From assembly GCF_000013725.1 (NCBI RefSeq), contig NC_007955.1, forward strand, positions 1,457,579 to 1,521,578: DNA of 64,000 nucleotides, read 5' to 3'. The DNA is from Methanococcoides burtonii DSM 6242. GTDB lineage: Archaea; Halobacteriota; Methanosarcinia; Methanosarcinales; Methanosarcinaceae. The position numbers and the translations under genes were made by a program. Every line of letters starts with the position of its first letter. Position 1 is the stretch's first letter. Shown piece after piece: positions 1-64,000 of the stretch. Below the pieces are notes generated by a model. It was not told where the DNA came from and did not search any database. It saw nothing but the letters and a program-made list of their open reading frames with translations.

Positions 1-8
1 AATTGAAA

Positions 9-71
9 GTGTAGTTGGGGCGGATGCGCTGAGGCATATACCCCATCGTTTACCCAAAAGTCCAACTACAC
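9..71. repeat. Long-range inverted repeat, possible structured RNA or operon 3' end
   Basis: Bases 9-18 (GTGTAGTTGG) and 62-71 (CCAACTACAC) are perfectly complementary over 10 bp and enclose 43 bases with further G/C-rich pairing potential. On the minus strand the structure lies just after the stop of the last gene of the mtt operon, so it could be that transcript's 3' end. It could equally be part of an RNA gene that extends off the window. No T-run directly follows it on the minus strand within the window. Confidence 0.4.
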
Positions 72-95
72 ATATATATTTTGTGTTTTAGGTCT

Positions 96-254
96 TCAGA
101 ATTGGGACACGAATGTCCTGGCCTGCCACAATGCAATCAATGCAATAACAATGACTGCAACCATCCAAGTATATTCTGCTGCTGGCATAGGAGCGGTGGT
201 CATATCATAACCAGGGCCATAGTAAGCAACTGTTAAATCATTCATTATACCCAT
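96..254 (-). CDS. 52-residue single-span membrane protein at the end of the mtt operon
   Basis: This short frame begins at an ATG (252-254) preceded at 262-268 by a strong ribosome binding site (AAGGAGG on the minus strand) and ends in TGA. The product has a polar, Tyr/Pro-rich N-terminal half and one hydrophobic segment (about residues 30-44, WMVAVIVIALIALW) followed by ARTF, a pattern resembling a small accessory subunit of a transporter. It starts 12 bases after the preceding gene and follows the permease mttP, so it is probably co-transcribed. A partnership with MttP is an inference from position and size; I do not recognise a named family. The clear Shine-Dalgarno site and conserved-looking operon position are the main reasons to call it real. 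Confidence 0.72.
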   Translation of the reverse strand: MGIMNDLTVAYYGPGYDMTTAPMPAAEYTWMVAVIVIALIALWQARTFVSQF

Positions 255-266
255 ATCAAAACCTCC

Positions 267-563
267 TTATACATACTCAAGACATGCATCTGATGCACGG
301 GTCTTTCCGAAATCTGTGATGACATATTGGTGTAAAAGGAAACCTTTCTTATACACACCATCTTCATCTACTTTTGATTGTACTGATCTAAGCATACCAC
401 CTGAAGCTAACTCAATGATATCGAAATTTATCGAATCCCTACCAAAGTTGTTGTTCATGTTGTATTCTTTCTGCATCTGTACAACGATCTCATTGTTCCA
501 GTGTTCTTTCTCATCAGAGAATAGCTCAAGCAACCTAAATTTTATTGGACGTTCTCCAGCCAT
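267..563 (-). CDS. Small putative winged-helix-like protein of the mtt operon
   Basis: A 98-residue soluble protein. I chose the ATG at 561-563 because GAGGTGA lies at the right distance before it; a GTG nine bases upstream overlaps that site and is less likely. The sequence (LLELFSDEKEHWNNEIV near the start, then a helix-rich stretch and HQYVITDFGKTRA near the end) has the look of a small winged-helix domain, where the last part often reads 'Y.IT..G'. The gene starts just after the mttP stop, so it is translated from the same message. It may be a regulator of methylamine genes or a cytosolic partner of the transporter. The family assignment is tentative. Confidence 0.7.
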   Translation of the reverse strand: MAGERPIKFRLLELFSDEKEHWNNEIVVQMQKEYNMNNNFGRDSINFDIIELASGGMLRSVQSKVDEDGVYKKGFLLHQYVITDFGKTRASDACLEYV

Positions 564-564
564 A

Positions 565-1611
565 TTACTCACCTCTCAGAGATTCCATGTCACCTGTATC
601 TTCAGAAATCATTACAAAGCTACCAAGGACACAAAGTGCACCACCGACAAGTACTGTCCATGCTGGCACCTGTGCCATGAATAGGTACATGAAGATAACA
701 GCGCAAAGACCATAAAGATTCCCGATACCCTGACCCCTTCCAACACCGATAAGTGGGAAAGACTTGTACCAGGAGACGTAGCAGTAACCAAATGTGATAC
801 CTGCAAATCCAAGTACCAGAATTGATAGTGGGTTGAATGCCTGAAGTGCATACTCAAGGATTGGATAACCAGCAATTGCTGCAATAGGTATAAGGATTAC
901 CCAGTACAGGAGGCTCTCACCAAGGAATCTGATTGTAATTCCTACATCAGGTTCTGCGATGTCAAGACCTTTACCAGCGATTGCGCCTTCAATACCCCAC
1001 CCTAGTGCTGCCATCAGTCCACCAAGGTAACCAAGGTAGCTGATGCTACCAGAAGTGATCTCAGTAATTGCTCCACCAACGAAGATGGTTAGACCACCGA
1101 CAATGATGACAAGAATACCCATCCAGGCCCTCTTGGAGATCTGTTCACCATACCATTGTCTTGCAAGTACAGAACCAATCACAGGGTACATCAAAGCAGC
1201 AACTGCTGCGAATCCTGCTCCAATAAATCCAATAGCTATGAATGAACCAAGAATTGCGATTGGCCCACCAAATATAGATGCAAGGAAGAACCATTTACTA
1301 CATGGATGGAATTCCTTCAATGTTCTCTTCATCTCACCGAACTTACCAAGATATGCATTCCATATAAGAAGTGCAACAATAACAGTTAATGCATTGAATG
1401 CAGCTATCAAAAGAGCGACAACAATGGTTGCCATTGAACCACCATGTGTTGCATCAATGTCTACCCACATTGCATCAAATGGAGGTACTGCCCAGATAAT
1501 TGTACCAGGAACATACCATATACCCCATAAGATTGCACAGAACAAGGCCCACATATAACCTTTGTTCATTTTACGCTTATTTTCCAATTTCTTCAGTTCT
1601 CGAATATCCAA
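565..1611 (-). CDS. mttP: MttP-like trimethylamine/methylamine permease
   Basis: A 348-residue integral membrane protein with about ten hydrophobic segments, e.g. WALFCAILWGIWYVPG near residue 21 and WTVLVGGALCVLGSFVMI near the C-terminus. The overall layout is that of drug/metabolite-transporter type permeases. In Methanosarcina the same kind of gene (mttP) follows mttB and mttC and is presumed to import trimethylamine; transport has been inferred there rather than proved. The start is a TTG at 1609-1611, chosen because GGAGGAGG lies directly upstream. It is the third gene of the operon, separated from mttC by a hairpin that may lower its expression. Two small genes follow immediately. Confidence 0.85.
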   Translation of the reverse strand: MDIRELKKLENKRKMNKGYMWALFCAILWGIWYVPGTIIWAVPPFDAMWVDIDATHGGSMATIVVALLIAAFNALTVIVALLIWNAYLGKFGEMKRTLKEFHPCSKWFFLASIFGGPIAILGSFIAIGFIGAGFAAVAALMYPVIGSVLARQWYGEQISKRAWMGILVIIVGGLTIFVGGAITEITSGSISYLGYLGGLMAALGWGIEGAIAGKGLDIAEPDVGITIRFLGESLLYWVILIPIAAIAGYPILEYALQAFNPLSILVLGFAGITFGYCYVSWYKSFPLIGVGRGQGIGNLYGLCAVIFMYLFMAQVPAWTVLVGGALCVLGSFVMISEDTGDMESLRGE

Positions 1612-1683
1612 ATTGACTCCTCCTCCAACTATTAATAATAATTATGAGTGATACACGTATATATAATTATAGATAGAAATTCT

Positions 1684-1720
1684 AAAAAAAGGAAGAAGGA
1701 CCCGAGCGAGTCCCTTACCT
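1684..1720 (-). terminator. Hairpin plus T-run between mttC and mttP
   Basis: Read on the minus strand, AAGGGAC pairs with GTCCTT (one bulged base) around a short loop, and a run of T follows (1684-1690). It sits just after mttC and before mttP. It looks like a partial terminator or processing site that would let mttB and mttC transcripts outnumber the permease message, a common arrangement for enzyme-permease operons. Confidence 0.5.
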
Positions 1721-1734
1721 TTTTATAGAGAGAT

Positions 1735-2385
1735 TTACTCAGCTGCTGCGTTACATTTGACGACTGCGTCAGTTGCATTCTCAGCATAGATGTCTGAGCC
1801 GATCTTGTCTGCCCAGTCCTGTGTGACAGGTGCGCCACCGACCATGGTCATGACAGAGTCACGAATTCCAGCTTCCTTAAGCTGTTCTTCGATGTTCATC
1901 TGAAGGATCATTGTTGTGGTCATGAGTGCGGAAGAACCAACAATCATTGGCTTGTGTTCCTTCACTGCATCTACGTATGCTCCGATTGCAACGTCCCTGC
2001 CGAGGTCAACTATCTTGAATCCAGCAATCTTGAGCATTGTTGCGACAATGTCCTTACCAATGGAGTGGATGTCACCCTCGATGGTACCGATAACGATCGT
2101 TCCCTTTGATTTTACAGATCCACCCTGTGCTTCAAGAGCAGGGGTGAGTATTGCAACACCAGCGCTCATTGCTTCAGATGCTGCAATGACGTGAGGAAGG
2201 AAGAGTGTACCCTGTTCGAACTGGTCGCCCACTTCGTTCATACCTGCAGTAAGACCGTCCTGGATAAGGGAAACAATATCGACCTTTGCTTCGAGTGCTT
2301 CTTCACAAATCTCTTCAACAAGCTCATCATCAAATTCCATGACTGCAGCTTTTGCTTTCGCGTTAATTTCATCCTGTGTAACCAT
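1735..2385 (-). CDS. mttC: Trimethylamine corrinoid protein MttC
   Basis: A 216-residue cobalamin-binding carrier that accepts the methyl group released from trimethylamine by MttB and presents it to the methylcobamide:CoM methyltransferase. It has a helical N-terminal cap domain (about 1-90) and a Rossmann B12 domain (about 95-216) with the base-off motif DIHSIG at 105-110, so His107 should be the lower cobalt ligand, and GSSAL further on. The assignment to MttC rather than MtbC or MtmC rests on direct linkage to mttB 41 bases upstream. Length fits the family. Translation starts at an ATG with AAAGGAG upstream. Confidence 0.93.
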   Translation of the reverse strand: MVTQDEINAKAKAAVMEFDDELVEEICEEALEAKVDIVSLIQDGLTAGMNEVGDQFEQGTLFLPHVIAASEAMSAGVAILTPALEAQGGSVKSKGTIVIGTIEGDIHSIGKDIVATMLKIAGFKIVDLGRDVAIGAYVDAVKEHKPMIVGSSALMTTTMILQMNIEEQLKEAGIRDSVMTMVGGAPVTQDWADKIGSDIYAENATDAVVKCNAAAE

Positions 2386-2426
2386 TTTTATAACTCCTTT
2401 ATTTATGTAGATAATTATAGCCCAAA

Positions 2427-3917
2427 TTATAAGCTAGCTCTGAACGCAGCATCTGCCTTGTCTACTACAGCCTTCATGTCTGCTAAGAGTTCGCTGTCGA
2501 TTGCCTTGACTTCATGGTTCTTCATTATGTCAAGAAGCTTCTCGTGTGCAACTACTGAGAGATCTTTTGAACCTGCAGCTTCCCAGTCACCGAACATGTC
2601 CCTGTCAATGAGTTCTGGGTTAGATACGAGATGGATATTTTCCCTGGTTTCTTTGTGTGCAAGGAAGTTGTTGCCGATTCCGACCTTCTGGATGGATGGT
2701 ACAGCAAGTGTCTCGTCTGATACAGGGACGCCACGCATCGCGGACCGTGTCATATTGATGATGTCAGCGTCGATTACAAACTGATCCAGGGAGAATGTCA
2801 TACCGAGCTCGAGCATACCTCCACCGTAGATGGTGTTACATCCGGCGAATGCTGGAAGGAGGGTTGTCATTGTCTTCTCGTGGCCTGACTGTGTATCTGG
2901 GACCTTTGAATCTGACTAAGTACCTGCGACATAGGTTGGAAGGCCATAGAACTGACCCATCTTACCGACTGCAGCGCTGATAATACCAAGTTCTGGAGCA
3001 CCGACCGGAGCTGTTCCTTTTCTCAAGTCGAAGGTTGTGGTTGAGCTACCGTACCATACTTCAGCACCTGGCTGAACGAGCTGTGCAAGTACAATACCTG
3101 CGAGAACCTCTGCGTTGTGTGTAACGAGTGTACCTGCCCTGAATACTGGGGAGGAACCACCGGACATTGCCATACTCAGGACATTCACTGGCATACCGAA
3201 GCGTGCACCCTTCATGATGACCTGACATGCGTTGACACTGAGCTCGAGTGGGCTGGTTGGGCAAACAAGCATGGACATGATTGGCCTCTTGCGTGCTGCT
3301 TCAGAGTCACCACCATAGTATGCGTCGACAATTCCCTTGTAGTACTCTACATTCTCACCAACAGGGTCGATGTGGTGGAAGTGTTTGGTAGTGTTCATGA
3401 GAGGTGTGAGGGTCTCGTGGACATCCTGTGCTCCCTTCCCTGCCCAGTCCCTTGCGGAAACGGTAAGAGCCATGTAGCTGAATTCATCGAGGTAGTCACA
3501 GACTTTTGCGGTATCTGCAATGTCCTGCTCAACAGAGTCAACTGTCTGATACTTGCCTGGTGCGACGTAGTTACACATCTTGACACCAGTACCGAAAGGT
3601 ATGTAGTGGACCTTACCCTTGTGCTCCTGTTCCATGGTGTTCTTCTTGTCACGACCATAAAGCATGAACCTTGAAGGTGCGTCGAAAAGTGCCCTGTTCA
3701 CGACGTACTCAGGAATTTTTACAATTTGTGATGCCTCGTCGACTTCACAGCCACCTTCCTTGAAGATTGCCCTTGCTTCCGGATCAGATACCTGAACACC
3801 AGGGTTAAGGAAAACTTCCATTGAAGCGTAGTGGATAGCTCTGAGGTCATCTTCGGAGAACAACTCTAACTGTACACCCTGAAGTGGGAATCTAGCTGCG
3901 TAATTAGGTTCTGACAT
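2427..3917 (-). CDS. mttB: Trimethylamine methyltransferase MttB, pyrrolysine-containing
   Basis: This enzyme demethylates trimethylamine and transfers the methyl to MttC. The frame is 497 codons, with an in-frame TAG at 2916-2918 (CTA on the plus strand) as codon 334 and a TAA stop at 2427. The flanking sequence (PTYVAGT before, SDSKVPDTQ after) and the N-terminus [14 protein letters not shown] match the MttB family, in which this TAG is known to be read as pyrrolysine at the active site. An ordinary ORF finder splits it in two (2916-3917 and 2427-2870). It is first in the operon, ahead of mttC and mttP, behind a long leader. The window therefore comes from a genome that must also encode PylT and PylS, which are not in this window. 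Confidence 0.96.
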
Positions 3918-4243
3918 TTTCTTTACAACTCCTTTATTTGTCTTTTTAGTAAGACCGGATACATTCTAAAACAAATGACACCGATCATAATACCGGCAAT
4001 CCTTTTTTATTCAGACAGGTCACGAGGACCGCATCACCCGTTAGGGCATCCGAACATGATGGATATACCAACATTATATTGCTTCGATATGAAACCCGTA
4101 GGATAGACCAATGGCCTATTACGAACAACGTTTCATATGGCGTCTTACAACATCTAATGGAAAAATCATTAACATTTGATCATCCACCATAAGTTGTCAG
4201 ACACATTTCCGCTTTTACTATAATACCTGCTTTTCAATACTCG
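3918..4243 (-). promoter_or_regulatory. Long untranslated leader of the mttB operon
   Basis: About 300 bases separate the mttB start from the nearest convincing TATA box, and no gene is visible in them. An AAAGGAG ribosome binding site lies just before the ATG. Long 5' leaders are known for methanol methyltransferase (mta) genes in Methanosarcina and are linked there to post-transcriptional control; a similar role here is an inference. Confidence 0.45.
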
Positions 4244-4256
4244 GATATATATTTAT
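4244..4256 (-). promoter_or_regulatory. Probable TATA box of the mtt operon
   Basis: On the minus strand the sequence AAATATATAT (4245-4254) is a good archaeal TATA element. It would place the transcript start near 4225, giving a leader of roughly 300 bases before mttB. Confidence 0.5.
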
Positions 4257-4270
4257 TGGTTAGCAACTCC

Positions 4271-4559
4271 AAAAATATATCATATAGAATGCCCTTAAAC
4301 GGACAATTTGAAAAGAATTACACCATAACTATTTTCAGATTATCGGCTAAATCAAGCAGATTTGCTCAGATGCTAAAAAGGACACTACTACTTGATTTAA
4401 AGAGATAAACAACATCAATCGATACTAAAGAGAAAGAATGAAAGATTTGTCACAAAATAACACAAGAAAAATTGCTCCTATTTGTTACATATACACATGT
4501 GCCAATCGTCATGCCAATTAAATTTACAATGACGGTGGTGTTAAAACACCGTTTTTTTT
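4271..4559 (+). ncRNA. Candidate small RNA between the mtt operon and ramA
   Basis: This gap has no protein gene on either strand that I can support. On the plus strand, however, it holds a TATA-like stretch (AATATATCATATAG, about 4274-4287) and, 250 bases on, a hairpin (ACGGTG at 4532-4537 paired with CACCGT at 4546-4551) followed by a run of T. No plus-strand gene upstream needs that terminator. A transcript of about 250 nt from near 4310 to 4558 would explain both. This rests on signals only. Confidence 0.3.
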
Positions 4560-4635
4560 AAAAGTACGTTGTTTAAAAGCAAAACCCCGAATAACAGAAG
4601 ATTTAAATACAAAGAAGAGATGCCGCGCAAGTCCA

Positions 4636-4656
4636 TAAATAAAAAAAATAAAAAAG
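4636..4656 (-). terminator. Oligo-T terminator after ramA
   Basis: Downstream of ramA on the minus strand lie two T-tracts (complement of AAAAAAAATAAAAAA), with no strong hairpin. Archaeal transcripts often end at such T-rich stretches. Confidence 0.5.
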
Positions 4657-4683
4657 TAATTGAACACGCATGCACAAGCGCAT

Positions 4684-6306
4684 TCAATGTTTGACAGTGA
4701 TAACCTTATAGTGAATTGCATCCACCGGACAAACTGCCACACACCTTCTGCAACTGGTGCCAAGACATCTTTCACTATTATAATTTGCATAGAGCTCGCC
4801 ATCGCGCTCAATTATCTTAATAGCATCCTCAGGACATTCGACTTCACATTGCCCACATCGAATACACTCAGGAGCGTGTTCTTCAATGATTATCCCAAGG
4901 TCACTGACTATCTGAAGCCCACCTTCACCAACTTCATCGATATCCTTTACAACTCTCTTCTCTATACGAGGATTTATGAAAGTTTCCGGCAGAGGGGGCA
5001 ATTTGTACATCTCAAGCATTTGGTTGTACATCTCAATAGGCATTCCCTGGGTCCAGTAAGAAAGCTCACACATGTAGATATTAGAGAAAACTGTACTTGT
5101 TGCCATCATCAAGTGATCGGCAGTGATCTTATGAGCCATCTCAATAACCTCATCGAGCTTGGACTCATCAAGAACAAGATCTCTTGCAAGTGCAACTGAA
5201 GTGTTCCCGAATTGTACTATATTATGTGCAAAATTAGGACAAGAACCCAATTTTCTCGCCTTGTTCGCATCAACATAAGCTCCCGTTGCACCAGCCATAT
5301 ACATATTATCAAGGTCACTATAAGCAGTACCTGATTCGATCATAAGGGTAAGTTGTGCAGCCCTGATAGCACCAATTGCTTTACCGGCCTCTTCGATATC
5401 CTTTTCAAATATCTCGATGCCCTCATCAAGGAAAAGTTTACCATTGGGAAGCACAGGTATTTTCTTCATGATACCACATTCCAATGCAAGAGCCAGAGCA
5501 GAAATGACACCAGTACCCGTCACACCTTTTGCAACAACGTCAGAAGACTCTTTGATTTCTCCCGTAACAGGATCTATCAAATGCCCTTTGCATTCGGTCA
5601 TGGACTCATCGAGGATAGTGACCCTCCACAGACCATCTTCAACCGTTACATCTGATATAGCACCCGGACTTGCCAGCATTCCACATTTGATGCCCTGACC
5701 TTCAATAGCAGGACCTGCTGCCGCACTAGCGGTTATGATCTTATCGCCCACCTTGATAGCCATCTCTGCATTGGTACCATAATCAGTCACCATTGAAGGA
5801 GTGTCCATGTCCATGAAATCGGTCTTGATCATCATAGCAAGAGCATCTGCACCGATTTCATGTTTTATTGCAGGAGGAACTATAACAGTACAGTTTGGGA
5901 GGTCCATTATACCTTCGAACAATTCGTTTGCAGGGAAGACCCTTGAACCCCTGACCACATTCTCAACACCCAACTTTTTCTGCTTGTTCTCACCCGCATA
6001 AGCAAGGTCTCTTATCTCCATATTCTGGAAAAGGGAGAGTTGTATAGGATTTCCACAAACAGCAAGCCTTTTAATGAGAGAAGGATCAACGCCGAACTCA
6101 TCAAATATCCTTTTGACCGTATCCAACATTATCTCATTGGCCACATCTTCTCCAATCTGGATAGCGAAATCCAGATGATCCATGACATTTCCGCCAGGTA
6201 GCGGATGTTTCATGGTAATAGCCGTCTTTAGAACCTTTTTAGATTCCAGATCGATCAACTGGGCACGAAACCCACTTGTTCCCAAATCCAATGCGATACC
6301 ATACAT
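4684..6306 (-). CDS. ramA: RamA, ATP-dependent reductive activase of methylamine corrinoid proteins
   Basis: RamA reduces inactive Co(II) corrinoid proteins (MtmC, MtbC, MttC) to the active Co(I) form at the expense of ATP. The protein has an ASKHA-type ATPase region (IALDLGTSGFRAQ at the start; VTDYGTNAEMA in the middle) and a C-terminal pair of [4Fe-4S] sites (CIRCGQCEVECP and CLGTSCRRCVAVCP). I placed the start at the ATG at 6304-6306, preceded by GAGGT at seven bases, not the ATG 18 bases upstream; this gives 540 residues. A TATA box lies at 6379-6387. Being next to the mtt operon fits its job in trimethylamine use. Confidence 0.94.
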   Translation of the reverse strand: MYGIALDLGTSGFRAQLIDLESKKVLKTAITMKHPLPGGNVMDHLDFAIQIGEDVANEIMLDTVKRIFDEFGVDPSLIKRLAVCGNPIQLSLFQNMEIRDLAYAGENKQKKLGVENVVRGSRVFPANELFEGIMDLPNCTVIVPPAIKHEIGADALAMMIKTDFMDMDTPSMVTDYGTNAEMAIKVGDKIITASAAAGPAIEGQGIKCGMLASPGAISDVTVEDGLWRVTILDESMTECKGHLIDPVTGEIKESSDVVAKGVTGTGVISALALALECGIMKKIPVLPNGKLFLDEGIEIFEKDIEEAGKAIGAIRAAQLTLMIESGTAYSDLDNMYMAGATGAYVDANKARKLGSCPNFAHNIVQFGNTSVALARDLVLDESKLDEVIEMAHKITADHLMMATSTVFSNIYMCELSYWTQGMPIEMYNQMLEMYKLPPLPETFINPRIEKRVVKDIDEVGEGGLQIVSDLGIIIEEHAPECIRCGQCEVECPEDAIKIIERDGELYANYNSERCLGTSCRRCVAVCPVDAIHYKVITVKH

Positions 6307-6378
6307 TTTGATTACCTCTGCCATAATAATACTTTCAGTTCAATATAATAATGATGCATTAAAACAAAAGATTCAATG

Positions 6379-6387
6379 CTATATAAG
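6379..6387 (-). promoter_or_regulatory. TATA box upstream of ramA
   Basis: CTTATATAG on the minus strand, about 75 bases before the ramA start codon, implying a leader of roughly 50 bases. Confidence 0.5.
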
Positions 6388-6472
6388 GGCTTTGTATAAA
6401 CCATACAAAACCGGTCGTTCGATGCCTTAAGCAACAAAAAGAAATGAAAAAGAGAAAGTGACAAAATGAGAT

Positions 6473-7063
6473 TCAGTCACACTGACAACATTCAAAATTG
6501 AATCCAAGGAGGAATGAACCAGTACCATGATCGCTCTGAAGTCCCATCTTTTCTTTCAGATACTCATCCGTAGGAGGAGAAGGAGAAGCAAGAATTGCAT
6601 TACAAATATGGGACAAACATTCGATCTCATCACATGGCTTCGGAGGCATAACGACCACTAGAGGATCGGACTTAGAATTGAGCGCTGTCAGGAAACCTTT
6701 ATCGTACACCACAATATTGCCGATGACAAGAGATTCCGCATCCTTTTCAAAGATCTGTAATTTTTCAGAATCATTAATATCCTCCCCAACTACCTTATCA
6801 TCATGCATAAGAAGAACGTTAGGTCCACACGGCCACTTATATTCCATGGTAGTCTGGAACGGAATAATAACATCACTCTGGAGAACGGCCTTCACGCCTT
6901 TATTATCGCCCCGGCCAATCCCCATAAGCGTCATTTGATCAGCCTTTTCTTCCAGTTTTGCTATGACCTTACGATCCTCATCATTGAGGAAAAATGTTCT
7001 GCCAACTCCAGTCATGCACTCCAATTTTTCCCTTACCATCTTGATAATCTCATCTTTTTCCAT
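6473..7063 (-). CDS. Conserved unknown protein with Cys-rich tail, next to ramA
   Basis: A 196-residue soluble protein that I do not recognise. It is acidic, without signal peptide or membrane span, and carries cysteines concentrated in the second half: PCDEIECLSHIC around residues 143-154 and CCQCD at the extreme C-terminus. These could bind a metal or FeS cluster. It lies upstream of ramA on the same strand, with about 166 bases between and a separate TATA box for ramA, so the two may be transcribed separately. A role in corrinoid or methyl transfer is possible from location only. Confidence 0.65.
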   Translation of the reverse strand: MEKDEIIKMVREKLECMTGVGRTFFLNDEDRKVIAKLEEKADQMTLMGIGRGDNKGVKAVLQSDVIIPFQTTMEYKWPCGPNVLLMHDDKVVGEDINDSEKLQIFEKDAESLVIGNIVVYDKGFLTALNSKSDPLVVVMPPKPCDEIECLSHICNAILASPSPPTDEYLKEKMGLQSDHGTGSFLLGFNFECCQCD

Positions 7064-7547
7064 GAAAATCCCTGACCTTTCTATAAAATCAAAAAACTAT
7101 GATCGCAAATGTTTTTGAGAGACACAATTGTTGTGAATCCATCTTTATTTTCTTTATTCTATCATATCGAACAATCCTTTTCGATATTTAACCTTTTTGT
7201 CATGAAGGGGCTATCAATTTAACAGGAGGTCGAACCATTGCCAATTAGATAAATGTAAATCAATACGTACAAAAACTCGGAAATGACAAACAATAAGCAC
7301 ATAACCAGTCAACAGCATCAATTTTAAGTAAAAATATCAAAGAGATGTTGCCCCAGCTATCTTGCTCACCCTTATAAAAAAAATTTAAATATAAAAAAAA
7401 TAATATCTGAATGCGATACTGAACAAGATGGTTTTGTATCGTTTGCACAACACCTTATATAGAAAGTTCACGATACGTTTATTAAGCAAACCAACAAATG
7501 AAATTTATTAAAAATACATATTATCAAAGATCTACAAGAGGTATAAC
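7064..7547. other. Intergenic region with a plus-strand promoter
   Basis: Divergent spacer of 484 bases, A+T rich. The only clear signal is a plus-strand TATA box (CTTATATAG, 7454-7462) suited to the gene starting at 7548, with a leader of about 60 bases. The short minus-strand frame at 7260-7448 has no ribosome binding site and low-complexity content; I do not call it. Confidence 0.5.
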
Positions 7548-7862
7548 ATGACAGATATCACCGTAAACTCAAGAATATGTGGATTCAAACACAAAATACA
7601 TGGAACAAAGGACGGTAAAAATGTTACGATCAAGATTGAAACAGATTGTCCAAAAGTAAAGAACATTTCCGATCTTGAAGTACCAATGATGCAGATGTTT
7701 GGCATAAAAGATAATTATGTCATCGGTAAGGCACAAGAAGGAAATTGTTGTGCCACCTGCATCGTTCCGAGTGGAATACTCCATGCATGCAGCCTTGAAT
7801 TCGGATTAATATCACAAACCCTTGCAAAAGGTGTTGAAAATATTAGTATCGAGTTTAAATAA
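7548..7862 (+). CDS. Small Cys-rich conserved protein
   Basis: A 104-residue soluble protein starting at an ATG preceded by AGAGGTATAAC. It has six cysteines: C11, C34, a central NCCATC group (67-71), and C81 in LHACSLEF. Two beta-rich halves surround the cluster. The pattern suggests metal or FeS binding, but I cannot name the family securely; proteins of this size and pattern occur in methanogens as uncharacterised entries. It is monocistronic with its own TATA box. Confidence 0.7.
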   Translation: MTDITVNSRICGFKHKIHGTKDGKNVTIKIETDCPKVKNISDLEVPMMQMFGIKDNYVIGKAQEGNCCATCIVPSGILHACSLEFGLISQTLAKGVENISIEFK

Positions 7863-7939
7863 TAGTGATGAAAAATAACGACACGATAAAAGAGATATTT
7901 ATGTGATCATTAATCAATATAAATTATTAGCCTGATATC

Positions 7940-8803
7940 TCATGAGATGAGCTTTAAAGTGCCCGCTTTTGGCTCATAGCATAGCCCTTTTGTAAGTAAT
8001 GACCTTACCACAGAGTCCACTGTTTTTTCATTAATCTGCCTGGAAACTGCAACAGACATAAGTTCAGCATAATCGACACCTTTGCCCCCACCAAGTTCAC
8101 TCATTAGGTTTAAAACGAGTGTATCGAGGTCTTTTTCTTCAGACACAACCGAAAGCAGATCAAGAGAGATGATACATTTCTTTACAACTGACCGGAGTTT
8201 GTTAAGATAATTTTCATCAGAGCTATAATGCCGGATTGCCATTCCAATTCCCTCTGAAAGCAAAGAAGAGATACCAAGATCTTTCATACATTCGTCCATA
8301 GAGTCAATATTTCCACATGCCAACAAGACCTTAGAAAATGCGTCCAATCGATCAAGCGTCAATTCTGCAGTGTCTAATATCCACCTATTACGCATATCCT
8401 CGTCTGCAAGATTTATCTCCTCGGGCCTTAGAGATATAACCACAAGACCGTCTTCCGACTTATATGATCGAACTTTGCCAACAACCGAAACATACTCAGG
8501 AGGCACAACAGATGATAAAAATGCGATTGCATCAGACTGATACTGACCTGCATATAAAGTGAAGGCACCAGAAGGATCGACAACACGAGCTCGCCAGGTA
8601 TCGCCATCGGAATCAATATTTTCCACCTCTGTAAGAACTCCTGTGACAAAAACACGGTTGACCATGACACCACCAGGGGTCAACAGATAATTTGGCGTGT
8701 GCCCACCAGAGTCTATCGCCTCGTCCACAGTTGAATGGATCGTAGAACTGGAATCATTAAGCTCTTTTGCAAACATCCTATATGAGATTTCACGATCAAC
8801 CAT
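7940..8803 (-). CDS. RPA-associated protein (RPAP family)
   Basis: A 287-residue partner of the single-stranded DNA binding protein RPA. The N-terminal half contains an OB-fold (about residues 40-130: VNRVFVTGVLTEVEN ... ARVVDPSGAFTLYAG), and the C-terminal half is helical, ending in a winged-helix-like segment. In euryarchaea such genes (COG3390) are paired with an RPA gene and the products form a complex. I chose the ATG at 8801-8803 with GGAG seven bases upstream; this start lies four bases after the RPA stop, giving tight translational coupling. No frameshift or missing part is seen. Confidence 0.88.
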   Translation of the reverse strand: MVDREISYRMFAKELNDSSSTIHSTVDEAIDSGGHTPNYLLTPGGVMVNRVFVTGVLTEVENIDSDGDTWRARVVDPSGAFTLYAGQYQSDAIAFLSSVVPPEYVSVVGKVRSYKSEDGLVVISLRPEEINLADEDMRNRWILDTAELTLDRLDAFSKVLLACGNIDSMDECMKDLGISSLLSEGIGMAIRHYSSDENYLNKLRSVVKKCIISLDLLSVVSEEKDLDTLVLNLMSELGGGKGVDYAELMSVAVSRQINEKTVDSVVRSLLTKGLCYEPKAGTLKLIS

Positions 8804-8807
8804 ACTA

Positions 8808-10112
8808 TCACTCCACCCCATCCAACCGTTTTAGAAGATGATAAATCCTTTTTTCGGCATCATGATCAGGCACCCATACAGACTTTGTCACAAACGTTAC
8901 CCCAAACTCAGATCTAGAAGTATTCCCACGCACTCCAATATAACGTCCTGTAAGAACACGTTTCATATCTTCAAATATTGCATTCATCGACATAGTCTTG
9001 CCCAAAAGAGAGAACGATTCATGAAGGGTCTTTCCATAAACGATCTCCGAAAGTTCTCTATTAAGCATCACAAGAACAGAGCCAGTTCCATCATCAAGGA
9101 CCAGTTTAATCCTCATATCCTGTAAACCATCAACAGCCCCATGTGAACGGCAAACGTTCTTTAGAATTACACGATTACAGATAGGACAGCGTGCTATCAA
9201 CCCTGACCCTGGCCGAACGGAAACAATATTGCCCACTAAAACAACATCGAATATTCCATCGGCATGCAAAACTTCCGAGATGCACACTGGTTCCGGAGGT
9301 TTGTTCACTGACATCGGATCAAACGAGAGATCCTCACCGGGACCAACCAATTCAACTGGAGTAGAGCTATCAAGATGTATCGAGGGAACTCCACGATATA
9401 CACGCACAGATGCATCTTTAAAACGGATAATCGAACCTATATCCACACCATCAAGAGGAGACCACGAAACAAAAGGCAATCTTCCAGTCTCATCCGCCAG
9501 GACACCTTCAATAATAGTAAGATCTTCGCCCTTAACGTCCACATTCCGATGATAAAGATCAATAATTGCAGCCACTGAACTAATAAAAAGATCAGAAGGA
9601 CCCACATCGATGAACTTTTTTACAGGAATAACAGCCAACTCAGAGATATCCGGAAGAGAGCTATCATCCAGCAATAACACCTCAGAATAAGCACTTATGC
9701 TCACTTCCGTTCGGTTATACCAGTTCCTGACACTCGCATTACTTATTCGCACTGCATCCCCAACATTCAATGCAAGTTGTTTCCACGATGTAAAGGGACA
9801 TAATCCAGACCGATCTGCGAGAATGCCAGAGAATATAATCGTTCTTTCCCCTTTCAGATCAACGGTCTTTTCACTGATCTTGAGAATACGAACCTCAAGA
9901 GAAAAACCTTTCTCACCGACAGAAAGCTCTTTGATGCCCCTTATCATAAAGCCCGATGACCTGAATTTCTTAATTATCGTGCGTTTTGCTTCACTGATCG
10001 GAACACGATATTTGATCAGCAGATCAAATTCATTTTCGATCATAGATCTATCGACATTAGCAAGCACCTTTGTTAGTTCTTCAATGTGAGGGGCATATTT
10101 CTCATCCATCAT
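8808..10112 (-). CDS. rpa: Replication protein A (single-stranded DNA-binding protein)
   Basis: Coats single-stranded DNA in replication and repair. Several OB-folds follow one another (about 60-165, 175-270, 285-420), and the last contains a zinc site (CPIC, then C and H in NVCRSHG). The track of hydrophobic and DNA-contact patterns (FSGILADRSGLCPFTSW; IEGVLADETGRLPFVSW) is duplicated, typical of archaeal RPA made by OB-fold duplication. The start is taken at the ATGATG at 10107-10112, behind GGGAGA; the frame is open 60 bases further but without a site. The RPAP partner follows directly in the same operon. Confidence 0.9.
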   Translation of the reverse strand: MMDEKYAPHIEELTKVLANVDRSMIENEFDLLIKYRVPISEAKRTIIKKFRSSGFMIRGIKELSVGEKGFSLEVRILKISEKTVDLKGERTIIFSGILADRSGLCPFTSWKQLALNVGDAVRISNASVRNWYNRTEVSISAYSEVLLLDDSSLPDISELAVIPVKKFIDVGPSDLFISSVAAIIDLYHRNVDVKGEDLTIIEGVLADETGRLPFVSWSPLDGVDIGSIIRFKDASVRVYRGVPSIHLDSSTPVELVGPGEDLSFDPMSVNKPPEPVCISEVLHADGIFDVVLVGNIVSVRPGSGLIARCPICNRVILKNVCRSHGAVDGLQDMRIKLVLDDGTGSVLVMLNRELSEIVYGKTLHESFSLLGKTMSMNAIFEDMKRVLTGRYIGVRGNTSRSEFGVTFVTKSVWVPDHDAEKRIYHLLKRLDGVE

Positions 10113-10313
10113 ATTCTCCCACTTTAATGAGACTGTACATAATCTAAGCATTTCTTCCATAAAAAGATACACCCAGAGAAGTCAGATAGGAATCTCGTGA
10201 TGAACAAGTATCCATTTCATTTTTGTAATACAAACATATATATAGATTTTTATCCAAATCAAGAGCATAGATTCAATTAAACAGCGATAAAGAAGTAATA
10301 AGAGGATAAAATA

Positions 10314-10535
10314 ATGACAATACTACCATTGGCTTCCGTAGAAAGATTGATACGTAGTGCAGATGCAGAAAGAGTTAGCGAACCTGCAGCATCCGCTCTT
10401 TTAGAAATAATCGAAGCATACGGAACCAAAATTTCAAAGGAAGCTATAATTTACGCCAATCATGCAGGAAGAAAGACAGTAAAAGAGGAAGATATAAAAC
10501 TGGCTTATGAAATGCTCACAAAGCCACGTAATTGA
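10314..10535 (+). CDS. Archaeal histone
   Basis: A 73-residue histone-fold protein that wraps DNA as dimers and higher oligomers. The three-helix layout is plain: PLASVERLIRSADAERVS (helix 1), a long central helix (AASALLEIIEAYGTKISKEAIIYANHAG), and KTVKEEDIKLAYEML (helix 3), with Arg/Lys at the usual DNA-contact points. The length is standard for HMf-type histones without tails. It stands alone with a TATA box near 10235-10244 and a T-run after the stop. It converges on the membrane protein gene beyond it. Confidence 0.95.
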   Translation: MTILPLASVERLIRSADAERVSEPAASALLEIIEAYGTKISKEAIIYANHAGRKTVKEEDIKLAYEMLTKPRN

Positions 10536-10551
10536 ACTTCCCCCTATTTTT

Positions 10552-11058
10552 TTAAGTTAATGTCTCAAGGGCACTTATTCCAGCCAGGGTCAAAAGAGTT
10601 ACCACAATACCTGCGATCAACACCCCTGCAACTATAGCTATCAATGCATGCCTGAACTTTATCCCAAATACGAATGCTGCTGCACAACCGGTCCAGGCTC
10701 CTGTAACCGGTAAAGGGATAGCAACAAACAACGTAAGAGCAAGTGTCCCATACTTCTCCATACTCTCAGAATGTTTTTGCCGTGTCCTTGTGAAAAGCCA
10801 GGTAAAGAACATATCACCAATTTTGAACCTTCTCAAAAAAGCGGAAACTGGTTCTAAAAAAAGTAAAAGTGGGATCACAGGAAGGAGATTTCCCAATACT
10901 GCTAAAAGGTATGCCTCCACAGGACCTATTTCATAAACACCAATCGCAATCGGAATTGCACCACGTAGTTCAGATATAGGCAGAGCACTCAAGATAATGG
11001 TCGAGAGCCAGGGAGGGACACTTACAAGAAGATCAATTAACTGATGCTCGAAAGGCAT
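10552..11058 (-). CDS. Small multidrug-export-like membrane protein (COG2426)
   Basis: A 168-residue integral membrane protein with about four or five spans. The motif SELRGAIPIAIG near residue 30 and PLPVTGAWTGCAAAFVFG near residue 120 are marks of the 'putative small multi-drug export' family; actual transport has not been shown for the family as far as I know. It follows the RFC small subunit gene by three bases on the same strand, an operon link likely without functional meaning. Confidence 0.82.
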   Translation of the reverse strand: MPFEHQLIDLLVSVPPWLSTIILSALPISELRGAIPIAIGVYEIGPVEAYLLAVLGNLLPVIPLLLFLEPVSAFLRRFKIGDMFFTWLFTRTRQKHSESMEKYGTLALTLFVAIPLPVTGAWTGCAAAFVFGIKFRHALIAIVAGVLIAGIVVTLLTLAGISALETLT

Positions 11059-11061
11059 TTC

Positions 11062-12018
11062 TTATTGCTCCTCTGCCAGTGCGAAATGGGCCAGCAGAGC
11101 ATCAAGCTGTATCCTTTCATTGGCACCCTCAGTGAGCCTGAAATCGACTTCACCGATCATATCCATCAACGCTACCAGTTTTTTACCGGAAACATCCATA
11201 TCAAAGATAGCACGGTAGATCTGCCCCACAACATCCTCTCCCGAAAGACCCTTTTCAAGCATTAGAGAATCAAGTTTTTTGCGTGCAGATATGAAGTTCC
11301 CTGAAAGAGCTGTTTTCAGAAGTTCAGCGATCTCTTCCGGATGGGCGGTCGCTGTTATTCTATAGATAGCATCCTTATGAATGGTAGTATCGAACAATGC
11401 TGCAGCTTGAAGTGCATTTATTGCTTTCCTCATATCACCCTGTGCAACATACTTCAAAGCATCCATCCCATCATCAGCAATGGTAAGACCCTCTTTTTCA
11501 GCTACATGGAGACATCTTTCACCAACTGAATCATCTGCAAGGTGGCGGAACCTGTAAACTGCACATCTTGACTGAATTGGTTCAATTATCTTTGAAGAAT
11601 AATTACAGGAAAGAATGAAACGACAATTACTGGTATATTTTTCCATTGTACGGCGCAAAGCAGACTGTGCATCAGAGGTCAGTGCATCAGCTTCATCAAG
11701 GAAGATTATCTTGAAATTAGCACCACCAATAGGAGAGGTCTTAGCAAAATTCTTGATCTTGGTCCTGACCACATCAATACCACGCTCATCCGATGCATTA
11801 AGCTCTGTAAAGTTCTCACGCCAGTCATCTTTAAAAAGTTGTCTTGCAATTGAGACTGCAGTAGCAGTCTTGCCTACTCCCGGGGGACCTGAGAACAATA
11901 AGTGAGGAAGATTTCCAGACCTTACATATGAAATTAGCCTTTCAATTGTCTCTTTTTGACCTACGACATCTTCAAGCTTAAAAGGCCTGTATTTTTCGAT
12001 CCATATCTCTTCTTTTAT
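11062..12018 (-). CDS. rfcS: Replication factor C small subunit, apparent AUA start
   Basis: The clamp-loader subunit that loads PCNA with the large subunit. It has Walker A GPPGVGKT, Walker B IFLDEADALT, sensor 1 SCNYSSK and the SRC arginine-finger motif, and a C-terminal collar domain. The usual N-terminal EEIWIEKYRP segment and the LPHLLFSGPP lead-in are encoded upstream of the first ATG of the frame, so the gene must begin earlier. The frame is closed by TAA directly before an ATA at 12016-12018, and a strong GGAGGG lies seven bases upstream of that ATA. Starting there gives a normal 318-residue protein. No ATG, GTG or TTG lies between ATA and KYRP. Either AUA is the initiator or the sequence has a single-base difference from ATG. 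Confidence 0.9.
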   Translation of the reverse strand: MKEEIWIEKYRPFKLEDVVGQKETIERLISYVRSGNLPHLLFSGPPGVGKTATAVSIARQLFKDDWRENFTELNASDERGIDVVRTKIKNFAKTSPIGGANFKIIFLDEADALTSDAQSALRRTMEKYTSNCRFILSCNYSSKIIEPIQSRCAVYRFRHLADDSVGERCLHVAEKEGLTIADDGMDALKYVAQGDMRKAINALQAAALFDTTIHKDAIYRITATAHPEEIAELLKTALSGNFISARKKLDSLMLEKGLSGEDVVGQIYRAIFDMDVSGKKLVALMDMIGEVDFRLTEGANERIQLDALLAHFALAEEQ

Positions 12019-12118
12019 TTAAAACCCTCCAATCAATTGCAAATTGCTATAACGGTGCAGAAATGATAAGGTTGATAATACTTTTTAATCTTTCGTGAGA
12101 AATATCCCAAATCATTTA

Positions 12119-12150
12119 AAAAAACAAAGATCATGTGCAAAAAGCACATG
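12119..12150 (-). terminator. Rnf operon terminator
   Basis: A perfect 7-bp hairpin (CATGTGC at 12132-12138, GCACATG at 12144-12150, five-base loop) is followed on the minus strand by ATC and a T-rich tract. It lies about 30 bases after the last gene of the rnf operon. Confidence 0.7.
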
Positions 12151-12182
12151 AAAATTACAACTGAGACCGGAAAGATCCAGAC

Positions 12183-12515
12183 TCACTGGTAAACATAGTT
12201 GTATGCGATCCTTCCAATGACAGGTATTTTGAGCCTTGAACCTCTCCATGCCATGAACATGAACAATGCCCAAAGGAAAAGGGAAAAGAAACCTGCAAAA
12301 TCTGCAAGTAACCAGCCAACGTATGGAACCCATGCAATAAGGAAGACGATTGCAGTAAGGACCATGAAGACCATTGCTGACTGAATTGCATGGAAACGAA
12401 CGAACTTATTTTCCTTTTCAACGAAAAGGAACAAAACCCCGGTCATCCAGAATCCAAGATAACACAATACTGCCACAATGTTCTCGTTGAGTCCTATAGA
12501 AGTCTTATATGTCAT
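12183..12515 (-). CDS. DUF4870-type membrane protein ending the rnf operon
   Basis: A 110-residue protein with three membrane segments, starting at an ATG behind AAGGAGTGAG. The motif EKENKFVRFHAIQSAMVF (about 34-51) is the signature of the COG4818/DUF4870 family. In Methanosarcina acetivorans the rnf operon also ends in a small gene of unknown function (MA0665), so this is likely its counterpart. It begins 12 bases after rnfB and precedes the terminator, so it is part of the transcript. It may help assembly or stability of the complex; no function is shown. Confidence 0.8.
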   Translation of the reverse strand: MTYKTSIGLNENIVAVLCYLGFWMTGVLFLFVEKENKFVRFHAIQSAMVFMVLTAIVFLIAWVPYVGWLLADFAGFFSLFLWALFMFMAWRGSRLKIPVIGRIAYNYVYQ

Positions 12516-12527
12516 TCATCTCACTCC

Positions 12528-13325
12528 TTATCTCATTTCAATACAGTTCTGCGGACATTTCTCAACACATATCCCACAAGCAGTACATTTATCCTGATCG
12601 ACCTCTGCAAGGAAATTCGTGACCTTGATGGCGTCTTCCGGACAGTTCTTCTCACATATCTTACAGCCAATACATCCGACTTCACAGACAGCCTTTACGG
12701 CCTTTCCTTTATCATGTGAATTGCACTGGACATGAACTTGCTCAGAGTCCTTTGCAAACATCAGTATATCGTTTGGACACGCTGCGAGACAAAGACCACA
12801 ACTTGTACAGAGATTCTTGTTCACAGATGGAAGGCGGTTCTCGTTAATGGAAATCGCACCGAATGGACATGCACGGACACAGGTACCACGACCCATGCAG
12901 CCGTAATTACAACCCTTTTCACCATCTGAAAGCATGATGACAGCAGTACAATCTTCAATACCGACATAATCGAATCTGTCGACACAGCGGATACCACCAC
13001 CACATCTGACATATGGATATTCCTTTTCGGATTCTGAAACTTCCTGACCAATGATAGCACCGATCTCTTTAGCAGTATCAAAACCTCCAACAGGACAGCC
13101 ATCAAGAGGTGCATCTTCAGCAACTACCTTCTCCGCAAAGTCCGCACATCCCGCATAACCACAAGCACCGCAATTTGCACCTGGCAGGATCTCAACAACC
13201 TCTTCAACAAGAGGATTTGTCTCGACCTTGAACATCCTTGATGCCGCGATCAGCATGATACCTATAACAAGACCAAGACCACCAAGGGTAGCCATTGCCT
13301 GAATGATCAATGTAATCAGACTCAT
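12528..13325 (-). CDS. rnfB: Rnf complex subunit B (polyferredoxin)
   Basis: Electron-entry subunit of the ion-pumping Rnf complex. An N-terminal membrane anchor (1-25) is followed by a four-Cys domain (NCGACGYAGCADF ... CPVG) and then by ferredoxin modules: CMGRGTCVRACP, CTSCGLCLAACP, CIGCKICEKNCP and CTACGICVEKCP. These should bind several [4Fe-4S] clusters and accept electrons from ferredoxin. Its ATG overlaps the rnfA stop (ATGA), so translation is coupled. At 265 residues it is of usual length for methanogen RnfB. Confidence 0.95.
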   Translation of the reverse strand: MSLITLIIQAMATLGGLGLVIGIMLIAASRMFKVETNPLVEEVVEILPGANCGACGYAGCADFAEKVVAEDAPLDGCPVGGFDTAKEIGAIIGQEVSESEKEYPYVRCGGGIRCVDRFDYVGIEDCTAVIMLSDGEKGCNYGCMGRGTCVRACPFGAISINENRLPSVNKNLCTSCGLCLAACPNDILMFAKDSEQVHVQCNSHDKGKAVKAVCEVGCIGCKICEKNCPEDAIKVTNFLAEVDQDKCTACGICVEKCPQNCIEMR

Positions 13326-13912
13326 AAGGGGATCACTCCAAAGTAGTTAACAAACGCCATAGACAGCATTGTCGCAATAAGGAACGCATGAGGTAAACCA
13401 CGCATTGATGACGGAACGTTCACAAGGGTCGTTCTTTCCCTGATGCCGGACATCATCAACATTACCAGTGCATAACCAATACCTGCTGAAACACCGAAAA
13501 CGACACTCTGTATGAAAGAATATTCATTCAGAACATTGAGCAATACTACACCGAGAACTGCACAATTTGTCGTAATGAGAGGCAGGTAGATACCAAGTGA
13601 ACGATAGAGTGATGGCACATTCTTCCTTACAACGAACTCTACAAGCTGCACAAGTGCTGCAATTACCACAATGAAGCTAATAAGATCAAGGAACTCTAGC
13701 TTTAGTGGAACAAGTACAAAGTTATAGATGAGGAAGGACACGGTAGCTGCCAGTGTCATTACGAAAATGACAGCTCCGGACATTCCCGCAGCACTCTTTG
13801 TATCCTTGGTTACACCTACAAAGGAACACAGACCAAGGAACTGGATGATGAGGAAGTTCTTGATGAACACACCATCCATGAATATCTGGAAAAGACTTAC
13901 ATCAGCAGCCAT
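13322..13912 (-). CDS. rnfA: Rnf complex subunit A
   Basis: Integral membrane subunit with six spans, homologous to RnfE in inverted topology and to NqrE. Signature segments are FLIIQFLGLCSFVGVTKD near the N-terminus and TTNCAVLGV in the middle; the Cys in each half are thought to hold a cluster within the membrane. I place the start at 13910-13912 (MAADVSLF), preceded by AGGGGTGG, rather than six codons upstream. The gene begins one base after the rnfE stop. Confidence 0.94.
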   Translation of the reverse strand: MAADVSLFQIFMDGVFIKNFLIIQFLGLCSFVGVTKDTKSAAGMSGAVIFVMTLAATVSFLIYNFVLVPLKLEFLDLISFIVVIAALVQLVEFVVRKNVPSLYRSLGIYLPLITTNCAVLGVVLLNVLNEYSFIQSVVFGVSAGIGYALVMLMMSGIRERTTLVNVPSSMRGLPHAFLIATMLSMAFVNYFGVIPL

Positions 13913-13913
13913 A

Positions 13914-14525
13914 TTAGCCACCCCTTGCAAGCTTCTTTGCTCTTCTGTGATTTACTATTGCCATGAGAATACCGATTGTCAAAAATGCTCCCGGTGACAG
14001 GATCATAAAGGTTATCGGATTGATAGGAATGCTTACAAGCTGAGTTCCAAAGATCGCGATCCCACCGGTTCCGAGAAGCTCCCTGATTCCACCGATAAGT
14101 ACCAGCACAAGAAGGAAACCTGCTGAACTTCCTAAAGCATCGATCAATGAATAGAACATATTGTTCTTATTAGCATAAGCTTCCGCACGACCAATGATAA
14201 TACAGTTCACGACGATCAGGGGAATGAACACACCTAATGCCGCATACATCGGCGGGAAATACGCTTCCATGACCATCTTCACAATGGAAACGAATGTTGC
14301 TATTATCAAAATGAATATCGGCAATCTTACAGAAGCAGGAATTTGCTTTCTCAGACCTGAGACCATAAGGTTGGAACAGATCAGAACAAATGCTGTCCCT
14401 GCGGACATACCGATCGCATTGTCAATGGATGTGGTAACTGCCAGTGTAGGACAGAGACCCAATACCAGACCAAATATAGGATTATCTTTTGTAATTCCAC
14501 GAATAAATTCACTTAAGGGATCCAT
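13914..14525 (-). CDS. rnfE: Rnf complex subunit E
   Basis: A six-span membrane subunit, paralogous to RnfA. It shows NPIFGLVLGLCPTLAVTTSIDNAIGM near the N-terminus and VNCIIIGRAEAYA in the middle, each with the conserved Cys of the family. At 203 residues it has the expected length. It lies between rnfG and rnfA with 14 and 1 base spacings, inside the eight-gene rnf transcript. Confidence 0.94.
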   Translation of the reverse strand: MDPLSEFIRGITKDNPIFGLVLGLCPTLAVTTSIDNAIGMSAGTAFVLICSNLMVSGLRKQIPASVRLPIFILIIATFVSIVKMVMEAYFPPMYAALGVFIPLIVVNCIIIGRAEAYANKNNMFYSLIDALGSSAGFLLVLVLIGGIRELLGTGGIAIFGTQLVSIPINPITFMILSPGAFLTIGILMAIVNHRRAKKLARGG

Positions 14526-14539
14526 ATCTACATCTCCGT

Positions 14540-15112
14540 TTAGGCCTCTGCCACTTTAATGTCTCCAACCTGTTCATTCAGGGCATCTATTACTGCCTGC
14601 GAGGATATCGTAGCACCTGTGATAGAGTCAATAGCCCCACCTGACTTTGAAAGGCTGAGATCTGCAACTTTCACATTGGTGAACTGGCTCTTGAAGGGAT
14701 CATCAGCGATCTTAGAACCAAGTCCAGGAGTCTCAGTGTGAGCCATGATGCCTATACCGGTAATTGCATTGAACGAGGAATCAACACCGCCTGCCACTTC
14801 AATAAGTCCCTGAGCACCTACTTGTTTTCTGAAGAAAGCATAACCTACGAGATTACCGGAACTATCCTTTGCACGATAATAGAGGATCTCTTTGTCACCC
14901 TCGTCATTTATGACAGTGTCACCATATACTGCCTCGAACTCTGCTGCAGAGGGCATAATCTCTGCAAGAGTAGAAGTCCTTGCTTCTGCATAGTTCTTCT
15001 TCAATTGTTCATTCGTAGGCACAAAGGCAACAGCCAGAAGGGCTGAAGCAATGACCGAGATCAATACCAATTTACCTATAATTATTACAATATCTTTGTT
15101 GGAATCAGTCAT
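14540..15112 (-). CDS. rnfG: Rnf complex subunit G (covalent FMN)
   Basis: One N-terminal membrane helix (about 8-27) and an extracytoplasmic flavin domain. The motif SITGATISS near residue 160 is the FMN attachment site, in which a Thr is linked to FMN through a phosphoester bond by ApbE. ApbE is encoded at the other end of this cluster. The start overlaps the rnfD stop (ATGACTGA), with GGAGG upstream. RnfG is thought to exchange electrons with the neighbouring cytochrome MmcA in Methanosarcina. Confidence 0.94.
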   Translation of the reverse strand: MTDSNKDIVIIIGKLVLISVIASALLAVAFVPTNEQLKKNYAEARTSTLAEIMPSAAEFEAVYGDTVINDEGDKEILYYRAKDSSGNLVGYAFFRKQVGAQGLIEVAGGVDSSFNAITGIGIMAHTETPGLGSKIADDPFKSQFTNVKVADLSLSKSGGAIDSITGATISSQAVIDALNEQVGDIKVAEA

Positions 15113-16034
15113 CTAAGAACACCTCCAGACGGTCTTTGAAAGGTATCTTTGAAACAATGCTCCTGTACTTACATTGTAAGAATGTCTCGGTACCATATGA
15201 TGCCGGAAGGGTATTGTTATCGATCAGTGAAGCAACACAGTTTGCAAGGAACAGACCATAGAAAGTCCCATCTACGTAATTTGCAAAGTGTCCATATACA
15301 ACTACAAGAACCCCACAAACAATACCATAAATCACACGACCGTTCTTTGTCGTGGGTGAAGTTGAAGTATCGGTCGCTATGAAAAGAACACCAAACACTA
15401 CAACCCCAAGAACAACATAGGACAGACTATCACCCAGTAAAAATGCCAGCAGTACCGTTGTCACAAAGAAAGTCACAGGAATTCTCCATTCGATGTACCT
15501 GCGGAATATAAGGACTGCACCTGCAAGTAAAATGAAAAAAGGCGACACTCCAGCCATTACCCCTGCTCCGTTCTCAAGAACCAGTTCAAATAAGGCACTT
15601 GTCTGAGGATAGGATGCAGGAGCCATTATAGAACCCCATGCCAACGACAGGAAAAGCCATGCAGCGAGGACTGGATTGAAAACGTAGGAACCAATGCCTC
15701 CGAAAGCATGCTTTCCAATACCAACAGCAAAAACAGTTCCTATCATAGGGATCCAGAGGGGAACTTCTGGTGGAATAATCATAGCTACCATCAGACCGAT
15801 CAACACTGCATGTCCGTCGGCGATAGTTATCTTCTGGCCAAATGCTTTCTGTATAGTTGCTTCGGTCGCTATCGCTGCAAAGATACTTGCAGCCACCAGC
15901 CCTATGGCAGGAAGACCGAACAAATATACGGACAAAAGGACTACAGGCATAAGAGCAAGGACCTTTGCCCACATTATCTTCTTAAAAGTGATATTCTCTT
16001 TCTTATGAGGTGGAGCTGAAATCGTAAAGGTCAT
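15105..16034 (-). CDS. rnfD: Rnf complex subunit D
   Basis: A 309-residue membrane subunit with about eight to nine spans, homologous to NqrB. The segment ATDTSTSPTTKNGR (about residue 222) contains the S/T-rich FMN attachment site modified by ApbE. GIGSYVFNPVLAAWLFL near the middle is another family mark. Its ATG follows GGAGG and lies one base after the rnfC stop. Confidence 0.94.
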   Translation of the reverse strand: MTFTISAPPHKKENITFKKIMWAKVLALMPVVLLSVYLFGLPAIGLVAASIFAAIATEATIQKAFGQKITIADGHAVLIGLMVAMIIPPEVPLWIPMIGTVFAVGIGKHAFGGIGSYVFNPVLAAWLFLSLAWGSIMAPASYPQTSALFELVLENGAGVMAGVSPFFILLAGAVLIFRRYIEWRIPVTFFVTTVLLAFLLGDSLSYVVLGVVVFGVLFIATDTSTSPTTKNGRVIYGIVCGVLVVVYGHFANYVDGTFYGLFLANCVASLIDNNTLPASYGTETFLQCKYRSIVSKIPFKDRLEVFLDD

Positions 16035-16035
16035 A

Positions 16036-17397
16036 TTAGTTACCTCCGCTACAGCCGCAGCCTAATTTCAGATTCGCAGGAGATTCCTTTGAAGAAAGGT
16101 CTTCATATGCATTCTCAATGGAATTCTTTGCATATCTGATAAGCTGTAACAAATGTATCTTGGAAGGACAGACAGCTGAGCATCTACCACATTCCACACA
16201 ATTCAAAATATTCATCTGGCGACACTCATCGAAACGACCCTGGTCTGCAAAAGCAGTTATCCTGCTTGGAATAAGGTCCACAGGACAGACATCCACACAT
16301 CTTGCACAGTGAGTACAGTCAATTGACACGTCCCTTATGACCTCATCTGCGGACAAAACCGTAATAGAAGTTGTCATCTTGGTAACCGGGACATCATCGG
16401 TGTACTGTGCCACACCTGTGACAGCACCATTTGCAATGAGTTTGCCCGTATCACCCATGTAACCACCACATGCATCGATAACATCCTTGAAAGGAGTACC
16501 GATCTTAACCAGGATCTTCTTTGGGCTATTGACCTTGCCGGAAACGGAAACTACTGTTTCTATGTACGGTCTGCCTTCGTGCACTGCATCATACAATGCC
16601 TTTGCAGACTTTACACCACAGATAGCAACACCTACATCAGTAGGATCACAACAGAAAGAAACTCTCCTTCCGGTCAGATTATAGGTCAAAAGGTCAAGGA
16701 TCTTCTGACCATAAATGCGTTCCTGGGAAACCACTATGATATCTGAGCCCATATCCTTGAAGTAATAGCTGAGTTTTCGCTTACCCATCAAAGGAGCAAC
16801 TGTCAACAACTTACCATCGACTCTCAGATGGTCAAAAGCATTAATTGACTCAAGGTCATCATTTCTTAGCACAACAGCACCTTTTGAAGCCCCTGCGGCC
16901 TTCATCAGCAACTTCAAAGCATCGATCATCTGGGAGGCATACTGTGCAGATGTATCATAATGCCCGCCAATCCATTCCGAAGAAGTTGCGTTTATCAGAA
17001 CTGTATCGATCTGCTTCCCTTCCGGCCTCAGGACCTTATGCGTAGGAGTACCATAGTGTTCTACGATACCAGCATCCTTGATCACATCAACGAGTTTAGA
17101 TGCAGAAACATCCTTTACCGGTGTAAAATCAACACATTCGACATCTTCGGTCGGCTTTATGATAACACTGTTCACTTTTGTTCCATTCGGATTAGCAGCC
17201 TTTTCGATAGATATAACCTCTCCGCAAACACTTGAATGGACGGCAGCCGAATCATAACATTCGCACTCCCCGATCTTTTGTCCCATTGACACCATATCCC
17301 CTTTGTTCACAAGGGGTGTACAAAGACACCCATCGTGCTGTTTCAGGGGAATTATGATCTTTTCAGGGATCTTTTCCATAACATATACATTTGTCAC
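16036..17397 (-). CDS. rnfC: Rnf complex subunit C
   Basis: Peripheral subunit with an N-terminal biotinyl-like barrel, a central region resembling the 51-kDa NADH dehydrogenase subunit, and two ferredoxin motifs near the C-terminus (CTHCARCVDVCP and CVECGRCSAVCP). In methanogens Rnf works with ferredoxin and methanophenazine, so the nucleotide site is probably not used for NAD. I start it at GTG 17395-17397, nine bases after AAGGAG, rather than the ATG 12 codons upstream, which would overlap mmcA. The C-terminus is short and ends in GCGCSGGN. Confidence 0.93.
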   Translation of the reverse strand: MTNVYVMEKIPEKIIIPLKQHDGCLCTPLVNKGDMVSMGQKIGECECYDSAAVHSSVCGEVISIEKAANPNGTKVNSVIIKPTEDVECVDFTPVKDVSASKLVDVIKDAGIVEHYGTPTHKVLRPEGKQIDTVLINATSSEWIGGHYDTSAQYASQMIDALKLLMKAAGASKGAVVLRNDDLESINAFDHLRVDGKLLTVAPLMGKRKLSYYFKDMGSDIIVVSQERIYGQKILDLLTYNLTGRRVSFCCDPTDVGVAICGVKSAKALYDAVHEGRPYIETVVSVSGKVNSPKKILVKIGTPFKDVIDACGGYMGDTGKLIANGAVTGVAQYTDDVPVTKMTTSITVLSADEVIRDVSIDCTHCARCVDVCPVDLIPSRITAFADQGRFDECRQMNILNCVECGRCSAVCPSKIHLLQLIRYAKNSIENAYEDLSSKESPANLKLGCGCSGGN

Positions 17398-17410
17398 GAC
17401 AATCAACTCC

Positions 17411-18883
17411 TTAGAAAGCAGGCTCCCTTTCAACTTCAGGAGGCTTTGCTCCAGGAATGGTCACGCCAATATCCTTTAATGTGAAATCAGTTGGCGGGTC
17501 GGTCTCTGCAGGATCCGAAATGAACCCAATGGACTCCCAATCGATAGCATTCGCAGTTGAACCATGACAATCCGCACAAGCAAGAGGACCTGCCAGACCT
17601 ACTTCCGAACTTGCGATATTATGGCTCAGCTTGTAGTAAAGCTCAACTGTTCTAAGAACCGCATTCGGATAATCTGCATTACCATCGATATCACCATCAA
17701 AGCTTCTCATCTCATCAGCAGTTACAACACCATCATCATTGGAATCTGCAGCCTTAACATCTGACACAGGTATCGCATCACCGATCTCATTGCTGGTATC
17801 CGGTGAACTGACGATCTCACTGTTAATGCCGGCATCCCACCAGATACCCGTCACAACATTGAACGGTTCAAGAAGAACACCATCTTCGCCCCTACCGTCA
17901 GTGGCAGGCAACTCATGTCCTTCAATTCCATTGGACCATGCAAGAACCGGTTCGAAACTATCATCCTTATAGGAATCTACCCTTTCCCCATTCGACCAGT
18001 CAAATGAAGCAAGTGGGATCACACCACCAAGATCTCCGCCTGGAAGGGCCGGAATATGACAGGACTCGCATGCCACGGTCTCGTGTGCATCGACTATAGG
18101 CCCATGTGATATACCTTTATGACAACCAGGATCATCACAGCTCTTCGTTTCTGCCTCAACCTCATGAATATTTTCAAGGTCCTGCTTAACGAACATACTG
18201 GACTGGGATATCTCGTGACATTCCACACAATTGACATCTGCATGTGCATCGAACTTATGGTAATCCTCTGATGCCCATGTAACAGCAGTGGTCTCCACAT
18301 TTGTAACATGACAATTATCAGAACAGGATTCTTTGACAGGTGCACCATTAACAGAGTCGTGGAATAATAATAACAATGGCAGTGGGGTCACAGCATTTCC
18401 CACATAAGTGATCTTACGAATAGTATCCTGTTGCACCTTAATATTTGCAGCTTCCATTGCTGCAGCATTCGCGTTTTCAAAATCACCTGCAGCAAACAAC
18501 TCAGCACGAGCATCAAAACCATATTCGCCATACTGTTCGTGACAGATCATACAATCTACATCCACACCATACGCTTCAAGCTCTCCGCCACCTGGATGAT
18601 AAGCACCAAAGTTCTTCACCCATTCATCCTCACCTTCGACCTCGATATCAAAATTGGTCAGTGGATCCCATTCCCCGATATCCCTCTGGATATGGGTATT
18701 GGTAGCCACATGGTCAGGTGCTGTAAAGTGACAACCACCACAGCTTGCATCGGACCATTCTCCTTCGGTCATATAGTGAGTAGCAATAGCTTCATTCCCA
18801 CTATACCCCATGCCTGCAAAAACACCTGCAAAAGCAAAGATGAAAATAGCAGCTCCTAATAGAATTATCTCTAACCTTGCCAT
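17411..18883 (-). CDS. mmcA: MmcA, multiheme c-type cytochrome of the Rnf complex
   Basis: A 490-residue exported cytochrome with an N-terminal signal or anchor (residues 4-25). Five standard heme sites CXXCH are visible (CGGCH, CMICH, CVECH, CESCH, CADCH), together with two stretched ones, CSDNCH (CX3CH) and CDDPGCH (CX4CH), giving seven possible hemes. MmcA of Methanosarcina acetivorans is a seven-heme protein that links Rnf to methanophenazine and can pass electrons to external acceptors; the same role is likely here. It lies directly upstream of rnfC. Confidence 0.94.
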   Translation of the reverse strand: MARLEIILLGAAIFIFAFAGVFAGMGYSGNEAIATHYMTEGEWSDASCGGCHFTAPDHVATNTHIQRDIGEWDPLTNFDIEVEGEDEWVKNFGAYHPGGGELEAYGVDVDCMICHEQYGEYGFDARAELFAAGDFENANAAAMEAANIKVQQDTIRKITYVGNAVTPLPLLLLFHDSVNGAPVKESCSDNCHVTNVETTAVTWASEDYHKFDAHADVNCVECHEISQSSMFVKQDLENIHEVEAETKSCDDPGCHKGISHGPIVDAHETVACESCHIPALPGGDLGGVIPLASFDWSNGERVDSYKDDSFEPVLAWSNGIEGHELPATDGRGEDGVLLEPFNVVTGIWWDAGINSEIVSSPDTSNEIGDAIPVSDVKAADSNDDGVVTADEMRSFDGDIDGNADYPNAVLRTVELYYKLSHNIASSEVGLAGPLACADCHGSTANAIDWESIGFISDPAETDPPTDFTLKDIGVTIPGAKPPEVEREPAF

Positions 18884-18892
18884 AAAAACCCC

Positions 18893-19297
18893 TCATTTAT
18901 CCTGCGCCACGTCCTCCAACTCTTTGAGCACGACCTCAATGATGGTCGATAAGTGCTGTTTCTCCAGAACGTTCATATCATCGGAAACATACTTGTGCAA
19001 CTCAAAGCTTTTGGGAATTTCACGTACGTTAAAATCGAAAATTTTGTCTAAAAGCCCTTTCTTTGGAGTTATACCCAAAAAGTTAACATCCAGGCGATTT
19101 CCAACCTTATGTGCCTTCACTTCGATCTTGTCTAATAAAGAACCAGACTTTACATAAATCATCTTATGATCAGCACCAAAGTTCTTCTCAATTCCTTTCC
19201 AGCCATACTCTTCAATGATCTGATGAATAGCAACTGCAAGGTATTTGTCCTTCCCAACAATACCTCCCGAGGCTATTCCTACATTAGAATCACTCAT
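18893..19297 (-). CDS. Unknown small protein leading the rnf operon
   Basis: A 134-residue soluble protein, first gene of the rnf transcript, nine bases before mmcA. The ATG at 19295-19297 has AGGAAGTG upstream; an earlier in-frame ATG lacks a site. It is basic with two halves: AVAIHQIIEEYGWKGIEKNF near the start, then a beta-rich section with KGLLDKIFDFNVREIPKS, then a helical C-terminus. No Cys, no membrane span. I do not recognise a family. Position suggests regulation, heme handling or assembly of the complex, but nothing in the sequence proves any of these. Confidence 0.72.
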   Translation of the reverse strand: MSDSNVGIASGGIVGKDKYLAVAIHQIIEEYGWKGIEKNFGADHKMIYVKSGSLLDKIEVKAHKVGNRLDVNFLGITPKKGLLDKIFDFNVREIPKSFELHKYVSDDMNVLEKQHLSTIIEVVLKELEDVAQDK

Positions 19298-19335
19298 ACT
19301 GACACTTCCTAAATGAATAATAATTAACATCTAAC

Positions 19336-19378
19336 GGATTAATATAATTGTCTGAATCAGTGATTACCAATATTTATA
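19336..19378. promoter_or_regulatory. Divergent promoter region of rnf operon and apbE
   Basis: On the minus strand a TATA-like ATTATATTAAT (19336-19347) lies about 40-50 bases before the rnf leader gene. On the plus strand AATATTTATACG (19367-19378) lies about 25 bases before the apbE ATG, consistent with a leaderless apbE transcript. The two promoters sit within 45 bases, so they are likely co-regulated. Confidence 0.5.
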
Positions 19379-19398
19379 CGTTTCGAAATAAGCTTAAT

Positions 19399-20451
19399 AT
19401 GAAGCACATCTATCCCTACGCCATGGACATGAGAGCGGTTTTATTGTTTGTATTAATCGTTATATTTTCAATATCATTTACACAGTTATATGACTATCAA
19501 GAGAGTGATTTGTTACAAAATGACCCTGTTTTATATACCAACAGTCACAGTATAATGGATACCACGGTTACGGCTGCAATATATGATTCAGACACAGACC
19601 ATGCGGTACAAACTGTGGGTAAAGCTTTTGGAAGAGTAGCCCAAACCGACGAACTGATGAGCAGCTATAAGAATGACAGCCAGCTCAATATGCTGAATGA
19701 GAACAACAGACTCGAAAACGCTTCAGAGGAACTATTGTTCGTAATTGGCCGTTCCATATATTACTCCAACATAAGCAACGGTGCATTTGACATAACAATA
19801 AAACCGATACTGGACCTGTGGTCAGCTAAGTTCAGCCCCGGTGGAACTTACCGGCCCCCAAGCCAGGAAGAGATAGACACCACCCTGGAACTTGTTGACT
19901 GCAAAAAGATAGTCATTGAAGGAAATACCATCTCCACGGAACCCGGAATGAAGGTCGTTCTTGGAGGTATAGCAAAAGGATATGCTGTTGACCAGGCAAT
20001 AGAGTCCCTTATCGATAACGGAATAGAAAGCTGCTTTGTGGATGCCGGCGGAGACGGGCGTTACATCGGCACAAAACCAGATGGCATCAAGTGGACAGTA
20101 GGCTTACAGAACCCTGACAAACAAGGTGAGATCATAACGGTCATGCGACTGGAGAACATGGCCGTTGCCACAAGTGGGAACTATGAACGATATTTCAGTG
20201 ATGCTGCAAAGGTATCCCACATATCCGACCCAAGAACAGGATATTTATCCCGGGAACTCATAAGTGCAACTGTTATCGCAGAGACCACAATGGATGCAGA
20301 TGCACTCGCAACCACAGTGTTCGTACTCGGTGAAAAGGAAGGAACGGAGCTTATTGAAAGCCTTGAAGGTATCGAATGCCTGATCATCACATCCGATAAA
20401 AGAATACTTCGGTCCAGTGGATTCACAGCATACGAAAATACAGATATCTGA
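19399..20451 (+). CDS. apbE: ApbE, FAD:protein FMN transferase
   Basis: Attaches FMN covalently to Thr of RnfG and RnfD using FAD and Mg2+. The N-terminus has a membrane anchor (about residues 11-27), so the enzyme works outside the membrane, where RnfG is exposed. Family motifs include DELMSSYKNDSQLN, SNGAFDITIKPILDLW, GGIAKGYAVDQA, DAGGDGRYIG and ISDPRTGY. I start at ATG 19399: an upstream TTG at 19348 is open, but the TATA box at 19367-19378 lies inside that extension and fits a leaderless start at 19399. It is divergent from its substrates' operon. Confidence 0.92.
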   Translation: MKHIYPYAMDMRAVLLFVLIVIFSISFTQLYDYQESDLLQNDPVLYTNSHSIMDTTVTAAIYDSDTDHAVQTVGKAFGRVAQTDELMSSYKNDSQLNMLNENNRLENASEELLFVIGRSIYYSNISNGAFDITIKPILDLWSAKFSPGGTYRPPSQEEIDTTLELVDCKKIVIEGNTISTEPGMKVVLGGIAKGYAVDQAIESLIDNGIESCFVDAGGDGRYIGTKPDGIKWTVGLQNPDKQGEIITVMRLENMAVATSGNYERYFSDAAKVSHISDPRTGYLSRELISATVIAETTMDADALATTVFVLGEKEGTELIESLEGIECLIITSDKRILRSSGFTAYENTDI

Positions 20452-20458
20452 CATGGAA

Positions 20459-20490
20459 GGGGCATGAGATACCACGCCCCACTTCTTTTT
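20459..20490 (+). terminator. Terminator after apbE
   Basis: GGGGC (20459-20463) pairs with GCCCC (20476-20480), followed by ACTTCTTTTT. It separates apbE from the convergent thpR gene. Confidence 0.55.
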
Positions 20491-20499
20491 GCATATAGT

Positions 20500-21051
20500 T
20501 TATTTTTGTCCTAACAAAACTTCATGTATTGTCTCATAAACAGGACCATCGGGAGTAAGAGTACTTTTCTTTAAAAGAACTTTATCGACCCTAATTTCAC
20601 CAAGGTCCACATCTTTGAGCTTATCAAGTACATATAAAAGCCCCTTCATCTGTTCTTTAGGCATGAACTTTATACGTGCCAGAGTTGCATGTGCAGCGAA
20701 TTCCCTTTTATCTTTGTCGAACCTTAGCTTTGAAAGACTGGTTTCCACCTCCTCATGGAGCTTTTTGAAATTTCCTTCAGCCCCAAGCCAGACAACCCTT
20801 GGAGAGCGCAAGTTGGAAAAAACACCAACTCCTTTGATATTCGCATTAAATGGCATGCATTCAATACCATCCAATGAAGATGCAATATCCGGCACCATAT
20901 CATCTGAAACTTCGCCAAGGAACTTCAGAGTTATATGGATCAGCTCAGGAGAAACAATCTTTAGTTTAAAGCCCTCAAATAAAGAGAGGACATCAATGAG
21001 CTCCCTACGTATAGAAGATGGAAGGTCCACCGCAATAAATAGTCTTGACAT
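20500..21051 (-). CDS. thpR: RNA 2',3'-cyclic phosphodiesterase (ThpR/LigT)
   Basis: A 2H-phosphoesterase of 183 residues that opens 2',3'-cyclic phosphates on RNA or joins tRNA halves in vitro. Both H-x-T/S-x motifs are visible: HITLKFLG (about residue 40) and HATLARIK (about 122), each on its own half of the two-lobed fold. The N-terminus MSRLFIAVDLP is typical and sets the start at 21049-21051; the frame is open 31 codons further but that extension is not family-like. Next to no obvious partner. Confidence 0.9.
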   Translation of the reverse strand: MSRLFIAVDLPSSIRRELIDVLSLFEGFKLKIVSPELIHITLKFLGEVSDDMVPDIASSLDGIECMPFNANIKGVGVFSNLRSPRVVWLGAEGNFKKLHEEVETSLSKLRFDKDKREFAAHATLARIKFMPKEQMKGLLYVLDKLKDVDLGEIRVDKVLLKKSTLTPDGPVYETIHEVLLGQK

Positions 21052-21185
21052 AATAAGAATAAAACATATATTCCTGTTAAATGCTACTCTTAAACTAATT
21101 TTATGAAATATTTTGACTATAATATATATATCAGAAATGTACATAATAAATAATACACAATAATTTCGTAATTAAGAGGAATGAC

Positions 21186-22067
21186 ATGGGTACTATGGAC
21201 ACAACAGGAATTCTAGTAAAACATGCGATCAAGATCGCAGAAGAACTCTGCTCCACTGCCATAATAGTATCCGGAGATTTTGACCTTGCGGATATTGAGA
21301 CCAATATCCCCATATATTATGTACCACGCCGCCAAAAGAGCATCATCGACAACCTCATATCTGACAGTCAGGAAGACGAAAAAAGACTGAAGAACATTCT
21401 TGAACCAATGGTAAGAGAGGCCACCGGCAATACCCAACATATAGAACAGGCTGCTGCCATCGAACATATTATAGGTGAACTTCGAACAGGAACTATCGTA
21501 GGCATCATACAGACCAGAGAGTCCGGTGCTATTGTGACCCATGAAGTATCACAAAGCCCGCTCATTAGAACCCTTCAGAAATGTGAAGAAAGAGTAGATC
21601 CCGAGGTAATGCGTGCAGCTTTAGCAATTGCATTTGACATTGCATCCTCTGGAAGAGAGGGCCATAAGATAGGAACGGCATTCATTCTGGGAGATATCGA
21701 AGAAGTATTGCAGCGTTCCCACCAGATGATACTCAACCCTTACGCAGGACACAAGGACGAACATCGCAACCTACTGAATAAGAAAAACTGGGAATCAGTA
21801 AAGGAGTTCGCACTTCTTGATGGTGTGTTCGTTATTTCAAAAGAGGGTATCGTTCAGGCTGCCGGCAGATATCTAGATGTCGATGCGAAGGAAATAGACA
21901 TAGAACAAGGGTTGGGAGGACGACATGTCTCAGCTGCAGCCATTACAAGAGACACCTTCGCAATAGCAGTAACTATATCGGAATCCGGCGGAACCGTGCG
22001 CATCTATATGGACGGAAAAGAACTGCTATGCCTTGATTATATGGAAAGACCGACCTTACAAAAATAA
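21186..22067 (+). CDS. dacZ: Diadenylate cyclase DacZ
   Basis: Makes the second messenger c-di-AMP from two ATP, as shown for the archaeal DacZ of other euryarchaea. The N-terminal region (1-150) is the archaeal extension; the C-terminal DAC (DisA_N) domain has DGVFVISKEGIVQAAGRYL and GLGGRHVSAAAITRDT, matching the DGA/RHR-type active-site motifs (here DGV and GRHVSA). At 293 residues it is close to the usual length. The ATG follows AAGAGGAAT. In haloarchaea and methanogens c-di-AMP is linked to osmotic control and potassium transport; no such partner lies nearby here. Confidence 0.9.
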   Translation: MGTMDTTGILVKHAIKIAEELCSTAIIVSGDFDLADIETNIPIYYVPRRQKSIIDNLISDSQEDEKRLKNILEPMVREATGNTQHIEQAAAIEHIIGELRTGTIVGIIQTRESGAIVTHEVSQSPLIRTLQKCEERVDPEVMRAALAIAFDIASSGREGHKIGTAFILGDIEEVLQRSHQMILNPYAGHKDEHRNLLNKKNWESVKEFALLDGVFVISKEGIVQAAGRYLDVDAKEIDIEQGLGGRHVSAAAITRDTFAIAVTISESGGTVRIYMDGKELLCLDYMERPTLQK

Positions 22068-22089
22068 ATATGCGATGCGTGCGAAACTC

Positions 22090-23133
22090 TCATACCTTAA
22101 ATCGCAAGATCGCTGCAATTCCACCAAGGGAATGTAATCTTTGACCGGGTTCGAATTCTGTGCTGAAAACGACCATTTTCCCCTGTGAACGTTCAACGTT
22201 CTGTATAAGACCATCAATGTTGCCGGATTCCCTTTCAAGACGAAGCATCTCATCCGCAACCAGAAGGGTTTCCACAGCACCGAAATCAATTGCCTGCTTC
22301 ACTTCATCCATACCATAGGCAACCTTGCCATCAAGTGCTATCTCTTTTAAGAGGCTGTCCATGAGAGAGGATTCTCTTGCGATTCTTGACTCCTCCATGA
22401 TACGGTCGACAGCACCCCTTCGAAGAACTTCCTGGAAGCCGGACATGCCTATGGAAGAAGTATCCTCAACAAGGATACCTGCTACAAGATCCGAGTTCTT
22501 AGACGATGCATACTTCATGAAATCATCTTTAGTAAAACCAGGACCTGAAACTACCACCGACTCAGTTCCACTCATTGCATGGGTCAACTGGTCGAGAATA
22601 GTACTGAAGAACACTTCTCGAAGCGTGCCTTCCCCTTTACCGGAAGACTGGGTTATATGAGAGTATATCTCAATTCCATAATGACGTACAAAACCAATGT
22701 CCGCATCCCCTTCCTCAATTGCCACGAGAATAACCTTGGGTCTTTTGGAAGCTGCTTCCGCTTCATTAACACGTTCTAACTGATCCTTTTTCCAGTATTT
22801 TGTGATGGAAAGGTTCGTACCATCTTCAATGTTCAACGTATGATAAAAACCCGCATCCATCCCATGTTCAATAAGACCATGGACCCGTAGACGGTTAGAG
22901 AATTTATGGAACTCAACATCCTCGACCCTCACGCCAAGGCGTACGGTCTTCTTCTCAGCCTTTTCAGGCCTGAGCTTATCGGCTGCATTATCCGCTTTCC
23001 TTTTAGTAAGAGAAAAGACCAGGTCACCCTTCTCGATGATATATTTCAGGTGCCACAGATCATCAAGCGTTTCCGGGGTCAGGGAGATCTCCCCTTCCCT
23101 GTTGTGTTTCAGGTCTCTTTTTGTTACCCTCAT
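22090..23133 (-). CDS. pelA: Pelota (Dom34 homologue), ribosome rescue factor
   Basis: Recognises ribosomes stalled with an empty A site and, with ABCE1, splits them. The N-terminal Sm-like domain begins MRVTKRDLKHNREGEISLTPETLDDLW, followed by the eRF1-like central domain (KVILVAIEEGDADIGFVR) and the C-terminal eL30-like domain (KVAYGMDEVKQAIDFGAVETLLVADEML). There is no GGQ motif, as expected for pelota. The start is at 23131-23133; the open frame upstream is not conserved-looking. It lies 49 bases after rqcH on the same strand, giving a ribosome-rescue pair. Confidence 0.95.
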   Translation of the reverse strand: MRVTKRDLKHNREGEISLTPETLDDLWHLKYIIEKGDLVFSLTKRKADNAADKLRPEKAEKKTVRLGVRVEDVEFHKFSNRLRVHGLIEHGMDAGFYHTLNIEDGTNLSITKYWKKDQLERVNEAEAASKRPKVILVAIEEGDADIGFVRHYGIEIYSHITQSSGKGEGTLREVFFSTILDQLTHAMSGTESVVVSGPGFTKDDFMKYASSKNSDLVAGILVEDTSSIGMSGFQEVLRRGAVDRIMEESRIARESSLMDSLLKEIALDGKVAYGMDEVKQAIDFGAVETLLVADEMLRLERESGNIDGLIQNVERSQGKMVVFSTEFEPGQRLHSLGGIAAILRFKV

Positions 23134-23182
23134 AATAATACCCAATATTGTTCCCGGACCATATATCCATAACGGAAAACCG

Positions 23183-25174
23183 TTATTTCCTGATATCCGA
23201 TTCACCCGGGGGAAGCATTCTTGCAATTCTGTCAGGTGATGCGATCTGTTTGACAAAGGAAGGGTCTTTCAGCTCATCGACATACATACGATATAACTTC
23301 TTAGAGATATCGTTCTGATTGAATTTGCCGGGCATGACCTCTATCACATACTTCCCATTACTCTGTACCGCAGACAAAGGTCCACCGATAACACGCGTCT
23401 CTGCACCCAGGTCAAGACCTATGGCAACACCAACAGGAACATCCTTGTAATAATTACGTTCACCCCTAATGATGAAGGAACCTTTTTTAAGATACTCGCC
23501 GGATTCAGGCGTCTTTGATACCTGTTCAGGCTTTATCCAGTAACAATCCCCACTGAACTGCCCTGATTTCCAGACACTTGAATAAGATACGACGAACCTT
23601 GCCGCTTCTTCGAGGGTAGTTTCAGGTATATCCTTGCCTTCGGTCTTAATGACCGTTATCGGAGCACCCGGAACCTGAGTATGGAAAACGATATCACGTT
23701 TTTCCATATACTTCTTAACGATCTCCTCGTTCGTATCAGAATCCCTTCCGCCGATAACAAGGAAACCATCGGATGAGAAGAACCACCTGAACCGGTCATA
23801 CCAGTGCTTCTTGAAGACGGCCTTTCGCCTTTTAGAAACTTTCTGTTCCCGCTTTTGCATTGCTCTTTTCGTATCTTCGATAGCTATCAAGGCCCCGTCT
23901 CGCTTTTTGCTGATCTTCTTGGCCTTATTATAATACATCTGAGCATTTTGAGGAATAGTCTTGCGAACATTGATATTCGCATTTACGACATCAAGATCCA
24001 CTACCACACTCCCTTCCGCTGGATCGATGCTTACTATAGCCTTCGCTGCTGGAAGGGTATCTTTTGCTTTCTTAAGAGTGTCCCAGATATCTTTCCAGGA
24101 ATAGCCCTTATCCCGGGCAGCTTCGAGAACAGAGAGAACCTCTTCTACTGTCTGGTAATTTCCATAGATGCTTTCGGCGATCAGTGTGTACCTAGTAGAA
24201 TCCGTTTCAAATTTCAGTATGGCTTCCTGCTGTTTCCTCAGACGTCTTTCAAATACGTCCTCCTTTTCCTTCTTTTTAGCAACTACCTGTTCTATGACCT
24301 CTTCAGATGCCTTTTTACCAAAGAACTCATCGAGAGCCTTATTGAACGAAGGATAGAATTCTTTTTCAGCATCGGAATATTGCGTAAGCTCCAGAGGGAG
24401 CACATCCACTGCCTGCAACTCGTCTTTCACAGTTTTCTTTATGATACAGGGGTTTAATTCATGGTTGACTATCGGAGCAAAAACGTCTGTAACAGCTTTG
24501 CTGAGTGCAGCCACTTCCTCAGAACTTGCATCCTTTGCAGAGGTATTCTTGTCCACACCTGCCCTTAAACAGACCTCTTCTGCAAGAACCCCACCGAGAT
24601 TATAACTTGTCGCTATCGTCCTGACAACATTTGAATCCGAAGAAAGGAAACGCTCGGACATTATATTAGCATCGACATCAAGAGGACTTAGTTGCGCTTC
24701 AGGATATTCATATATCTCGCCACTGCGAACACGCCTGCCCTTGAAGGTAACGGGTTTCATAGGCAGGATGATCTTCCTGTCACTATTCAAAAGGACAATA
24801 TTGCCACGCGAGAACAGTTCGCAGACGAGGATGGTCTCAATACCTCCACGTATTACACCCATCTCGATTATCCTGTCAAAATCATATTGCTTGATAGAGG
24901 TTATCCTTCCACCGAGGATATGTTTTCTAAGTAGCATTGGAAAAGCCTGCGGGGTTTTAGGGCTTTCACGCACATAATTGCTCATGTGTGCCCTTTTACC
25001 TGCCTCTATCACCAGGTTGTACCGACCTTTCCCAAATATAAAGAGATTTATCCTTATCTCATCCGGTGCCGGCTGATATATCTTCCCGATCTTGGAATCG
25101 ATAAGGGAACCTTCCCCATCGCCAAGTTCAGATACAAGAGCAGCTACATCTGCACTCGTCATCTCCTGTTTCAT
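23183..25174 (-). CDS. rqcH: RqcH (NEMF/Rqc2 homologue), ribosome quality control
   Basis: Binds split large subunits that still hold peptidyl-tRNA and, in bacteria, adds C-terminal alanine tails. Order of parts: NFACT-N domain (1-about 200, with ELFSRGNIVLL), helix-hairpin-helix region, a long coiled coil (about 290-420, EKEDVFERRLRKQQEAIL), and NFACT-R domain (about 455-560, VIGGRDSDTNEEIVKKYMEK). At 663 residues it has the length of archaeal homologues. Directly upstream of pelA, which acts earlier in the same rescue pathway. Tail synthesis by the archaeal protein is an inference. Confidence 0.93.
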   Translation of the reverse strand: MKQEMTSADVAALVSELGDGEGSLIDSKIGKIYQPAPDEIRINLFIFGKGRYNLVIEAGKRAHMSNYVRESPKTPQAFPMLLRKHILGGRITSIKQYDFDRIIEMGVIRGGIETILVCELFSRGNIVLLNSDRKIILPMKPVTFKGRRVRSGEIYEYPEAQLSPLDVDANIMSERFLSSDSNVVRTIATSYNLGGVLAEEVCLRAGVDKNTSAKDASSEEVAALSKAVTDVFAPIVNHELNPCIIKKTVKDELQAVDVLPLELTQYSDAEKEFYPSFNKALDEFFGKKASEEVIEQVVAKKKEKEDVFERRLRKQQEAILKFETDSTRYTLIAESIYGNYQTVEEVLSVLEAARDKGYSWKDIWDTLKKAKDTLPAAKAIVSIDPAEGSVVVDLDVVNANINVRKTIPQNAQMYYNKAKKISKKRDGALIAIEDTKRAMQKREQKVSKRRKAVFKKHWYDRFRWFFSSDGFLVIGGRDSDTNEEIVKKYMEKRDIVFHTQVPGAPITVIKTEGKDIPETTLEEAARFVVSYSSVWKSGQFSGDCYWIKPEQVSKTPESGEYLKKGSFIIRGERNYYKDVPVGVAIGLDLGAETRVIGGPLSAVQSNGKYVIEVMPGKFNQNDISKKLYRMYVDELKDPSFVKQIASPDRIARMLPPGESDIRK

Positions 25175-25324
25175 AGATGCTTATACCTTCCGACCGGACT
25201 TAAGGTTTATCCATCCGGGATCACCAGAAATAATCAGAGAACAAACAGATTAAGCAATAAAGAAATAGTATTAATACATCAATTGGTTAAAACCAACAAT
25301 TACATGATTATTGGAAAATGATAC

Positions 25325-26497
25325 ATGGACCTCAAAACCAAATATTATCTCAAATCAAAATTCCAGGAATATTACAGGACTGCTAAGATTCATCTGCCTG
25401 CAAAGCTACCAGAACGGGAATGGGGAGTTCTTTCTTTTGATGATATGCCCGAAACTGTGATGAGAAGGCATAAATCATTTGGTTCTGCCGGCGAGGTTGA
25501 GGATTACCTTACAGGAATGGCACCTGCTCATGTATATTATTCCGTTGCATATTATACATATCCGAACGCTCCGACCATGAAAGAGAAGCAGTGGCTGGCT
25601 GCAGACCTTATATTTGACCTTGATGCAGACCATATCCCGGGAGCACCGAATTCATATTCTGATATGCTCGACCATGTCAAAAAGGAGACATTGAAGCTCT
25701 ATGACCTCCTGACGGACGATTTTGGATTCAAGGAAGAAGATATCGGTGCAGTCTTTTCAGGAGGAAGAGGATATCATTTCCACATAAGTGACCCGCGTGT
25801 GCTTTCCCTTGAAAGTGCAGAAAGAAGGGAGATCGTGGATTATATCAGCGGAAGAGGACTGAACCTTGATAAAATATTTGTGAAAAAGGGAGTTAGCGGA
25901 GATGCTGGGAGTGAGAAGGCCACAATGAACGTATTCCCTTCCGAAGATGACGGAGGATGGGGTGGAAGGATAAACCATCATATGATAGCATACCTTAGAG
26001 AACTGGCAGCAAAGGAAGATGCAGAAAAACTTTTTACCGGATTTGACCGAATCGGAAAAAAAACTGCCAAGAGAATCGTGGAAATATTAAGAGACGAGAC
26101 CCAGGTAGATCTGCTCAAGAAAGGAAATATGGAAGCTTTGTCACGTGTGAACAAGGATATTATACAGACACTTGCCGAGCGATCTGTCACGGAACTGTCT
26201 GCAAGTGTGGATGAGCCGGTCACCGGAGATATAAAGCGCCTAATTCGCCTTCCGGGATCGCTGCATGGGAAATCGGGGATGTGTGTCACATCGTTGTCTA
26301 TCTCACAGCTTGAGGATTTTGACCCATTGAACGATGCTATTGTTTTTTCGGACAAGCCGGTAAAATTAAAAGTGATAAGAACTTTTGCCGTACAGATGAA
26401 AGGTAAGGACCTCCATGTTGAGGAAGGTGTGCAGGAACTACCGGAATATGCAGCGATATACCTAATGTGCAGAGGTGCAGCAGAATATGGACCGTAA
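25325..26497 (+). CDS. priS: DNA primase catalytic subunit PriS
   Basis: Makes RNA/DNA primers at replication forks together with PriL. Catalytic acidic residues lie in DLIFDLDADHIPG (about residue 97), and the nucleotide-binding loop in FSGGRGYHFHISDPRV (about 146). The C-terminal region RLIRLPGSLHGKSGMCV is also typical. At 390 residues it is normal for methanogens. The gene overlaps the next, a GINS subunit, by 11 bases, an arrangement common in euryarchaea. Confidence 0.96.
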   Translation: MDLKTKYYLKSKFQEYYRTAKIHLPAKLPEREWGVLSFDDMPETVMRRHKSFGSAGEVEDYLTGMAPAHVYYSVAYYTYPNAPTMKEKQWLAADLIFDLDADHIPGAPNSYSDMLDHVKKETLKLYDLLTDDFGFKEEDIGAVFSGGRGYHFHISDPRVLSLESAERREIVDYISGRGLNLDKIFVKKGVSGDAGSEKATMNVFPSEDDGGWGGRINHHMIAYLRELAAKEDAEKLFTGFDRIGKKTAKRIVEILRDETQVDLLKKGNMEALSRVNKDIIQTLAERSVTELSASVDEPVTGDIKRLIRLPGSLHGKSGMCVTSLSISQLEDFDPLNDAIVFSDKPVKLKVIRTFAVQMKGKDLHVEEGVQELPEYAAIYLMCRGAAEYGP

Positions 26498-27194
26498 TGA
26501 GCTTAAGAGCATACTCCGTGAAGAGAACAGTTCCGCATTAAGAGGATTACCCCATGGGTTCTATGGCCTTGTGGACAAATATATCCACGAACTGGAAGGA
26601 GAGATAAGGCAGATAAGTAACCAGCGTTCTCCCGAGTCGAAGATACTTGAAGATGAGCTTCAGAGTGCCATCAATGATGTGGAAACCATATTCATCCGAC
26701 GCATACGCAAGATAACATCCAGGGCTACTTCGAATGCTTTTTCAAGCAGCTCTCCAAAGCAGGACCTTGACAAGCTGCTTCCTGCTGAGCAAAAGGTCTA
26801 TGAAGCAACCCTTTCTGCAATACAGGTTGCAAGAGGAGAATTACTGGAACCGATACTTGATCCGACAGCAAGTTATAATGCAGAGAAGGTCGAAACTGCA
26901 AAAACAAGGACACGGGAAGGGGGGAATGCTGCCAAAGAGATAGAAAGGACAACAGCAGCTGAGATCCCAACAGAAATTGAAGACGGTGAGAAGTCGGAGA
27001 TAGCCAAAAGGAATATAAATGAAGAATACTTTGTTGTCCGAATATTGAAAGACCTACCGACATTCAATGCCGTAGATAAACGAAATTATACTACTCATGC
27101 AGAAGATGTTGTTGTTTTACCCGCAATGAACGCAAACGTTCTGGTAAAACGAGGCGCAGCTCATCTTATCACAAAGATAACAAATTCAAATTGA
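26487..27194 (+). CDS. GINS subunit (Gins51-type) of the replicative helicase
   Basis: Part of the CMG-like helicase with MCM and Cdc45/RecJ. It has the helical A domain at the N-terminus (ELKSILREENSSALRGLPHGFYGLV) and a small beta-rich B domain at the C-terminus (YFVVRILKDLPTFNAVDKRNY ... VVLPAMNANVLVKRGAAHLI), joined by an acidic linker. A before B order is the Sld5/Psf1 (Gins51) type. I start at ATG 26487, nine bases after AGAGGTG; a GTG at 26475 is the alternative. It overlaps priS. Confidence 0.9.
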   Translation: MDRNELKSILREENSSALRGLPHGFYGLVDKYIHELEGEIRQISNQRSPESKILEDELQSAINDVETIFIRRIRKITSRATSNAFSSSSPKQDLDKLLPAEQKVYEATLSAIQVARGELLEPILDPTASYNAEKVETAKTRTREGGNAAKEIERTTAAEIPTEIEDGEKSEIAKRNINEEYFVVRILKDLPTFNAVDKRNYTTHAEDVVVLPAMNANVLVKRGAAHLITKITNSN

Positions 27195-27209
27195 TAGAAG
27201 GTATAAATA

Positions 27210-27488
27210 ATGAAAATTCCAAAGAGGTTCAGAACTTATTGCCCTTCCTGCAAAACACACACTGAACACATTGCAGAAAGAGTGAAAAAAGGCAAAGCAT
27301 CAGCAATGACACATATTGCAAGGCAAAAAAAGAGACAGACCGGAATCGGAAACAGTGGAAAGTTCTCAAAGGTTCCTGGAGGAGACAAACCAACCAAGAG
27401 AGTACAACTTAAATACCGCTGTGCAACTTGCAACAAGTCCCATCAGAGACCATGCTTCAGAGCAAAGAAATTCGAGTTTAAGGAATGA
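27210..27488 (+). CDS. rpl44e: Ribosomal protein L44e
   Basis: A 92-residue large-subunit protein with the zinc site formed by [10 protein letters not shown] near the N-terminus and CATCNKSHQ near the C-terminus, and a basic central loop ([18 protein letters not shown]). It follows GINS by 15 bases and leads into rps27e with almost no gap, the standard archaeal order L44e-S27e-aIF2alpha-Nop10. Confidence 0.97.
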
Positions 27489-27493
27489 TGATC

Positions 27494-27670
27494 ATGACAA
27501 ACCCTAAAAGCAGATTTTTACGTGTAAAATGTAACGACTGTTCTAACGAACAGGTGATCTTTGGTAGTGCAAGCCGCAAGGTGAACTGCCTTGTTTGTGG
27601 AAGAACACTCGCGGAGTCTACCGGCGGAAAGTCAACAATAACAACACATATTCTAGAAGTCCTTGAATAA
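27494..27670 (+). CDS. rps27e: Ribosomal protein S27e
   Basis: A 58-residue small-subunit protein with a C4 zinc ribbon ([13 protein letters not shown] and [12 protein letters not shown]). Three in-frame ATG codons lie near its start; I take ATG 27494 (MTNPKSRF) because AAGGA at 27480-27484 is then nine bases upstream. Cotranscribed with L44e and aIF2alpha. Confidence 0.96.
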
Positions 27671-27680
27671 AGGGTGTAGA

Positions 27681-28478
27681 ATGGATAATAATAATTGGCC
27701 AGAAAGCGGCGACTTTGTAGTTTGTACTGTAAAGAACGTAGTCGACTTTGGGGCCTACACCACTCTTGAAGAATATGGAGGCAAAGAAGGATTCATCCAT
27801 ATTTCCGAGGTCAAGGCCGGCTGGGTAAAATATGTTCGTGATTACGTAAGGGAAGGACAGAAGATCGTCTGCAAAGTGCTGAACGTAGATCCAAACCGAC
27901 GTCACATCGATCTTTCATTGAAAGATGTGAACGAGCACCAGAAGCGTGCAAAAATACAGGACTGGAAGAACGAGCAGAAAGCTACAAAATGGCTTCAGTT
28001 CGTAGCAGAGGACATGGGCACCAGTCCGGAAGAGATGGGAGCTGTAACAGCTACACTGTCTAATGAGTTCGGAAGTTGCTACATAGCTTTTGAAGAAGCA
28101 GCCATTAATGGCGAAGATGCTTTCGAAGACATTGTTATTAGCAAGGAACTTGCTGAAAAGATAGCCAGTATCGCTCAAGAGAACATTAAACTTCCATTCG
28201 TAGATATCGCAGGATATGTGGACCTTACAAGCAATCTTCCTGACGGGATCGAGCTAATAAAGAAAGCATTGAAAGCAGCAGCAAAGGTCAAAATAGACGA
28301 TGTAAGAATAGATGTCACTTACACCGGTGCACCAAGATATAGGATCAAGGTAATCGCACCAGAGTACAAGACCGCTGAAGCTGCTTTGAAGAAAGCTTCT
28401 GAAAAAGCTATCGAGACAATTGAGAAGAAGGGCGGAAAAGGTATTTTCCACAGACATATAGAAACAGCAAAGGCGTGA
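27681..28478 (+). CDS. eif2a: Translation initiation factor aIF2 alpha
   Basis: Subunit of the heterotrimer that brings initiator Met-tRNA to the ribosome. An N-terminal S1 domain (about 7-85: GDFVVCTVKNVVDFGAYTTLEEYGGKEGFIHISEV), a helical middle domain, and a C-terminal alpha/beta domain that binds the gamma subunit. The ATG at 27681 (MDNNNWPESG) follows AGGGTG; the frame is open six codons upstream without a better site. Beta is encoded elsewhere in this window (46.3 kb). Confidence 0.96.
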   Translation: MDNNNWPESGDFVVCTVKNVVDFGAYTTLEEYGGKEGFIHISEVKAGWVKYVRDYVREGQKIVCKVLNVDPNRRHIDLSLKDVNEHQKRAKIQDWKNEQKATKWLQFVAEDMGTSPEEMGAVTATLSNEFGSCYIAFEEAAINGEDAFEDIVISKELAEKIASIAQENIKLPFVDIAGYVDLTSNLPDGIELIKKALKAAAKVKIDDVRIDVTYTGAPRYRIKVIAPEYKTAEAALKKASEKAIETIEKKGGKGIFHRHIETAKA

Positions 28479-28484
28479 TTTTCA

Positions 28485-28655
28485 TTGGGAAATAAGCTTA
28501 GAAAATGCACCCAATGCAACATTTATACTTTGAAAGACAACTGCCCGGAATGTGGTGAAAGCTCAGGCAATCCCCTTCCGGCACGATTTTCTCCACTTGA
28601 TACTTATGGGAAATACAGACGTATCTCTAAAAAACGGGAGATGGAACATGCGTGA
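28485..28655 (+). CDS. nop10: Nop10, box H/ACA RNP protein
   Basis: A 56-residue zinc protein that joins Cbf5, L7Ae and Gar1 in guiding pseudouridylation of rRNA. The sequence shows the zinc knuckle CTQCNIYTLKDNCPECG and the C-terminal helix PLDTYGKYRRISKKR. It starts at TTG 28485-28487, seven bases after the aIF2alpha stop, and ends in TGA at 28653-28655, overlapping the next gene. Too short for usual length cut-offs, so easily missed. Confidence 0.95.
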   Translation: MGNKLRKCTQCNIYTLKDNCPECGESSGNPLPARFSPLDTYGKYRRISKKREMEHA

Positions 28656-29433
28656 AACAACCGTAATTCGCCTTAAGGAAGATATCCGACTGAAGAATCC
28701 CACACTTCTTGTAGGATTACCCGGAGTCGGGCATGTTGGTAAACTTGTTGTCGACCACCTTATTGAAAAGCTCGATGCTGAAAAGGTATTTGAGATATAT
28801 TCCCCCCATTTCCCACCACAGGTAATGGTGAACGAAGAGAGTACGGTCAAACTCGTCAATAACGAGATATACATTTGCAAAGCTAACGGAAATGACATCG
28901 TACTACTTGCAGGCGATCATCAAAGCACAAGTACAGAAGGCCATTACGAGCTGGGTGCAATTTATATTGACATTGCTGAAGAACTCGGAGTTAAAAGGAT
29001 ATTCACCCTTGGTGGCTTCCCCACAGGTCAATTGACGCATACTGATGAGATTATGGGCGCTGCCAATGATCTGGAAATGGTAACAGAGCTCAAAGAGTAT
29101 GAGGTCACATTTAAACCAAACGAACCCGGAGGGGGTATCGTTGGTGCTTCCGGACTTTTACTCGGGCTTAGCAAGTTCAAGAACATCAGGGCAGCATGCT
29201 TGATGGGACTCACTTCAGGATACCTTGTCGATCCGAAAAGTGCACAGGCACTCCTCGCATTACTTAGCAAGATACTGAGCATCGAAGTAGATGTAAGTGA
29301 ACTCGAAGAAAGAGCTAAGGACATGGAAAAGATCGTTGCAAACCTGATGGAAGCAAAACAACAGGAACAGCAGCAACCACCGGAAATGTTGAGAGACACT
29401 GCCACAGATGAAGATCTAAGATATATCGGGTAA
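28648..29433 (+). CDS. PAC2 family protein (proteasome-assembly-chaperone-like)
   Basis: A 261-residue cytosolic protein of the PAC2 / COG2047 family. Typical stretches are PTLLVGLPGVGHVGKLVVDHLIEKL near the N-terminus, IFTLGGFPTGQLTH and GGGIVGASGLLLGL in the middle. Eukaryotic PAC2 helps assemble the proteasome; the archaeal role is not proven. I use ATG 28648, which overlaps the nop10 stop. A Gln-rich C-terminal tail (KQQEQQQPP) follows a coiled-coil-like helix. This gene regularly follows nop10 in euryarchaea. Confidence 0.9.
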   Translation: MRETTVIRLKEDIRLKNPTLLVGLPGVGHVGKLVVDHLIEKLDAEKVFEIYSPHFPPQVMVNEESTVKLVNNEIYICKANGNDIVLLAGDHQSTSTEGHYELGAIYIDIAEELGVKRIFTLGGFPTGQLTHTDEIMGAANDLEMVTELKEYEVTFKPNEPGGGIVGASGLLLGLSKFKNIRAACLMGLTSGYLVDPKSAQALLALLSKILSIEVDVSELEERAKDMEKIVANLMEAKQQEQQQPPEMLRDTATDEDLRYIG

Positions 29434-29442
29434 GATGGTCTG

Positions 29443-30672
29443 ATGCAGATCAATGCTGATCTTCACCTTCATTCAAAATATTCCATGGCATGCTCCAAGA
29501 ATATGGAGCTGTCAACAATTTCTATTGAAGCAAAGAAAAAGGGAATTGACCTTGTTGCCACAGGAGACTGTATACATCCGAAATGGCTTGAAGAAATTAA
29601 ACAAGCTGCCACAAACAATGAGACTATTTTTATCAATGAGACTCATTTCATACCCACGACTGAGATCGAGGATAAGAATAGAGTACACCACCTTTTGATC
29701 CTGCCATCGATATCCAAAGCCGAAGAACTGGCAGAGGCTATGTCGAAATATGGAAACCTCGCCGTTGATGGCCGACCCACAGTACGCCTTGACGGTTGTG
29801 AAATTGCACAGATAGCAAAGGAAGTTGGTGCTCTTATCGGACCCTGCCATGCTTTCACACCCTGGACTGCCCTTTATGCACATCACGATTCACTTGGGAG
29901 CTGCTATGGAGACATGACGGACTACATATCATTCCTCGAACTCGGATTAAGCGCAGACAGCGATTATGCGGACCGCATAAGCGAGCTGCACAGACTTACT
30001 TTCCTCACTAACTCCGATGCACATTCCCCCTGGTCCAACAAGCTCGCACGCGAATTCACAAGATTCGAGGTCCCGAGTATCGACTTTGAAGGACTTGAAA
30101 AAGCAATACTACGCAAGGAAGGATACAAAGCAACCCTTAACGTAGGATTCTTCCCGGGAGAAGGAAAATATAACGAATCCGCGTGCATCAAATGCTACAC
30201 CCATTATACCCATGAAGAATGCATAAGGCAGAACTGGAGATGTTCCGAATGCAGAGGACTGATCAAGAAGGGAGTTCATGACAGGGTGAACGAACTTGCA
30301 GACCTGGAGCTGCCAGAACATCCCGACCACCGCCCCGATTACCTACACCTTGCCCCACTTGCCGAAATAATTATGATGGCACTCGGACATGCCAGCATCA
30401 CCACAAAAGGTGTAACTTCAGCATGGACAACCCTTATCGAAAAATTCGGCAACGAAGTAGCAGTTCTTCTTGATACCAATTCAGAACAGCTTAATATAGT
30501 AGACCAAAGGATAGTCGATGCTATAATGGCATTCAGAAACGGTGAAGTGATTATTCACCCTGGTGGCGGCGGAGAATACGGCCACATAGAGCTACCAGGC
30601 TCAAAGAACGAGGGAAAAGAACCACAAAACCAGAATAAAACAAAAGCCCAGAGTTCCCTTTTCGATTTCTGA
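29443..30672 (+). CDS. Endonuclease Q (EndoQ), PHP-domain DNA repair nuclease
   Basis: Cuts 5' of deaminated bases (uracil, hypoxanthine) and abasic sites. The PHP domain (1-about 230) has the metal ligands in NADLHLHSKYS, ATGDCIHP, GPCHAFTPWT and TNSDAHSPW. A C4 zinc site follows (CIKC ... CSECRG, about 246-270) and then a helical domain. The last residues, QSSLFDF, form a PCNA-interacting (PIP) motif, as described for Thermococcales EndoQ. It starts nine bases after the PAC2 gene and ends 50 bases before the tRNA-Ser gene. Confidence 0.9.
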   Translation: MQINADLHLHSKYSMACSKNMELSTISIEAKKKGIDLVATGDCIHPKWLEEIKQAATNNETIFINETHFIPTTEIEDKNRVHHLLILPSISKAEELAEAMSKYGNLAVDGRPTVRLDGCEIAQIAKEVGALIGPCHAFTPWTALYAHHDSLGSCYGDMTDYISFLELGLSADSDYADRISELHRLTFLTNSDAHSPWSNKLAREFTRFEVPSIDFEGLEKAILRKEGYKATLNVGFFPGEGKYNESACIKCYTHYTHEECIRQNWRCSECRGLIKKGVHDRVNELADLELPEHPDHRPDYLHLAPLAEIIMMALGHASITTKGVTSAWTTLIEKFGNEVAVLLDTNSEQLNIVDQRIVDAIMAFRNGEVIIHPGGGGEYGHIELPGSKNEGKEPQNQNKTKAQSSLFDF

Positions 30673-30722
30673 TAACTTTTACGACACTTTTATATTCAAT
30701 TAACACTATCACACAGAACAGT

Positions 30723-30840
30723 GCCGAGGTGGCAGAGCGGACTAATCCAACGGTGTATTTATGCCGCGGAGTCTAAACGCGGCAGGCTCGAGACCTGTTT
30801 CTCCTAACGGAGTGCTTGGGTTCGAATCCCAACCTCGGCG
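30723..30840 (+). tRNA. tRNA-Ser (CGA) with an apparent 32-nt insertion in the D arm
   Basis: Acceptor stem GCCGAGG (30723-30729) pairs perfectly with CCTCGGC (30833-30839), and discriminator G is at 30840, as usual for Ser. The anticodon arm GCAGG-CTCGAGA-CCTGT (30782-30798) gives anticodon CGA (30789-30791). A long variable arm (CTCC..GGAG) and a perfect T arm (TTGGG-TTCGAAT-CCCAA) follow. At 118 nt it is about 32 nt too long. Removing 30747-30778 restores a normal D stem (GCA with TGC) and an 86-nt class II tRNA. The inserted piece forms a hairpin with the next exon (GCCGCG 30763-30768 with CGCGGC 30778-30783). An intron at a non-canonical site is the simplest reading. Confidence 0.8.
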
Positions 30841-31005
30841 TTCTATTTTATGTTTAAATCCTAATATATTCACTCCACTTAGTTTAATGATGATTGGGCA
30901 TAACTCAACATTAGTGACGTGAACACCGTTCCTTGTAAAAGTGATATTATACCCCTATTGGGGAGAAAACACCACTCAAAGAAGGTTTGTCATGAGTTGA
31001 AAGAT

Positions 31006-31013
31006 CACTAAAT
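31006..31013 (+). repeat. Left target-site duplication of the IS1-family element
   Basis: CACTAAAT directly before the left terminal repeat; the same eight bases follow the right end at 31755-31762. Confidence 0.9.
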
Positions 31014-31754
31014 GGCATTGTTAATTAAACATCGCTAATTCTTTATTTCTGTACTTCATCAAAAGAAGAACAGAGTACTTCAACATTTCAAGACTCTTAG
31101 TATAACACTTTGACTTTCTTCTCAATCTTGCCAGAAAGTGCCTGAATATGCTGTTATATCCTTCAACAGTATATGTTTCAGCTTTGGATTGAGTGTGAAT
31201 TTTCTCTGGAACAAACTCTGCATATGCCCTCCAGTGATCAGTCATCACTTCTCCAATCTCCTTCCCCTTTAATTTTTTCCAGAGTTTTAGTCCTGTTTCC
31301 GTTCCCCTGCTACCAAAAGAGCAGTCGATGAACCTTTTTCCATCTCTATCAACAGCAATCCAGATCCAACAATATTTTTTTTGTTCCCAATATAAGTGTG
31401 CATTTCATCTAATTCAACAATCGATATTTCATTTTCGCTCTTTAGATCCTCTAATTCACGACCAAACTTCTTTATCCATTTTTGGACAGAAACGTGGCTA
31501 ACTCCTAAAAAACGTCCAATTGAACGAAATCCTAATCCTTCGAGATAGAGTTGTAAAGCCTGCCGTTTAACAGACATGGGACTAGCAGTTGATTTAATCT
31601 CTACTGAATAGCTATACCCACAATCATGGCATTTGTAGCGTTGGCGTCCATCGATTTTACCGTTCTTTTTATGATTTGAGCTCTTGCACCTGGGACAGTT
31701 CATGCACAAACATAGGCCCTGATACTATATAAACTCTACTTAAATACCAATGCC
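31014..31754 (-). mobile_element. IS1-family insertion sequence, complete (741 bp)
   Basis: The ends are imperfect inverted repeats: GGCATTGTTAATTAA reading in from the left and GGCATTGGTATTTAA reading in from the right (13 of 15 match). They are flanked by an exact 8-bp duplication, CACTAAAT. A transposase frame fills the inside on the minus strand. Intact ends and an unchanged duplication suggest recent insertion. It landed 165 bases after tRNA-Ser, at the start of a stretch rich in broken genes. Confidence 0.93.
31021..31709 (-). CDS. IS1-type transposase, made by -1 frameshifting
   Basis: The first part (31287-31709) has a zinc ribbon (CPRCKSSNHKKNG, YKCHDCGYSYS) and a helix-turn-helix (LGVSHVSVQKWIKKFG), then ELDEMHTYIGNKK, where the first catalytic Asp lies. 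There the reading passes through a run of eight A (minus strand, near 31372-31379). After a -1 step the frame continues with CWIWIAVDRDGKR and then MTDHWRAYAE (second Asp) and TVEGYNS (Glu region) to a TAA at 31021. IS1 makes its transposase by -1 slippage at an A-run, so I read this as programmed frameshifting, not decay. All expected DDE regions are present. Confidence 0.85.
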
Positions 31755-31762
31755 CACTAAAT
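31755..31762 (+). repeat. Right target-site duplication of the IS1-family element
   Basis: CACTAAAT directly after the right terminal repeat, identical to 31006-31013. Confidence 0.9.
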
Positions 31763-32200
31763 TAGAGTTTACTTTAATTTCAGTTGGAGTTTCGAAGGTT
31801 GTAATTTAGAGGGATTGGGGAGTCTGTGCCAATTGTGGCACACAGTCCTTAATCGTGTAGCTAAGGCAACAAGTAAAAAAAGCCACATACGGCATATTGT
31901 GCCGCAAAAATTGCCGAATACGAGCGCCGAAAAGTTTAGATATTTTTTAGAAATCGACATCATAAGGTTTATTAATTGTTTTTGTTAATGGTATCCAGAG
32001 CTATCTATTTTCGAACGGATGTATTGGAAATGTATCAGAGCAAACACGGAAAAAAAGAGAAAAGAAGGATAAATTATGATAAGATAATATGCTATTACTG
32101 GAGTTCAAATATGCAAGTTAGAGAATTAAATCATGTGTGTAATACTCAGCTATGAAAAAGGAAACAACTGTGGAATTTCACAGTTGTTAATGTAATATTT
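31763..32200. other. Spacer without a supported gene
   Basis: A 438-base stretch with no convincing frame. It contains a small perfect inverted repeat, GTGCCA-ATTG-TGGCAC (31826-31841), and several CG-poor direct repeats of GCC/GGC. A 64-codon minus-strand frame (31769-31963) has no ribosome binding site and no recognisable content. Confidence 0.4.
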
Positions 32201-33480
32201 TTAAATTTCAGTGCGGAAGGCAGCCACCATAGCTTTACATGCTTCTATATATTGACCATTATTGCAGCTTGCATTTCCATAAATATCTCCATCTGAAAAC
32301 AATGGTCTTACTCGGTGTGTGCTGTTATAGACAACGAAGGGTGACATCACTGTATAATAAGTAAAAGGTGGAGCTACCCATTCATAGTGTTCATCGTACC
32401 TTGCATCTAAATTGTGTCCAATTTCATGAGTTAAAACAATACATCTTTCAGAGTAACTTGCTCCATATGATCCTGTACTAGGAACCATTTGAAGTACACT
32501 GTAGGCTCGATCTGAACTTCCATTATAAGTTGATCCCCGCCCTAAGGTATTATCATCAAAATCTTGCCCATAAAATAGAGTTGTAAGGTCACTGTCTGTA
32601 ATATCTCTATATGGCGGAATATCATCTTTAAAGAAATCTATAATTTCTTGACTTGTACCATTGTCCAAGGAACCATACCTTTTATAATAGTCAAAAGTCA
32701 ACATTGCATCGTGATCATCAAGTCCTAAATTGGCCGTATTAATCATATCTGAAATTTCCATTTCTACTAAAGTGTAACTTCCGTATACATCTTTATAAGC
32801 ACTATCATAACATAGCAAAATATTAAATGATGTTATTCCCACAGACATAAGTACCAAGTTATCGCTCATAGTAGAATATTCGAGTTTGCTATCATAATCA
32901 GCACTTTCATCGATCTCAAAATTCAGTTCGTCTGTAAGATCAAACTCAATCGATTCAGCTCTGTAAATGTTATGGATATTTTTTCCACCTATCTCATTTT
33001 TTGTAAAATCAATATAATACGCATTTTCATCTACATCGATCATACCTATCAAAAGGTTGTTACTGATGGTCATTGCAACTTTGCTATCTTCATCCCCTAC
33101 CACTTTTCCATGGTATGTTCGGATGTCAGGAGCATCAACTAAAACCATGTTCCTTTTTCATCAGTAGTAATTACCTTTGTATCCCTACCCATTACATGTG
33201 TTTCATGTAAATCTAATGCCACTTCTTCTCCCATTAGATTCAGTACAATAATTTTGTTTTCATTAACCGCGTTATTAAATACATCTGGTTTGATTGTAAA
33301 TATGGCACTATTAAAATTTCCCACATTTTTCAGTGAATCACCAGATTCTCGTTTTGCATCTACATTTTCCATTTATACATAATATTTGTTTTCAGCCTGT
33401 GCACTTATATTTGGTACACTTGCTAACAAGAGCAAACCTATTAAAATAAGTGAACTTGTTTGAATTATATGTTTTCTCAT
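32201..33480 (-). pseudogene. Secreted zinc metalloprotease, broken by a stop and a frameshift
   Basis: The gene begins at ATG 33478-33480 with a signal peptide (MRKHIIQTSSLILIGLLLLA...ISAQA), then hits an in-frame TAA at codon 36; the frame continues with MENVDAKRESGDSLKNVG. Near 33142-33148 the frame shifts at a TTTT run; adding one T restores ...KGTWFLVDAPDIRTYHGKV. The remaining 315 codons hold a pro-region and a metalloprotease domain with HEIGHNLDARYD (HExxHxxxxxxD, zinc site of a metzincin-like peptidase). Both lesions may be real decay; sequencing error is possible but two independent ones are less likely. It lies in a region of other broken genes. Confidence 0.82.
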
Positions 33481-33687
33481 TTTATCTCTCTATTTTTGAC
33501 GTTAGCACTTCATTTACAAAAAATATATTTGACTAACGACACAGTCAATATATTATTAGTCATACTTAAAATTAATACACTATATCGATACATTTTCATT
33601 GAATAAAATATAAATTTTTGATAATTTTATTATATAAATATTGAGAACCCAACAAATATTTATAGAGAAAACGCTACTTTAGTTAAC

Positions 33688-34200
33688 ATGAAAAATAGAC
33701 ATTTACTGAAATACGTCATTTTATTTTCCATATGCATTTTAGTATCTGGATGCACTGGAATTGACAATGACCCTCCAGTTGAAGAATCAATGAATCCTAG
33801 TGATGTGAATCTGACACTTGGTTTAATGCCAACTGAATTGTCTATCAAAGAGATAAATGAATTATCCACTCTTCAACTTACTTTAAAAAATGAAGGAAAT
33901 TATACAGTTAATGTAGCTATACTTGAAGAGTTTTCTACTTATAATATAATTTATTCTAATGGTTCTGATATTGAATATGAACATATGCCTGCACTTGATT
34001 TAATGGGTGATGAGTCACTTGTTGAGTTGAAACCAAACGAATCATTATCTATCAATGTAAACCCAATCGGGTGGAACCCATTTAGCAAAGGTAATCACTC
34101 CCTGTCTGCAAAATATTTTGTTCGTGGTTTGAATACTTTCACCAAACCTTACTGGGAAGGAGTGATTCGGTCCAATAATATAACCCTCAGAGTTGAGTAA
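33688..34200 (+). CDS. Putative lipoprotein
   Basis: A 170-residue exported protein with a signal peptide and lipobox LVSGCTG (Cys22), then a beta-rich domain with several N-glycosylation-like sequons (NYT, NGS, NES, NHS). The pattern 'LTLKNEGNYTVNV' resembles a CARDB/Ig-like fold, often found in archaeal surface proteins. Function unknown. Ribosome binding site weak. Its base composition is more A+T rich than the core genes on either side, suggesting accessory origin. Confidence 0.72.
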   Translation: MKNRHLLKYVILFSICILVSGCTGIDNDPPVEESMNPSDVNLTLGLMPTELSIKEINELSTLQLTLKNEGNYTVNVAILEEFSTYNIIYSNGSDIEYEHMPALDLMGDESLVELKPNESLSINVNPIGWNPFSKGNHSLSAKYFVRGLNTFTKPYWEGVIRSNNITLRVE

Positions 34201-34299
34201 ATTCAAAGAATTTGCTAGAAATCTAAATGAGTACTTACATTATTCGCATGGTTTGTCAAACTTATGATATTAGATCATAAAATCCATAGCTTCCACCAC

Positions 34300-35030
34300 T
34301 CAAACTCTATACATCGATGCTCTGAAGCCGCCAAGTCCGGTTAAAACCAGACGGCGAACAATTCCGAGAGCATCGAACTCTCTTTTTAGTCTATCATAAT
34401 ATTGTTGTGTATCCACTCTTATGATGGCTTTATTGTGTCGTGTCATTGGAATTAAGTTCTTGTCTCTGTCTTTCCATGCACGAACCTTTTTTGTATCATA
34501 AATGATGTGCCCATAAACGCTCTTGTAGCCGAAATCAAGATAGTTGGAGAGCTTGATAAGGGCATCTTTGATATTTATCCATGTGTTCTCTTTTCGAAAA
34601 AGACCCTTGTACATGTATCTCTGATTGTATCCAGAACTCCGAGTATGTGGTATTGTTCCAAGTATCGCCACGCTGACATTTCAGGTATTCCGGTAGCATC
34701 TACTATGTCTCTAAAACTTGAAATCCATTCTTATTGAATGCTACAAATGAAAGGAAACGCAGGGATGCCAGATTATCAGGCAATGGTATTTCTGCTGATT
34801 CTGGGTTTTTCTTGTAGTCCCATTCTGGAAAATCGTGACGAGGATAGAAGCGTTTTCCACCTTCAAAGTATTCATCTGTGATGTATTCTAAGCCTAAATG
34901 GTCGACTAAGTGGATTAGTTTAACCAATAGCTGTGTAAGGTCTTCTTTTATTCTTCCGAACTCTTCCAGTGTTGGATATGAACCGATTACACGTTCATTT
35001 ATCTTAAGTTCAGAAAGAGAAGAAACGATG
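34300..35030 (-). pseudogene. Decayed transposase-like gene
   Basis: Three pieces in different frames can be joined: one from about 35030 (IVSSLSELKINERVIG) through LVDHLGLEYITDEYFEGGK to FNKNGFQ near 34710; a middle one (FRDIVDATGIPEMSAWRYLEQYHILG, helix-turn-helix-like); and a last one (RYMYKGLFRKENTW ... LTGLGGFRAS) ending at TGA 34300. Two frameshifts are needed, near 34712 and 34630. The layout (helix-turn-helix, then a basic beta-rich part) suggests a transposase, but no complete DDE set is visible and I cannot name the family. Confidence 0.5.
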
Positions 35031-35111
35031 TTTTTTTGAATTTACTATTTAATCTAAGTTTAACTAATTAAAAGAAGTTAAGTTCTTGGTGAAATTTGCA
35101 GGCTACACAAT

Positions 35112-35942
35112 TTATTGTTCAAGATCTGAGTAAATTTTGATAAATTCAGCCATTAGTGTTACGATGATGGAAGAGTAATACATCCACAAAAAGATAGCGA
35201 GAAAAGCACCAATTTTCGTATAAACAGTTGTAAAATTGCTATATGAGATATATAAGCTAAAAAGATGTTTGCCAAGGGTGATGAAAAAGACAGTCAGAAA
35301 TGAGCCTATGCCAATATACTTAATTTTGACCTTCTTGTCAGGAAGGGCCATATAAAGATAAATAAAAAAGAATATAAGTACGAAGAAGGTTACGATAGAG
35401 GAAATATATTGCATAAGCTCCAAAGGCAACGGATGAATGATAGTGAGCATGTTTGAGATCACTACTAAAAATATCTCTGCAAGAATGCTTATTATCAGCA
35501 ACAAGCTAAAGATAAAAACCGCAACAAATGAAGAGATACGTTTCTTGAACAATCTTTGACTCCATCCTTTTTTAGAATCCAAAACTCCCCACATATGATC
35601 GATCGTTTTCTGGAACTGTAAGAAGATGTTGCCAGCACTCCAGAGGAAAAGTAAAAAACTGATTATCAATCCAAATGTCAGGGAACTTGTTTCCGGTAAT
35701 TGATGGAAGAGTAGATTAAATGAATTTATAATTTCTTCATCTGCAAAAGGTGAAATGTAATCGATAATTGTTGCCTGAAGTAGTTCCACTTTCAAGAACA
35801 TTCCTCCCAGGGATGATGAAAATAAAAGTAAGGAAGGAAGACTGAGTATTAAATAAAATGAAAGAGCTGCACTGAAAGAGGTACCATCGTCAGCAATCCA
35901 TCTTTTAATAGTTTGTAAAGCCACATCCTTGAGTTTTCCCAT
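35112..35942 (-). CDS. YihY/BrkB family membrane protein
   Basis: A 276-residue integral membrane protein with about six spans. ADDGTSFSAALSFYLILSLPSLLLF near the N-terminus and SAGNIFLQFQKTIDHMWGV in the middle are typical of the BrkB (former 'ribonuclease BN') family, whose function is unsettled. I start at ATG 35940-35942 (MGKLKDVALQTIKRW) because homologues begin at this helix; the frame is open to 36074. The upstream extension is polar, then hydrophobic, and lacks a ribosome binding site. Confidence 0.82.
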   Translation of the reverse strand: MGKLKDVALQTIKRWIADDGTSFSAALSFYLILSLPSLLLFSSSLGGMFLKVELLQATIIDYISPFADEEIINSFNLLFHQLPETSSLTFGLIISFLLFLWSAGNIFLQFQKTIDHMWGVLDSKKGWSQRLFKKRISSFVAVFIFSLLLIISILAEIFLVVISNMLTIIHPLPLELMQYISSIVTFFVLIFFFIYLYMALPDKKVKIKYIGIGSFLTVFFITLGKHLFSLYISYSNFTTVYTKIGAFLAIFLWMYYSSIIVTLMAEFIKIYSDLEQ

Positions 35943-36159
35943 GAAAAGCAATGAACTTATAGCTACAATTAGTTTCTGATAACTTTTGTTTTCAGGGTTA
36001 AAAAAAGAACGATGTTTATACTTATTTTTGTCCCACAACCTTTCTGGACAAAAGGTATTTAACCCAAACCGCACAAGAATTTAATGGGAGTAATGCATCA
36101 GCGTTTTGCTGATGTGTAAAACATTGTAAATGGATTGTATTACTGAAAAGGGGAAGAAT

Positions 36160-36354
36160 ATGTCAAAATTTGAAATATATACTGACAAGAGTGGAAAATA
36201 CAGGTTCAGGCTCAAAGCAAAGAATGGAGAGATCGTAGCAACAGGGCAGGGCTATGCGACCAAAGCAGGCTGCATGAATGGTATAAAGTCTGTCAAGAAC
36301 AATGCCATGGATGCCGAGATAGTTGAGATCGAGACACCTTCTGAAGGAGAATAA
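36160..36354 (+). CDS. YegP/DUF1508 family protein
   Basis: A 64-residue single-repeat YegP domain: KFEIYTDKSGKYRFRLKAKNGEIVATGQGYATKAGCMNGIKSV pattern, with the typical 'F.I..D..G.YRFRL.A.NG..I..S..Y..K..C..GI.S' layout. The ATG at 36160 follows GGGGAAG; an earlier in-frame ATG lacks a site. Function of the family is unknown; often stress-linked in bacteria. Confidence 0.85.
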   Translation: MSKFEIYTDKSGKYRFRLKAKNGEIVATGQGYATKAGCMNGIKSVKNNAMDAEIVEIETPSEGE

Positions 36355-36651
36355 GTGGTCATTTCGGATATCCGGAATGTATCATTTCAATTCTGCAATT
36401 TTTTAACATTTTTACATTTTGAAATTGCTCATATTTTCGCTGGGAATCAAAGAAATTCATTAGCAATGCCAACATGAAATGGAACTATGAGCCATACATA
36501 TTCCTGCCTTTGAGCCATCAATCCGCCCTTGTGTACATCATACCCCAACTTCTGCCACATACATTCAACTGAATATATAATAGTGAGAAATGATTGAAAT
36601 TATTATGTACCGATCTTTATACGACAATAATAAATTATGTGCAGAGAATAA
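36355..36651. other. Spacer, no supported gene
   Basis: About 300 A+T-rich bases. No complete frame, RNA gene or repeat could be recognised. It ends where the RimK-like remnant begins, so it may contain unrecognisable remains of that gene's front. Confidence 0.4.
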
Positions 36652-37071
36652 ATTAAAAATAATCGTACTCTTTTGACCCTACAGGAATTCGTAAGTACCA
36701 GTATGGGACGGGACCTTCGTGTCATAATTATTGGAGGACGTGCCATAGCCCGCATGGTAAGGGTAGCAAAGAAAGGAGATTTCAAAGATAAATTATCAAG
36801 AGGAGGAATGATAAGGTCCTTTGAAATGACACCTGAGATAGAATGGCTGGCTACCGAAAGTGCAAGTGTTTTCGGTATTGAGATCGCAGGAATGGGCCTG
36901 CTTTTCGATGGAGAACACTTCAAAGTATGTGAAGCGAATTTCTCGCCAGGATTTGAAGGTGTGGAAAGCTGTTGTGGCATAGATATCGCACAGGAAATGT
37001 GCAACTTCATAAGAGTGCGTCTTGGAATGATCCCGGAAGAGGAAGAAGGGAACAAAGAAAATATGAATTAA
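36652..37071 (+). pseudogene. C-terminal fragment of a RimK-like ATP-grasp ligase
   Basis: The fragment shows QEFVSTSMGRDLRVIIIGGRAIARMVRVAKKGDF, then EWLATESASVFGIEIAGMGLLFDGEHFKVCEANFSPGF, which is the C-terminal half of the ATP-grasp fold of RimK-type glutamate ligases, including the metal-binding E.N motif. The N-terminal two thirds are missing: the frame is closed by TAA at 36649, there is no suitable start codon with ribosome binding site, and no RimK sequence is seen upstream. It probably is a remnant; a TTG start at 36673 would give 132 residues without substrate-binding part. Confidence 0.75.
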
Positions 37072-37089
37072 AAGAGGTTCTTAAGAACC

Positions 37090-37899
37090 TCATTCCATTA
37101 CATTGTCAATGATGAACTCAAATGTACCAGTAACACCGTTCACATTTACGGTATAAACACCCTTTTCAAGACCATATACATCCAGAGGAATGTTTACTTC
37201 AAAAGGAACAAGTGCCTGAGTACATGCTACATCCTTTGGTCTTTTGGTCTTCAGTGCGATATCAAATCCATTTCCAGTATTAACGGTCTCAATGTTCTCC
37301 TCATCGATGAAAGTGCAACCATCAGGCAGATTCCCGATTGCTGTCACACTTATCTGAAGGGGGAATGATTCCATGACCATTATTTGAACATCATCCACAA
37401 CAGCAGTACCAACTATATATTCCTCACCAGTGTCATCGGATGCAAGCGAGTCAGCCAAGACAACTACATTCATAGTAAACGTATCCTCGTTGCCGGTCAC
37501 ATTCTCCCAGGACATCTTGTAAATAGCATTTATCTGATAATTTCCCTCAGATGAAGCTTTGAGAGTCCATTCGTGAACACCACCCGCACCCGGCATTGGC
37601 TCATCCGGACCTACAAACTCATCTTTTACCAGCACGATGCCTTCAGGAAGAGAAAGGTCCCACGAATAACCTGTGGAAGGATTCTCATTGAGCTTCAGAA
37701 CTATACTGTCGCCCATCTTAAGAGATATCTCACTGCTGTTCGCTTCTTCGGAAAAGACAGTTCCTGAAACAACCGTATCATCAACATCCAGAGGATCATC
37801 AGTAGTGCCAGTATCCGTACAACCCATCGAAAATGCCGCAACTGTAACTGCCACAATTGAAATAAGTACGAGAATGCACATTCGTGTATATCGTTTCAT
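37090..37899 (-). CDS. Chagasin-type protease inhibitor lipoprotein
   Basis: A 269-residue exported protein with signal peptide and lipobox FSMGCTD (Cys27). The first domain (about 40-150) is a chagasin/I42 cysteine-protease inhibitor: the three binding loops NPSTGYSW, GAGGVHEW and YKMSWE match the family's NPTTG, GxG and RPW/W loops. A second domain (about 155-265) is beta-rich, resembling a surface-protein Ig-like module. Such inhibitors protect against papain-like proteases. The broken metalloprotease 4 kb away is of a different class, so no direct link is implied. Confidence 0.87.
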   Translation of the reverse strand: MKRYTRMCILVLISIVAVTVAAFSMGCTDTGTTDDPLDVDDTVVSGTVFSEEANSSEISLKMGDSIVLKLNENPSTGYSWDLSLPEGIVLVKDEFVGPDEPMPGAGGVHEWTLKASSEGNYQINAIYKMSWENVTGNEDTFTMNVVVLADSLASDDTGEEYIVGTAVVDDVQIMVMESFPLQISVTAIGNLPDGCTFIDEENIETVNTGNGFDIALKTKRPKDVACTQALVPFEVNIPLDVYGLEKGVYTVNVNGVTGTFEFIIDNVME

Positions 37900-38094
37900 T
37901 GTAATATCTCCTAATAACAGAAATGACCCGTTCCTATATATCCATATCTTAAACTACGAATTCATTTGAAGCTATTCGATATTGATTTTTGGCAAAATTA
38001 TAGTAATTAACAATCAATCGATGAGGAAATAAAAACTCACAGTTTTTCTTAGAGATCACTGACATCCCACCTACCCATCTATCGCCTTACTCCC

Positions 38095-38391
38095 ATGACA
38101 ATGGGAACCCCGGTATCTACAATAAGCAGAATATTCATCCTTGAATGTGGGATATTGGGATTAATAGGAGCGATGATAGGATCGTTCTCCGGAGTAGTAA
38201 TCGCTCGGATGATAGGAAGCGGTACAGTCCCTGCAGATTTATATGGAATAGAAAAGATTCCCGTGATCATCAACAGTGCGGATATATTTATAACAGTTAT
38301 AAGTGTATTTTTACTTAATCTGGTCACAGGAGTCTAAACCACCCAACGTGCAGCAAGATTCAATCCAGTAGAAGCAATTTTATCAAATTGA
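38095..38391 (+). pseudogene. C-terminal remnant of an ABC transporter permease (FtsX/MacB type)
   Basis: The reading GTPVSTISRIFILECGILGLIG then FSGVVIARMIG and a last membrane helix is the C-terminal end of a LolE/MacB-type permease. After a TAA at 38335-38337 the same frame goes on with TTQRAARFNPVEAILSN and a TGA at 38389-38391; the P/A-rich 'RAARFNPVEAI' is the normal end of these proteins. So the N-terminal part is missing and the rest carries an in-frame stop. Confidence 0.8.
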
Positions 38392-38648
38392 GAATCGAGT
38401 TATTGTTGAGCAAAATGTTTGCAACACTTATTTACTAAATTTATAATTTTACTGAAAAATTAGTAAAATTTCGGATTTTAAGGCGCAACGTGTATATACA
38501 ATAAATGATTTATTTTAATTAGATGAGCGGGAAATTAATTCTTTTAAAGTACCCCCACTCCCCAACCCGCTCATACCACCTTCATTAAGCAAACGTTCCA
38601 TTGACACTTTTTTGACGATCGTTAAATTGAAAATAACAGGTTTTCAAT

Positions 38649-39569
38649 TTATATATTGGCGAAAATGGAGACGATCTTTTTTGATAGATCTTTACTTATT
38701 TCAAGAGACTTCATCAACGTATTTGTAGAAACGACATCTACCCCCATTTTTTGAAACTGTTCAGGGGAAGTAGTATCACGATCATCAAGTACAAGGACAT
38801 CAAGAAATTCACGATAACAGTCAGCAATACCCCTGGAGGACACATCAAACCCTCGAGCAGTCATAAACTTACCAGCAGGACCACTGACTGCTTCATTCCC
38901 AATAATAGGACTTACTGCAACCACTTTTTTCTTACGGAGGATTCTGGACATACCGGGAAGGGAAATAATTGGACCTATGCTTGTGATAGGGTTGCTTGGG
39001 CCTATCAGAACCTCATCGTCGCTCTCAAGCGCTTCTAGCACCAGCGAACATATGGAAGCCTCTTCAATGCCTTCCTGTTCGACGGACAGAACTTCCGGCA
39101 CACCGTGCTGTTTTACCCAAAAATCTTGAAAATGGACATGACCAGAAGGCGTCTCGACTATTGTACGAACAGAGTCATCAGACATTGGAAGTACATTTAC
39201 CCCGATCCCATATACAGAAAGCAGTTCATGTATAGATTCTGACAGAGACAGTCCCTGTCTCAATAGATCCGACCTCATAATATGAGTGACACGATCAAGA
39301 TCACCTATCATCATACTTTCATCATGACCAAGTTCTTTCATCTCCCTGTGGGTCTGGAAAGTATCGTCTTTGACGCCCCACCATTTGTCCCGATCAATTC
39401 GGCCGGACAAGAGATAGAGTATAGTATCAATGTCAGGAGTTATCAGATTTCCCGAGACCCATACATCTTCAGCAGTGTTCACAACAACGGTCAATTCGTC
39501 TTCCGGAACAATGTGCCTTAGACCATCGAGCAACTTAGGAGTACCGGTCCCACCTGAAAATATTATCAT
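38649..39569 (-). CDS. cofD: 2-phospho-L-lactate transferase CofD (F420 synthesis)
   Basis: Joins the phospholactyl (or related) group to the deazaflavin Fo to give F420-0, an early step of coenzyme F420 synthesis; F420 is essential in methanogens. The N-terminus FSGGTGTPKLLDGL is the family's P-loop-like motif; VNTAEDVWVSGNLITPDIDT binds Fo; GPSNPITSIGPI is a further mark. 306 residues is normal. A GAGGT site precedes the ATG. It is divergent from the HD protein gene. Confidence 0.95.
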   Translation of the reverse strand: MIIFSGGTGTPKLLDGLRHIVPEDELTVVVNTAEDVWVSGNLITPDIDTILYLLSGRIDRDKWWGVKDDTFQTHREMKELGHDESMMIGDLDRVTHIMRSDLLRQGLSLSESIHELLSVYGIGVNVLPMSDDSVRTIVETPSGHVHFQDFWVKQHGVPEVLSVEQEGIEEASICSLVLEALESDDEVLIGPSNPITSIGPIISLPGMSRILRKKKVVAVSPIIGNEAVSGPAGKFMTARGFDVSSRGIADCYREFLDVLVLDDRDTTSPEQFQKMGVDVVSTNTLMKSLEISKDLSKKIVSIFANI

Positions 39570-39634
39570 ATAATATAACCTCAGTATTATGCATTAACGG
39601 AACATGATTATATAATGAGGTATATTTAAAGGGT

Positions 39635-40837
39635 ATGAAGGTTATCCGGGATCCGATACACGGCTATATAGAACTGGACGAACTGATCTTGCCGCTGATA
39701 GACACTCCTCAAGTGCAGCGATTAAGAAGAATAAAGCAACTAGGACTCTCGAATCTAGTGTACCCTGGAGCGAACCACACTCGTTTTGAACATTCTTTGG
39801 GAGTCATGCACCTTGCCACCATGCTGACCTCACAGATAGACTCTATTGAAAATGAAGAGAAAGAGGAACTTCGTGCAGCCGCACTCCTTCACGACATCGG
39901 GCATGGACCCCTTTCACACGCAACTGAGAACCTTATCAGACATTATACCAGAGAACGACATGAAGATGTCAAATCGATCCTCAGGAAAGGAGAGATATCT
40001 GAGATATTGGAGGATAACGGATTAGACCCGATGACCATCGCAGCCCACATAAAAGGTGAGACAGACCTTGGGAAAATAGTCAATAGTGAGATCGATGTTG
40101 ACCGCATGGACTACCTTGTAAGGGATGCACATTATACAGGAGTAGCATTTGGACTTGTAGACTATGTCCGCCTCATACATGAGATGAGGTTCTACGAAAA
40201 TAATCTTGTTGTGAACGCAGGCGGTCTGAAAGCAGCAGAGTCACTACTAGTATCCCGATTTCTGATGCACCCATCTGTTTATTACCATCACGTATCAAGG
40301 ATCGCTGAGACAATGTTCACACGGGCAGTGAAACATCTTATTGACAAAGGTGCCCTGGATCCTTTCAAATTAAGAATGATGGAAGATGATCAATTATTTG
40401 AACTGATAAGGGCAGATGACGATTACGCAGGAAAGATCGCCAAAAGGCTTGATGAAAGAAGGCTCTACAAACGTGCCCTTCATGTCGGTCATGAAGTGGT
40501 AGGAGAAGGAGTTATGCGGTATCGAGGAAAAGTGGAAAGGGTCGAAGCCGAAATTGCAGACATGGTGGGCATCGACAGTCAGGAGATACTCATCGATATT
40601 CCGAAAAGACCGGAAATTGCCGAAATGAAAGCATTGATCAATATGAACGGGAAAATGGTACGTCTTGATGAAGCATCCAATATCGTTGCAACCCTTGAAA
40701 AAGCACATTTTGACAATTGGAAGATGGGAGTTTATACTATAAAGGAGCACAGAGATGCAGTGGGTAAAGCTGCACGCGAGTTCTTCGGTGCTAAAAAAGA
40801 AACTACACAATACCGTTTTAGCGACATTGAGGAATGA
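39635..40837 (+). CDS. HD-domain phosphohydrolase (COG1078)
   Basis: A 400-residue cytosolic HD hydrolase related to dNTP triphosphohydrolases. Metal ligands lie in HTRFEHSLGVMHLA, LLHDIGHGPLSH and EIDVDRMDYLVRDAHYTG. The N-terminus KVIRDPIHGYIELDELILPLIDTPQVQRLRRIKQLG is the family's signature. ATTATATAAT 25 bases before the ATG suggests a leaderless message. The next gene's ATG overlaps its stop. The substrate is not known from sequence. Confidence 0.9.
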   Translation: MKVIRDPIHGYIELDELILPLIDTPQVQRLRRIKQLGLSNLVYPGANHTRFEHSLGVMHLATMLTSQIDSIENEEKEELRAAALLHDIGHGPLSHATENLIRHYTRERHEDVKSILRKGEISEILEDNGLDPMTIAAHIKGETDLGKIVNSEIDVDRMDYLVRDAHYTGVAFGLVDYVRLIHEMRFYENNLVVNAGGLKAAESLLVSRFLMHPSVYYHHVSRIAETMFTRAVKHLIDKGALDPFKLRMMEDDQLFELIRADDDYAGKIAKRLDERRLYKRALHVGHEVVGEGVMRYRGKVERVEAEIADMVGIDSQEILIDIPKRPEIAEMKALINMNGKMVRLDEASNIVATLEKAHFDNWKMGVYTIKEHRDAVGKAAREFFGAKKETTQYRFSDIEE

Positions 40838-41196
40838 ATTTGCCAATACTTACAAAACTAACAAGTCGGGGAGAACTTGTACTGGAACATAGGAATATCG
40901 GGGACGACATCATTGTGACACTCACCGGAGGAGACGGCCATGTGGGCGCAGTTGCTGTTGGGCATTATGACAACACTGGAGGACATGCATCCTCTTCAGT
41001 CATCACATTGCCTTCCCACAGAGATGATGCTATTGCACTTGATGCAGCAAGGAAGATAACTTCTGCCACCCATAACACAACAATACTTACCGCAGGGATA
41101 CATTTTCCGGATATAACGAATGAGGAGATCAGAGAAGTGCTTTCAAAAGCTGATGAACTTATTAATGATCTAATAAGAGCATTGGAGGAAGCATAA
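40834..41196 (+). CDS. LpdD-like protein (prenylated-flavin decarboxylase accessory)
   Basis: A 120-residue protein with ILTGGDGHVGAVAVG-like core (VTLTGGDGHVGAVAVGHYD) and a conserved C-terminal helix. It resembles the LpdD family, small subunits or chaperones associated with UbiD-type decarboxylases that use prenylated FMN. It sits between the HD gene and ubiX with a four-base overlap on one side and two bases on the other, which supports a role in prenyl-FMN chemistry. The UbiD-type enzyme itself is not in the window. Confidence 0.75.
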   Translation: MNLPILTKLTSRGELVLEHRNIGDDIIVTLTGGDGHVGAVAVGHYDNTGGHASSSVITLPSHRDDAIALDAARKITSATHNTTILTAGIHFPDITNEEIREVLSKADELINDLIRALEEA

Positions 41197-41198
41197 CA

Positions 41199-41750
41199 AT
41201 GGAGATAGTTATTGGGATAAGTGGAGCATCCGGCGCCCAGTATGGCATTCGGCTTCTGGAAGTCCTTTCTGAAATGGATATTGATACCCACCTGGTCCTC
41301 ACAGAAGCAGCTAAGAAAATACTCAAAGTGGAAACCGACTACACCACGGAAGACATCGAGGACATGGCAACTGCAGTTTACGATGAGAAGGATTTTACAG
41401 CACCGATCGCAAGTGGCTCTCACCCGTTCGAAGGAATGATAATTGCCCCCTGCAGCATGAAAACACTGGCATCTGTGGCAAATGGAACATCTGATAACCT
41501 GATAGCACGTGCGGCAGACGTTTGTCTTAAGGAAAGGCGAAAACTGATACTGATGACACGCGAAACTCCCCTTAGCGGAATACATATAGAGAACATGCTA
41601 AGAGCACACAATGCAGGAGCAATTTTGTTGCCCGCATGCCCGGGATTCTATAACAGACCAAACGCAATGGAAGAACTTATCGATTTTATGGCAGGAAGGG
41701 CACTTGACCTAATGAAGATAGAAAATAGCATATATCGTCGCTGGAAATGA
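41199..41750 (+). CDS. ubiX: Flavin prenyltransferase UbiX
   Basis: Makes prenylated FMN, cofactor of UbiD decarboxylases, from FMN and dimethylallyl phosphate. Flavin-binding GISGASGAQYGIRLLEVL at the start; PCSMKTLASVANGTSDNLIARAADVCLKERRKLILMTRETP is the conserved core, and PGFYNRP lies near the end. 183 residues is typical. GGAGG precedes the ATG. In archaea prenyl-FMN is needed, for example, for mevalonate-pathway decarboxylation. Confidence 0.95.
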   Translation: MEIVIGISGASGAQYGIRLLEVLSEMDIDTHLVLTEAAKKILKVETDYTTEDIEDMATAVYDEKDFTAPIASGSHPFEGMIIAPCSMKTLASVANGTSDNLIARAADVCLKERRKLILMTRETPLSGIHIENMLRAHNAGAILLPACPGFYNRPNAMEELIDFMAGRALDLMKIENSIYRRWK

Positions 41751-41909
41751 TAATTTGGCATTGTAGCCATAATTGCCGTCCAACTTCCATAAAATATAAC
41801 ATAAGACCCAGGGGTTGAATAGATAAGTATATCTATAATAAGTCATATTTAGGGAATCGTGTCATGAAAGACGCTGCATGCGAGGTTCTGTGCATGTGAT
41901 TCACACGAT

Positions 41910-41986
41910 GGGATAGTAGGGTAGCCTGGTCATCCTCGAGCGTTTGGGACGCTTGGACTGCGGTTCAAATCCGCGCTATCCCACCA
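41910..41986 (+). tRNA. tRNA-Pro (UGG)
   Basis: Acceptor stem GGGATAG/CTATCCC pairs perfectly; anticodon arm GAGCG-TTTGGGA-CGCTT gives anticodon TGG; T arm GCGG-TTCAAAT-CCGC. The 3' CCA is encoded (41984-41986), unlike the Ser and Gly tRNA genes in this window. No intron. Confidence 0.95.
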
Positions 41987-42266
41987 GAATCTTTTATACA
42001 ATTGTTTTACAACTTTATTGATATACCGTTTGCACCTGGATTGTACCCACACTATACAGCACATACTAGTTTTACATCCACACTACAACCATTGTACGAA
42101 CTACACCACCATTAGATCTGCGAGTAGCAACAAAACCATACGGTCTAAAACCATACACCAGGAGAATCAGATCAGACCCGAGCACTCCCCATGAATCTCA
42201 GGCACATGAACGATGTACCAAACATCCTGGATAGTTTTATTAAATATGCAGTACACACAAATTGCC
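41987..42266. other. Spacer between tRNA-Pro and the MoaD-like gene
   Basis: 280 bases without a gene. I looked for a fluoride riboswitch that might serve the crcB genes further on and did not see its consensus. An in-frame extension of the next gene to 42213 exists but carries no better start signal. Confidence 0.4.
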
Positions 42267-42551
42267 ATGGTCGGAGTAAAAATAAAACTTTTCGCAAACC
42301 TAAGGGAGATCGCAGGTGTTTCCGAACTTGAACTAGAAGGAGAGAACATTCAGGAAATACTGGACATACTTCAGAACGATCACCCACAGATACAGGAACT
42401 TATTTATGATGATGATAGAGGCAAAAAGGAAATTCGAGCCTACATTAATATCCTGATCAATGGAAACAATATCCAGCACCTTGAAGGATCGGACACTGTT
42501 TTGAACGAAGGCGATGAGATTGCCATATTTCCACCGGTGTCCGGCGGTTAA
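42267..42551 (+). CDS. MoaD/ThiS-like sulfur-carrier protein
   Basis: A 94-residue ubiquitin-fold protein: MVGVKIKLFANLREIAGVSE at the start and EIAIFPPVSGG at the end. The C-terminal Gly-Gly would be adenylated and thiocarboxylated for sulfur transfer to molybdopterin or other products, or used as a small archaeal modifier (SAMP). I start at ATG 42267. It is not next to other cofactor genes; moaB is 2.4 kb downstream on the other strand. Confidence 0.88.
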   Translation: MVGVKIKLFANLREIAGVSELELEGENIQEILDILQNDHPQIQELIYDDDRGKKEIRAYINILINGNNIQHLEGSDTVLNEGDEIAIFPPVSGG

Positions 42552-42583
42552 AGCAATTTATTGATGAACAGCAGACCCTGGTA

Positions 42584-42961
42584 ATGAGAACTCCCAACCC
42601 CATCATTGAACTGTCGGGAATTGCAGCAGGAGGATTCCTGGGTGCTATCTCAAGGTATCTCATAACATCGACCATAGTATCACCAACAGGAACACTTATT
42701 GTGAATGTATTGGGAAGTCTGCTCATAGGAATGTTGATGTACGACAACGAATACATCGGATACGTTGACCAGAGAACACGTTTGATCATCGGGACAGGGT
42801 TTTTGGGTTCTTTTACTACATTTTCCACTTTTGTAGTACAAACATATTCACTCGGAGGAACTCCGGCCATAGTGAATATTTTAGCGAACATACTGATGAC
42901 CATTCTCGCAGTCTTCGCAGGGAGAGGTATGATCATACACATCTCAAGGAGGAAGAGGTGA
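42584..42961 (+). CDS. crcB: CrcB/Fluc fluoride channel, first copy
   Basis: A 125-residue membrane protein with four spans that exports fluoride as a dual-topology dimer or as a heterodimer of two copies. Signature parts: GAISRYLI near residue 20, GTLIVNVLGSLLIGML (with the conserved Asn) and [12 protein letters not shown] (the Phe-box and sodium site). It runs directly into a second copy, starting one base after its TGA stop. Confidence 0.92.
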   Translation: MRTPNPIIELSGIAAGGFLGAISRYLITSTIVSPTGTLIVNVLGSLLIGMLMYDNEYIGYVDQRTRLIIGTGFLGSFTTFSTFVVQTYSLGGTPAIVNILANILMTILAVFAGRGMIIHISRRKR

Positions 42962-42962
42962 T

Positions 42963-43328
42963 ATGACAATAGGAATGGAAGAGATCCTGCTTGTAGGACT
43001 TGGAGGGGCACTGGGAGCACCATTAAGATACATAGTGTCGGGCATAGTACCAAAAGTGAAGAACATCCCCACAGGAACACTCCTTGTCAACGTGATCGGA
43101 AGTACCATTCTTTCAACCCTCACTTTTATGCCATCCTAGAATATTAGTCTGCACTTTGTAAATATCGGGTTGCTTGGTTCTTTCACCACATTTTCCACAT
43201 TTTCATATGAAACTTCCAGAATGCTTGAAGAAGGAAGAAGAAACAGTTTCATTTCAAATATAGTATTAAATGTTTTTTTGTGTCTATCAGGAGTGTTAAT
43301 AGGCCACCAATTAGCAAGCTTAATCTAA
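42963..43328 (+). CDS. crcB: CrcB/Fluc fluoride channel, second copy, with in-frame amber (candidate pyrrolysine) codon
   Basis: The frame runs 122 codons from ATG 42963 to TAA 43326-43328 with a single TAG at 43137-43139 (codon 59). Both sides are clearly Crc[16 protein letters not shown] and [13 protein letters not shown] before, [22 protein letters not shown] and four-span C-terminus after. No frameshift is needed, and no other defect is seen. The TAG falls in the loop between spans 2 and 3, where the first copy has a variable polar stretch. In a pyrrolysine-decoding organism it may be read through; otherwise the 58-residue product would lack the Phe-box. Overlaps nothing; follows copy 1 by one base. 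Confidence 0.85.
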
Positions 43329-43349
43329 TTTAAGAGAAAATTAGATAGC

Positions 43350-43658
43350 ATGGTATCAAAAATTCTCAGGATATTCCTTAATGAAAATTGTATATTTGAT
43401 GGAAAAGTAGCACATGAGGCCATATTGGAACTACTCAAAGAAGCCAGGGTATCAGGAGCAACAGTCCTCCATGGTATCGAAGGATATGGCGTGCATAATA
43501 AGATACATACTGCAAGCATACTTAGACTTGGAACCCAGCTTCCCATAATAGTAGAAGCTATTGATTCAGAAGAAAAAATCAGGGAGATACTCCCAAACAT
43601 AAGAAAGATGGTCCCTGAAGGACTGATCACTCTTCAGGAAGTGGAGATAATCCACTGA
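43350..43658 (+). CDS. DUF190 family protein, linked to CrcB
   Basis: A 102-residue cytosolic PII-like protein of COG1993/DUF190. Pattern: ILRIFLNENCIFDGKVAHEAILELLKEARVSGATVLHGIEGYG and the end GLITLQEVEII are typical. It often lies next to crcB genes and may regulate fluoride export, though no mechanism is established. It starts 21 bases after the second crcB, so the MoaD-like gene, both crcB genes and this one form a plus-strand run. Confidence 0.88.
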   Translation: MVSKILRIFLNENCIFDGKVAHEAILELLKEARVSGATVLHGIEGYGVHNKIHTASILRLGTQLPIIVEAIDSEEKIREILPNIRKMVPEGLITLQEVEIIH

Positions 43659-43660
43659 TA

Positions 43661-43921
43661 TCAACGGTAAAGTACTACTGAACTTCCCCTTACATCAATG
43701 ACAGTTGTCCGTGTGGCCTCAGCAAGATTCTCAGCTATCGCATCAATTCCATCTTCATAAGAAGCACTTTTAAGAACTTTTACCTTTACCAGATGCCTCT
43801 CTTTAATGTGTTTTTTCAGTTCCATGATGAGCTGGTCAGTGATGCCGCCTTTGCCAACATTAATAATAGGTTTGATATTAGTGGCTTCAGACCTGAGTTT
43901 GTATAGTCTTTCTTTATCCAT
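43661..43921 (-). CDS. YhbY/CRM-domain RNA-binding protein
   Basis: An 86-residue single CRM domain: LRSEATNIKPIINVGKGGITDQLIMELKKHIKERHLVKVKVL holds the conserved GxxG loop (GKGG) that contacts RNA. The family associates with pre-ribosomal particles in bacteria. It ends two bases beyond the convergent DUF190 gene. Confidence 0.92.
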   Translation of the reverse strand: MDKERLYKLRSEATNIKPIINVGKGGITDQLIMELKKHIKERHLVKVKVLKSASYEDGIDAIAENLAEATRTTVIDVRGSSVVLYR

Positions 43922-44011
43922 GATGAACCTACAGAAAATTTATTTAAGTTATACCTTTCGGCAGCACATGTAAACAATATTTTGAAATCATTATATTTGT
44001 AAGGATATTGT

Positions 44012-44713
44012 TCATTCGAGAGAGGAAATATTTACATCCGTGCCGTTTATTTCAAAATCATACCATTTGGTCGGTTTTGGCGTGATGCCCAACAGTCTGA
44101 GAGCATGACCTGAATCTGTTTCTTTTATCTCGATCATACCATCGAACAGCTGTTTCAGAGTTGCCACCGTCTGAGGATCATGGGTTTCATCCTCGACTAC
44201 AAAAATACCAAATGCCTTTGCTGCTTTGACACGTCCTGTATAGACATGCAAGAACCTGAAAACTGTCTGTAGATTGGAATACATCAAAATAGTAGATAAT
44301 GAATTTATGCATAACCTCAGACCAGGAGACTCTTTCTGCACAAGGAATTCTTCAAGATACTGACCCATCCTCACACCTATGCCAGTAAGATCCACCGGGC
44401 TTGCTGCCCTTTTGATCTGGGCCGTATCCTGAGTAGAAATTCCAAGTGTTTTGGTCACACAATCCACAATGCCCAGATTAGCCGTTTCAACATCAAAATC
44501 GTTAAGAGAGAACCATTCAAGGATACGCTCCCCAGTCTCACGAGTGGAAACTATGATAGAAGATTCCATGTTCTTCAGGCCAGTATGAACAATCTTATTG
44601 ATAAGTTCATCTTTTCCGCACATAGGAGGACCGATCAACATCAGGTTGGTTCCCTCTCTAACCCCCCCGATAAGGTCATCAAGTTCCTTTATACCTAACA
44701 AATATTCAACCAT
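44012..44713 (-). CDS. RAD55/KaiC-like RecA-superfamily ATPase
   Basis: A 233-residue single-domain ATPase: LLGIKELDDLIGGVREGTNLMLIGPPMCGKDELINKIV holds Walker A (GPPMCGKD). The Walker B strand (LRLCINSLSTIL) lacks the usual Asp, so ATP hydrolysis may be altered. Such proteins occur in many copies in methanogens, with suggested roles in signalling or chemotaxis, none proved. It is transcribed alone. Confidence 0.8.
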   Translation of the reverse strand: MVEYLLGIKELDDLIGGVREGTNLMLIGPPMCGKDELINKIVHTGLKNMESSIIVSTRETGERILEWFSLNDFDVETANLGIVDCVTKTLGISTQDTAQIKRAASPVDLTGIGVRMGQYLEEFLVQKESPGLRLCINSLSTILMYSNLQTVFRFLHVYTGRVKAAKAFGIFVVEDETHDPQTVATLKQLFDGMIEIKETDSGHALRLLGITPKPTKWYDFEINGTDVNISSLE

Positions 44714-44918
44714 GTGTATATCCTATGATGAATTAATCCCTGACAATAATATGAGTTAACACTGAAACTGTATAACATGTGCATTTTTCTAAAACTACTT
44801 AATAGTAACGTAGAGATAGGCTCATGTTTGAACATCGAAATAATATAAGCATCCTATATACTATATAGAAAGATTATCTATTGTAAATCATACGATATAA
44901 GCTTATTATATAAAATTC

Positions 44919-45452
44919 TTATCTAATATGTTTAATGATGTGACCGACTTCCGGAAGAATTATTTTGGATAGTGCTAATTCGACAGCACCAGGAGATCCT
45001 GGCAAACAAAATACAGCAGATCCACCCATAATGCCTGCATCAGCACGCGTCAGCATAACTGCTGGTCCGATCTGTTCAGTGCTTTTGTACCTGAAAAGTT
45101 CACCAAATCCAGGCATCTGCTTTTCAAACATTGGTACTATGGACTCAATGGTCACATCAGAAGGGGTCAGCCCAGTTCCGCCAGTAGTAATTACAATATC
45201 TGCACCTTTTAGTATCGCTTCAGTGACAGCTTCTTTTATAGCAGACATTTCATCCGAAACAAGACAATAATCAACTAAATTGTGTCCATTTTCTTCGACC
45301 AGGTCCATCATAATTTTGCCGGAAATATCATCAGCACCCACAGGAGATGTGCCTGAACCATACTTTTCATACCTTGAGGTAGAAATGGAGATTATCGCAA
45401 ATTTAAAGGCTTTAACTGCGTCTTTCTTGTGTTGATTGGAGACAGTATTCAT
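44919..45452 (-). CDS. moaB: MoaB, molybdenum cofactor biosynthesis protein
   Basis: Adenylates molybdopterin before metal insertion. The core GADIVITTGGTGLTPSDVTIESI is the MPT-binding motif of the MoaB/MogA family, and GGSAVFCLPGSPGAVELAL is the second conserved loop. 177 residues is usual. CATATATAG about 25 bases before the ATG suggests a leaderless message. Needed for molybdenum or tungsten formylmethanofuran dehydrogenase in methanogens. Confidence 0.93.
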   Translation of the reverse strand: MNTVSNQHKKDAVKAFKFAIISISTSRYEKYGSGTSPVGADDISGKIMMDLVEENGHNLVDYCLVSDEMSAIKEAVTEAILKGADIVITTGGTGLTPSDVTIESIVPMFEKQMPGFGELFRYKSTEQIGPAVMLTRADAGIMGGSAVFCLPGSPGAVELALSKIILPEVGHIIKHIR

Positions 45453-45773
45453 AATAAAAGTATGTATAATGTGCTATATATGGATTTCCAGGAACGTCAT
45501 TCCATATATAAGCAGAAACGGTCATTTCAAAAGCTAATTATACTTGATGCGCCATAATGAAAAATTCATCAAAACAATATATCATGATTCTATTGATAAG
45601 ACTTATAAACCCCTAAGTAATAGGGGGATGCACCATTGACACATTAACAATTTAAAGAATTTCAAGACGCACTACTTCAGGTCAGGATAACCTTCTAAAA
45701 AAGATAAGAATTTGACAGTGCGTTCTTAGATCACAATAAATCACAATAATCTATTTCAAGGAGGCTTAAACTC
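45453..45773. promoter_or_regulatory. Divergent spacer with rpl10e promoter and leader
   Basis: A 321-base gap between moaB and rpl10e. The plus-strand TATA box ACTTATAAAC (45601-45610) gives a start near 45632 and a leader of about 140 bases for rpl10e. The leader ends in AAGGAGGCTTAAACTC before the ATG. A short direct repeat, AATCACAATAA (around 45735-45755), lies in it. Autoregulation of ribosomal protein leaders is common, but no binding structure is evident. Confidence 0.5.
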
Positions 45774-46292
45774 ATGGTAAGAAAACCAGCAAGTATGTAT
45801 AGAAATGTGAAGTCACGCTCATTCACCAGAAGGAAATATATGGGCGGTGTACCGGGCAGTCAGGTCATTCACTTCGATATGGGAAACAAGACCGCTGACT
45901 TCCCAGTAAAGATAACACTTTTAGCAGATGAAAGATGCCAGATAAGACACACAGCTCTTGAAGCTGCACGTATCACTGCTAACAGAGCAATGACAACAGC
46001 AGCAGGACGTTCCGGCTTCCATATGAAGCTCAGGGTTTACCCACACGAGGTTCTGAGAGAGAACAAGCAGGCAACCGGCGCAGGAGCAGACCGTGTATCA
46101 AGTGGAATGAGAGCTGCATACGGAAAGAATGTCAGTACTGCTGCAAGGGTATCCGCAAGACAGAAGATCTTTACGATCTCAGTCAACAAAGAGCACTTCA
46201 TCATTGCAAAGGATGCTTTGAGAAGGGCTGGCCAAAAATTACCAACTCCTGTCACGATCGTAGTAGATCAAGGCCAGGAACTGGTAAGATAA
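45774..46292 (+). CDS. rpl10e: Ribosomal protein L10e
   Basis: The archaeal counterpart of bacterial L16, 172 residues, located near the peptidyl-transferase and A-site tRNA. Start [25 protein letters not shown] and the segment [13 protein letters not shown] are characteristic. Strong ribosome binding site AAGGAGG. It begins a plus-strand run into aIF2beta. Confidence 0.97.
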
Positions 46293-46323
46293 ATATATTT
46301 CAATATAACAAGAGGGTATCAAA

Positions 46324-46932
46324 ATGGATGATTACGAAACGATGTTGAATAGGGCTATTGAAAATCTCCCTGATGTGGAAACTACGGACGTCCGTTTCGT
46401 AATTCCAGAACCCAGGATCTTCATAGAAGGTAAAACCACCGTGCTGGAGAACTTTGCCAACATCGCAGATGTTCTGAACAGGGACCCAGACCATCTTATG
46501 AAATACCTTACCAGAGAAATGGGTACTGCGGCCAAACTCGAAGGCAGCCGTGCCATATTCCAGGGAAAGTTCCCGAAAGAGAACATAAAGTCGAACATCG
46601 ATGCATATGTGGAAGAGTACGTAATATGCTCCGAATGTAACCGCCCTGATACCCAGCTTGTCAAATCTGACAGAGTCATTATTTTAAAGTGTTCTGCTTG
46701 TGGAGCACATCGCCCTGTCAAGAAGAGGCGAACTACAATTGCCACACCACGTGACGCAGTTGAAGAAGGTGAGGAATATGAAGTAAGAATAGATGCTGTC
46801 GGTTCAAAAGGCGATGGTATTGCTAAACTTGCTAAATTTACCATATTCGTACCTGGCGCCACAAAAGGTGATGTCCTGAAGATCAAGATCAAGAGGATCA
46901 GTGGGAACCTCGCATTTGCAGAACGCGTTTAA
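46324..46932 (+). CDS. eif2b: Translation initiation factor aIF2 beta with TRAM domain
   Basis: The beta subunit of the initiator-tRNA carrier. Residues 1-about 135 are standard: helix that contacts gamma, alpha/beta domain ([36 protein letters not shown]) and C4 zinc ribbon ([11 protein letters not shown] ... [10 protein letters not shown]). From about 145 on a TRAM domain follows ([32 protein letters not shown]), an RNA-binding addition found in Methanosarcinales and relatives. Its stop lies in a perfect palindrome. Confidence 0.95.
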
Positions 46933-46940
46933 ACGCGTTC
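46921..46940. repeat. Perfect 20-bp palindrome over the aIF2beta stop codon
   Basis: GAACGCGTTTAAACGCGTTC reads the same on both strands and contains the TAA stop. No T-run follows, so it is not a standard terminator. It could be a protein-binding site or an RNA hairpin of seven base pairs. Confidence 0.6.
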
Positions 46941-46981
46941 ATCCCACATCATCATTGAACTATTCCCTTGAGAGGGTCTAG

Positions 46982-47227
46982 ATGTCTCGAGATTCGACTT
47001 CAATACCAGAGTTCCATGAACTTATTGGTAACGAAGCTCTCGACAATGATGCAATTCTCCTTACAGGAGGACTTGAAAGTGGAATTGCCACTTTCAAGGT
47101 TCAATTTTTATACGAAGGCGTTATCGGAAATGGGGAGCTAAAGGCTTACAGGACCATAGAAAATAAAGAAGCGCATCGTATTCAGCCCGATGAGCAGACT
47201 CTCGGAGAGGATGCACCAAACCTATAA
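46982..47227 (+). CDS. Small unknown acidic protein before a radical SAM gene
   Basis: An 81-residue acidic protein behind GAGGG. No Cys, no membrane span. Middle part: NDAILLTGGLESGIATFKVQFLYEGVIGNGELKAYRTI, compatible with a small beta fold. It lies 24 bases before a radical SAM/SPASM enzyme, a position often occupied by a peptide substrate or partner. But it has no core repeats or leader-like split, so that idea is weak. I do not recognise the family. Confidence 0.6.
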   Translation: MSRDSTSIPEFHELIGNEALDNDAILLTGGLESGIATFKVQFLYEGVIGNGELKAYRTIENKEAHRIQPDEQTLGEDAPNL

Positions 47228-47250
47228 GATGATAATACGAGGACTCCAAA

Positions 47251-48462
47251 ATGGGAAATGTGGATGAGAATACGGATACATCCCCGGATAAAGAAGAGAT
47301 AACAGTGCTCTCCATCCCGGGACTTACCATCGATCTGAAACATCAGAACGGATTTTTAAAACTTGAAGCAAAAGGACATTTACGCGGCATTTGTTCCCCT
47401 TTCCTTAAAAAAATGAACGCAACCCTTGAAGCTGAAAAACCGGCACTTGTAGAGAAGGACAGGGTCATTGCCTCCACATGGCTGCCCCCGATCCCCAGTA
47501 ATGTGTTCAAACGCCTGTTGTTCGCAGAGACCCAGATAGCTCTTGGGAAATACGTACCAGAGACCGTTTCTTTTGAGATTACAAGGAACTGCAACTGCAA
47601 CTGTGAACACTGTATTATGAGTGGAGGAGAAGGAGACCTCGATACTGCCACCATCAAAAAGGCCATTGACGAAGCCCTGGATATGGGTGCAGTAGTCATC
47701 ACTTTCACCGAAGGGGACCCGCTCCTTCGCGAGGATATATTCGAACTTATCGAATATGTGGACAAAGACAAAGCAATAGTCAATATATATACCCCTGGCA
47801 CGGAAATGACGCCCGAGGTTGCACAAAAACTAAAGGACACAGGACTTCACAATCTCCTGGTCAGCATATATTCCACTGTACCGGAAGAGCACGATTCCGT
47901 AAGAAAACTGAAAGGTGCTTTTGAAAAAGCTACCGGAGCAATAAAATACGGATTGGATGCAGGACTTCTTGTTACCATGTGCACCCATGCATCTCCGAAG
48001 AACATGAAAAAACTGGAATCGATGTACCAGTTTGCAACAGAACTGGGAGTACACGAGTTCTCCCTATGGGAATCAGTTCCTAAAAGCCCCGAAGACCCCA
48101 TCATCACCGACGAGGACAGGGATCACATAATGGAAATGTATCACAGGATCAATGCTTCCAAGGACGGACCCCGAATATTTGCGAATACCTATTTCGAAGG
48201 AGAAATGCTTGGCTGCATGGCAGGTCAACGCTGGCTACACGTGTGCGTGGAAGGTTCTGTAAAACCTTGCCCATACATCCCATTCAGTTTTGGCAATATA
48301 CAGACAGACTCGCTGAGATCGATATGGAGCAAGATACGCAAGGTCAGTGATTTCAAGGGAGAAAGACACTCCTGTCTTATGCAGGAGAAGGAATATCTGA
48401 AACTCGTCTCAAGGATCCCTGAGGAAGCCAGCAAACCTTATGATTTCAAGCTCATCAGGTAA
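47251..48462 (+). CDS. Radical SAM protein with C-terminal SPASM-like region
   Basis: A 403-residue radical SAM enzyme. The cluster motif is CNCNCEHC (CxxxCxxC, about residues 113-120) in EITRNCNCNCEHCIMSGGEGD. The barrel continues with FTEGDPLLREDIFELIEYV. The C-terminal CMAGQRWLHVCVEGSVKPCPYIPFSFGNI with three spaced Cys is SPASM/Twitch-like, binding an auxiliary cluster, and a further Cys lies near the end (HSCLMQEKEY). An N-terminal domain of about 100 residues precedes the barrel. Substrate unknown. Confidence 0.85.
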   Translation: MGNVDENTDTSPDKEEITVLSIPGLTIDLKHQNGFLKLEAKGHLRGICSPFLKKMNATLEAEKPALVEKDRVIASTWLPPIPSNVFKRLLFAETQIALGKYVPETVSFEITRNCNCNCEHCIMSGGEGDLDTATIKKAIDEALDMGAVVITFTEGDPLLREDIFELIEYVDKDKAIVNIYTPGTEMTPEVAQKLKDTGLHNLLVSIYSTVPEEHDSVRKLKGAFEKATGAIKYGLDAGLLVTMCTHASPKNMKKLESMYQFATELGVHEFSLWESVPKSPEDPIITDEDRDHIMEMYHRINASKDGPRIFANTYFEGEMLGCMAGQRWLHVCVEGSVKPCPYIPFSFGNIQTDSLRSIWSKIRKVSDFKGERHSCLMQEKEYLKLVSRIPEEASKPYDFKLIR

Positions 48463-48528
48463 GCGGTATATACGTTCAAATTCAAGAATACTGATATTAT
48501 AAGCGGCAAAAAATTACAGAGGCAGCAC

Positions 48529-49827
48529 ATGAATATGAAACTTGACCCATGGGGTTCTGTGAACATCGATGATTATTCCAAACTATTCGATGAATTCGGC
48601 ATAATGCCCTTTGAGGACATCTGCGCAGAACTCTCCGACCCCCACCGATACATGCGCAGAAAAATGATCTTCGGACACCGAAGTTATGATCTGATCAAAG
48701 ATGCAATGAAGAACAAAGAGCCTTTCTCGGTCATGAGCGGTTTCATGCCAACGGGAGGAGGACATCTCGGACATAAAATGGTCATGGAAGAGATAATCTG
48801 GCATCAGAAGATGGGAGCAGATGCCTTTGTAGGAATTGCTGACAGAGAAGCATATTCAGTAAGAGGCATTTCATGGGATAAGTGTCGCCAGATCGGTATA
48901 GAAGATTACATTGTAAGCCTCATTGCCCTTGGATTCGAGCCAGACGGACATATTTACTTCCAGTCCGAATCCGAAAATGTGAAGGACCTTGCATTCGAAC
49001 TCAGTGCAAAGGCGAACTTCTCAGAACTAAGTGCCATCTATGGATTCAGCGGAGAGACCAATGTAGCACACATGGTAAGTGCGATCACCCAAAGTGCTGA
49101 TATCCTCCAGCCGCAACTTTCCGAGTACGGCGGACCTAAACCTACGGTTATTCCAGTGGGAGCTGACCAGGACCCACATATGCGTCTCACCCGTGGACTT
49201 GCACACAAAATGAACATGTTCAGGATAGAAGGACGCGAAGACAAGAACAAGAACAAGTTCTTCAGTGTACGCAGCAAAGCCGCACCCGAAGGTTCCCTTG
49301 CAGAAATAGCAGAAAGATTACCCTGGGACACCAAGCTTTTCGAAGGACACATCGATATCTACGGAGCAGATGACTATAATAAGCTCCTTGAGACGGTAAG
49401 AGAGGTCGAGATCGAGAACGGAGGTTATGCTTTTGTGCCACCTTCCTCCACCTACCATAGGTTCATGTCAGGCTTACAGGGCGGTAAAATGTCCAGCAGT
49501 GTTCCAGAAAGCCTCATTTCACTAAAAGAAGACCCGAAGCTGGCTGCAAAGAAAGTAAAACGTGCAAAGACCGGCGGAAGGGTAAGCCTGGAAGAGCAGA
49601 AAAAGCTCGGTGGTGAAGCGGATAAATGTTCAGTGTACGAACTATTGATGTTCCACCTTGTGGAAAACGATAACGAGCTGGCAGAGATATACGATGAATG
49701 TGTCTGTGGCAAGCGTATGTGTGGTACATGCAAAGCCCTTGCATCAGAGCTCATGGAAGAATTCCTGACAGACCATCAGGAAAAACGTGAGCTTGCAAAA
49801 GACAGACTTGACGATTACGGATTATAA
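48529..49827 (+). CDS. trpS: Tryptophanyl-tRNA synthetase
   Basis: Class I synthetase, 432 residues, of the archaeal/eukaryotic type. HIGH-like motif GGGHLGH near residue 80, KMSKS-like motif GGKMSSS near residue 321, and tryptophan-pocket region YFQSESEN. The C-terminal extension has [23 protein letters not shown], a Cys-containing part that may bind zinc. pheS follows ten bases on, giving a small synthetase operon. Confidence 0.96.
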
Positions 49828-49845
49828 AGAAAGGAAATGATCCCT

Positions 49846-51327
49846 ATGACCGATTATAACCTTACAAATAATGACAAGAATGTGCTTATCGCAATGGATG
49901 AACTCTCATCCACGACTCCGGAAGAGCTTGCAGAAAAAACATCCATGAAAGTGGAAACTGCAATGCAATCCGCATTTTCTCTCTCAGAGAACGGACTAAC
50001 CGAAGTGACCGATGTTGTCACCGAGATATATTCACTCACGTCCGAAGGTCGTACCTATGCTGAAGAAGGACTGCCTGAAAGACAGATAATGAACTGTCTC
50101 TCTGAGCCGACGTACATGGACGAACTTAAAGAAAAGCTATCTCCAAAAATGGTGGGTATCGCAACAGGATGGCTTCGCAGGAAAAATTGGGCGAACATCG
50201 AGAAAGGAATGGTAGTCCCTACCGGAAATTCCGATATTGGCGAAGACGAAAAAGCCATTGCAAACTTTAAGGAAGAGAAACATACCCTCGAAGAGATAGG
50301 CACTGACCAGAACACCATAAACGACCTCATCAAGCGAAAACTATTATCAAAGACCGAAGACAAATACCGTACAGTGTCCATCACCGATGAGGGTCGCCAG
50401 CTTGTCAAAACCGGCATCACCATTGAGGAAGAGATCACACAGATAACATCCCAATTATTGAAGAGCGGAGACTGGAAAGGAAAGAAGTTCAGACCTTACA
50501 ACATCCAGACCCCGCCAAAACCAGTGTACGGTGCAAAGATACACCCATACCAGCGTCTGATAGATCAGATGCGCCAGATCTTCCTGGAAATGGGATTTAC
50601 AGAGATAAAGGGCGATGTCGTGCAAAGTTCATTCTGGAATTTCGATGCACTGTTCCAGCCACAGGACCATCCTGCCCGTGAAATGCAGGACACGTTCCAT
50701 CTGGACACAAAGTCAGAACTCCCGGAAAAATATAAAGAAGGAATACGCGACATGCATGAGCATGGAGGAGACCTGCAATCCACCGGATGGGGCGGTAAAT
50801 GGAGCGAAGATATAGCAAAACGAGATGTTCTGAGAACCCACACAACTGCGGTTACCATCAAGTACCTTACAGACAATCCAAACCCGCCTGTAAAAGCATT
50901 CTGTATCGACAGAGCATACCGTCGCGAGACCATCGACCCTACTCACACACCGGAATTTGAACAGCTCGAAGGCGTTATCATGGACGAGAATATGTCCTTT
51001 GCAAACCTTCTCGGATGTCTTGAAGAATTCTACCACAGGATGGGATTCGAGGATGTCAGATTCAGACCGGGCTATTTCCCATACACCGAACCAAGTGTAG
51101 AACCTGAAGTATACATCGAAGGACTTGGCTGGGTAGAGCTTGGAGGAGCCGGAGTGTTCCGCAAAGAAGTTACCGAGCCCCTAGGCATCAAGCAGCCAGT
51201 ACTGGCATGGGGTCTTGGCGTAAGCCGCGTGGCAATGTTAAAGCTGGGGCTTAAAGACCTGCGTGAACTTTATCAGGCTGACATTGACTGGTTACGCAAA
51301 AGTCAGGTATGTCAATTAAAGGATTAA
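49846..51327 (+). CDS. pheS: Phenylalanyl-tRNA synthetase alpha subunit
   Basis: Catalytic subunit of the alpha2beta2 enzyme. N-terminal winged-helix domains (1-about 200) are followed by the class II core with motif 2-like [19 protein letters not shown] and [18 protein letters not shown], and motif 3 [14 protein letters not shown] prefer ATG 49846 (MTDYNL) to 49837, since AAGGA is too close to the first. The stop codon is inside the terminator hairpin. pheT is not in the window. Confidence 0.95.
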
Positions 51328-51355
51328 GCAGACATTCCCGCTTAATCCCTATTTC
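51321..51355 (+). terminator. Terminator after pheS, shared by convergent genes
   Basis: GGATTAAGC (51321-51329) pairs perfectly with GCTTAATCC (51340-51348), nine base pairs, followed by CTATTTCTTATTTTT. The hairpin contains the pheS stop and, on the other strand, the stop of the DUF362 gene. Confidence 0.75.
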
Positions 51356-52481
51356 TTATTTTTAACAATACCTTTGCAAAAAGGGAACTCTTCATTTCAA
51401 CTGCACCTGAAGGGCACAGTTCGCGGCAGCAATAGCATAGTATACACTTTTCATCATTTATTTGCAGTTTCCCATCTTCCTGTTCAATAGCTTTTGGAGA
51501 ACAATTCAGAACACAAGAACCACAAAGGGTACATGAAGAAGTATTAATAAATGGCCTTATGGTAAACAGATTCCCAAAACGGCTCACGAGGAAAGGAGGA
51601 GCACTCCCAACAAGTGTAACCCCTGGCATTGCAAACTCGACCCTCGCTTCATCAAGTGGCAAACCCACTACCTCAGGATCAGGATGACCGAATCCCCGAG
51701 CAAGGGCAGCAGTATTTGTAGGAACTGTCATGGGATCCAGACCAATCACTTTTGAAGCCACGATATCAAGAGAAACAGGATCAAAACTTGCCATCACAAG
51801 ATGAGAGTTCACAGGGTGACCAAGTGCAGGGCCGTTGCCCTCCATCCCGACAACCCCATCCATTACAGCAAGATGAGGTACTTTCACAGAATAAACATCA
51901 ACAAGCGCATCCGCGAACAGATCGATTTTCCCAAGTACATGTGCCTGTTTCCGAAACTTTAACGGAAGACCACCAAACATATTTTTTACAGCACCGGTAT
52001 ACTTTGTCAGTTCATGAGTCTTAAGCTTTGGAAGAGAGATGACCACATCTGCCTCCAGAACCGGTTTTGCATAATATATATGTGAAAGCTGTACTGAATT
52101 CACGACATCCACAGAAATATAACCTGAAGTCTCAAAGTTCAAGACCTCGGCACCTGCCCTTTGTGCAGCTTCCCTTATGCCGGATATATCAAGAGCTTCA
52201 TCAGTAACACCCGGATGAGTTATACCAGCACCATCCCCAATAATAGGGACACCTCCGGCCTCAATAACAAGTTCACACATAGCCTCAACAATGGACGGAT
52301 GTGTGGTGACAGCTTTTTCAGGAGGAACAGCTGCAAGGACATTTGGTTTTAGAAGGACCTTAGCACCCGGAAAAATAATAGATTCCAGACCACCTATAAG
52401 GCTTATAGCCTCTCTGACCGCGTCCTTTGCGTCTGAATAATCAGTACACCTTACAATCGATACCCGAGGTCCAGATCCCAT
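51342..52481 (-). CDS. DUF362 protein with ferredoxin domain
   Basis: A 379-residue iron-sulfur protein. The DUF362 region (1-about 300) has VLLKPNVLAAVPPEKAVTTHPSIVEAMCELVIEAGG and LPKLKTHELTKYTGAVKNMFG. The C-terminus has two [4Fe-4S] motifs: CTLCGSCVLNCSPKAI and CILCYCCRELCPSGAV. Redox or ligand-transfer roles are presumed. Last gene of a minus-strand run larE-GNAT-DUF531-DUF362 with spacings of 2-3 bases. Confidence 0.88.
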   Translation of the reverse strand: MGSGPRVSIVRCTDYSDAKDAVREAISLIGGLESIIFPGAKVLLKPNVLAAVPPEKAVTTHPSIVEAMCELVIEAGGVPIIGDGAGITHPGVTDEALDISGIREAAQRAGAEVLNFETSGYISVDVVNSVQLSHIYYAKPVLEADVVISLPKLKTHELTKYTGAVKNMFGGLPLKFRKQAHVLGKIDLFADALVDVYSVKVPHLAVMDGVVGMEGNGPALGHPVNSHLVMASFDPVSLDIVASKVIGLDPMTVPTNTAALARGFGHPDPEVVGLPLDEARVEFAMPGVTLVGSAPPFLVSRFGNLFTIRPFINTSSCTLCGSCVLNCSPKAIEQEDGKLQINDEKCILCYCCRELCPSGAVEMKSSLFAKVLLKIRNRD

Positions 52482-52484
52482 TTT

Positions 52485-53042
52485 TCAATATCTCCTGTTC
52501 TGTTTAGTCTCCAGCTTCTTTCTGGTATTGACTATACCCATAATGTAAGCTGGAATGATACCCATGGCAGTACACGTCTCAAGGGAGATACCATCACAGG
52601 TAATGTCGAGGTGATGATCTGTAAGGGAGTACAATTTCTTCGGAAGACCTTTTCTGCCAAGACCAATGAGCAGAAGATAGGAACGGTTGCGCATCATACC
52701 TCCAGCAATATCTTCTGGTGTGACGGTGAACTTATCTTCAGGCATTGAGGTGGTTACCACAGCAGTTCCGAACTGGGACTGGAAACCTTTTTTTGGAAGA
52801 TCGAAAATGAACAGACGGTTATTCTCATGCAATGCCTTTAGATATTTACCAGACCCGCCAATGGTTGTCTTATCCATGATATATTCCACAAGTTCCTCAG
52901 GGGTCATCTTAAAAGGAAAGTCAAAAAGACAGAGTGTCAGACCGTAAGCATAACAGATAGGTGCAGCTCTTGCAATCGCGCGATAATGAGCATCAAGCAC
53001 CTTTATTTTGTCATAAGTATTTATAAGACCAAGTGTTAACAC
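52485..53042 (-). CDS. DUF531 protein (SPOUT-methyltransferase-like)
   Basis: A 185-residue archaeal protein of the DUF531 family: LGLINTYDKIKVLDAHYRAIARAAPICYAYGLTLCLFDFPF at the start; LLLIGLGRKGLPKKLYSLTDHHLDITCDGISLETCTAMGIIPAYI near the end, resembling the knotted cofactor site of SPOUT RNA methyltransferases. Target unknown. It lies three bases after the acetyltransferase gene and three before DUF362. Confidence 0.87.
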   Translation of the reverse strand: MLTLGLINTYDKIKVLDAHYRAIARAAPICYAYGLTLCLFDFPFKMTPEELVEYIMDKTTIGGSGKYLKALHENNRLFIFDLPKKGFQSQFGTAVVTTSMPEDKFTVTPEDIAGGMMRNRSYLLLIGLGRKGLPKKLYSLTDHHLDITCDGISLETCTAMGIIPAYIMGIVNTRKKLETKQNRRY

Positions 53043-53045
53043 AAT

Positions 53046-53480
53046 TTAAACCTCTTTCAGTACCATACATAGAACATATTGTTTACAGTTGTCGTATCGG
53101 CCACATTCACAACAATCCTGCCATAAACTCGTTTTTTCCGACATAGGAAGTTCCACAAAGCCCATTTTTCTGAAAAAGAGAGGAGATGTAGTCCTTACAT
53201 AAAGCCGTTCATGAGACACATCTTCAATGAGCCTAGAGATCATTTTTGATCCGATCCCCAGTCCACGATAGGTGGGATGGACTGCAATGGAATGAACTTC
53301 ACAACATTCCTTTACCGATACTGCAGCCACCCCAACGATCTTACCTTCCACTTCAGCGACTATGAAATCCTCTATGGGAACATCATCAATATCAAGGAAA
53401 TATGTACCCATAATACCTTCGATGGAACCACCTTCAGATATTTCTGCATCCCTTATCGCCACACCGACATTTTCATTCAT
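53046..53480 (-). CDS. GNAT family N-acetyltransferase
   Basis: A 144-residue acetyltransferase. The acetyl-CoA loop is HPTYRGLGIGSKMI (R-x-x-G-x-G), preceded by EVHSIAV. The C-terminus has an unusual Cys-rich stretch, DCCECGRYDNCKQYVLC, perhaps a zinc site; similar Cys motifs occur in archaeal ArgA-like acetyltransferases. Substrate unknown. Two bases separate it from larE upstream. Confidence 0.85.
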   Translation of the reverse strand: MNENVGVAIRDAEISEGGSIEGIMGTYFLDIDDVPIEDFIVAEVEGKIVGVAAVSVKECCEVHSIAVHPTYRGLGIGSKMISRLIEDVSHERLYVRTTSPLFFRKMGFVELPMSEKTSLWQDCCECGRYDNCKQYVLCMVLKEV

Positions 53481-53482
53481 TT

Positions 53483-54304
53483 TCAGAGGACCTCATCCAT
53501 ACTACCACTTCTGAAACCTTCCAGATCAAGCGTCACATATGGATAGCCCATTTCTTTCAAGCAGCTAAGTATCGGCATTCTATTTTGAATGATAATAGGA
53601 ATATCCACAGGCTGTACCTCGATACGGGCAATATCATCGTGTACCCTCACCCTTACAGACGAGATTCCCAGGGAGTGAATGAGATCTTCTGCAGTTTCAA
53701 TTTTTCCAAGGAGATCAGAGGTCACTTCGGTGCCATAAGGAAGTCTTGAAAGAAGGCAGGAATTTGAAGGTCTATTAGCAACATCAAGTCCGAGATAGGA
53801 TGCCATCTGGCGAACTTCCCTTTTACTTACATCGAAATCGACATAGGGAGTGAAGATCGAGGAGCCAGCTTCCCTCAGGGCTTCCAGCCCGGGTCGGCGA
53901 CCGGTTATTTCGGAAGCATTTGTCCCTTCCATGATTACGTTCAACCCTTCCTCTGAAGCTACACCCTTTAGTTTCTTGACAAATTGCTTCTTGCAATAAT
54001 AGCATCTCTGAGGATCGTTAATTCTTATACGCTCATCGGAAAGAATGTCATGGTCAAGAACAATGTGTTTTATCCCAATAACTTCTGCTGTTCTTTTTGC
54101 ATATTCAAGTTCACTTTGTGGTATCATAGGTGAATAAAGGGTCACTGCAAGAGCATTGTCTCCCAATGCAGCAAACGCCAGTGCAGCAAGGGTCGAACTA
54201 TCCACGCCTCCGGAAAAAGCAACAAGCACTTTTTCTTTCTTAGCTATAGCCGCTTTTATAATACCAATTTTATTGGGAAGTGTCAATTCAATTGAGGAGT
54301 CCAC
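53483..54304 (-). CDS. larE: LarE-like ATP-dependent sulfur transferase
   Basis: A PP-loop protein that activates a carboxylate with ATP and gives up a Cys sulfur (or uses an FeS cluster) in making the nickel-pincer cofactor in bacteria. SGGVDSS near residue 30, CYYCKKQF near 106 and EGTNASE are family marks. I start at GTG 54302-54304, 27 bases after a TATA-like TTATTTAT, suggesting a leaderless message; the frame is open to 54394. No larB or larC is in view, so the substrate here may differ. Confidence 0.87.
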   Translation of the reverse strand: MDSSIELTLPNKIGIIKAAIAKKEKVLVAFSGGVDSSTLAALAFAALGDNALAVTLYSPMIPQSELEYAKRTAEVIGIKHIVLDHDILSDERIRINDPQRCYYCKKQFVKKLKGVASEEGLNVIMEGTNASEITGRRPGLEALREAGSSIFTPYVDFDVSKREVRQMASYLGLDVANRPSNSCLLSRLPYGTEVTSDLLGKIETAEDLIHSLGISSVRVRVHDDIARIEVQPVDIPIIIQNRMPILSCLKEMGYPYVTLDLEGFRSGSMDEVL

Positions 54305-54482
54305 GATAAATCCAAAGTATCGAACAGATAAATAAGTACTGTATAATGAAAAACTGGTCAAAATCGAGAATTTATTATTAGCCTTTTGCATCAATATAGA
54401 TGGAATATCTTATTATCATGATAATGGTTATATTGGTTAGTGGACAAATTGATGCATTACAATAAGAGAGAAAGGTGAAAAA

Positions 54483-54887
54483 GTGGATAATGAATGGGAG
54501 ATAGACCTGAAATTACCAGACATACCTGCAATGGCCACACTGATGGCAACTGCAATATGTTCTGCAATAATGGGTGCTGCTGAGATCGCTTACACGATGT
54601 TGTGGATCACCTCTGCGTATGAACGACATGGAAAAAATTTCTTTATCGATCTTATCAATGCAAAAGCACTCACATGGACCGCAGAATTCGTTATTGTTGC
54701 GGGATCGTTGATGTTGCTTTCTTCAATGATGTTCCTGATAACAATGTTCTACTCACTGGTAGAACTGAATGCTGTGAGGGACCCGAGTAAGAAGATAAGG
54801 ATGAACATAATATTCCTGCTTTTCATACTTGCAATGATATTGCTGATCATAGCACTCATTTCAGCATTGATCCTGAGATATATGTGA
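54483..54887 (+). CDS. Small multi-span membrane protein upstream of a chelatase pair
   Basis: A 134-residue protein with three to four hydrophobic segments (about 17-45, 66-90, 103-132), starting at GTG behind GAAAGGTGA. No recognisable family or charged motif within the spans. It is 38 bases before the chelatase-like ATPase on the same strand and likely cotranscribed. Whether it takes part in metal handling is an open question. Confidence 0.72.
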   Translation: MDNEWEIDLKLPDIPAMATLMATAICSAIMGAAEIAYTMLWITSAYERHGKNFFIDLINAKALTWTAEFVIVAGSLMLLSSMMFLITMFYSLVELNAVRDPSKKIRMNIIFLLFILAMILLIIALISALILRYM

Positions 54888-54925
54888 TCTGGAAGACATA
54901 CAAATAATCTAACAGAGGGGATACC

Positions 54926-56050
54926 ATGAGCTTTACCAATATTGCAGGCACCATAAAAGAAGTGCCAAAACCGATCGAAAGGAAGAGAACGACCTTTGAT
55001 GATATCAAAAAAATTGCGACTAAAACTAAAAGGGTAATGTACCCAATTTCGGGAATTGTGGGACAGGAAATGATGCTTCGGGCATTGATACTGAATGCCA
55101 TTAATCCATCCATCGGAGGAGTTCTGGTACGAGGTCAGAAAGGAACGGCAAAATCAACCGCAGTGAGAGGATTAGCAGAGATCTTGCCGGATATTGAAGT
55201 AATAGATGGATGCCAATACAACTGTGACCCGCTTGACCCAAACACTTTCTGCTGGGAATGTGTGGACAAACAGAGAAAGGGCCAGATAAAGGTAGAAAAA
55301 ATACCGATGAAAGTTGTAGACCTTCCAGTAGGAGCTACTGAGGACAGAGTTGTTGGAAGTCTCGATATTGAGAAAGCTGTAAAGGAAGGTACACAGGCAT
55401 TTGAACCGGGTATTCTTGCCAATGCAAATAGAAATATCCTTTATGTGGATGAGATCAACCTTCTGGATGATTTTGTAGTGGATGCATTGCTTGATGCTGC
55501 TGCAATGAACGTAAATACGGTGGAAAGAGAAGGTATAAGTGTCAGCCACCCTGCCAATTTCATTATCGTAGGTAGCATGAACCCGGAGGAAGGAGAACTT
55601 CGACCACAGCTTCTTGACAGAATAGCCCTTCAGGTCGAAGTAGAGGGAATTACCGATATTGAGCAAAGGGTAGAGATCATTGAAAGAAGGAACAAATTCA
55701 ATGATGACCCACAAGGATTCAGAAGGGATTTTGAATCTGAACAGGATAAGTTGCGTACCAAGATAATCAAAGCAAAACAGGCTATCGCCAGAATATCCGC
55801 AACAAGAGATAATCTGCGAACAATTGCGAAAATATGTGTCGCTTTCAATGTTGATGGTCATAGAGCCGATATTATGATAGAGCGTACTGCACGCACAAAT
55901 GCAGCCTATGAAGGCAGAGAAAGGATCACCAACGAGGATATCATAGAGGCCGCAGAGATGGTACTGCCTCATAGAATGAGAAAGAAACCATTCGAGGAAG
56001 AGGAGTTCAGTGCGGAACAACTTCGGGCTGTAGTTAACGGAACTGTATAA
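54926..56050 (+). CDS. Magnesium-chelatase-type AAA ATPase (ChlI/BchI family)
   Basis: A 374-residue AAA+ motor that works with a VWA-domain partner to put metal into a tetrapyrrole. Walker [10 protein letters not shown] (about residue 69), Walker [11 protein letters not shown], sensor [18 protein letters not shown]. The [17 protein letters not shown] stretch is the Cys-containing insert of the family. Methanogens lack chlorophyll; such genes are thought to serve cobalt or nickel insertion, but no CobN-type subunit is adjacent. GAGGGG precedes the ATG. Confidence 0.9.
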
Positions 56051-56064
56051 GACAGGTATATCGA

Positions 56065-57693
56065 ATGAAGGATGGAGTTACTGCATTTCGTTTGAGAAAA
56101 AGCCTTGACAGAAACTATGATGTCGGGGTATTCAATCCAGGCAGACCTGTAATGGGTATTCGCCTGCCCCTTACAGAACTATCTCAGATAAGTGGAACCG
56201 ATACCAAAGCAGTTCATGAAAAGCTCACATCGGGAACATGGTCGATACAACCGGAAGATGTGAAAGAGATATTTATTATAGCTGATAACGACCATGTGAT
56301 AGTTGATCCGAAGAATTTCTTCGATTCATTTAAGAAAGAGTCAGAGATGGAAACGGTCTTAGAGGAAGAACAGGAATTTTCCAGGAATGATGACCATGCT
56401 ATTATGAAGATAACTGTTCCTGAGAAAATTGCCAAGCAAGGGGTCAATGGGCCTGTAGAGGAGGCAATCGATGAGATAGAGGTCCATCTTGTTCCAAAGG
56501 AATATAAACCAAAGATCGAATCCGGTCCTAAACGGATAAAGAAAGAAACTCCCATACTTATCAAAAAGAACAAGCAGACCGTGGTAGCGGATATCCCCAG
56601 ACCAAGGGAAGAGATTCCACAGATAATTCCAGAGGAAAGGCATAATTTGGGATTACAGGAACCAGAAGAGAAAGTATATAACACTCCGATAATCGAAGAA
56701 TCTGCCCCGGTTTTTGAGACAGGAAAAGATACTGCTGAATGTGAAAGGGAACAGGATGGTGTTTCTGAAAATATACCAAAAACAGAACTAAAGACAAAAG
56801 CAAAGCCTGAAAAAGATGACCCCCTCGAAGATGAGAAAGCGGTAAGCAAGATACTTACGGATTTTGCAAAGAACAAGCAGAAGAAGAAGGTCGTTTCCGG
56901 AAGGTTGAAATCGGGAAGACGGGCGGAGGTTCTCACCAAGGGTAAGAGAGGGCGATATGTCAGATATAAGATGCCAGAAGATAAGATAACAGATATCGCC
57001 ATTGCGCCCACTGTGCGTGCAGCAGCATACCACGCCAAGGACGGGAAGATACGCATTAAAAAGAGCGATATCAGGGAAAAGATAAGGCGACGAAGAATAT
57101 CCACGCTTATAAATATCGTTTTTGATACTTCCGATTCGATGGATGAAAAAGAGAAGATCAAGATCACCACAGATGTTGTTCTCGCACTTCTCAAAGATGC
57201 ATACCAGAGAAGAGACAGAGTATCTCTTGTCACATATAACGGAAGATAGGCAGAACTCGTGCTACCGTTCACTTCGTCAGTGGAGTCTGCAAAGAGATAT
57301 CTGGAAAAGGTACCTTTTGGGGGAACCACACCAATGGCCTCAGGAATACTGACAGGAGTTCAGACCATCCTTCAGGAATTGAAGCGCGAACCTTCGGCTG
57401 TTCCTATTATGATACTCGTGACAGATGGTACTGTCAACGTCCCATTGAATCGTGGCGGAAGCATAGAAAGGGAACTGCTACAGGTATGCAAGGGTGTTAC
57501 TGATTACAGGATAAACATGCTTGTTGTAGATATCAGTAGAAATGGAAGTGAGCTTGCGGAAAAGCTGGCAGATGTTGCCTGTGGTAAATATTACCATCCA
57601 GTACTTTTAAGTAAAGAAACACTTTATTCTGCTATAAAAGGAGAGCGTGACGATTTGACAGATATTACATCTTCTGCCTCCAATCTTCGATGA
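56065..57693 (+). CDS. VWA-domain chelatase partner (ChlD-like) with in-frame amber (candidate pyrrolysine) codon
   Basis: The frame is 543 codons with one TAG at 57247-57249 (codon 395) and a TGA stop. Before it: an N-terminal region without AAA domain, a charged linker (about 90-250), and a VWA domain start (ISTLINIVFDTSDSMDEKEK, MIDAS motif DxSxS). After it: AELVLPFTSSVESAKRYLEKVPFGGTTPMASGIL and VTDGTVNVPL, the rest of the same VWA domain. In ChlD proteins this place reads like F-R-G-x-x-AELLLP, so TAG replaces one variable residue next to conserved AEL.LP. No frameshift is needed. Starts 15 bases after the ATPase gene. Without readthrough the VWA domain would be cut in half. Confidence 0.87.
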
Positions 57694-57713
57694 GGCCGGG
57701 TCGTTACCACCGG

Positions 57714-57735
57714 ACTGCAAGCGCAGTTATTTTTT
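57714..57735 (+). terminator. Hairpin terminator after the chelatase genes
   Basis: ACTGC (57714-57718) pairs with GCAGT (57723-57727) over an AAGC loop, followed by TATTTTTT. It separates the chelatase operon from hpt. Confidence 0.55.
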
Positions 57736-57756
57736 AAACATAAAAGGCAGGATAAC

Positions 57757-58329
57757 ATGTTAGAAGTTCTTCAGGAATCACTCCGTAAAGCACCTATTGT
57801 AATAAGAGGCGAATATCCATATTTCATACACCCGATCTCAGATGGAATCCCATCCCTTGAGCCGGAGCTGCTGGATGAGATCGCAGACCATATGATAGAT
57901 ATTGCGGGAAAAGATTACGATAGGATAGTTTCTATCGAAGCAATGGGAATTCCACTGGCAACGGTACTTTCAATGAAGACAGGAAAACCCATGTCCATTG
58001 TCAGGAAGAGGCAGTACGGACTTGAGGGCGAGGTAATCCTTTCACAGAGCACAGGATATTCAAAAGGCGAGCTTTACATCAATGGCATTAGCAAAGGAGA
58101 GACTGTCCTTGTTGTGGACGATGTTATCAGTACAGGCGGTACATTGAAAGCCCTTCTCCCGGCACTTGAGAACATGGGTGCGAACATCTGTAATGTCATC
58201 GTAGTGATCAGCAGAGGCGATGGTGCTGCAAAGATGAGCGATATGGGCTATAATGTCAATACCCTTGTGAAGATAGATGTCGATATGGACGGAGTCTCTA
58301 TTCTGGAGGTGGCAGGTGAGCAGCAGTGA
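57757..58329 (+). CDS. hpt: Archaeal hypoxanthine/guanine phosphoribosyltransferase
   Basis: A 190-residue purine-salvage enzyme of the archaeal HPRT type (APRT-like fold). PRPP-binding motif [18 protein letters not shown] near residue 122; the metal-binding [15 protein letters not shown] is earlier. The GCAGGATAAC before the ATG offers a modest ribosome site. Its end overlaps dph2 by 14 bases. Confidence 0.9.
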
Positions 58330-59311
58330 GCCTTTCAATTTTCAGATAGACTATATAATTGAGGTAATAAGGAAAGTCCAACCTGAGATGATCGGACTGC
58401 AATTTCCAGAGGGTTTTAAGAGGCGAAGTCCTGCTATTGCTTCAGAGATAAGTGAAGCTACAGGAGTGGAAATAATTATTTCTGCGAATCCCTGTTATGG
58501 TGCTTGTGACCTCGATATACCCATACTTGAGAACGTTGACCTGCTTTTCCATTTCGGACATGCACAACTTGATGATAACAGGTATAGCGACAAGGTCATT
58601 TTTATAGAGACACGCTCCGATGCGGATGTCAAGGGTGTTGTTGTCAAGGCCTTAGAGGAACTCCAGGGGAAGAAAGTGGGACTTCTGACAACTGTACAGC
58701 ATGTCCATAAATTACCGGAGGTTCGGGAGATACTTGAGAACAACGGTAAGGTCGTAGCCATAGGAAGAGGCGATAGTAAGATAGCATATGCAGGACAGGT
58801 ACTTGGATGCAATTTCTCGGTTGCTGACGACCTGGACTGTGAGGAGTTCCTGTATATTGGCAGTGGAGGATTCCATCCACTTGGTGTTTCGCTTGCCACT
58901 GGAAAGAGGGTACTTATTGCAGATCCTTTCTCAAAGGATGTGAGGGAGGTCGATCCTTCCCTTATCATGCGTCAGCGTAGTGCAGCAATTGCGAAGTCAT
59001 TGGATGCCGAGTCTTTCGGGATCATTGTTTCCAGTAAACCAGGGCAGTACAGAATGGAACTTGCCAGGGAACTTAAAGGACTTGCCGAGGAGAAGGGGAA
59101 GACCGCCTATATATTGATACTTGATCTTATCACGCCTGACCAGATGCTACAGTTCAAAGTGGATGCTTTTGTGAGCACTGCATGTCCGCGGCTTGCTGTA
59201 GATGAGGTGGGAAGGTTCTCCGCACCAATGCTTACCCCACAGGAATTCGAGATCGTTCTCGGAAAACGTGAGTGGGAAGACATGGTCTTTGATGAGATAA
59301 GAGGAGACTGA
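58316..59311 (+). CDS. dph2: Dph2, diphthamide synthesis enzyme
   Basis: A non-canonical radical SAM enzyme that adds the 3-amino-3-carboxypropyl group of SAM to a His of elongation factor 2. The three cluster Cys of the archaeal homodimer lie in [19 protein letters not shown] and [11 protein letters not shown]. The start is GTG 58316, preceded by GGAGGTGG, overlapping hpt. At 331 residues it has the normal archaeal length. Confidence 0.94.
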
Positions 59312-59316
59312 AGATC

Positions 59317-59928
59317 ATGAAGCAACGCAAGCTCGAAATAGTTCTTGAAAAGGTAAAGGGGTTCGAGAATCCTGATATAACTCTTGAACAATACCCAACA
59401 CCGGCTTTGCTTGCGGCAGAGATGCTACATTTTGCATTCATGAAGGGAGATCTTGAAGGTACGGTCTATGATCTGGGGTGCGGTACAGGAATGCTTGCCA
59501 TAGGTGCAGCAATGCTTGGAGCTGAGAAGGTCGTAGGGTTCGATTCAGACTCAGGCGCACTGGATATCGCCCGAGAGAATGCAGAGATTTTCGGTGTGGA
59601 TGTGGAATTTGAGTGTAAGGATATCAGACAGGTAAGGGGACATGCAGATACTGTGGTCATGAATCCACCTTTTGGTGCACAGGTTAAGGGAAGTGACAGA
59701 CCGTTCCTTAAAACCGCAATGAGAGTGGCGGATGTGACATATTCCATACACAATAGTGGAAGTCTGGCGTTCGTAAAAAAGTTCATTCAACCTGCGATTA
59801 TTACAGAATGGTACAATACTGGATTTCCGATAAAACGAACATTTAAATTCCATAAAAAAGATGTAGAAAGAATTGAGATTGAAATATACAGGATCATTAC
59901 AGATAATTGCCAGTCCGATAAAAACTAA
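59317..59928 (+). CDS. METTL5-like N6-adenine methyltransferase
   Basis: A 203-residue SAM-dependent methyltransferase of COG2263, archaeal relatives of METTL5, which makes N6-methyladenine in small-subunit rRNA. SAM-binding VYDLGCGTGMLAIGAAMLGAEKVVGFDSD and catalytic NPPFG. The N-terminal LEQYPTPALLAAEMLHFA is typical. It starts five bases after dph2. The order dph2-METTL5-csl4-rpoL is common in euryarchaea. Confidence 0.92.
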   Translation: MKQRKLEIVLEKVKGFENPDITLEQYPTPALLAAEMLHFAFMKGDLEGTVYDLGCGTGMLAIGAAMLGAEKVVGFDSDSGALDIARENAEIFGVDVEFECKDIRQVRGHADTVVMNPPFGAQVKGSDRPFLKTAMRVADVTYSIHNSGSLAFVKKFIQPAIITEWYNTGFPIKRTFKFHKKDVERIEIEIYRIITDNCQSDKN

Positions 59929-60002
59929 TTGCTGGCGTATTTAAATTTAGATGAGGGATTCCTATTAGAATAAGAAACCGAAAGAAAACGACCAGAAGGA
60001 AC

Positions 60003-60716
60003 ATGAACTCCTTGGGCGAGAAGCCAGAGGTCGAAGAGGAAGTATTAAGCACTGCCAGTGAAAAGGTAAATGTGGCAGAAAAGAAGGTAGAGAAGAGGAA
60101 AACCGAGGTAACTAAGACCGATAAGGAAGATGATCACGTGGAAGAGGAACAACATGGAGATAAGGTCCTGGTAATGCCTGGAGACATTATCGGCACTACC
60201 GAGGAATTTGAAGCAGGGGCTAATACTTACAATGTCAGAGGCGACATTCATTCACTTGCGACCGGATTCGTAATGGTGAACAATAAACGCAGGATGATAT
60301 CAGTAAAACCAACTACAAGCATGCCACCAACTATAAAAAAGGGTGACATATTGATAGGAACGGTTGTTAATGTTCGCGATTCTATGGCACTTGTGCAGAT
60401 AGAAGGTATCAAGGGTGTCGTTGACCGCCAGTTCATCAAACCCGGAATTGCTGCTATTCACGTGTCCAATGTGAAAGAATCATACGTTAAAGAAATGTCA
60501 AAGGAATTCGCTGTAGCTGATGTTGTTAAGGCGAAGGTCATCAACCTTGAGAATATGAGGATGACCACTTCCGGAAATGAACTTGGAGTAATGGTCTCAA
60601 CATGTGCCAACTGTGGAAGTACGTTGAAGAAAGATGATCAGGTATTGAAGTGCCCTGAATGCGGACGTACAGAGTCACGTAAGATATCCTCCGATTACGG
60701 CACTGGTATTATTTAA
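60003..60716 (+). CDS. csl4: Csl4, exosome RNA-binding subunit
   Basis: A cap subunit of the archaeal RNA exosome. An N-terminal lysine/glutamate-rich extension of about 50 residues comes before the usual start of the family (VLVMPGDIIGTTEEFEAG). An S1 domain (about 115-180: KGDILIGTVVNVRDSMALVQIEGIKG) and a zinc ribbon (CANCGSTLKKDDQVLKCPECGR) follow. The extension is longer than in most homologues. AGAAGGAAC supports the start at 60003, and a TATA box is at 59938-59946. Confidence 0.92.
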   Translation: MNSLGEKPEVEEEVLSTASEKVNVAEKKVEKRKTEVTKTDKEDDHVEEEQHGDKVLVMPGDIIGTTEEFEAGANTYNVRGDIHSLATGFVMVNNKRRMISVKPTTSMPPTIKKGDILIGTVVNVRDSMALVQIEGIKGVVDRQFIKPGIAAIHVSNVKESYVKEMSKEFAVADVVKAKVINLENMRMTTSGNELGVMVSTCANCGSTLKKDDQVLKCPECGRTESRKISSDYGTGII

Positions 60717-60740
60717 GTTCAACAATAAGGAGATTACAAT

Positions 60741-61016
60741 ATGGAACTTAAGATCTTAGAAAAATCTGATGATGAGATGAAAATGGAGATAGCTGGAGAG
60801 AGTCATACACTCTTGAACATGCTCAAGATCATCCTTCTTGAAGATGAGCGCGTACATACCGCGTCCTATGATATGAAACACGTAACGATCAGTGAGCCCG
60901 TTCTTTTCATTAAGACAGAGAATGCTGACCCTATAGATGTTGTTAAGGCTGCAGTGGCTAAATTGATCACAGAATGTGAAGAATTCGTTACAGTCTTCAA
61001 TAAAGCTGTGGAATGA
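60741..61016 (+). CDS. rpoL: RNA polymerase subunit L
   Basis: The 91-residue partner of subunit D, equivalent to eukaryotic Rpb11. GESHTLLNMLKIILLEDERVHTASYDMKHVTISEPVLFIKT is characteristic. AAGGAG precedes the ATG. It follows csl4 by 24 bases. Confidence 0.96.
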   Translation: MELKILEKSDDEMKMEIAGESHTLLNMLKIILLEDERVHTASYDMKHVTISEPVLFIKTENADPIDVVKAAVAKLITECEEFVTVFNKAVE

Positions 61017-61077
61017 TATTTCCACACTTTATTACTATTTTGACCCATTAGTTGCTACTTTGGAAAAAGAGAAGTGA

Positions 61078-62259
<1,182 letters not shown>

Positions 62260-62378
62260 TGGTCTTTCATTTCTTTTCTTTTTCTGATCGAACCCAAGAG
62301 AGCCAACGCTGTTCAAATCAATTACAGAAGACCAAAACAGCTATAATACAAAACGGATAAAGGAAGATAGTACAGTGT

Positions 62379-62449
62379 GCGACTGTGGTTTAGTGGTATG
62401 ACCTGAGCTTCCCAAGCTTAGAACCCGGGTTCGAATCCCGGCAGCCGCA
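62379..62449 (+). tRNA. tRNA-Gly (CCC) with a mismatch in the acceptor stem
   Basis: Anticodon arm TGAGC-TTCCCAA-GCTTA gives anticodon CCC; T arm CCGGG-TTCGAAT-CCCGG is perfect. The acceptor stem GCGACTG/CAGCCGC has an A-C mismatch at pair 4-69 (62382 with 62445). The 3' CCA is not encoded. No intron. Confidence 0.92.
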
Positions 62450-62464
62450 TTTTAGTAAGAGATT

Positions 62465-63244
62465 TTAAGCTATTGGATAGCTACAATATTCTTTGATTCC
62501 ACAAATATGGCATTTCGGATTATTTTTTAAGCATATGCCATCTTCCAAACCAAAATAATCATCTGTCCCCATTTGTCCATATTTCACAAAAATTATATCT
62601 ACGTACCTTATCGGGAATCTATTTTCATGGCTAAACTTCCTTCCATGAATTACAGTTTTTAACAATTGTTTTTCATCTTCAATTAGATTAAGTCTTTTAA
62701 AAATTCTGGCAATCACTCTGTCAGGTTTTAAAACAGGGAGCCCAATATCGGTCATAAAATGATATGAAGTAATCTCGCCCAAAAAAGCAAACCTGTATTG
62801 AATTTCTTCCTTGAACAGCATCAGATTTTCAAAGGAATTATCTATTTCGAATGAATCTACATAGCTTCTGAATGAACCATATTTTTCAACTATGCCTTTA
62901 AAGACGATTGAATTGTTCACGCATGCTAAAATTTTCTTTTTATTTTTTATCATGCTCTCATCATTAAATATCTCATTAATCCTCCCTTCATCATAATTAG
63001 ATATAGTCTCAAAATCGGGAAAATGATATTTAATGATATCCAGTTTTTTTGTTACAGTTTCTGCTTTAAAACCTGAATAAAACACGACTTTTGTAAGTTT
63101 ATCAAAATACTCATCATCTGATAGATCACGATTTTCATAATTTTTATATTCTCCAAATCGAATATCAAATTCTTCATCTGACAATTTGCTTTGGCTTTTT
63201 AAAGTAGATTCAACTTTACAGAAAATTTCTTTATACGAAATCAT
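62465..63244 (-). CDS. DNA-glycosylase-like protein with endonuclease III type FeS motif
   Basis: A 259-residue protein. The middle part (FYSGFKAETVTKKLDIIKYHFPDFETI ... IGLPVLKPDRVIARIFKRLNLI) resembles the helix-hairpin-helix fold of 3-methyladenine DNA glycosylase I (Tag) and related proteins. The C-terminus has C-x6-C-x2-C-x5-C (CLKNNPKCHICGIKEYC), the [4Fe-4S] pattern of endonuclease III/MutY. The two features are not normally found together. I start at ATG 63242-63244, where AGGAG is eight bases upstream. It is more A+T rich than its neighbours and lies just after a tRNA gene, so transfer is likely. Confidence 0.68.
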   Translation of the reverse strand: MISYKEIFCKVESTLKSQSKLSDEEFDIRFGEYKNYENRDLSDDEYFDKLTKVVFYSGFKAETVTKKLDIIKYHFPDFETISNYDEGRINEIFNDESMIKNKKKILACVNNSIVFKGIVEKYGSFRSYVDSFEIDNSFENLMLFKEEIQYRFAFLGEITSYHFMTDIGLPVLKPDRVIARIFKRLNLIEDEKQLLKTVIHGRKFSHENRFPIRYVDIIFVKYGQMGTDDYFGLEDGICLKNNPKCHICGIKEYCSYPIA

Positions 63245-63396
63245 GTACTCTACTCCTAAATCTTCATAAGATCCTGATTTTGATTCTAAATCTTCCATAC
63301 CATAGGAAACTATAGATAACAGTCTTAATTACTAATTTAACAAAATTAGTGGCGATTAGTAAGGGTTTCCACAATATTGAGTTAACCCACTCAATG

Positions 63397-63453
63397 TTAA
63401 AGAAAACCACTTTTTATAACTTTCTGCCCGGAAATTATCGGTAATTCAGGCAC
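63397..63453 (-). pseudogene. Stub of a HicA toxin gene
   Basis: Directly overlapping the hicB stop, a GTG at 63451-63453 opens the frame VPELPIISGQKVIKSGFL and then a TAA. The first 14 residues match the start of HicA mRNA-interferase toxins (PxISGxxVIK). The remainder, including the catalytic His, is missing. Confidence 0.6.
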
Positions 63454-63652
63454 TTGAAACATCCACCTTTGCAACTTCCCCGAGAATTCGGGCTTGCTCC
63501 TGAGTAACCTCAAGCACCAGTTCAATAGCTTCTTTGATGTTCTCAAGTGCTTCTTCTCTAGTGTCACCCTCACTGATAGCTGCCGGAAGTTCCAGACAAC
63601 GTGCAGTAAATCCACCTTCTTCTGCTGCCTCAAGAGCTATTGTGTATTTCAT
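63446..63652 (-). CDS. HicB-like antitoxin
   Basis: A 68-residue HicB-fold protein: YTIALEAAEEGGFTARCLELPAAISEGDTREEALENIKEAIELVLEV is the partial RNase H-like fold of the HicB family. No C-terminal DNA-binding domain. The toxin partner seems to be only a stub downstream, so this may be an orphan antitoxin. Confidence 0.85.
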   Translation of the reverse strand: MKYTIALEAAEEGGFTARCLELPAAISEGDTREEALENIKEAIELVLEVTQEQARILGEVAKVDVSSA

Positions 63653-63653
63653 A

Positions 63654-64000
63654 ATTACTCATCGTTGTTTCTGGTACATTAAAATTAATCCAAACAGCAT
63701 CTCTTTGTGAACCCTGCCAACAAGAACCTAGATATTTTCTATTTCAATCCGATAGACCTTTTGAGAGCCACTCAAATTGGCTTTTTGCTTTAATCTAAAA
63801 CGGCTAAATAGTCAGTTCTTTATAAATTTAGAGTTATTTTGGAGTTAAAATTCAATTCTACGCACAGCATGTCGGAGATATAAGTAAGTCAATTTTTTTG
63901 TACGCTAGATTGACAATAATAACTGTATGAACATTTTACATATTACTCATTTTACTCATTTTCTAGTTTGTTTAGTAATTTTCAAATTTATTCCTATAAG
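63654..64000. other. Window end, no supported gene
   Basis: A 347-base A+T-rich stretch. No frame, RNA gene or repeat was recognised. Confidence 0.4.

Follow-up and report, generated by a model that had tools for sequence, protein, structure and literature searches.

A single in-frame TAG in a VWA-domain gene of Methanococcoides burtonii, probably read as pyrrolysine, among scattered TAG codons in conserved genes of the genus

The locus described here raises the question of whether an amber codon within a VWA-domain gene of Methanococcoides burtonii is translated and, if so, whether the inserted pyrrolysine is of any consequence for the protein. The window, i.e. the whole analysed stretch of 64,000 nucleotides, carries this gene as part of an AAA+/VWA pair (Table 1), and the original prediction had regarded it as a chelatase subunit, as a candidate new pyrrolysine protein and, by extension, as a point at which cofactor supply might depend on pyrrolysine. 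Analysis of the reading frame confirmed one continuous frame consisting of ATG, 394 sense codons, TAG, 147 sense codons and TGA, with the TAG at codon 395 as its sole interruption. The Pfam VWA_2 match covers residues 351–455 and crosses the TAG, while the alignment of orthologues with the host gene showed no indels on either side of codon 395; the proposed VWA sequence on both sides and the absence of a frameshift were thus borne out. Together with the evidence presented below, we conclude that the TAG is very probably decoded as pyrrolysine, and that it arose recently, as a probably neutral change at a position that tolerates substitution. A literature search found no report on this VWA gene with its TAG at codon 395.

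Table 1. Coordinates of the VWA gene, its surroundings and further TAG-containing genes of the host.
Feature	Coordinates	Strand	Remarks
mttB, trimethylamine methyltransferase	2430..3917	-	known pyrrolysine gene, positive control; in-frame TAG at 2916-2918
ChlI-like AAA+ ATPase gene	54926..56050	+	14 bases upstream of the VWA gene, paired with it in relatives
VWA-domain gene	56065..57693	+	second of the AAA+/VWA pair; 542 residues if TAG is one residue
In-frame TAG, codon 395	57247..57249	+	TCG (Ser) in the three nearest congeners
147 codons past the TAG	57250..57690	+	second half of VWA and C-terminus, under purifying selection
DP1, DNA polymerase D small subunit	L060:3705-5420, G000:C1:1823705-1825420	+	TAG at codon 397
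HerA-like ATPase	L059:17748-19031	+	TAG at codon 350, Ser in relatives
430-residue protein, family unknown	L047:4243-5532	-	TAG at codon 151

The host genome, a single closed contig of 2,575,032 bases that lies closest, among named genomes, to Methanococcoides MAGs and to M. alaskense DSM 17273, encodes PylS, and a tRNA-Pyl with a CTA anticodon (GATCATGTAGATCGAACGGACTCTAAATCCTTTCAG) was located upstream of pylS. Both components that a pyrrolysine protein demands of its host are present, and in the VWA gene itself the lone in-frame TAG is flanked on either side by constrained coding sequence, as would be expected of such a protein. The claim that the host uses a pyrrolysine TAG in mttB within the same window was upheld by an NCBIfam trimeth_pyl match of 689 bits and by an Rfam PYLIS_3 element beginning at the mttB TAG. 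The Rfam search matched this mttB element alone, with no PYLIS after the VWA TAG, and folding of the sequence following the VWA TAG revealed no unusual structure (z-score 0.06). PYLIS has been reported not to be essential (PMC2933860), and a special read-through signal is not needed for the decoding of UAG as pyrrolysine (PMC2933860, PMC8211752).

Alignment of 26 orthologues (L002–L027), the partial orthologue L028 and the more distant L029 and L030 revealed a sense codon at position 395 in every relative. In the three nearest congeners a single C>A change separates the serine codon from TAG; elsewhere the position holds Ser, Ala, Glu, Thr or, in one related family, Lys (six relatives carry lysine), and the column ranks within the 14 most variable of the 126 columns of the VWA region. 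In mtmB, mtbB and mttB, whose in-frame TAG codons share host and decoding machinery with the VWA gene, pyrrolysine is catalytic and the TAG is conserved at its position throughout the family; in contrast, the VWA site is variable, with serine in relatives, and no PYLIS match follows it. As the site is variable and the nearest relatives carry serine, nothing suggests that pyrrolysine is needed at codon 395. In an alignment with the VWA structure of BchD (PDB 2X31), a homologous domain, codon 395 falls at a hairpin turn between two strands; this placement rests on that alignment and on known VWA topology, because the predicted structure of the gene itself, obtained with four near-identical sequences, was poor (mean pLDDT 34). 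A search of viral contigs found no relatives of the VWA gene.

Comparison of the host with three congeners yielded dN/dS values of 0.039–0.075 past the TAG versus 0.046–0.062 just before it (residues 277–394). On the host branch, the part of the gene past the TAG accumulated 19 synonymous and 3 amino-acid changes (the TAG itself excluded), all 88 otherwise invariant columns between residues 277 and 530 are kept, and neither frameshifts nor further stops occur past codon 395, so that the downstream decay looked for was not found. As the VWA TAG is unique to one genome, this pattern of selection could predate the TAG if the latter is very young. The gene might be a young pseudogene whose TAG terminates translation, leaving a 394-residue product with an incomplete VWA domain and a decay that has just begun. 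We regard this as unlikely: the nonsense change is confined to one species and several relatives live without the gene, as a pseudogene would suggest, whereas the absence of a second lesion, the strong constraint on both sides and the unchanged invariant columns argue against it, and the host must read TAG in mttB and evidently also in the single-copy DP1 gene discussed below. Moreover, all congeners examined have kept the gene; an apparent loss in one genome (G009) was rejected, as the contig ends inside the gene and the gene start is still visible.

In the pyrrolysine reading that we prefer, a C>A change would have converted the serine codon TCG to TAG in the lineage of the host Methanococcoides, and ribosomes supplied by tRNA-Pyl and PylS would decode UAG as pyrrolysine to afford the full-length VWA protein. 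Pyl-tRNA-Pyl would compete with a release factor, of which the host encodes one (an eRF1_3-domain protein of 420 aa), and some termination at the VWA TAG would be expected; since this factor is present and a TAG ends pylB, part of the VWA product may indeed terminate. The bulky lysine derivative would probably be tolerated in the turn that links VWA strands 2 and 3, because this position is occupied by Ser, Ala, Glu, Thr or Lys in relatives. The TAG would then most likely be neutral, as one of several such codons that have drifted into conserved Methanococcoides genes, and amber cases of such kind were described as neutral drift in a 2013 study (PMC3639795). Decoding, its efficiency and its neutrality are thereby predicted from sequence comparison, and as a prediction the candidate pyrrolysine protein is well supported by the host machinery, the downstream constraint, the lack of a second lesion and the TAG codons inside other conserved genes, including DP1.

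A regulatory role, in which selection would have favoured the TAG as a means of coupling full-length AAA+/VWA activity to pyrrolysine and hence methylamine supply, appears very unlikely. Pyrrolysine supply does respond to the growth substrate in certain organisms (Acetohalobium, cited in PMC8211752), but the TAG at codon 395 occurs in one genome only, at a variable site without a conserved signal, and comparable scattered TAG codons are found in unrelated genes. The production of two polypeptides, a truncated protein and a C-terminal fragment from an internal start such as the GTG at 57259, four codons past the TAG, is hardly credible: no convincing ribosome-binding site lies upstream of this GTG, the break would fall inside the VWA sheet between strands 2 and 3, and all relatives are single-chain proteins.

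To place the VWA gene in its genomic setting, TAG use was sampled on 464 kb of the host, comprising the window and 20 further stretches. Only 14 of 377 long ORFs (about 4%) end in TAG, and an in-frame continuation of at least 60 codons follows 7 of these 14 compared with 40 of the 363 ORFs ending in TAA or TGA (Fisher p = 0.0005); in ten control ORFs joined across TAA or TGA, no Pfam domain clearly spanned the stop. Among the TAG-containing genes is that of DP1, for which 11 Methanococcoides genomes gave a single strong match each. Codon 397 is TAG in the host, in G008 and in M. alaskense (G002) and CAG (Gln) in other congeners, while G001 has a TAG at a different site. The three genomes with the shared TAG show dN/dS values of 0.02–0.05 among one another past this codon, at dS values of 0.20–0.38. 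The shared codon may go back to a single early change that later reverted in places, or to parallel changes. PolD is essential in Euryarchaeota, and these cells would therefore be expected to depend on sense decoding of TAG, in DP1 at the least. A sequencing error in the reference, conceivable for a VWA TAG known from a single genome, is thus scarcely to be expected, as the same-site DP1 TAG in three separate genomes indicates that in-frame TAG codons genuinely occur in the genus, and the host genome is one closed contig.

Further TAG codons were found in a HerA-like ATPase gene, the G002 orthologue of which has its own TAG at another position, and in the gene of a 430-residue protein, for which a full-length, stop-free homologue was detected in G037 and none in six other Methanococcoides. 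As with DP1, the TAG of each of these two genes is spanned by matches to protein families or to relatives. CobN of another Methanococcoides (G004) likewise contains an in-frame TAG (L095, G004:C5:591000-595000, minus strand). Two candidates were discarded: a TAG ORF at L065:9467-10081 is most likely rRNA, with three near-identical copies and 86% conservation across families, and a 587-codon TAG-ended ORF in L052 was set aside as too divergent to be informative. On balance, we lean slightly towards the view that Methanococcoides is on the way to using TAG as a regular pyrrolysine sense codon, including in an essential DNA polymerase subunit, with the VWA gene as one of the set; growth may then need pyrrolysine. 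Some TAG codons may nevertheless act as stops, since pylB keeps a TAG at its usual terminus across the genus.

The suggested function as a chelatase subunit stood up in part. The AAA+ and VWA genes match the N- and C-terminal halves, respectively, of TIGR02442 ('putative cobaltochelatase'), as a split pair would, but the cut-offs for chelatase D subunits were missed (209.9 versus 779.45 bits for TIGR02442, 149.1 versus 499.55 bits for TIGR02031), and the VWA gene is not a full-length ChlD or CobT. Unlike the fused or full-length BchD/ChlD subunits, which have an AAA domain of their own, the host proteins are encoded by separate genes. Other lineages possess a fused ChlID of 650–780 residues near CobN (e.g. 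G004, G016). Every Methanococcoides examined carries the pair, as do some other genera, while many related methanogens lack a copy; its conserved neighbours in congeners are LarE-like, HPT, Dph2, methyltransferase, Csl4 and SepCysS genes. Co-occurrence with CobN, as expected of a CobN partner, was not observed: the pair is found without CobN in G012, G021 (only 76% complete), G037, G040 and G048, and CobN without the pair in seven genomes (G014, G015, G017–G020, G023). Given this mismatch and the absence of the pair from many methanogens, it does not belong to the general machinery for making F430 or corrinoids. Every methanogen produces F430, and the nickel of this cofactor is inserted by CfbA without ChlI/ChlD. 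The proposed dependence of cofactor supply on pyrrolysine therefore finds no support, as the site is variable with serine in the nearest relatives and the pair neither tracks CobN nor is generally present.

The nearest precedent for the VWA TAG is Thg1 (tRNA-His guanylyltransferase) of Methanosarcina acetivorans, likewise a housekeeping-type non-methyltransferase gene that gained a TAG in one species, in which pyrrolysine is not needed for activity (PMC2933860). Read-through of Thg1 was demonstrated by experiment, whereas it is predicted for the VWA gene; an amber codon introduced into a reporter gene gave 20–30% read-through (PMC2933860). The predicted read-through CobN of M. acetivorans is likewise a chelatase-related case, in which differing residues of homologues align with the TAG (PMC1242214, figure 4c), although CobN is the large subunit and the VWA gene encodes a split ChlD-like protein. 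The G004 CobN TAG echoes this predicted case (PMC1242214).

Read-through of scattered TAG codons in pyl-bearing archaea is already known in principle. Kivenson et al. (Science 2025) reportedly described archaea with a 'Pyl code' that assigns pyrrolysine to every TAG codon, and the VWA gene may already be included there; the pattern seen here resembles this code in that TAG appears to serve as sense across many genes and rarely as stop. Taken alone, the VWA TAG is one more likely neutral pyrrolysine site, and its value lies in the setting of the genus. Since three species share a TAG in a replication gene that is single-copy and presumably essential, Methanococcoides offers a direct test of UAG as a sense codon, and the DP1 setting also bears on whether pyrrolysine is needed beyond methylamine use. 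Codon reassignment may begin by single changes from serine and glutamine codons at tolerant sites, and if TAG is indeed becoming a sense codon, growth itself, not methylamine use alone, may depend on pyrrolysine.

Two further observations were made. A 2164-residue frame at L058:2376-8867 (minus strand) combines VWA and CBM96 domains with a single TAG after codon 892 and is possibly a giant pyrrolysine surface protein. In addition, pylB (L063:6250-7362, minus strand; loci L031–L042) terminates with TAG in every Methanococcoides examined as well as in two other genera; in Methanococcoides this TAG is followed by a 42-codon in-frame extension overlapping the start of the next ORF (pylC position), and the terminal TAG is a possible feedback point for pyrrolysine supply.
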